A stretch of DNA of 32,304 nucleotides from Anaerolinea sp. (GCA_020722415.1 DYKV01000011.1:1-32304), one strand, 5' to 3'. Positions 1 to 32,304 are shown, numbered from the stretch's first letter. Notes: generated by a model from the sequence alone, not told the origin. Numbers and translations are program-made.

Positions 1-10
1 TTCCCTACAC

Positions 11-37
11 ATCCTGTAAATCTTGTAAATCCTGTCC
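11..37. repeat. Three tandem copies of a 9-bp unit (atcctgtaa / atcttgtaa / atcctgtcc)
   Basis: Read directly at 11-19, 20-28 and 29-37; 1-2 mismatches between units. Confidence 0.7.
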
Positions 38-97
38 ACCCACTTATAAAACGGGTGTAAAATAAGGCAGTTTAACTCTTATTATTTTGAGGTCTCT

Positions 98-1030
98 ATG
101 TCTTTTACACCCACCCGCGATCGCGTTGACCCGCAAGAAGTCAACACCACCCCCCGCCGTCGTCCAGACTGGATCAAAGTCCGCGCTCCATCTGGCGAGA
201 CCTATCAATGGTTGCAAGGTTTAATGCGCAGTAAAGCGCTCCACACCGTTTGCGAAGAAGCCATGTGCCCGAACATGGGCGAATGTTGGGGAGCCGGCAC
301 GGCGACATTTCTAATGATGGGGGATATATGCACACGGACTTGTGGTTTCTGTGATGTAAAACATGGCCGTCCACAATTACTGGATTGGCTAGAGCCAGAA
401 CGAGTCGCCCAGGCAGTGAAAGACATGCAGCTCAAACATGCCGTCATCACCAGTGTAAATCGGGATGATCGTCCCGATGGTGGAGCGCCTATTTTTGCTA
501 TGGTCATCCGTCGTATCCGCCAACTTCTGCCTGGCTGTTCAATTGAAGTCCTAATCCCTGATTTTAAAGGCAGCATCGAAGCCTTAAAAATCGTCATGGA
601 TGCCCGTCCTGAAATCCTCAACCACAACGTCGAGACCGTACCACGGTTATTTAAAAAAGTTCAACCGCAGGATCGTTACGAATGGGCCGCTGCCACCCTA
701 AGCAATGCCAAAAAGCTCGACCCAGATGTACTTACGAAATCCGGTATCATGGTAGGGTTGGGTGAAACTTTTGAAGAAGTTCAAGCTGTGATGCGTGATC
801 AACGCTCGTGGGGTGTAGACATTCTCACCATTGGGCAGTACCTCCAGCCCAGCAAGAAACACCTACCCATTGCGCGCTATTACACCCCAGAGGAATTCAA
901 GACATTGAAGGAGTATGGATTAAGCATCGGCTTTAAGTGGGTCGAAAGCGCCCCACTAGTGCGTTCCTCGTACCATGCCGCAGAACAAGTGCGTTCCCTG
1001 AGCGTTGTCCACCGCCAGCTTTACGGATAA
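98..1030 (+). CDS. lipA: Lipoyl synthase (radical SAM)
   Basis: 310 aa; auxiliary cluster motif [12 protein letters not shown], radical-SAM CTRTCGFC, C-terminal RSSYHA motif; GAGG upstream of ATG. Confidence 0.96.
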
Positions 1031-1096
1031 ATTTCTCACGCGCCACAATCCCAATATATCTCCTATAATGCTAGAGGTCTAAGGCGGAGCAGCTTC

Positions 1097-2290
1097 TTAC
1101 CCCTCCACAACAATCAACTCCTTTTGTGGTTTGGTGAGGAACTCGACTCCCTCGTCGGTAACCAATACATCTTCCTCCAACCCCATATACCCATAGCCTT
1201 CGACCAATAATCCCGGTTCAATCGTATAGACTTGTCCGCTTTCGAGCCTTTTTTTCGGGGCATCCCCATACCGTTCCCAAAGAGGTCCTAACATCCCTCC
1301 ACCATCATGTGCACGCCGGCCAAGCTGATGACCGGTTCCATAAAGATATTCAGGATAACCTGCAGCCAGCACCACCTGACGGGCAGCGTCATCCACCTCA
1401 TATCCGCTAACACCGGGGCGCATAGCTTGGGCAGCCGCTTCGACCGCTTTGACCACTGTATCAAACCCCCGCTGAACCTCTTCTGGCGGGTGTTTTTCAC
1501 CGGCTTTACAAAAATACATCACCCGTTGAATATCAGAACAGAAACCGTCTTTTTTCACCCCAAAATCAAAATGCAAAATATGACCAGGCTGCACTCTGAT
1601 ATCGGTCGGGGCAGCATGACCGACCGGAGAGTCAGGTCCGCTATTCACAGCCGGGCAATTTTCAGCACTCCACCCTTCCACACAACCTCGCTGAACCAGG
1701 CGTTGTTTCATGAAGTTAGCTATTTCTCTTTCACTCATCCCAATCCGTACATACGAAAACGTCTCGGCAAATATCGCTTCTGTTTCCTGAATTGCCGCTC
1801 GAATGCGGGCTACCTCTGCGTTCGTTTTCCTTCCATTTACCGCATTGATCACATCTTCAGCCGAACAGAAGCGATCCGCATAAGGTGTCCCTTCCAAGAA
1901 TTGAGTAAGCTTCTGGTACATAGCATGAGTTAACCCATCTGCTAAAGGGTCATTAGAGGAAAAATTGAGCGCGATCTGGCGCGGATTTAGACGTTGTAAA
2001 ACCTCCCGCAAAGGTTCGCTAATTCCATAATGGTAAGGAATAATCTCACTATAAACCCCTAATTTACGCACATTTTCAGCCTCAAAATGCCCAACAATCG
2101 CGATCCGCTCACCGTTTTGGGTTAATATCAACGCACTCTGCCAAGTCAAATCACCTTCCCCAAAAATCAGCAGCAAGATGGGGTCAGCCATTAAACTGGT
2201 CTCCCGCACAAAGGTCAACCAGACATCCACATCCTTCTCCTGTAAAATTTTTACCGCTTGATCTACTTTTTCCTGAACTAAGCTAGCCAT
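1097..2290 (-). CDS. M24 family metallopeptidase (Xaa-Pro aminopeptidase-like)
   Basis: 397 aa; creatinase-like N-domain plus pita-bread fold motifs HFDFGVKKDGFCSD, GTGHQLG, YTIEPG, GLEEDVLVT. Confidence 0.9.
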   Translation of the reverse strand: MASLVQEKVDQAVKILQEKDVDVWLTFVRETSLMADPILLLIFGEGDLTWQSALILTQNGERIAIVGHFEAENVRKLGVYSEIIPYHYGISEPLREVLQRLNPRQIALNFSSNDPLADGLTHAMYQKLTQFLEGTPYADRFCSAEDVINAVNGRKTNAEVARIRAAIQETEAIFAETFSYVRIGMSEREIANFMKQRLVQRGCVEGWSAENCPAVNSGPDSPVGHAAPTDIRVQPGHILHFDFGVKKDGFCSDIQRVMYFCKAGEKHPPEEVQRGFDTVVKAVEAAAQAMRPGVSGYEVDDAARQVVLAAGYPEYLYGTGHQLGRRAHDGGGMLGPLWERYGDAPKKRLESGQVYTIEPGLLVEGYGYMGLEEDVLVTDEGVEFLTKPQKELIVVEG

Positions 2291-2293
2291 TCA

Positions 2294-3091
2294 TTACCTC
2301 CCGGATAAAATTGATATAATGCGATCTAAACGAAAGTTGCGCTTATCTTGACGGAGATGACAATAAGCCGCAAGATAAACCGTATCAGAAACTACAAAAA
2401 CTTCTTCTGGGCGAATCAAACGCCGGGTCTCCGTGCCATTTCGATCTAGGTACAATATCTCGATATCAATTTGTTGCTCAATAGCTTCCTTTATAAGCAA
2501 TGGGATTTGGATTTCAGCGACAAGCTGTCCCTGCGGGTAAAAAGTCTGGATGAATTGTTCCGCTTCTATATTCAGAGTGTGCCGAAAATATTGCCAGACT
2601 TTAAATGTGGTCAATGCATCTGCTAATGCCCGATGGGTGTCTTTAACATCCAGCTCCAACTGGGACGCAATCGCCCCTAAACTATTTGATCTAAACCAGC
2701 CAAAATTGCGGGCAATGGTTAAAGTATCAATCACTCCATCGAATTGTACCGGTTTACCCAAACGGGATAATTCCATTACCAGAAATCCCAAATCAAAAGG
2801 TGCGTTATGACATATAAATACGCGCTTCTCTAAACGGGCGAGGATCTCATCGGCAATCTCAGCAAATAGCGGTGCATCAGCCAGCATTTCATCTGATAAT
2901 CCATTCACTGCAGACGCACCAGCAGAAATAGGCCGCTGAGGATTCACCAGACTGCTATATGTTGCTTCTATTTGATCCCCTTGCGCCAAAACCAAACCTA
3001 TTTCACAGATCCGATCTCCGAAGCGCGGATATAATCCAGTGGTTTCGACATCTAACACAACATATCGCTGCCGATTTTCTTCAGAGCTCAT
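2294..3091 (-). CDS. DEDDh 3'-5' exonuclease (DnaQ/epsilon-like) with C-terminal WYL-like domain
   Basis: 265 aa; ExoI motif VVLDVETTGL, ExoII HNAPFDLGFL, ExoIII HRALADA; C-terminal ~65 aa 'IDIEILYLDRNGTETRRLIRPEEVFVVSDTVYLAAYCHLRQDKRNFRLDRI' matches the WYL-domain pattern. Confidence 0.85.
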   Translation of the reverse strand: MSSEENRQRYVVLDVETTGLYPRFGDRICEIGLVLAQGDQIEATYSSLVNPQRPISAGASAVNGLSDEMLADAPLFAEIADEILARLEKRVFICHNAPFDLGFLVMELSRLGKPVQFDGVIDTLTIARNFGWFRSNSLGAIASQLELDVKDTHRALADALTTFKVWQYFRHTLNIEAEQFIQTFYPQGQLVAEIQIPLLIKEAIEQQIDIEILYLDRNGTETRRLIRPEEVFVVSDTVYLAAYCHLRQDKRNFRLDRIISILSGR

Positions 3092-3245
3092 TTCAGCAAT
3101 TTTAACTCAAATCCTGCAGAGCTATAATCAGAGGTGGATTTAGTTATTCTGCACTTCTGGCCGGAATCTTTCCAAAAATATTGTGACATATACCTACCCC
3201 CCTGGAGAAACTTATCCATGTTTCCCCCCGACTAAACCCCGCTCC

Positions 3246-3306
3246 TACGAGGGCTTGTTCCTTAACAAACGGCAAACAGTTTTTCTCGGAACTTAAAGCC
3301 CTCGTA
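3246..3306. other. Long stem-loop: 11-bp perfect stem TACGAGGGCTT/AAGCCCTCGTA plus adjacent 5-bp GTTCC/GGAAC
   Basis: Arms at 3246-3256/3296-3306 and 3257-3261/3288-3292; TTA bulge at 3293-3295; 26-nt loop. Lies just downstream of the nuoN stop. Confidence 0.8.
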
Positions 3307-3338
3307 ATAAGGATATCACCAATCAACCTGTAGTATTG

Positions 3339-4787
3339 CTATAATCCGCTCTGCAAAGTTGCTTGGGCTGCCCATTGCAGCAAAGGGGTTGCAAACAGAC
3401 TCAGCACAACCACCAGTACCGCCGTGGCACCAGCAGCCACTTTCAGCCAAATATCGCCCTCTACTACGGGTTCGCCATCCTGCATATACATGATCACCAC
3501 TACCCGCAAGTAGTAATATGCAGAGACAAGCGAAGTTAACACGGCAATGATTGCTAAACCGATAAATCCACCTTCCAGTACAGAGCGGAACAAATAAAAC
3601 TTACCTAAAAATCCCAAAGTAGGTGGCACCCCCGTAAAAGAAAGCATAAATACCGTCATTGCGGCTGCCCAAGCCGGATATTTTTTGCCCAGCCCTGCGT
3701 AATCCTGTAACAACAATCCCCGTCCTTCGCTTTTTTCTAATGCAATCACCACCGACCAAGCCCCGAAATTAGTTAAAGCATAAGCCAGTAAATAAAATAA
3801 AGCAGCCGAAACCGCATCAATCGCAGCACTACCTTTCCCGAAAGTGACCACTGCCATTAAAATATAACCGGCGTGAGCAATGCTCGAATATGCTAGCATA
3901 CGTTTAATATTATTTTGGGCAATTGCCACAATATTTCCCAATATCATCGTTAAAGCTGAGATCAGCCATAGTATCGGTACCAAGGATACCGAGAGGTAAG
4001 GAAAAGCCGACACGAAAATACGCAATAGGGCAGCGAATCCTGCCGCTTTTGCGCCGACAGCCATGAAAGAAGTAACCGGAGAGGGAGAACCTTGATACAC
4101 ATCAGGGGTCCACATGTGAAACGGGACTGCAGCTACTTTGAAACCGAAGCCTACCATTATCAACGCAGCCCCAATGGTCAAAAGCACCATTGCTGCTTTC
4201 CCAGCTACAACCGCCTGAATTATCTCAACAATAGCCGTGCTGCCTGTCGCGCCATATACTAATGCCACCCCATAAACGACAAAACCACCGGAAAATGCGC
4301 CGAGGATAAAATATTTCAAGGCTGCCTCTTCAGAATCCAAACGAGGTCGAGCAAAGCCGGCTAAAACATACAAAGGAATCGATAACAATTCCAACGCCAA
4401 AAAAATAATAATCAAGTCTGCCGCGATTCCCATAAGCATCATGCCGCTGATTGAGAACAACATCAGCGTGTAATATTCACTGCGATCAATATTATTGCGT
4501 TTTAAAAATCCATAAGCCAGGGCAATCGCCAATAATCCACTGGCCAAGAAGAGAGTATTTAGGAAAGCACTAAAACCATCAACAATCACCATCCCATTAA
4601 AGGCGACCAGATGCCGATTATACTGCGGCAATGTAAAATATAATGCGAAAATCAATCCCAATGCCGCCAGCGCCGCAGTAATCCCTTTGCGGTCACGTGG
4701 AATGACAATATCCACCAATACCAAAACGACTGCCCAGGTCGAAATCACCACCAGAGGAAGAATGGCGAAAAGATCATCCCATTTCAT
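3339..4787 (-). CDS. nuoN: NADH-quinone oxidoreductase subunit N
   Basis: 482 aa multi-pass antiporter-like subunit, last gene of the nuo cluster. Confidence 0.95.
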   Translation of the reverse strand: MKWDDLFAILPLVVISTWAVVLVLVDIVIPRDRKGITAALAALGLIFALYFTLPQYNRHLVAFNGMVIVDGFSAFLNTLFLASGLLAIALAYGFLKRNNIDRSEYYTLMLFSISGMMLMGIAADLIIIFLALELLSIPLYVLAGFARPRLDSEEAALKYFILGAFSGGFVVYGVALVYGATGSTAIVEIIQAVVAGKAAMVLLTIGAALIMVGFGFKVAAVPFHMWTPDVYQGSPSPVTSFMAVGAKAAGFAALLRIFVSAFPYLSVSLVPILWLISALTMILGNIVAIAQNNIKRMLAYSSIAHAGYILMAVVTFGKGSAAIDAVSAALFYLLAYALTNFGAWSVVIALEKSEGRGLLLQDYAGLGKKYPAWAAAMTVFMLSFTGVPPTLGFLGKFYLFRSVLEGGFIGLAIIAVLTSLVSAYYYLRVVVIMYMQDGEPVVEGDIWLKVAAGATAVLVVVLSLFATPLLQWAAQATLQSGL

Positions 4788-4855
4788 AGCATTCCTCGAT
4801 AAGCGATAATAATTCTCTCTCTAGAATTCATCCTCTACTCCCAATCCAGTCTGTA

Positions 4856-6376
4856 TTATGGCAACCACGCTACCGCGCCACCCAATCCAGATAATAACTT
4901 CATCACCGCTGGAGCCATCAAATTAAAGAAGGGGCGTGGATATAAACCAATCCAAAAGATCATAACGATCAACGGCAGCAAAGTTACGATTTCCCGCCAG
5001 TTCAAATCCTTTAGTTTTTGATTTTCTTCCTTATCCACTGGTCCAAGGAATAATTTCTGAAACATAAACAACATATAAACCGCCGCCAAAATAACCCCGC
5101 TTGCCGCAAAAGCTGCATATAAGTAAGAGCCCAACGCACCGCCCATTTGTCCAGCTTGCCATGCACCAAGCAGGATCGTAAATTCACCAACAAAACCATT
5201 CAATCCGGGCAGCCCCATTGAGGACAAAGTGACAATTAAGGTTAAAGCTCCATAAATGGGCATGACTTTCCATAAGCCGCCAAAAGCATCCATATCACGA
5301 GTATGCCGGCGTTCATAGATCATCCCTACGATTAAAAACAAAGCACCGGTGCTCAGACCATGGTTGATCATTTGTAAAATCCCGCCTTGGATGCCTTGTG
5401 GATTAAGGGCAAATAAACCGAGCATAACAAAGCCCAAATGGCTTACCGATGAATAAGCCACTAATTTTTTGACATCTTTCTGGGCATAGGAAACTGCCGC
5501 ACCATAAATGATCCCAATCACCGCTAACAGTGCCATCCACGGAGCTAGTTTCACCGCCGCAACGGGAAACAGGGAAAGGTTGAAACGCAAAAACCCATAA
5601 GTCCCCATCTTCAGCAAGACACCAGCCAAGATAACCGAACCAGCGGTAGGAGCCTCGACATGAGCATCTGGTAACCAGGAATGCAGTGGCCACATTGGGA
5701 CTTTAATGGCAAAAGCGGCAGCAAAAGCTAAGAACAGCCAGGTTTGAAGGTTGGGGGGAATATTATCTGTCGCAATTAATTCGGGCAGGGAAAAAGTCCC
5801 CGCATAAATGCCTAACCATAAAATCGCCAACAACATCAAAATTGAGCCGGCCATGGTGTACAGGAAGAATTTAATCGCCGCATACATTCGTCGCGGGCCA
5901 CCCCAAATGCCAATCAAGAAATACATCGGCACCAGGGTAAATTCCCAAAAAATGTAAAACAGGAATAAGTCCAATGCTAAAAACACCCCCACCATTCCCG
6001 CTTCCAAAAGCAGGAAGAAGATCATAAATTCTTTTACCCGATCTTCGATAGCTGTCCAGGTGCTTAAGATCGAGATAGGGGTAAGGAAAGTGGTCAATAG
6101 CAGCAGTAATATGCTCAAGCCATCCACGCCTAATTGGTAGGAGATATTCCAGCCTGCGACTTGAATCCAGGAACGTTTAATTTCCAACTGCATATCTGGA
6201 TTAGCTGCTTGAAATTGAGCTAGGACAAAAAGAGAAATGATAAAAGTCACCAATGAGGTGATTAGTGCAATCCAACGCACGAGATTTTTCTGCTCTCCAT
6301 TGACGAAAAGCAAGATCAAGACTCCCAACAAGGGGAAAAATGTGACCAGTGTTAGGGGATGAAAAATCAAATCCAT
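4856..6376 (-). CDS. nuoM: NADH-quinone oxidoreductase subunit M
   Basis: 506 aa; [18 protein letters not shown] and [31 protein letters not shown] signatures. Confidence 0.96.
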
Positions 6377-6404
6377 GGTCTATCCTCGGTTCGTTAAAAT
6401 TTGC

Positions 6405-8534
6405 TTATTTCAAGATGACAATCAAATAGCCTAAGATAAAAACAACACCAATAAACACAGCCATAGCATAATTACGAACATAGCCGGTCTGTACGCGGCG
6501 TAACTGCCCAGAGCTCCAATTGGTCAATCGCGCTAATCCATTAGCGGTGGCATCAATGATCCCTAAGTCAATTTGCACAGCCAATAACTTCGTCCCTTTT
6601 TTGAAAGTGCCAGCGATAACCGTATCATGGAACCAATCATGCCAAAAACGCCAATCTACGACATCGGCAAGCCATTGAGACAGGGCTTGATAAGGGTGGA
6701 TGACCAGAACGCCATACAATTCATCTACCCAATACTTATGGTTTAGCACGGAGAAGACCGGACCTAAAGCGCTTTCTAACGGATCTTTGTATGCCTGCGG
6801 CTCACCTCTGAGGGACTTTTGGACCAAGATATAATATAACCAATATCCTATTCCTATCCCTAACAACGCCAGTAAGGTTGACATTCCTGCCACTTGTAAT
6901 GAGAATGGTGGCATTTCTTCTCCAAGTACAGTGAGGGGTTTATATTCGATAGTATGTTCCAGCCAATGCCCAAATGTTTCAATATGGGGCAGGTTTAAAA
7001 ATCCACCAAATCCGGCTAATGCCGCTAAAACGATCAATGGGATAGTCATCAGTTGTGGGCTTTCACTGGCGTGAGCAACAGCATCTGTGCGTGGCTCCCC
7101 AAAGAACACCATGAAGATCTGCCGAGCCATATAGAAAGCTGTAAAGAAAGCCGCTACAGCAAGTATCCAATAAATGCGTTTATCAATATTGCTGGCATTG
7201 AGCAGAATCTCATCCTTCGACCAAAATCCAGCCAATGGCACGATCCCAGCCAAAGCCAACGCCCCGATTAAATACACCCAAAAAGTGGTCGGCATACGGG
7301 TGCGTAAACCACCCATATTGCGCATGTCTTGCGGGTCAAGATGGTGATCTTCCTGTAAGCCACCTTTGTGGTGCAACTGCGCATGTAATCCGCGTTCAAC
7401 TCCTTGGATCACCGACCCAGCTGAAAGGAACAATAGCGCCTTAAAAAATGCATGGGTCACTAAATGAAACATTCCAGCAGTAAAAGCGCCCATACCCACT
7501 GCGGTTACCATAAAACCTAGTTGACTGATAGTCGAATAGGCTAGCACTTTTTTAATGTCGAACTGCCCTACAGCAATTGTTGCCGCAAAAAGGGCAGTCA
7601 GTGCCCCAACCCAACTAACCAGCGTACGGGCTTCTGGCATAACAGCATAAAATGGATAAGAGCGGGCAATCAAATAAACACCTGCGGTCACCATCGTGGC
7701 AGCATGGATTAATGCCGAAACCGGTGTCGGACCAGCCATAGCGTCCGGCAGCCAAACATACAACGGTAATTGAGCTGATTTACCGGTCACCCCTAACAAC
7801 ATGAAAACAGTGATAAACAGGATGCCATAAGGTAAAACTGTAGCCACTTGTTTTATCTGGGGAAAAATTTCATCGAATTCGAAGCTATGAAATAATCCGA
7901 AGATCGTGAATGCAGCGAGGAGGAAACCAAAATCGCCAATTCGGTTGGTGATGAAAGCCTTTTTACCAGCCAAGGCGTTGCCGATTCCGTCTTTCCCCTT
8001 ATCATACCAGAACCCGATCAACAAGTATGAACAAAGGCCTACACCTTCCCAACCAACAAAAAGCATCAGATAATTATCAGCGCTCACCAATATCATCATT
8101 GCTAGGATAAACAAGTTAAAAAAGACAAAAAAGCGCTGATAGCGGCTTGGATCGCCGTTTATGCGAACATCATCATGCATATAAGCAATAGCATAAACGT
8201 GGATAAGGAAACCCACACCCGAAACCACTAACATCATCGTCACCGATAAAGTATCCACCTTAATCCCCCAATGCAGATTGAGGTTAGCTATGGTGATCCA
8301 ATCTGCTAAACGGATAACCGTTCCTTCTGGATGAATACCTAAAGAGACAAGTTGTAAAAAAGAGATAATAAAGGTTAATCCAACCGCACCACTGGCAACC
8401 CATCCAATTTGTTTCTCCTGCATCCGGCTGCCAAAGGCAATGTTAATCAGCAATCCAAGTAATGGGAAGATTAAGATCAGCGGTACAAGCGCAAAAAATT
8501 GAAATCCAGTCGCTCCAACGTCACTCAGTAGCAT
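6405..8534 (-). CDS. nuoL: NADH-quinone oxidoreductase subunit L
   Basis: 709 aa; FVGWEGVGLCSYLLIGFW and WLPDAMAGPTPVSALIHAATMVTAGVYL signatures. Confidence 0.97.
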   Translation of the reverse strand: MLLSDVGATGFQFFALVPLILIFPLLGLLINIAFGSRMQEKQIGWVASGAVGLTFIISFLQLVSLGIHPEGTVIRLADWITIANLNLHWGIKVDTLSVTMMLVVSGVGFLIHVYAIAYMHDDVRINGDPSRYQRFFVFFNLFILAMMILVSADNYLMLFVGWEGVGLCSYLLIGFWYDKGKDGIGNALAGKKAFITNRIGDFGFLLAAFTIFGLFHSFEFDEIFPQIKQVATVLPYGILFITVFMLLGVTGKSAQLPLYVWLPDAMAGPTPVSALIHAATMVTAGVYLIARSYPFYAVMPEARTLVSWVGALTALFAATIAVGQFDIKKVLAYSTISQLGFMVTAVGMGAFTAGMFHLVTHAFFKALLFLSAGSVIQGVERGLHAQLHHKGGLQEDHHLDPQDMRNMGGLRTRMPTTFWVYLIGALALAGIVPLAGFWSKDEILLNASNIDKRIYWILAVAAFFTAFYMARQIFMVFFGEPRTDAVAHASESPQLMTIPLIVLAALAGFGGFLNLPHIETFGHWLEHTIEYKPLTVLGEEMPPFSLQVAGMSTLLALLGIGIGYWLYYILVQKSLRGEPQAYKDPLESALGPVFSVLNHKYWVDELYGVLVIHPYQALSQWLADVVDWRFWHDWFHDTVIAGTFKKGTKLLAVQIDLGIIDATANGLARLTNWSSGQLRRVQTGYVRNYAMAVFIGVVFILGYLIVILK

Positions 8535-8548
8535 AAGCTTCTCCGCTT

Positions 8549-8851
8549 TTAGCCTTTCATAGAATTCATTTGATCAATATCAATGCTCTGTTTCGTTTCA
8601 AAAATAGCCACAATCAGAGCCAACCCCACTGCCACTTCCGCAGCCGCCACCGCCATGACAAAAAAAACAAATATCTGGCCGTTTATGGTAGCATGCATAC
8701 GGGCAAATGAGACGAATGCCAAATTCGCTGCATTCAACATCAATTCGACAGACATGAAGATGATAATGGCATTCCGGCGAATAAGCACTCCCATGGCTCC
8801 CATGGAAAAGAGAATTGCTGATAAAGTCAAGTAGTAATATTCGGGTAACAA
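8549..8851 (-). CDS. nuoK: NADH-quinone oxidoreductase subunit K (start revised to TTG at 8851)
   Basis: ORF track starts at GTG 8866, but GTGAGGAGG there looks like the Shine-Dalgarno; starting at TTG gives [27 protein letters not shown], typical of NuoK. Confidence 0.9.
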
Positions 8852-8871
8852 AATAAACCTCCTCACATCAT

Positions 8872-9381
8872 TTAACGCTTCATTTTCTTCTTGGTCAGTA
8901 CAATTGCCCCGATCATCGCTACCAGTAACAATAGCGATATGATTTCAAAGGGCAATACATACTTGTCAAAAAGAATTTCTCCCACTTGCCCGGGATTACC
9001 GAATCCGTCAATGATTTCAATGGGTTGGGGAAAGGAATGTAGATGAGTGAAAATCAAGTATAGCGATTCAAGAATAAGCAAAGCCCCCAATCCCATACCA
9101 AGCGGTCGCATCCACCAACTAGCTGGTGTTCGGCCGGTTTGTTCAGCTCCTAAAAGCATAATCACAAAAATGAAGAGGACCATGATCGCGCCCGCATAGA
9201 CCGTAATCTGAGTTAAGGCAATAAAAGGAGCGCCTAGAATTAAATAATAAACAGCAATTGCGGAGAAATTGATGATCAGGAACAAAGCTGAGTAAATTGC
9301 ATTACGACTAAACAGCATTCCAGCTGCCGAAAGAATTGCCACAACTGCTAACCCAAGAAAAAGAATGATATCTATACTCAT
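8872..9381 (-). CDS. nuoJ: NADH-quinone oxidoreductase subunit J
   Basis: 169 aa, TM-rich, [23 protein letters not shown] signature. Confidence 0.95.
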
Positions 9382-9405
9382 CTACACCTCATTTGGCAAG
9401 CGATA

Positions 9406-9912
9406 TTAATCAGACGGGTCTTTCATCACTGGCACTGAACGAGTATAAACCCCGCTAGGAGTTCGTTGTGGGGTTGGCTGACCCCCAGGTGGAACGGGAT
9501 CGAGCAACATCTCTTTGGTATAAATTGCCTGGCGGCGGTCGGTAAAAGAAAGCTCATAATTATCACCGAGAACAATCGCCTCTGTAGGACAAGCGTCTTG
9601 ACAATATCCACAAAAGATACAGCGCAACATATTGATTTCATATACCCGAGCATAGCGTTCCCCTGGTGAATATCTTTCTTCGTCTGTGTTTTCGGCTGCC
9701 TCGACAAAGATTGCATCAGCCGGGCAAGCTGCCGCACATAAAGAACATCCAATGCACTTTTCTAGGCCATTTTCATAACGTTGTAAATGATGGCGCCCTT
9801 TGAAACGAGTTCGGACGCGGCGCTTCTCCTCCGGATACTGAATCGTAACCGGTTTTTCAAACATCATCTTTAAAGTCGTGGCTAAGCCACGCGCTAAATC
9901 ATCGAGCATCAT
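9406..9912 (-). CDS. nuoI: NADH-quinone oxidoreductase subunit I (2x[4Fe-4S])
   Basis: CIGCSLCAAACP and CIFCGYCQDACP ferredoxin motifs; ATGA overlap with nuoH. Confidence 0.97.
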   Translation of the reverse strand: MMLDDLARGLATTLKMMFEKPVTIQYPEEKRRVRTRFKGRHHLQRYENGLEKCIGCSLCAAACPADAIFVEAAENTDEERYSPGERYARVYEINMLRCIFCGYCQDACPTEAIVLGDNYELSFTDRRQAIYTKEMLLDPVPPGGQPTPQRTPSGVYTRSVPVMKDPSD

Positions 9913-11021
9913 TTGTTACCTCCTGCAACCGCACCTTGGGCAAAGTGCGACACCAATAAGAAAAACAAAATGGTTGAGACTGGGATAAACCACAACCATA
10001 AATTATTCCCCGTTATCCCAACCAATCCTATGCCAACTGCGGTAAGTAAAACATTGCCCAAAGAAATTGGGAAAAGCAATTTCCAACCAAATGCCATCAA
10101 ACGGTCATAACGGATACGCGGTAGTGTGGCGCGCACCCATACCATTAGATACAAGAAAGCTACTACCTTGATCAAGAAATAAAGCGGTCCCAAAACAGGA
10201 AATTGGTCAACCAATGGACCACGATACCCCCCAAAGAAAAGGGTCACCGCTATTGCAGAAACTGCGATCATTTTGATATATTCAGCCATAAAGAACAAGG
10301 CGAATTTCATACCCGAATATTCGGTGTGATAACCCGCAGTGAGTTCTTGCTCTGCTTCAGGCATATCAAAAGGCGCTCGGTTTACTTCAGCTAGATTAGC
10401 AACCCAAAAGATAAATGCTCCAACCGGCTGGTACAAGAAAAACCAGACATTTTTTTGGGCATCTACAATACCCACCAAACTTAATGATCCACTCAGTAAA
10501 ATAGGACCGACAAATCCCAAACCCAGTGCCAACTCGTAACTGATCATTTGGGCTGTGGAACGAATGCCACCCAGTGTGGCATATTTATTATTCGAAGACC
10601 AACCAGCCAGCACAATTCCGTACACCGAGATTGAAGTCACCGACATAATATACAATACTGCAACATTAAGATCAGAGATATACAAGGTGATGGTTCGACC
10701 AAACAAACGAATATCGGGACCAAACGGAACAACTGCTAAGATAATCAAAGCCGGAATAACGGTAATGATCGGAGCAACTATGAAAATTATTTTATCAGCC
10801 TTGGCGGGGATCAGTTCTTCTTTGAAAATCAGTTTGATGGCATCCGCTATTGGCTGCAAAATACCATGCGGACCAGCTCTGTTTGGGCCAATCCGAACCT
10901 GAAAACGGGCGAGCACTTTGCGCTCAAATAGAGTCAAATAGGCAAACCCCCCAATCAAACCAAAAATTAAAACCAGGGATTTTATTGTCCACTCTGTCAG
11001 TAAAGCCCAATCCATAATCAT
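9909..11021 (-). CDS. nuoH: NADH-quinone oxidoreductase subunit H (start revised to ATG at 11021)
   Basis: ORF track start (11135) lies inside nuoG; AGGAG SD precedes ATG at 11021 (MIMDWALLTEW); body has ERKVLARFQVRIGPNRAGPHG and AEVNRAPFDMPEAEQELTAGYHTEYSG. Confidence 0.95.
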   Translation of the reverse strand: MIMDWALLTEWTIKSLVLIFGLIGGFAYLTLFERKVLARFQVRIGPNRAGPHGILQPIADAIKLIFKEELIPAKADKIIFIVAPIITVIPALIILAVVPFGPDIRLFGRTITLYISDLNVAVLYIMSVTSISVYGIVLAGWSSNNKYATLGGIRSTAQMISYELALGLGFVGPILLSGSLSLVGIVDAQKNVWFFLYQPVGAFIFWVANLAEVNRAPFDMPEAEQELTAGYHTEYSGMKFALFFMAEYIKMIAVSAIAVTLFFGGYRGPLVDQFPVLGPLYFLIKVVAFLYLMVWVRATLPRIRYDRLMAFGWKLLFPISLGNVLLTAVGIGLVGITGNNLWLWFIPVSTILFFLLVSHFAQGAVAGGNK

Positions 11022-11037
11022 CTTATTTTTCTCCTGG

Positions 11038-13551
11038 TTACACTCGCTCAGTAATATGCAAACGTACCCGACATGGTTCACTAATCGGTATCCCAACACT
11101 TCGGGGCACCAAAACAACCCCATCCGGAACTGCATCCTCTAATTCAACTGTGACCAACGCCGAGGTTTCGCCACATTCGATTTGAACGACATCATGTTCC
11201 TCTACCCCTTGCTGCTTTGCTTCTTTAGCGTTGATCCACATCACGGTGCTAACTAGGTGGGTGCGGAGCAGTTGTGAAGGGATGAGTGTATTTCCCCGGT
11301 CATACAACCGAGTGATCGGCACCGCCAATAGTCCTTCTCCCGATTGTTCCACCAGTTCTGGGAGTGAGATCTGGAAAGGCTCCCCTTTTTGAACCGCATT
11401 TTGAAGCTGCATGCCCAATCCCTGCTTGTTCTCATAAGAAGTTCCCCCATAATATAAATCTGCCCGTCCGATGATAGGCCATTGTTCTTCTACATTTGCC
11501 AATTCAGTATATGAGATAGCAGCATAATCTGCATTTTCTCGAGCAATTGCGTCCATCACTTTCGCTGCGCTTCTTTCTTCAAGAGTTATACCGCATGCCT
11601 TAGCGATCTGAGCAGCAATCGCGAAATCAGCTAAAGCACCAGTTCGCCCTGGAATGGCAGGGTAATATCGCTGTACCCGCCGCTCCCCTGAGGTAAGACT
11701 ACCTTCCCGCTCTGTAAACGGTAAAGCCGGCAGGACGACATCGGCTAATTTAGCTGTCGGAGTAAGGTATAAATCCTGAACCACGAGAAAATCCGGTGTG
11801 AGAGAGAGACGAGGGTCATCGCCGGCAGGGTCACAGGCAACAATGTATAACGCATTTGCCTCTTTTATGCTCGTGCTCAAATCCGTCGGTGGTCGCCAAC
11901 CCATGTCCCATGCCCCTTGATCATTAGCGCGTTGCCAAACTGGGATCAACCCGTTGTTTGGTTTTCCAGCATGGTTTGTAGTGGCTAGAAGGATAGCACA
12001 AGTCTGAGCCAGAACCTGAGAATCAGCCACACCAGATCCTTCGTTACCAAAAAAGATAACCAAATTTTGGGCTGCTTTTAACGCTTCCGCCGTATCCTTA
12101 ATTATTGATTGTTCCGATAAATGCTTTATGGCTTTTGCGTCAACAAATTTTTGCGGGTCAATCAGCTGCACCAGTGCAGCTATCAAATTGTTTTGCTCAC
12201 CATACGCATAACGAATGGGATATTTCGCATACCGATCCAATCGGGTTGAACGGGCGTTAGCAACAATAAGCTGCGCTCCTCTTTCTGTGGCTTGTTTCAC
12301 CCGCAGCCACCAGATCGGAGCCTCCTGGTGTAAATCAGTGGCAATAACCAGGATTACATCCCCCTTGCCCAAATTAGCCAGATTACTCCCCGTGCTCATC
12401 CCCACTTGTGCAACCACATCCCCACCCCCCATCTGGGTATATAGAGCAGATTTTCCATTCAAAGAATCGGTTAATTTCCGAATATTATATAGATCTTCAT
12501 TCGAGAGTCGCCCACTTACTAAAGTGAGTAGATTTGACCCAGCTTGCTTAAACCGCATAGAGACCAAGTTAATCGCCTCATCCCAGCTTACCGGGGTAAG
12601 CTTACCGTCTTTGCGCACTAAGGGTTGGTCCAGTCTCTCTTCTGATTCGACGTAATGATAGCCAAAGCGTCCTTTATCGCATATCCAGATTTCATTGACC
12701 CATTCATTCTGACGCGGCATAATCCGTTTGATCGCCATACGCCCTTGTGAAATGGCTTCTCGGCGGACATTTATGGTAAGGTTACATCCTACCGGGCATT
12801 GGGTACATATACTGGCAGCGGCATTGAGCTCCCACGGGCGCGCCCCAAAACGAAAATCCGCAGTGGTTAAAGCACCCACTGGGCAAATATCCGTAGTATT
12901 GCCAGAGAATATCGAATCAAAACCGGGCTCAGAATAAGTAACGATTTCCAATGCCCTGCCTCGATTATAAAACCCGATAACCGGGTCATCCACGATCTGA
13001 TCTTGAAATCGAACACAACGGGCACATTGAATGCATCGCTCACGATCGAGGTAGATCAGGTCGCCAAGCGGAACATGCTTAGCCGAATGCATTTTTTCGT
13101 CATAGATATAGCGAGATTGGCCTGATCCAAACTCCATTGTCAGATTCTGTAATGGGCACTCTCCCCCTTTATCACAGACCGGGCAATCTAAAGGATGGGA
13201 AGTGAGTAAAAATTCTAAAATATCTTCCCGTCCATCCTTCACTTTTTGAGAAGTGTTGATGACCACCATTCCCTCGGAGACAGGGGTGGTACAAGCCGTT
13301 TCGAGTTTGGGGCTAAATTGGATTTTAACTGAGCCATCATCTGCGCGCACCAATTCACCAGTTGCCCGATCCACCACCGGACGCCCAATTTCTACCAGGC
13401 ACATGCGGCACATCCCAACCGGCTCCATCTTAGGATGATAGCAAAATACAGGAATATCAATGCCGGCCTTCTTGGCTGCATCTACAACATTGGTACCTGG
13501 TGGCACCTGTACTGTAATTCCGTCAATCGTTAATGTGACCAGCTTCGCCAT
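11038..13551 (-). CDS. nuoG: NADH-quinone oxidoreductase subunit G
   Basis: 837 aa; 2Fe-2S (CYHPKMEPVGMCRMC), HPLDCPVCDKGGEC, CIQCARC, additional CTQCPVGC cluster, molybdopterin-oxidoreductase-like C-terminal part. Confidence 0.96.
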   Translation of the reverse strand: MAKLVTLTIDGITVQVPPGTNVVDAAKKAGIDIPVFCYHPKMEPVGMCRMCLVEIGRPVVDRATGELVRADDGSVKIQFSPKLETACTTPVSEGMVVINTSQKVKDGREDILEFLLTSHPLDCPVCDKGGECPLQNLTMEFGSGQSRYIYDEKMHSAKHVPLGDLIYLDRERCIQCARCVRFQDQIVDDPVIGFYNRGRALEIVTYSEPGFDSIFSGNTTDICPVGALTTADFRFGARPWELNAAASICTQCPVGCNLTINVRREAISQGRMAIKRIMPRQNEWVNEIWICDKGRFGYHYVESEERLDQPLVRKDGKLTPVSWDEAINLVSMRFKQAGSNLLTLVSGRLSNEDLYNIRKLTDSLNGKSALYTQMGGGDVVAQVGMSTGSNLANLGKGDVILVIATDLHQEAPIWWLRVKQATERGAQLIVANARSTRLDRYAKYPIRYAYGEQNNLIAALVQLIDPQKFVDAKAIKHLSEQSIIKDTAEALKAAQNLVIFFGNEGSGVADSQVLAQTCAILLATTNHAGKPNNGLIPVWQRANDQGAWDMGWRPPTDLSTSIKEANALYIVACDPAGDDPRLSLTPDFLVVQDLYLTPTAKLADVVLPALPFTEREGSLTSGERRVQRYYPAIPGRTGALADFAIAAQIAKACGITLEERSAAKVMDAIARENADYAAISYTELANVEEQWPIIGRADLYYGGTSYENKQGLGMQLQNAVQKGEPFQISLPELVEQSGEGLLAVPITRLYDRGNTLIPSQLLRTHLVSTVMWINAKEAKQQGVEEHDVVQIECGETSALVTVELEDAVPDGVVLVPRSVGIPISEPCRVRLHITERV

Positions 13552-13570
13552 ACCATTACTCCAAATAATG

Positions 13571-14824
13571 TTAGCCCTTTACCCGCGCTTCAAAATCGCC
13601 GCGAAAACGTTCTATACCTGAAAGAACAGCTTCAATAGAAAATTCGCCCAATGCGCAAAAACACTTGCCGCGCATTTGACTAGCGACATCTTTCAATAAT
13701 TCCACATCCTGCCAGCTGGCTTTTCCAGCGGTAATCCGATCGGTAAGATGCATCATCCAAAATGTCCCTTCACGGCAAGGTGTACATTTGCCACATGATT
13801 CATGCCGGAAAAAATGCACCGTTTTATTGATCAACCAATCTATACTCACTGTGTCATCAACCACAATTACCGACGCAGAACCAAGTTGTGCTCCCAAACT
13901 TGGCACGCTTTCATAATCCATGGGGGTGTCCAATGCAGGATCATTGGCGACGATCAAAGAAGACGACGCACCAGCAGCCATAATCGCCTTAATTGGGTGA
14001 TCCTCCAGAATACCACCACCATATTCATAGATAAGTTTACGAAACGGCGTTCCGAGCGGTAGCTCGTAGTTTCCTGGTCGTTTCACCCTTCCCGAAAGGC
14101 AAAATATTTTAACCCCAGGACTCTTTTCTGTTCCAAAAGAACGGTACCATTCTGCTCCGCGTTCAATGATTAAGGGAACATTGGTTAATGTCTCTACGTT
14201 ATTGACCACGGTTGGTTTACCAAACAAACCAAACGAGGGTGGAAATGGTGGCCGCAAGCGTGGTTGACCCAATTTCCCTTCAATCGATTCGAGCATGGCG
14301 GTTTCTTCACCACAGATGTAAGCCCCCGCCCCTAAATGAGTGAAAATATGCAGAGAATAATCCGTGCCAAAAAGGCGCTCCCCTAACAATCCCGCATGAT
14401 AAAGCTGTTGGATGCGCCGATCCAACTGATGGGCAATCTGCCAGAATTCTCCTCGCAAATAGACATAGGCAGCACGGGCACCGACCGCATAGGAAGCTAT
14501 AGCCACCCCTTCCAAAAATTGGAATGGATTACCCTCCAAAATCTCCCTATCTTTGAATGTCCCCGGTTCAGACTCATCGGCGTTCGCTACCACATAATGC
14601 GGCCAATTCTTTTGATCCACAAAAGCCCATTTCAAACCCGTTGGAAAACCGGCTCCGCCACGCCCGCGCAAACCAGATGACTTGACTACTTCAATCACCT
14701 CATTGGGCTGCATGGTGGTGACCACTTTACGAAAAACTTCAAAACCGCCGATCTTGCGGTAGTTTTCCAATTCATTTATTTCGGGGTGATCCCGATGACG
14801 AAGTAATACGTGTTCAGTCTTCAT
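13571..14824 (-). CDS. nuoF: NADH-quinone oxidoreductase subunit F
   Basis: 417 aa; GLRGRGGAGFPTGLKW, CGEETAMLESIEGKLGQPRLRPPFPP, ESCGKCTPCREG. Confidence 0.98.
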   Translation of the reverse strand: MKTEHVLLRHRDHPEINELENYRKIGGFEVFRKVVTTMQPNEVIEVVKSSGLRGRGGAGFPTGLKWAFVDQKNWPHYVVANADESEPGTFKDREILEGNPFQFLEGVAIASYAVGARAAYVYLRGEFWQIAHQLDRRIQQLYHAGLLGERLFGTDYSLHIFTHLGAGAYICGEETAMLESIEGKLGQPRLRPPFPPSFGLFGKPTVVNNVETLTNVPLIIERGAEWYRSFGTEKSPGVKIFCLSGRVKRPGNYELPLGTPFRKLIYEYGGGILEDHPIKAIMAAGASSSLIVANDPALDTPMDYESVPSLGAQLGSASVIVVDDTVSIDWLINKTVHFFRHESCGKCTPCREGTFWMMHLTDRITAGKASWQDVELLKDVASQMRGKCFCALGEFSIEAVLSGIERFRGDFEARVKG

Positions 14825-15318
14825 GGTTTGCTTTGCCAGGTTCGGATTAATTTCATCGCATTTTCAACAGATTGATTTTCATGATAAACTAGCCCATCGG
14901 GGGTTTGTACCTGAAAGACTGGTGATCGATCACAAGCTGCTAAACAGGTTACTTCCTCAACGGTAACTAAGCCATCTGCAGTTGTCTCACCTGGTTGAAT
15001 GCCCAAATTCTCACACAGTTGTTTGAGAAATTCTTCTGATCCGCGCAAGGCGCAAGGCAGGTCGGTGCATACTTGAATGCGATACTTCCCGGCCGGTTGG
15101 TCATGGTAGAGCGTATAAAATCCGACAACGGAAGCCACTTCAGTAGCGGTGATATCGAGGATTTCACCGATCTCATTCATTGCCTGCTTGGAAATATAAC
15201 CATATTCACGTTGAGCAAGATACAACAAGGGCATTAGCGCAGAACGCTTCTGATCAGGAGGATATTTTGCTAAAATCGTTTGCACCTCATCGGTATATTT
15301 CTCTAACAAAGTATTCAC
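14821..15318 (-). CDS. nuoE: NADH-quinone oxidoreductase subunit E (2Fe-2S)
   Basis: 165 aa; QVCTDLPCALRGS and CLAACDRSP motifs; 4-bp ATGA overlaps with nuoD and nuoF. Confidence 0.97.
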   Translation of the reverse strand: MNTLLEKYTDEVQTILAKYPPDQKRSALMPLLYLAQREYGYISKQAMNEIGEILDITATEVASVVGFYTLYHDQPAGKYRIQVCTDLPCALRGSEEFLKQLCENLGIQPGETTADGLVTVEEVTCLAACDRSPVFQVQTPDGLVYHENQSVENAMKLIRTWQSKP

Positions 15319-16556
15319 CGGTCCACATCTCCCAAAACAATATCAACGGTGCCAATCAATGCCACTAAATCGGCAACGAGATGACCCTTCGCCAGCAAGG
15401 GTAACACTTGTAGGTTTACGAACGAGGGTGTTCGCCAATGAACCCGGTACGGTTTTGGACCTCCATCACCCTCTAAATAAACCCCCAATTCTCCGCGCGG
15501 CGATTCTACCGCCACGTAAACCGAACCCTTCGGCGCTGGGAATCCCTCCGTCCACAGTTTGAAATGATGGATTAAAGCCTCCATACTGGTGCCGATCTCC
15601 GAACGGGGTGGGGGGACATATTTGCGATTGTTGCTGCGCACCGGACCGTATGGTAGTTTGTTGAGCGCTTGTTCGATAATTCGTAAAGATTGGCGCATTT
15701 CTTCTATGCGTACTAAATAACGAGCATAAGTATCCCCATCGCTTTGGGTGGGAATATCAAAATCATATTGTTCATAACCAGAATAAGGGCGCACTTTCCG
15801 CAGGTCATGCTTGACCCCAGAGGCGCGTAACGGTGGTCCGGTCACCCCCCAGCGAATGGCATCTTCTGGTTTCAACACCCCAATATGTTTTGTCCGCTCG
15901 ACAAAAAGCGGGTTATTGGTGAGTAGATCTTCGTATTCTTGAATTCTGGCTGGGAAAATCTTGATGAAATTGCGCACCGCACCCTCGAATTCCACCGGCA
16001 CGTCCCGCCAAAGTCCACCAGGGCGAAAGTAAGTGGTCATCATCCGTTGTCCGCCGCACATTTCGAGGATATCAAGGATCATTTCCCGTTCACGGAAGCA
16101 ATAGAGAAAGACAGACATCGCTGCTAGGTCGAGGGCATGGGTTCCCAGCCAGACTAGATGGGAGGCTATCCGTTGCAACTCCGTCAAGATGACTCGAATC
16201 GCTTGAGCTCGGGGTGGCACATCCAGATCAACCAACTTTTCCACCGCCAAACAATAAGCTAGGTTATTCCCTACCGTATTGAGATAATCCAGACGATCAG
16301 TCATCACCTCAGCTTTAGTGTAAGTTTTGGCTTCCATGTTTTTTTCCACCCCGGTATGGAGAAATCCAATGTCCGGGACACAGTTAACCACATACTCTCC
16401 ATCTAGCTCGAGCAGTAAACGCAACACACCATGGGTTGATGGATGCTGAGGTCCCATGTTCAAGAGAACTGTTTTACCCTCAACAGCCTCTTCCGTTACA
16501 AGCGTCCGCATTCCATCAAGGGTGCTCTCATCTATGTGTTCGTACATTTCGGTCAT
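15315..16556 (-). CDS. nuoD: NADH-quinone oxidoreductase subunit D
   Basis: 413 aa; NMGPQHPSTHGVLRLLLELDGE, GFLHTGVEK, VESPRGELGVYLEGDG. Confidence 0.98.
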   Translation of the reverse strand: MTEMYEHIDESTLDGMRTLVTEEAVEGKTVLLNMGPQHPSTHGVLRLLLELDGEYVVNCVPDIGFLHTGVEKNMEAKTYTKAEVMTDRLDYLNTVGNNLAYCLAVEKLVDLDVPPRAQAIRVILTELQRIASHLVWLGTHALDLAAMSVFLYCFREREMILDILEMCGGQRMMTTYFRPGGLWRDVPVEFEGAVRNFIKIFPARIQEYEDLLTNNPLFVERTKHIGVLKPEDAIRWGVTGPPLRASGVKHDLRKVRPYSGYEQYDFDIPTQSDGDTYARYLVRIEEMRQSLRIIEQALNKLPYGPVRSNNRKYVPPPRSEIGTSMEALIHHFKLWTEGFPAPKGSVYVAVESPRGELGVYLEGDGGPKPYRVHWRTPSFVNLQVLPLLAKGHLVADLVALIGTVDIVLGDVDR

Positions 16557-16645
16557 TTTCTTTACCTATCTTATTTCGCGCACTCGATCAGACTATACCG
16601 AGTCTTGCTGAAAATTGTGCAAAAAAATTAAATTCCGTTTACTTT

Positions 16646-17185
16646 TTATGGAGCTTTATCCTGCCGCTCAGGATATCGCTTTGCATAAGGTTTCCTTTGA
16701 TCAATTTCATCAAAGTTAAACGTGAACATCACTTCTTCGTAACCAAGCGGGTAATCTTTACGGAGGGGGTGCCCTTCCCAGTCGTGGGGCATCAGAATTC
16801 GCCGTAAATCGGGATGGTTTTCAAAGCGGATACCAAATAAATCCCAAATTTCTCTCTCGTGCCAGTTGGCATTTGGAAAGATCGGAACTATCGAGGGAAT
16901 TGAAGGGGAATTTCCATCCAGTGGAACCCGCAGAGATATTCGTTCATTCCGGGGGTAGGAATATAACTGATACACCACATGAAAACGCGGTGACTCCTCT
17001 GGCCAGTAATCCACCGCTGTTTCATCTTCTAGCATGTCAAATTCAAACTCATCCCGCAAAGTGCGGCATGCGTCCACAATTTGTTGTGCAGTTACCCAGA
17101 GGGTTATCTCATCACGGAATGTGCTGACTTCCGCTTGAAAGCGAGATTGTATTGTTTTGATTGCTTGATCTAAAAGCTCACTCAT
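16646..17185 (-). CDS. nuoC: NADH-quinone oxidoreductase subunit C
   Basis: 179 aa; [44 protein letters not shown]. Confidence 0.97.
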
Positions 17186-17206
17186 CGATAACCATCCGTT
17201 AGAAGA

Positions 17207-17689
17207 TTAAGCCCAATCACGAATTTTTTCATGGCGAACTTTTTCGTGCAGAGTCACGATTGCATGAATCAAACCTTCTGGGCGAGGTGGGCAGCCGGCA
17301 ACGTATACATCCACCGGAATTACTTCGTCCACCCCGGGTACAATTGCATAATTATTAAACACTCCCCCACATGAAGCACAATCACCCATCGAGATCACCC
17401 ATTTGGGATCTGGCATTTGGTCATATAAACGGCGGACAACCGGCGCCATCTTGCGGCTCACCCTTCCTGCCACAATCATCAGATCCGATTGACGCGGGCT
17501 GGCGCGGTTTAATTCCATCCCAAAGCGGCTGAGATCATAATTAGACGCCTGAGCCGACATCATCTCGATGGCACAACATGCTAAACCAAACAATAAAGGC
17601 CACATAGCTCGCGTGCGAGCCCAGTTCATAGCCTCTTCTAGTTTAACAGTTAATATCCCCATATCCCCCAATTTTTCTTCTATTCCCAT
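17207..17689 (-). CDS. nuoB: NADH-quinone oxidoreductase subunit B (start revised to ATG at 17689)
   Basis: [54 protein letters not shown]; 10-nt overlap with nuoA 3' end. Confidence 0.95.
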
Positions 17690-18033
17690 TCTAGCGCTCC
17701 TTTCTCCCAGGCATAAAGAAAGCCTACCACTAAAACCATTACAAAGATCAACATTTCGATCAGACCGAATAACCCCAGTTTTCGGAAAACAACCGCCCAC
17801 GGCAGGAAAAAGACCGTCTCGATATCAAAGAGGATAAACAAAACCGCAATTAAATAAAAACGCACCGGCATCCGGCGAGCTCCTGGCCCAAATGGGGTCA
17901 TACCTGATTCGTATGGTAATGATTTTCTTTCTGTGGGATGGTGGGGACCAAATAAATGGCCTAATGCTATAGCTGCGCCGGCAACGAAAGCGGAGAGTAT
18001 CAACAAAACAACAATGGGGAGGTATTCACTCAT
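17680..18033 (-). CDS. nuoA: NADH-quinone oxidoreductase subunit A (start revised to ATG at 18033)
   Basis: [11 protein letters not shown]...[41 protein letters not shown]; the upstream 28 aa in the ORF track overlap the promoter. Confidence 0.95.
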
Positions 18034-18081
18034 CAACGTTATTCCTTCGGCTTTGAATGTAAATTGTTGACTAGTTTGGTA

Positions 18082-18110
18082 AGTGTAACACGATTTTTGT
18101 TTGGTGTCAA
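18082..18110 (-). promoter_or_regulatory. Sigma70-type promoter for the nuo cluster: TTGACA-17-TACACT
   Basis: Minus strand: TTGACA (18110-18105), 17-nt spacer, TACACT (18087-18082), ~48 nt upstream of the nuoA ATG. Confidence 0.85.
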
Positions 18111-18136
18111 ATTTCACAAATAATTATTTCAATATT

Positions 18137-19732
18137 TTAAGCTAGATAATCACGCAGTTGGCGGCTGCGGGTGGGATGACGGAGTTTTCTCAACGCCTTT
18201 GACTCTATCTGGCGGATGCGTTCACGGGTTACATTGAAGTACTGGCCAACTTCTTCCAAGGTATGGTCACGACCGTCCATTAATCCAAAACGCATTTCCA
18301 ATACCTGCCGTTCTCGATCAGATAACACGGCAAGTGCATTCTTGACCGATTCCCGCAACATTTCACGGGCAGCAGCATCCATTGGTTCCATAGCGTCTTG
18401 ATCTTCGATAAAATCTCCTAATTGACTGTTCTCTTCACTGCCCACTGGGCTTTCTAAAGACATCGGTTCCTCGGCTGCGCGCAGGATGTGATCCACCTTG
18501 GCGGCAGCTCTCTCCCAGCGGCGCTGGACATCAGCCGGAATTATAGTTCCCTCAGCCAATGCACGGCGAATAATGTGCTCGTCTTTTGTATCTAAAAAAC
18601 CAGCTTCTAGTGCCATCTCCTCAGAACTGGGTTCTCTGCCTAAACTTTGTAAAAGCTTACGCTGAATACGCAATAACCGATTAATTGATTCAAAGATGTG
18701 CACGGGGATACGAATGGTGCGCGCTTGATCGGCAATCGAGCGACTGATTGATTGCCGAATCCACCAGGTGGCATAAGTGCTAAATTTGTACCCACGGGCT
18801 GGGTCAAACTTGGAAACTGCGCGCAGAAGCCCAATATTGCCTTCTTGAATCAAATCAAGCAATGCGCTTCCCCGCCCAATATAGCGTTTCGCCACACTAA
18901 CCACCAAGCGCAAGTTAGCCCGCACCAACTCGTGGTGTGCATCCGCAGCAGCCTGACGGATCTCATCCAGTTCTTGAATAAAAACCTCCTCGCTGGGAAT
19001 AGATTTTTTCAAGCGCGCCAGGGTGGGAATTTCCTGCTTGCGCGCAATGTAGTCGCTCAGGTTAGCCACTGCCGGTGTAGGGAATATGTAAAAATACACA
19101 TAAACCGCAAAGAGATTGCGCGCCACCACATCCCAGCGTTTATCCACTCCCCAGCGTCCATTATCCAAATATCCGCGCACATAAGAAGGAGTCGTGATGT
19201 TCCAACTCTGCCGTAGGGCGCGGGCTTCAACTAATATGTTAGTCAATTCAGGACGCTCATAGCCAAGCCGATGGGTATCTTCTTTGACCCGCCTCCAAGA
19301 GGTGCGCAACTCTTCAAATAAAGTCAGATAAAATTCTTGAGAGCTCTTCTTCTCGCCCCGTTTTCCATCGCTTATAAGCAGATTGACGTGGCGGAGGACA
19401 TCCAATCGGGTGGCAAGCCAAAATTCATGATCAACATCTAAAAGTTCAATTCCGCCAATTTCTTTCAAATACAGTCGAATCGGATCTTCGCCTAACTCCT
19501 TGATTAATTCTAGATCTTGCAATAAATCGAGGGGTTCCTCAGCGGTAATTTTTTCCAAGTCTTCCTCTTCTAGTTCGAGGATCTCTTGGTCCGGTTCTTC
19601 TACCGCAGCCGGTTCCAAATCCAACAGGACATCATCAATTTTAGCGGGGAAAATGGTATTTCCGACATCCCCTTCTTCCGCAACATTGTCAATCAGTTTC
19701 AAGTCTTTTTGGTGGCGTTCTTTGGTTGGCAT
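18137..19732 (-). CDS. rpoD: Primary RNA polymerase sigma factor (RpoD/SigA)
   Basis: 531 aa; [71 protein letters not shown] and region 4 [52 protein letters not shown]. Confidence 0.97.
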
Positions 19733-19790
19733 AGGACGGACCTTTTTACCTTTATTTAGAATATGCCTTCAAGAATATATAGTATTACCG

Positions 19791-19862
19791 TGCAGCATTT
19801 GCATCGAACGCGCAAATGTTGTAGACATTGATGTCGCCGTTTGGTTGCGGCATGAATGCCGC
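19791..19862. other. Cluster of three inverted repeats between dnaG and rpoD
   Basis: 19791-19802/19812-19823 (10/12 paired, core CATTTGC/GCAAATG); GACAT-tg-ATGTC; 19847-19862 GCGGCAT-ga-ATGCCGC. Confidence 0.6.
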
Positions 19863-19869
19863 GTTACGG

Positions 19870-21774
19870 TTAATGGCTGGTATATTTTTTTACGGCTAGA
19901 TTTAATTTTAATAGTTCCTGAGTTAGTTGTACCATAACTTTCTGATATTGGGATACTTGTTCGCTTGATTGACTTTGCTGGTCAACCATTTGAAAGCGTT
20001 GATATTCAATCGTTTGGATGAGGACCTGTTGGCGCAGCTGCACAATAGCCCGCAAAACATCCTCTAATAGTTTTTGTTGGTTCGATTCAATTTTTGGGGT
20101 TTTTTCTAACAATTCATCGGCAGCTTCTATCATCTCTAAAGAAAGGTTTTCCATGACATAATGGAGCGGGTGCTCCATATCCTGATCAATAGATTTTTGG
20201 ATAAGGTGGAAGATCGTCTGATACTCTGCGGAGTGAAAATCATGGGGGGATAAGCGGGTTAGCTGGTTTTCCAATAGATGTCGATCGATCAAATACAGCA
20301 AATGCGGATCATGAAGCAAGACACTCAAAATATATTGTTCCAGAGGGCTGGTCCCTTTATAAACACTGACTTTAGGTATTTCGGGAGTCTGCTTGGTTTC
20401 ACTGGCGTGAGGCGATCGCCGGCTTGTTTTCACCCGCAGAGCGTTCAGGCTGGCTAACAAAGTACGCTCATCTACCTTTAGTAAACGCGCCAAACGTTGG
20501 ATATAATCATCTCGCTCTAATGGATTAGGAACTTCCCGAATTAGGGGGAGAACCTGCCGCGCAATCTCATCTTTCGCTTTTGGATTAGCGAGATCTCGAT
20601 TTGCGGTTAATGTTTCCATCACATGCATCACAATCGGTTGGGCAGATTGAATTAATCGCTGCCATTCTTGTGCATTGCGAAGGACAATTTCATCTGGATC
20701 CATTCCCTCCGGTAATCTTGCGACCCGGATATCGGCTTGTAAACGCCCCTCTAGCCGCAATAAACCATGCGCGTCAAAGACGACCTCATTGGTGTGATCC
20801 ATCGCTTGACGGGCTAGCTCCAAGCCGCGCAATGTTGCCTGCGCGCCGGCAGAATCTGGATCGAGGGCTAACACCAAACGTTTGGTGAAACGCTTGAGGA
20901 GATATAGCTGTTGCTCAGTTAATGCAGTACCCATCGGTGAGACGACATTGGTGAAACCCGCTTGATGTAAAACGATGACATCGAGATATCCTTCCACGAT
21001 AACAGCCTGATCTACAGAACGAATAGAGCGCCGGGCTCGATCTAATCCGTAGAGGAGTTTGCCTTTGTCAAACAATACCGTTTGGGGCGAATTGAGAAAT
21101 TTAGGAACATCTTTGGGATCGAGAATGCGCGCTCCAAAACCGGCCAGGCGCCCTTGCTCATCCCGGATTGGGATCATCAAGCGGTGATGAAACCGATCGC
21201 GAAGCCGCCCTCCCTCTCCCTCCATGATCAATCCGACCGTGATTAATAATTCATCACTGATCTGTTTGGCTTTAAAATGATTCCATAAAGCATCCCAGCT
21301 TTTGGGTGCATATCCCAACCCAAATGCCTCAATGGTTTCATTGTTTATGCCGCGTTGGTGAATATAATTCAGGGCTTCTTTCCCAAAGGGGGTATTGAAC
21401 AATTGATGACGATAAAAAGTAACCGCATCTTCAAGTAATGAACGAAGTGTTTCGTTTTCCTCTTTTTGCTCGAGCTCTTGGGGAGTGGGGGGTTTAAGCT
21501 GCACACCTGCTTTTTCGGCTAAAATATTCAATGCTTGGCTGAAATCTACACCTTCTTTTTTCATGACGAAATTGAAGATATCCCCACCTTCATTACACTG
21601 ACCGAAACACCGCCAAGTGCCCGTTTCGGGAAATACCACAAAAGAGGGAGTACGGGTATTACTATGAAATGGGCAGAAACCAATGTAGTTCTTCCCGCTG
21701 CGGCGTAATTGCACCGTCTCTGAGATTAAATCTACAATATCAATGCGGGCTTTAACTTCGTCTATCGAGGACAC
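19870..21774 (-). CDS. dnaG: DNA primase
   Basis: 634 aa; N-terminal zinc finger CPFHSNTRTPSFVVFPETGTWRCFGQCNEGGDIFNFVM, RFHHRLMIPIRDEQGRLAGFGARIL, TOPRIM VIVEGYLDVIVLHQAG; GTG start. Confidence 0.98.
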   Translation of the reverse strand: MSSIDEVKARIDIVDLISETVQLRRSGKNYIGFCPFHSNTRTPSFVVFPETGTWRCFGQCNEGGDIFNFVMKKEGVDFSQALNILAEKAGVQLKPPTPQELEQKEENETLRSLLEDAVTFYRHQLFNTPFGKEALNYIHQRGINNETIEAFGLGYAPKSWDALWNHFKAKQISDELLITVGLIMEGEGGRLRDRFHHRLMIPIRDEQGRLAGFGARILDPKDVPKFLNSPQTVLFDKGKLLYGLDRARRSIRSVDQAVIVEGYLDVIVLHQAGFTNVVSPMGTALTEQQLYLLKRFTKRLVLALDPDSAGAQATLRGLELARQAMDHTNEVVFDAHGLLRLEGRLQADIRVARLPEGMDPDEIVLRNAQEWQRLIQSAQPIVMHVMETLTANRDLANPKAKDEIARQVLPLIREVPNPLERDDYIQRLARLLKVDERTLLASLNALRVKTSRRSPHASETKQTPEIPKVSVYKGTSPLEQYILSVLLHDPHLLYLIDRHLLENQLTRLSPHDFHSAEYQTIFHLIQKSIDQDMEHPLHYVMENLSLEMIEAADELLEKTPKIESNQQKLLEDVLRAIVQLRQQVLIQTIEYQRFQMVDQQSQSSEQVSQYQKVMVQLTQELLKLNLAVKKYTSH

Positions 21775-21933
21775 TCCACCGACTCCTTCATCCCAGGGCT
21801 ATCAGGTTTGGGTGAGCTTATGACTGTCAAATGATCCCCAAAAACGCTAACCAATATTTCGGCCGTGTTCATCCGCTCGCCGAGCATAGCCGGGCAACCT
21901 CGGCTGTAACCAGGTTTTTGGCGCACTCTAGGT

Positions 21934-22377
21934 TTACCCCTGTTTTGCCACTTGCAACCGACACCAAGCGAAGAGCGCGTCGTACACATCAAACTGTCGG
22001 CTCAGATTCTCTGTATCATCTGGAAAGCGCAGACTGTATCCTACTGCAACAGCTTCTAGACCAGGGGCTATCTCGTCGGCGCGAAGATCAGTTTCAATGT
22101 CCGCCGCATGTACGATTTTTGCCAGCCGAAGCAATGCGGGGTCCGTTAATCCATACTTTTCGATGATGGACTCGAAAGAGCATTTCCCATCCCGATGCCC
22201 AAGTTCCACGTTTGGAACATCGTAGGGAATAGCTCCCATTTCTTTTACCACCTCCTCCACCTGACTCTTTGGCACGAAAATAAATTCCGCATCTGAGTCA
22301 ATGAAACGGCTGATAAGCCACGGACAAGCAACGCGGTCTACATGGACATGTGAACGAGTTACCCATTTCATAGTCAT
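21934..22377 (-). CDS. ChrB C-terminal domain (chromate-resistance-type) protein
   Basis: 147 aa stand-alone; TRSHVHVDRVACPWLISRFIDSDAEFIFVP is typical of the ChrB C-terminal domain; AAAGGAG upstream. Confidence 0.85.
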   Translation of the reverse strand: MTMKWVTRSHVHVDRVACPWLISRFIDSDAEFIFVPKSQVEEVVKEMGAIPYDVPNVELGHRDGKCSFESIIEKYGLTDPALLRLAKIVHAADIETDLRADEIAPGLEAVAVGYSLRFPDDTENLSRQFDVYDALFAWCRLQVAKQG

Positions 22378-22398
22378 TCACTCCTTTGCTGCTTGCGT

Positions 22399-23688
22399 TT
22401 ATGCGATAGGGTTTGCGGCAGGGCCTAAATCCTGACCGAACAAGGCAAAATAAAGCGTCCCCCCTAATCCAAAGCCGAAAGCGACAAGGAAATTAGTTGT
22501 GGGGGATGCAATCGCGTTGAAAAAAGGTAAGAGCGCCCGTCCTATCCCAAGCGTATCCACGATATATTTTGCCGTCGAAGCGTCCCAGAGCAGCGCTCCG
22601 CCAAAAGCGGCGATAGATACGATAATATCTCGGATAAGGTAGTACAACCCAAATGTCGCCGCTTTTCTACCATCAGGGGCTAAATCCATGATCAACGCTT
22701 TTCGTGTAGGTTCGCCAAATTCCTTCAAACCACGAATAACGAAAGCAATAACCATTACCCAGAATGATCGCGCAACAATGAGAACGAGCGGAAACATGGT
22801 GAAAAAGACAAATGTTGTCACCACAAATGGTTTCTTGGTATTCTTATCTGCTAGATAAGCCACGGGAATATACACCAGCATTGCCGTTGTCATTTCTATT
22901 GTCGTCAACAAGCCAAATTGTAACGGCGTAATCTTGTTGATACTGACGCACCAGATAACGACAAAAGCATAGGGGATTTGCTCGCAAAAACGCACCAAAA
23001 TATCTGATACCAGCAAGTTTTGCAAGGGCGTATTGAGCAAGGTCAAGCCATACGCCATTGATGATCCTTCCCTGACCGGAGTCCGTTTTTCATCGGGAAT
23101 CATGACCTGCTGGAGTATCAGCGCCACGCCAGCCAAAACAAAGGCGACGATGAAGGCAAGACGCACCCCTTGTGTTTCCCCGAACGCCCCAATCAGTGCG
23201 CCGCCAATCACTGGCCCTAACGCCATCGGAATACGCCGAACAAGGGAGTGCAGTGATACGCCCATTGTTCGCTTGTTTTTAGGCATAACAGTTGCCACCA
23301 TATCCATCGTAGCTGGCAATGAGATAGCCGTCCACGATACGAACAGGATTGCACCTAAGATGACGGCGTGCCAGTTGGGGATGGCAATCACCACAACATA
23401 ACCCACCATTGCAATTAAATTGAACAGCAATAAGGCATGCTTGTATCCCAATTTATCGCTGGCATACCCGCCAGGAAAAGAGTACAGTGCACTGAGGAGA
23501 TTATCCAAGCCGTTCAGCAAGCCAACCGAGAACGCGCCCCCGCCCAAAGCCACCAGGTAAAGTGGCAGAAATCGCTCTGCCATCTTTTCCCCCAGCCCTA
23601 CCAGTATCACCATTACTAGTAGCGCCACGATGTTTTTCTTCAAACCAAAATAATCCAATATTCGTTGGCGTTGCTTTACAACTTGCAT
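22399..23688 (-). CDS. MFS transporter
   Basis: 429 aa, ~12 predicted TM segments, MFS-type loop GGYASDKLGYKHALL; 21-nt gap to the ChrB-like gene. Confidence 0.9.
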   Translation of the reverse strand: MQVVKQRQRILDYFGLKKNIVALLVMVILVGLGEKMAERFLPLYLVALGGGAFSVGLLNGLDNLLSALYSFPGGYASDKLGYKHALLLFNLIAMVGYVVVIAIPNWHAVILGAILFVSWTAISLPATMDMVATVMPKNKRTMGVSLHSLVRRIPMALGPVIGGALIGAFGETQGVRLAFIVAFVLAGVALILQQVMIPDEKRTPVREGSSMAYGLTLLNTPLQNLLVSDILVRFCEQIPYAFVVIWCVSINKITPLQFGLLTTIEMTTAMLVYIPVAYLADKNTKKPFVVTTFVFFTMFPLVLIVARSFWVMVIAFVIRGLKEFGEPTRKALIMDLAPDGRKAATFGLYYLIRDIIVSIAAFGGALLWDASTAKYIVDTLGIGRALLPFFNAIASPTTNFLVAFGFGLGGTLYFALFGQDLGPAANPIA

Positions 23689-23753
23689 ATCAACACAGAA
23701 CTTTCATTTACCCCTGACGCGGTTATGACGCAGTGCAGCCAACTCTATTATAC

Positions 23754-26700
23754 CTAGAATCCTTCTAATCGCGACAGATCTGCCACACCGTTCGCCAAGG
23801 CACGAATGCTTTGCAATAGCCCCAAACGGTTTTGGCGCTGTTGCGCATCTTCTGTCATCACTAACACCTCTTCAAAAAAGCGATTAATGGAAGGGATCAT
23901 AGGCAAGAAAGCGTTGAGGAAATCATCCACAGAACCGGTTTGTCGGGATTGCTTTTCTGCCTGGCAAACAGCTTCATAAAGAGCTTTTTCAGCCGGTAAC
24001 GTGAACAATGCTGGCTGAATCGGATATCTTTCTGCTATATCTCGGGTTATGCGCACACAGCGAGCGTAAGCGGGAAGGATTTCATGCCAATCTGAACGAT
24101 TAACCCATTCGGTTAATTGGCTAACTGCTTGTGCAGCAGCAGCGGGGTTATCACCTTGTTCAGCCAGCACTGCATCCACCACATCATAAGGATAACCTTT
24201 CTCCTGCAGCCAATTTCGCAACCGCTCAACGATAAAATCGCGGCAGGCACGCAGATGGTCATCGGTGGCTGGAATAGGCAAGAATTGAGCAGTTTCTTGC
24301 AACGCCTCCCGAAGGTTAAAATCTAGATTCCAATTCACTAGATTTTGAACTAACCCGAGTCCAGCCCGTCGTTGGGCGAAAGGGTCTTTATTTCCGCTTG
24401 GCGCCAGGCCAGCTGCGAACAACCCAATTAAGGTATCTAATCGGTCAGCAATCCCTACAGCCAAACCGGGAAGGGTCTTCGGGCTGAGATCTCCGGCGAA
24501 GCGGGGTAGGTAATGTTCCATAATTGCTTCCGCTACGGAAGGCTCTTCTCCACTAGATAAAGCATAATACTTCCCCATGATTCCTTGTAAGGAAGTCATC
24601 TCGACGACCATTTTGGTTGCTAGATCTGCCTTACATAAGTGAGCTGCCCGCTCTGCTGCATTGCGTTCCTTCTCATCTAACCGACACCACTTCGCAACCG
24701 CAAAGATCAATTTTTCTAACCGATGGGTTTTATCCAGCATTGACCCTAACTTTTGCTGAAAGGTTAACGTGCTCAATTTTGGAAGGTAACTTTCTAATGG
24801 TTGTTTAATATCTTCATGCACAAAATAGGCTGCATCCGCAAAACGAGCTCGGATGACATGTTCGTTTCCATCCACAATCGTTTCCAGCCCTTCCCAACTG
24901 ACTTCCTGAAGGGATGGTTTGTTGGCAATGGTGATGAAGTAGGGTTGCAGGCGCCCTTGCTGATAGACCGGGAAATAGCGCTGGTGTTTCTTCATCACCG
25001 AAATCAATACTTCAGGGGGCAAATCCAAATAAATTGCGTCAAAACTGCCCAGTAAAGCAGTTGGCGCTTCAACTAAATTTGTTACCTCGGCTAATAGTGC
25101 ACCATCTTCGAGCACTTCTCCGTTTACTTTTTCTGCTTGCTGAATAACTTGATCCCAGATAGCCCGTTTGCGTTCCTGAGGATCTAAGATGATTCCTTGT
25201 TGAGCAAGGAAATTAAAAAAATCCTCAACAGAACCGACCCGATATTCTTGCGGCAACAAGAAACGTAACCCCCGCGTTACCGAACCAGAAGGAATATCCG
25301 CATATTGGAAGGATAAATGCTGATTTCCATAAAGCGCTAACAGCCAACGAATTGGGCGCGAAAAGGCTACATTGCTGGCGTTCCAGCGCATGGATTTATC
25401 AAAGTGTAATGATGCAATAAAACCTGGCAAGGAAGTTGCTAATACTTGGGCTGCCGATTTCCCCTTTTCCTTAATCACAACGCTGACATAATCCCCACCA
25501 TCCAGGTTCCGAATTTGCAAATCGTTTACTGTCAAACCTTTGCTGCGAGCAAAACCTTGTGCGGCCGGCGTTGGGCTCCCATCCGCTAGAAAAGCCTTGG
25601 CTGCCGGCGGACCTTTTACAACGATTTCGCTATCCGCTTGAAAAGGAGCGACATTTTCCACATAGACCACCAGGCGGCGCGGCGTTCCCCAGATATGAAC
25701 CGTTCCATAGGATAATCTTAATTGATTTAACCATTCGGGTGTGTGTGTCCGCAATTGTTCCAGCGCTGCATCTAGATCGGCAACTGGGATTTCCTCTGTG
25801 CCAATCTCCAACAAGAACGGCGCCGAGTTTCCTGGCAACACTTCAGAAGCTGGTTTTTCTTCCTTGACTGCCTTATCAGAATGGGCAGCCACTAGACCAG
25901 GACGCCCGAGCCATGGAAAACCAAGCCGCTGGCGTTGTTCGACATAAGCGTGTGCCACCCGCCGACTCAAATCGCGCATGCGCCCGAAAAATGCCTGTCT
26001 TTCGGTTACCCCTATTGCTCCGCGAGTATCCAAAACATTAAAAGTATGCGAGCATTTCAGCACATAATCATGGGCGGGGAGAACCAATCCTTGCTCCAGG
26101 CAAATATTCGCTTCCGCCTCGAACAGATCATACATTTGGCGCAAGCTAGCCACATCGGCGATCTCAAAATAATACTTGCTGTGTTCCTGCTCGGCTTGTA
26201 AGTTTACATCCCCATCAGTGTAGATGTGATTCCAACGGATTTCACGAAAACTGCTCACCCGCTGCAGGGCAATCGCAATCCGTTCTAAACCATAGGTAAT
26301 TTCTACAGAAACCGGATCGAGAACTTGCCCCCCCGCTTGTTGAAAATAAGTGAACTGGGTGATTTCTTGTCCATCTAGCCATACCTCCCATCCTAATCCC
26401 CAGGCTCCTAATGCCGGTGATTCCCAATCATCTTCCACAAAACGGATATCATGGCGGCGGGTATCAATTCCCAACGCTTCGAGAGACTGTAAATAGATCT
26501 CTTGGGGGTTACCCGGATCTGGTTTGAGGATGACTTGAAACTGATAATGCATTTGCATCCGATTTGGGTTCTCGCCATAACGCCCATCGTCTGGGCGAAT
26601 GGAAGGCTCCACATACGCCACATTCCATGGTTCTGGTCCTAGAACGCGCAGTGCAGTGGCTGGATTCATCGTGCCTGCCCCAACTTGAGTGTAGTAAGGC

Positions 26701-26780
26701 TGCCAAATAAGGCACCCTTTCTCAGCCCAAAAATCCTGTAATTTCATGATGATCGTTTGAAAATTGATCGCTTCGCTCAT
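23754..26780 (-). CDS. glyQS: Glycyl-tRNA synthetase, fused alpha-beta single chain (start revised to ATG at 26780)
   Basis: GlyQ signatures ([74 protein letters not shown]) followed in frame by GlyS ([21 protein letters not shown]...; C-terminal anticodon-binding region). Confidence 0.97.
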
Positions 26781-26916
26781 AGTAATTGAAGGCTCATCTC
26801 TCCACAAAAATAGATCTTTAGCTTATTAATTCCCATGCGATCGTAGAAGACGGTGAGTACCCGGCTTCGACCGATGCAAGAATACAGTAGAACTCAGATT
26901 CTAACCCAAAATATCC

Positions 26917-28332
26917 TCAAAAGCGAAACCAGCCAAAACTTAGCCCCAAGGCAAATATGGCAACTATCAAGACAACCACGCTCAAACCAACCAGCAACCA
27001 AAAGGCAGCTCGTTTCAAGGTGTCAACCGGTTTTACCCCACCCACTTTTCCATTATGAGCATTTACATACAGTTGATAATTTTTCCCGCGATAGTGGTAA
27101 CTCCCCACATAGAAAGGCAAGAGCACCAGCTTATAGGTCAATCCGCTCCAATTGGTTTCTCCAGATTGCAGGTTGCGCCTTTCTGTTCCTACCTGTACAC
27201 GGGAAGGGAGAGCTTGCCGAAGACGCCTAACAACAATCTCGCGCGCATCCAGCGAAGCATCTGCCAGCGGATGGTCATAAGTCAATACATTCCAATTCGC
27301 CAAATAAGCAGGGTCATAGGCAACCACAGCTTTTAAGTCAAAGGGCTGGGTTTGCGAAATTTCGGCGCAATTCAGCGCTTTTACGCCAGGCACTACAACA
27401 TCATCGAAGATTTCGAACTCAACCCCTCTTTCGACTTCCCAATAAGGGGTGTCTGAATTGCTGCGATTTACTTCGCAAACCCAATTCATTTGCAAAATAC
27501 CGTCGAAGGTCCAAAACGGATAATAAACCGGACGCAGGGCAGAAGGTTTTGCCATTTTTTTCAAGTCATCAGGAATAAACAATCCCCGCCCCAGCCACTC
27601 ACCAACCTGCTGGCTAGCCTCCTGCACCGTCAGCCGCGGAGGCAGCAGGACATTCGGAGATAACATCTCTACGGTCTCTTCCGATTCGATCATCTGGGAT
27701 GAGCCACAATGCGGACAAACCAGCGCTCTCTCCATAACCGCTAAAACCGATATAGCGCCGCACTGGTTACAGCAAAACCGATGTTGGGCTTCTGCCCATA
27801 CATGCCCCCGTGTGGTGGGTAAGACAAAATCCAGCGTCAGCTCTGCTTCATCTGCCACTGACACTGTAGACATGGCTTGTTCATGACCGCAATATCCACA
27901 TACCAGCCTTTGACGAGCAACATCCAGACTTAGCCTCCCGCCGCACTGCTCACAGAGAAAAACCTTCTCTGCCATTGCCTCAAGCGGCGCTTGTGGTTGG
28001 CGAGGCACTACCTCTTGCCCTTCTGCCAGCAAGCGGGAAGTATCCAATTTTCCGGATAAAATTGCCAGGCCACGGCGAGCCGCGCCATTATTCGGGTCTG
28101 CAGCCAGCGCATATTCTAAATAATCGCGTTGCTCTTCCGGCTTATCGGTAGTGGCAGAAAGCCACAACCAGGGTTGGGGGTCGGTGGGTTTGATCTCTGC
28201 TGCCTTCTGCAATAGCGTGCGGGCTTGTTCCAAATCGCCAGCCTTGACCGCTCCAATGCCAGCTGATAACACCTGGCGATAATGATCCTCATCCGAAAAG
28301 TTGCGTTTGGTGAATTGAGCAGGGAATGACAT
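26917..28332 (-). CDS. TPR / double zinc-ribbon / C-terminal TM protein of unknown function (start revised to ATG at 28332)
   Basis: N-terminal TPR-like repeats (AVKAGDLEQARTLLQKAAEIKPTDPQPWLWL), CEQCGG...CGYCG and CNQCG...CPHCG ribbons, C-terminal hydrophobic helix. Confidence 0.8.
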   Translation of the reverse strand: MSFPAQFTKRNFSDEDHYRQVLSAGIGAVKAGDLEQARTLLQKAAEIKPTDPQPWLWLSATTDKPEEQRDYLEYALAADPNNGAARRGLAILSGKLDTSRLLAEGQEVVPRQPQAPLEAMAEKVFLCEQCGGRLSLDVARQRLVCGYCGHEQAMSTVSVADEAELTLDFVLPTTRGHVWAEAQHRFCCNQCGAISVLAVMERALVCPHCGSSQMIESEETVEMLSPNVLLPPRLTVQEASQQVGEWLGRGLFIPDDLKKMAKPSALRPVYYPFWTFDGILQMNWVCEVNRSNSDTPYWEVERGVEFEIFDDVVVPGVKALNCAEISQTQPFDLKAVVAYDPAYLANWNVLTYDHPLADASLDAREIVVRRLRQALPSRVQVGTERRNLQSGETNWSGLTYKLVLLPFYVGSYHYRGKNYQLYVNAHNGKVGGVKPVDTLKRAAFWLLVGLSVVVLIVAIFALGLSFGWFRF

Positions 28333-28339
28333 CCTATGT

Positions 28340-28368
28340 AGTTTAACCCGCTTGCAACAACTTGACAA
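28340..28368 (-). promoter_or_regulatory. Sigma70-type promoter TTGTCA-17-TAAACT for the TPR/zinc-ribbon gene
   Basis: Minus strand TTGTCA (28368-28363), 17-nt spacer, TAAACT (28345-28340); -10 ends 7 nt before the ATG at 28332. Confidence 0.65.
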
Positions 28369-28390
28369 GAAGAAATACCGGTCAAACATC

Positions 28391-28419
28391 TTGACTTTTA
28401 GAGGTTATTTCTATATACT
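28391..28419 (+). promoter_or_regulatory. Sigma70-type promoter TTGACT-17-TATACT for the ROK operon
   Basis: TTGACT 28391-28396, 17-nt spacer, TATACT 28414-28419. Confidence 0.85.
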
Positions 28420-28420
28420 T

Positions 28421-28451
28421 AACTTTGTAAGTACAATAAACTTACAAAGTT
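28421..28451. promoter_or_regulatory. Operator-like perfect 12-bp inverted repeat AACTTTGTAAGT-n7-ACTTACAAAGTT
   Basis: Arms 28421-28432 and 28440-28451 are exact reverse complements; starts 1 nt after the -10 box, covering the predicted TSS. Confidence 0.85.
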
Positions 28452-28475
28452 TCACTTTTTTTATTTCATCCGGTT

Positions 28476-29666
28476 ATGAAAAAAGCCACCCACCAACAAA
28501 CTAAAGAGCATAATCGCAACCTCGTGTTGAAGAACATCTTCGAGCGTGACCCTATCAGCCGCGCCGAGATTGCCCGCATCACCGGGCTGACCCGCGCCAC
28601 TGTCTCCGAAATCGTTGCCGAATTAATCGAAGAAGGGCTGGTCAAAGAGATTGGCACAGGGGAATCAATTGGAGGAAAGGCGCCGATCTTACTTGGTTTA
28701 GTGGCTGATTCCCGCTACCTAATTGGCTTATATCTGGGAGAAGATCAATTTTTTGGCTCGATCATTAACTTACGGGGCGAGATCAAAGACACAATTGAGA
28801 TGCCCATTAAAAACCAGAGCGGAGATCAAGCTCTCCAATCCGTCTATTCTATATTGGATTTACTTATTGCTAAGGACTGGAAACCAATTGTTGGAATTGG
28901 CATCGCCACTCCGGGTTTGGTTAATACCAAAAAAGGAATTGTCATCAACGCCGTCAACCTCGAATGGCAAGATTTGCCATTAGCAGAGTTGATCGAAATG
29001 CGCTACCACATTCCGATTTCCATTTTGAATGATAGTCAAGCAGCTGCAATTGGTGAATATGTTTACGGTGCAAAACATCCCTCCGAAAGTAATTTAGTAG
29101 TGATTAATGTCAAATATGGCATCGGGGCTGGCATATTAATCAATGGGTGCTTATATCAAGGGGATGGCGGAGGAGCAGGCGAGATTGGTCATGTGGTCGT
29201 TCAAGAACATGGTTCGCTTTGTCGGTGTGGGAAGGCCGGCTGTTTAGAGACCATCGCTAGCGCTCGGGCAATCGTGCGGCGGGCAATTTCTCTTATGCCA
29301 GAATATCCAGAATCCGAATTGGCTAAAAATCCGGAGAGTATCTCCATTGAATCACTCAAAACAGCCTGGCAAAAAAACGATCCTCTCGCTGAGAAAGTCA
29401 TCTCTGATGCAGCCTATTATTTGGGGCTCTCGATTGCCAACCTGGTGAGTGTGCTTAATATCCAGAGTATTGTACTCACTGGCGATATCACTTGCTTAGG
29501 AGAAAACTGGCTGAAAATGATCCATAATACGATGACCCAAGCAGCGCTTGAGCTACTCGCCTCCAATACAAAGCTCGAATTCGGGAAACTGGGTTTCAAA
29601 GCGTTTACCTTAGGCGCTTCTGCTCATATGCTACTTGGAGATTATCGCCTTTTATTTCTGAAATAA
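28476..29666 (+). CDS. ROK family transcriptional repressor (NagC/XylR type)
   Basis: 396 aa; N-terminal wHTH RDPISRAEIARITGLTRATVSEIVAELIEEGLV, ROK zinc motif CRCGKAGCLE, GIGIATPGLV. Confidence 0.95.
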   Translation: MKKATHQQTKEHNRNLVLKNIFERDPISRAEIARITGLTRATVSEIVAELIEEGLVKEIGTGESIGGKAPILLGLVADSRYLIGLYLGEDQFFGSIINLRGEIKDTIEMPIKNQSGDQALQSVYSILDLLIAKDWKPIVGIGIATPGLVNTKKGIVINAVNLEWQDLPLAELIEMRYHIPISILNDSQAAAIGEYVYGAKHPSESNLVVINVKYGIGAGILINGCLYQGDGGGAGEIGHVVVQEHGSLCRCGKAGCLETIASARAIVRRAISLMPEYPESELAKNPESISIESLKTAWQKNDPLAEKVISDAAYYLGLSIANLVSVLNIQSIVLTGDITCLGENWLKMIHNTMTQAALELLASNTKLEFGKLGFKAFTLGASAHMLLGDYRLLFLK

Positions 29667-29685
29667 CTGCTTCAGGAAAAACCAG

Positions 29686-31080
29686 ATGCCACATTCTTTA
29701 ACGTATTCCCCCCCAAGTGTTATCCCCCCCTTAGATGAGGATTTTCGCCCAATCAGTATCCCAAACCGCGAATTCTATCAGCATAATCAAGCGTTCGGAG
29801 TTCCACTAGTTCTCGGATTAGAACGAAATGATGGAGATTTTTCAAGATTTGAAACTTTCATTTATCCAGAAGATCACCCCGATTTTGGCAAGAATTATCC
29901 AATCATTGAAAGAATAGTCAAATTTCTTCTCTGGCAGCGGGGTGGATTTCGCCTTTATATTGGGGGAAGCAAACTAATCGGTGAGTATATAAGAGAAATG
30001 TATGCACCCCGCGGGAGAAGGGCTTTCGACTATCATTTCATGAGTGAACAGGTCTATGAAAAACCTTTCGAAGTAATCATCTGCAAAGCCAATCAAGTTC
30101 CACCCGCTCGTGAAAATGGAAAATTAATCGATCAAAATCTACAGGGTTGCCGAGTAGGCTTTGACCTAGGCGCCTCGGATCGCAAAGCCAGCGCTATCGT
30201 TGACGGAAAAGTCGTATACAGCGAGGAAGTTATTTGGGAACCAGGCAAACAGACTGACCCCGAATACCACTATCGTGAGATCATGGCAGCCATCAAAAGC
30301 GCCGCCTCGAAAATGCCCCGTCTGGATGCAATTGGCGGCAGCTCCGCCGGAATTTATATTAATAACCGGCCGATGGTTGCATCGCTATTTCGCAGCGTTC
30401 CAAAGGAAAAATCCGACCAGGTTAAAAACCTTTTCCTAAGGATCCAACGAGAATTTCAGGTGCCGCTGGTGGTGATTAATGACGGAGACGTTACCGCATT
30501 AGCCGGGGCTATGTCGATCGGGGATAATGCTATTCTTGGTATTGCTATGGGCTCTAGTGAGGCAGCCGGTTATATAAACCCAGATGGGCACATCATGGGA
30601 TGGTTAAATGAATTAGCGTTTGCACCAATTGACTATAACCCCAACGCACCGATCGAAGAATGGTCTGGTGACAAAGGTTGTGGCGCTTCCTATTTCTCAC
30701 AACAATGTGTTTTCCGTCTTGCCCCAAAAGCTGGAATATCTTTACCTCACGACGTAACGGATGCCGAAAAACTACTTTTCGTTCAAGAGATGCTCGAAAA
30801 GGGACACGAAGGCGCACAGAAAATATGGGAGACCATGGGTGTATATCTCGGTTACGGTGTAGCGCATTATGCAACTTTCTATAATTTGCGGCATGTCTTA
30901 ATCCTGGGACGCTGTACAATCGGAAAAGGAGGAAATCTAATTTTGGATAATGCCAAAATGGTCCTTGAAAAGGATTTTCCAGAATTAATGAGCCAAATTG
31001 AAATCCGATTGCCGGATGAAAGAAGCCGCCGTGTTGGTCAATCCATCGCTGCTGCATCTTTACCAATCATAGTGCATTGA
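29686..31080 (+). CDS. ROK/ASKHA-like kinase with ~150-aa N-terminal extension
   Basis: 464 aa; phosphate-1-like VGFDLGASDRKASAIVDGKVV, catalytic-Asp-like VVINDGDVTALAGAM, phosphate-2-like GIAMGSSEAAGYI. Confidence 0.75.
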   Translation: MPHSLTYSPPSVIPPLDEDFRPISIPNREFYQHNQAFGVPLVLGLERNDGDFSRFETFIYPEDHPDFGKNYPIIERIVKFLLWQRGGFRLYIGGSKLIGEYIREMYAPRGRRAFDYHFMSEQVYEKPFEVIICKANQVPPARENGKLIDQNLQGCRVGFDLGASDRKASAIVDGKVVYSEEVIWEPGKQTDPEYHYREIMAAIKSAASKMPRLDAIGGSSAGIYINNRPMVASLFRSVPKEKSDQVKNLFLRIQREFQVPLVVINDGDVTALAGAMSIGDNAILGIAMGSSEAAGYINPDGHIMGWLNELAFAPIDYNPNAPIEEWSGDKGCGASYFSQQCVFRLAPKAGISLPHDVTDAEKLLFVQEMLEKGHEGAQKIWETMGVYLGYGVAHYATFYNLRHVLILGRCTIGKGGNLILDNAKMVLEKDFPELMSQIEIRLPDERSRRVGQSIAAASLPIIVH

Positions 31081-31097
31081 TGGATCAAGGAGAGAAA

Positions 31098-31946
31098 ATG
31101 AAGTTTAATCAAAACACTGCTGAAATCTTTATCCCTGACGGACGAGAATCAAGCCAAGCATTAGCCAGGACAACGCATCTTTGTATTGCCGCCCATCAAG
31201 ATGATATTGAAATCATGGCAGCTCAACCGATTATTGAATGCTTTCAACAAAAGGATAAATGGTTTTGCGGAGTTGTGGTCACCGATGGACGCGGCTCGCC
31301 CCGCGATGATTTGTATAAAGATTATTCCGATGAAGAAATGCGTTACGTCAGAATGCAAGAACAACGTAAAGCTGCAATCATTGGGGAATATACAGCTCTG
31401 GTGATGCTTGATCATCCTAGTAAGACCGTAAAAGATCCCACCCTATCTAGCGTGATTGACGACCTTATCCAATTACTTCGGGCAACTCAACCCACTCATG
31501 TATACACCCATAACCTTGCCGATAAACACGATACCCATGTCGCAGTTGCCATACGAGTGATCCATGCAATCCGCCATTTACCGCCCAATGAACGCCCCCA
31601 AAAACTGATTGGTTGTGAGGTATGGCGGTCTTTAGATTGGGTAATCGACAGCGAAAAGATTTTAATGGATACCTCGCAGCACGAGAATCTCCAAAGCGCA
31701 CTACTAGGCGTTTACGATTCGCAGATTTGCGGGGGAAAACGTTACGATCTTGCCTCACTATGTCGCCGAAAAACCAATGCCACCTATTTAGAAACACACG
31801 GTGTGGATGTATTTCAAGCAGTGTCTTTTGGCATTGATATGACCCCGTTGATAACCAATGAGCAGCTGGATATCAGAGAATTCATTCAGGGTTACATAGA
31901 CCATTTCAGTCAAGATATTGCCGAACGCTTAACCCGAATTGGCTGA
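31098..31946 (+). CDS. PIG-L/LmbE family deacetylase (start revised to ATG at 31098)
   Basis: AHQDDIEI metal-binding motif, THNLADKHDTHVAV second motif; AAGGAG SD 5 nt before ATG. Confidence 0.9.
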   Translation: MKFNQNTAEIFIPDGRESSQALARTTHLCIAAHQDDIEIMAAQPIIECFQQKDKWFCGVVVTDGRGSPRDDLYKDYSDEEMRYVRMQEQRKAAIIGEYTALVMLDHPSKTVKDPTLSSVIDDLIQLLRATQPTHVYTHNLADKHDTHVAVAIRVIHAIRHLPPNERPQKLIGCEVWRSLDWVIDSEKILMDTSQHENLQSALLGVYDSQICGGKRYDLASLCRRKTNATYLETHGVDVFQAVSFGIDMTPLITNEQLDIREFIQGYIDHFSQDIAERLTRIG

Positions 31947-32056
31947 TGATGAAAGGATCATTTGAGAAAGGAGGTCACCGATCGCTATCACAATCAAGAA
32001 AGAAAAGATATAGTCTCATCACAAAGTCCAAATTAAAATTTAAAAGGAGAAGAATT

Positions 32057-32304
32057 ATGAGCAAAAAATTGTTAATCTTAATATCGGTTCTCGTAATTGC
32101 CGGGTTTATCTTAGGTGCTTGTGCGTCACCCACCAGCGTCGCAACCGAACCCCCGGTAGCTACAGAAGCAGCGGTTGTCACAGAAGCGCCGGCAGCTACG
32201 GAAGCAGCAGTAGCGACCGAAGCACCGGCTAAAGAGGTTACCCTTACTTTAGGATCATGGCGAGTAGATGATGTAGCCGCTTGGGAAGTTATTGATGCAG
32301 CTTT
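32057..32304 (+). CDS. Partial CDS: ABC-type solute (sugar)-binding lipoprotein, N-terminus
   Basis: Not in ORF track; AAGGAG SD then MSKKLLILISVLVIAGFILGACASPTSVATEPPVATEAAVVTEAPAATEAAVATEAPAKEVTLTLGSWRVDDVAAWEVIDAA; lipobox LGAC; open to the window end. Confidence 0.85.
   Translation, partial: MSKKLLILISVLVIAGFILGACASPTSVATEPPVATEAAVVTEAPAATEAAVATEAPAKEVTLTLGSWRVDDVAAWEVIDAA
32156..32227 (+). repeat. Two imperfect 36-bp repeats encoding [VA]ATEAAV[VA]TEAP
   Basis: 32156-32191 and 32192-32227, low-complexity linker after the lipobox. Confidence 0.7.

Follow-up and report, generated by a model that had tools for sequence, protein, structure and literature searches.

A widespread ROK-PIG-L gene pair in a putative GlcNAc operon of Anaerolinea sp.

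Organization of the locus

The window, i.e., the whole stretch of DNA that was analyzed, comprises 32,304 nucleotides from Anaerolinea sp. (GCA_020722415.1, DYKV01000011.1:1-32304). Four plus-strand genes, preceded by a promoter and an operator, lie at its 3' end, and the contig continues beyond it. The following features were identified, with dROK denoting the divergent ROK-family protein.

28391..28419, plus strand: sigma-70-type promoter, TTGACT-17 nt-TATACT (consensus match only)
28421..28451, plus strand: operator, perfect palindrome AACTTTGTAAGT-N7-ACTTACAAAGTT, conserved in relatives
28476..29666, plus strand: HTH-ROK transcriptional repressor, NagC-like, 396 aa (ORF, Pfam)
29686..31080, plus strand: dROK, divergent ROK-family kinase, 464 aa, proposed GlcNAc kinase
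31098..31946, plus strand: PIG-L/LmbE-family deacetylase, 282 aa, proposed NagA replacement
32057..32304, plus strand: start of a family-1 solute-binding lipoprotein (SBP) gene, ATG at 32057, ending at the window edge
33384-34340, contig past the window: CUT1 permease
34337-35188, contig past the window: CUT1 permease
35192-36373, contig past the window: URO-D-family protein

Recomputed open reading frames placed the four plus-strand genes where the original prediction had put them, with intergenic gaps of 19, 17 and 110 nt. The window breaks off within the SBP gene, precisely where an assembly gap of 100 N lies (L004:4306-4405); the contig extends to 36574, and the remainder of SBP reaches C13:33232. 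A search for ABC permeases past position 32304, which had been proposed as a check, revealed two of them directly after SBP. No ATPase gene was found in the 4.3 kb past the window. In CUT1 importers, the ATPase is often shared and encoded elsewhere.

A single promoter and operator had been predicted ahead of these genes, and both were recovered. The promoter has 10/12 consensus matches and is the top-scoring plus-strand promoter match within 28300-32304. The operator consists of 12-bp arms and a 7-nt center, 31 bp overall, and its pattern occurred once in the window, as compared with no match in 100 shuffles. It lies immediately 3' of the -10 hexamer, so that bound repressor would block transcription. 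In many relatives, the palindrome likewise precedes the HTH-ROK gene, and the length of its center is fixed at 7 nt. Of 35 genomes scanned with up to three mismatches allowed, 19 contained the operator, in nearly all cases as a single copy; the reversed pattern, used as a control, gave one match apiece in four genomes. Further operator sites, i.e., a regulon, were sought in these scans, which almost always returned just the one site; the repressor therefore looks local and offers no further clue to the substrate. The HTH-ROK protein scored 192 bits against Pfam ROK and 220 bits against its top NCBIfam NagC model, the latter far under the 650 cut-off. The operator and HTH-ROK protein constitute a predicted autoregulated local switch, of which Thermotoga ChiR, with chitobiose as effector, is a known example (PMC3750489).

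dROK is a divergent member of the ROK fold

The second gene had been described as encoding an atypical ROK-like kinase. This label is apt, as dROK lies close to the Pfam ROK gathering cut-off of 22.9 bits, scoring 22.4 on its own and 24.1 with frame neighbors included. Its predicted structure (AF2, pLDDT 90) is a ROK kinase fold, for which the best PDB match by Foldseek was the glucokinase 2qm1 (E 5.9e-17) and the closest structures were those of glucokinase, ManNAc kinase and GlcNAc kinase. When compared with the ROK GlcNAc/ManNAc kinases and glucokinases (NagK 7p7w, NanK 2yhy and 2qm1), dROK shares the kinase fold over approximately 325 columns at an identity of approximately 16-20%. dROK also retains the N-D motif's catalytic Asp (D266) and the sugar-contacting Glu (E309) of these enzymes, both of which were invariant in 22 diverse dROK sequences, with N265 nearly so. 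D266 corresponds by motif to D105 of NagK, and E309 was matched to its E154, using the reported sugar contacts of NagK (PMC10031466).

Unlike these enzymes, however, dROK no longer has the zinc motif, and both the GExGH His and the GCxE Glu have been replaced, losses that count against its proposed role in GlcNAc catabolism. The sequence WSGDxGC(V)G occupies the place of the zinc-binding Cys cluster CxCGxxGC, and NELAF that of GExGH. As the structural zinc site and GExGH are absent, we refer to dROK as a divergent ROK-fold protein rather than a typical member of the family. It also has an extra N-terminal domain (residues ~1-145), predicted with pLDDT 91 as a distinct alpha/beta unit, for which a fold search of the PDB gave no match at E<0.001 (best E 0.26, TM 0.28).

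The PIG-L protein has an intact catalytic set

The product of the third gene scored 62 bits against Pfam PIG-L (cut-off, 28.2). Residues H33, D35, D36, R69, H144 and H147, corresponding to the HxDD...HxxH zinc and base residues whose roles have been described (PMC4101496), were invariant in 25 sequences of the subfamily. Several basic residues (K214, R223 and R224) were likewise invariant and might be suited to a phosphate. A single-sequence search of PDB sequences gave no match to this protein, and the profile of the 25 subfamily sequences matched no PDB chain at E 0.001, the solved Dac enzymes included. PIG-L belongs to a different family from NagA, which has an amidohydrolase fold (TIGR00221).

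dROK and PIG-L form a conserved pair

A scan identified at least 575 confirmed dROK relatives. We analyzed 99 loci, taken among the matches listed from 101 related genomes and from one genome per GTDB species; some of these overlap, e.g., L036 and L061. The same PIG-L subfamily was encoded within 2.2 kb downstream of dROK, on the same strand, in 79 of the 99 loci, with five further loci cut by contig ends; neighbors were called by six-frame profile search, which recovers PIG-L and NagA where antisense ORFs overlie them in GC-rich loci (cluster c6). Protein distances of dROK and PIG-L were correlated over 75 loci (r = 0.79), the maximum in 2000 permutations being 0.18. At the sequence level, dROK and PIG-L form a conserved unit. 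Conservation of the gene set in related genomes, upon which the original prediction partly hung, is thus borne out.

Among the matches listed, the loci carry labels of at least seven phyla, i.e., Chloroflexota, Acidobacteriota, Armatimonadota, Hydrogenedentota, Thermotogota, Aminicenantes and Bacillota, together with one Bathyarchaeota bin; these labels are the submitters' MAG titles, and individual bins may be contaminated. Verrucomicrobiota loci possess dROK without this PIG-L. In the literature, we found no description of the pair, nor of PIG-L/LmbE proteins linked with NagA.

Operons of relatives and gene content of the host

In Chloroflexota, the operon order is repressor, dROK, PIG-L, SBP, permease, permease, followed by GH3 and/or SIS genes; the isolate Anaerolinea thermolimosa IMO-1 also has the operon (L074). 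Across the operons of relatives, 12 loci contain GH3 and 19 contain SIS. The GH3 proteins are closest to the GH3 beta-N-acetylglucosaminidase 6k5j. The SIS proteins scored 223 bits against NagB-II, 67 against GlmD and 37 against AgaS; among sugar-catabolic models they are thus nearest to the glucosamine-6-phosphate deaminase NagB-II, yet under its curated cut-off, and the GlmS isomerase model scored about equally. GH20 or GH18 genes lie near the pair or dROK in L045, L084 and L101, and the closest solved relative of the SBP family member in L036 is the chitin-oligosaccharide-binding protein NagB2 (7eho). The glycoside hydrolase and deaminase genes that had been suggested as a check are therefore present in the operons of relatives but absent from that of the window, which possesses a URO-D protein instead of GH3 and SIS, a point against a GlcNAc substrate.

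The GlcNAc/chitobiose operon set of regulator, importer, deacetylase and deaminase is complete in relatives, while the host deaminase, a NagB-II-like SIS, lies on a separate contig (C596). NagA was not detected in the host genome, which is 97% complete. A GH3 is encoded elsewhere in this genome, in which neither GH18 nor GH20 was found; the host thus probably scavenges GlcNAc or oligomers of it, and a reading of it as a chitin degrader was dropped.

Across the 101 relatives, a strong SIS match was present in 16/18 pair genomes and 37/83 others (Fisher p = 6e-4). In genomes without the pair, SIS was found in 22/33 of those with NagA vs. 15/50 of those with neither. The anti-correlation between NagA and the pair in the 101 relatives was in the right direction but not significant (p = 0.19). 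NagA was also present in four of the 18 pair genomes among the relatives, which counts against its strict absence, and many other pair genomes encode a NagA-like protein.

NagA replaces PIG-L in one clade

Five loci (L090, L091, L094, L097 and L099) have no PIG-L. In these loci, the slot is filled by NagA at 284-332 bits (TIGR00221 cut-off, 225.65), the first matching enzyme gene to follow dROK. NagA is followed by SIS in L090, L094 and L099, and in L094 it is separated from dROK by approximately 1.2 kb that includes a short unrelated ORF. In the dROK tree, the five NagA loci and one truncated locus formed one clade (SH-aLRT 96) nested among PIG-L loci. The simplest reading would be that NagA displaced PIG-L once.

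NagA is a GlcNAc-6-phosphate deacetylase, the textbook enzyme in most bacteria. A single displacement would mean that PIG-L and NagA have equivalent roles in a common pathway. Given the substrate of NagA, dROK most likely makes GlcNAc-6-phosphate, i.e., is most likely a GlcNAc kinase, and PIG-L most likely performs NagA's job by deacetylating this product, the one basis for the latter assignment being the slot exchange. As the exchange is one event, it amounts to one natural experiment, which weighs against the assignment.

A proposed pathway and its alternatives

Taken together, we consider it probable, at roughly 0.7, that the locus is a self-repressed operon for the uptake and catabolism of GlcNAc or its short oligomers. 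From the gene content, the conserved pair, the intact catalytic residues, the NagA exchange and the conserved operator, all seen in the sequences themselves, we infer what the enzymes do, which sugar they use and in what order they act, as follows. The NagC/ChiR-type ROK repressor would keep the promoter off via the 31-bp palindrome until sugar arrives, and the ABC importer, comprising SBP and the two permeases, would take the sugar in. dROK would then convert GlcNAc to GlcNAc-6-phosphate, from which PIG-L, in NagA's stead, would remove the acetyl group to give glucosamine-6-phosphate. Finally, a NagB-II/SIS deaminase, encoded within the operon itself in many relatives and elsewhere in the host, would yield fructose-6-phosphate. 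The uptake, deacetylation and phosphorylation of an N-acetylated sugar had been predicted, and the permeases, the conserved gene set and the GH3 and SIS genes of relatives support this; the order is what changes, with phosphorylation probably coming first.

We lean toward the kinase acting before the deacetylase, since the PIG-L slot is filled by a genuine NagA in a nested clade. In the reverse order, which is that of the original prediction, PIG-L would act on unphosphorylated GlcNAc or, like archaeal Dac, on diacetylchitobiose at its non-reducing end, and dROK would be a glucosamine kinase. The characterized sugar-catabolic PIG-L enzymes, i.e., Dac, do use unphosphorylated GlcNAc2 and GlcNAc (PMC9779004), the catalytic set of PIG-L is intact and the gene content fits equally well. 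However, NagA replaces PIG-L beside the same dROK, which would then have needed to switch substrate simultaneously, and the invariant K214, R223 and R224 would suit a phosphate. On balance, we regard the reverse order as the less likely of the two, by a modest margin.

Less probable again is that the substrate of the pair is an N-acetylated sugar other than GlcNAc (GalNAc, ManNAc, a MurNAc-derived or a methylated amino sugar), with the GlcNAc enzymes of relatives reflecting a parallel use. Outside Chloroflexota, the pair usually occurs without transporter, GH3 or SIS, and a nucleoside hydrolase adjoins it in two Acidobacteriota loci. Both observations count against GlcNAc, and the substrate could differ in those genomes. 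URO-D, Gfo/Idh/MocA and DUF5107 proteins are also among the neighbors, and the operon of the window closes with its URO-D protein and no deaminase. Against this, the SIS proteins are nearest to NagB-II at 223 bits, with AgaS distant at 37 bits, the GH3 proteins are nearest to beta-N-acetylglucosaminidases, and the displacing enzyme is NagA itself. Finally, a role of PIG-L in thiol biosynthesis (BshB/MshB) or glycolipid deacetylation, as a mere neighbor of dROK, is very improbable: BshB2 and BshB1 are its nearest NCBIfam models, but at 31 and 26 bits vs. cut-offs of 195 and 182 (TIGR04000/TIGR04001), and its gene is closely linked to those of a sugar kinase and an ABC importer, with NagA taking its slot in one clade.

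Relation to known systems

The GlcNAc pathway proposed here resembles the chitobiose operon of Thermotoga maritima, which comprises the ROK regulator ChiR, the ChiEFG importer, CbsA and NagAB (PMC3750489). The ROK repressor, SBP and two permeases, beta-N-acetylglucosaminidase, deacetylase and deaminase of that operon are also found in the relatives of the window; in contrast, the dROK-PIG-L pair takes the place of NagA, and the operon of the window itself has neither GH3 nor SIS. In the chitin route of Thermococcus and Pyrococcus, a PIG-L-family deacetylase, Dac, acts with GlmA and GlmD (PMC9779004, PMC4101496). A PIG-L-family amino-sugar deacetylase and a SIS-type deaminase are common to that route and ours. 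However, no GH35 GlmA was seen here, the SIS proteins of relatives score 223 bits to NagB-II but 67 to GlmD, and the deacetylase is paired with a ROK-fold kinase, its likely substrate being GlcNAc-6-phosphate. The original prediction drew an analogy with Dac; the Thermotoga operon with NagA exchanged is the better parallel.

The operon would be of the known, general chitobiose/GlcNAc kind, with an undescribed, widespread dROK-PIG-L pair apparently standing in for NagK-NagA. More tentatively, and at somewhat less than even odds, the PIG-L subfamily may represent a new, fold-unrelated GlcNAc-6-phosphate deacetylase which, with a new class of ROK kinase bearing an N-terminal domain, makes up a two-gene GlcNAc-to-glucosamine-6-phosphate module found in many bacterial phyla and at least one archaeal-labelled MAG. 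GlcNAc is one of the most common sugars in the remains of bacteria and fungi. As many genomes with the pair have no NagA, annotation pipelines would score them as incapable of using it. If the proposal is true, a function would be assigned to a widespread gene pair, and the rule that dROK with PIG-L signifies amino-sugar use could be tested in uncultured Chloroflexota, Acidobacteriota, Armatimonadota and Hydrogenedentota.

Conserved and variable parts of the ROK* loci

The divergent ROK-family kinase ROK* carries an extra N-terminal domain, which is kept across every ROK* sequence in the alignment and for which no fold matches were found in the PDB.

Window 29686-30120: ROK* residues 1-145, extra N-terminal domain (confident structure prediction)

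At loci where the usual PIG-L deacetylase is absent (L132, L050), a PIG-L-like protein of another subfamily adjoins or lies near ROK*.

L132:10408-11262: other-subfamily PIG-L-like protein (Pfam)
L050:7742-8389, minus strand: other-subfamily PIG-L-like protein (by eye)

In genome G030, a second, degenerate ROK* copy is accompanied by a second operator with three mismatches, and together these look like a duplicate operon in decay.

G030:C43:9525-12887: degenerate ROK* copy, two TAG stops

Neighboring genes

The window's own operon (locus L004, contig C13) ends with a URO-D/MtaA-like gene, found at seven loci including this one and in some placed ahead of the SIS (NagB-II-like deaminase) gene. 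No corrinoid partner for its product was seen.

C13:35192-36373 (L004:7193-8374): URO-D/MtaA-like protein (PF01208, 148 bits)

At several relatives' loci, SIS is followed by a gene for a D-Ala-D-Ala-ligase-like protein.

L036:13582-14550: ATP-grasp protein, one such case

In the window itself, a long ORF reads, by eye, as the alpha and beta chains of glycyl-tRNA synthetase in a single fused protein.

Window 23754-26807, minus strand: 1017-aa ORF

The operons of L041, L044, L047, L051 and L088 encode DUF5107 proteins, some with TPR repeats, which are possibly an unrecognized carbohydrate enzyme; in L044, L047 and L088 the gene lies between repressor and ROK*. Finally, at two Acidobacteriota loci a nucleoside hydrolase gene sits directly 3' of the ROK*/PIG-L pair, which hints at a different substrate source there.

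L114:3644-4657; L116:8527-9489 (tblastn): nucleoside hydrolase (PF01156)
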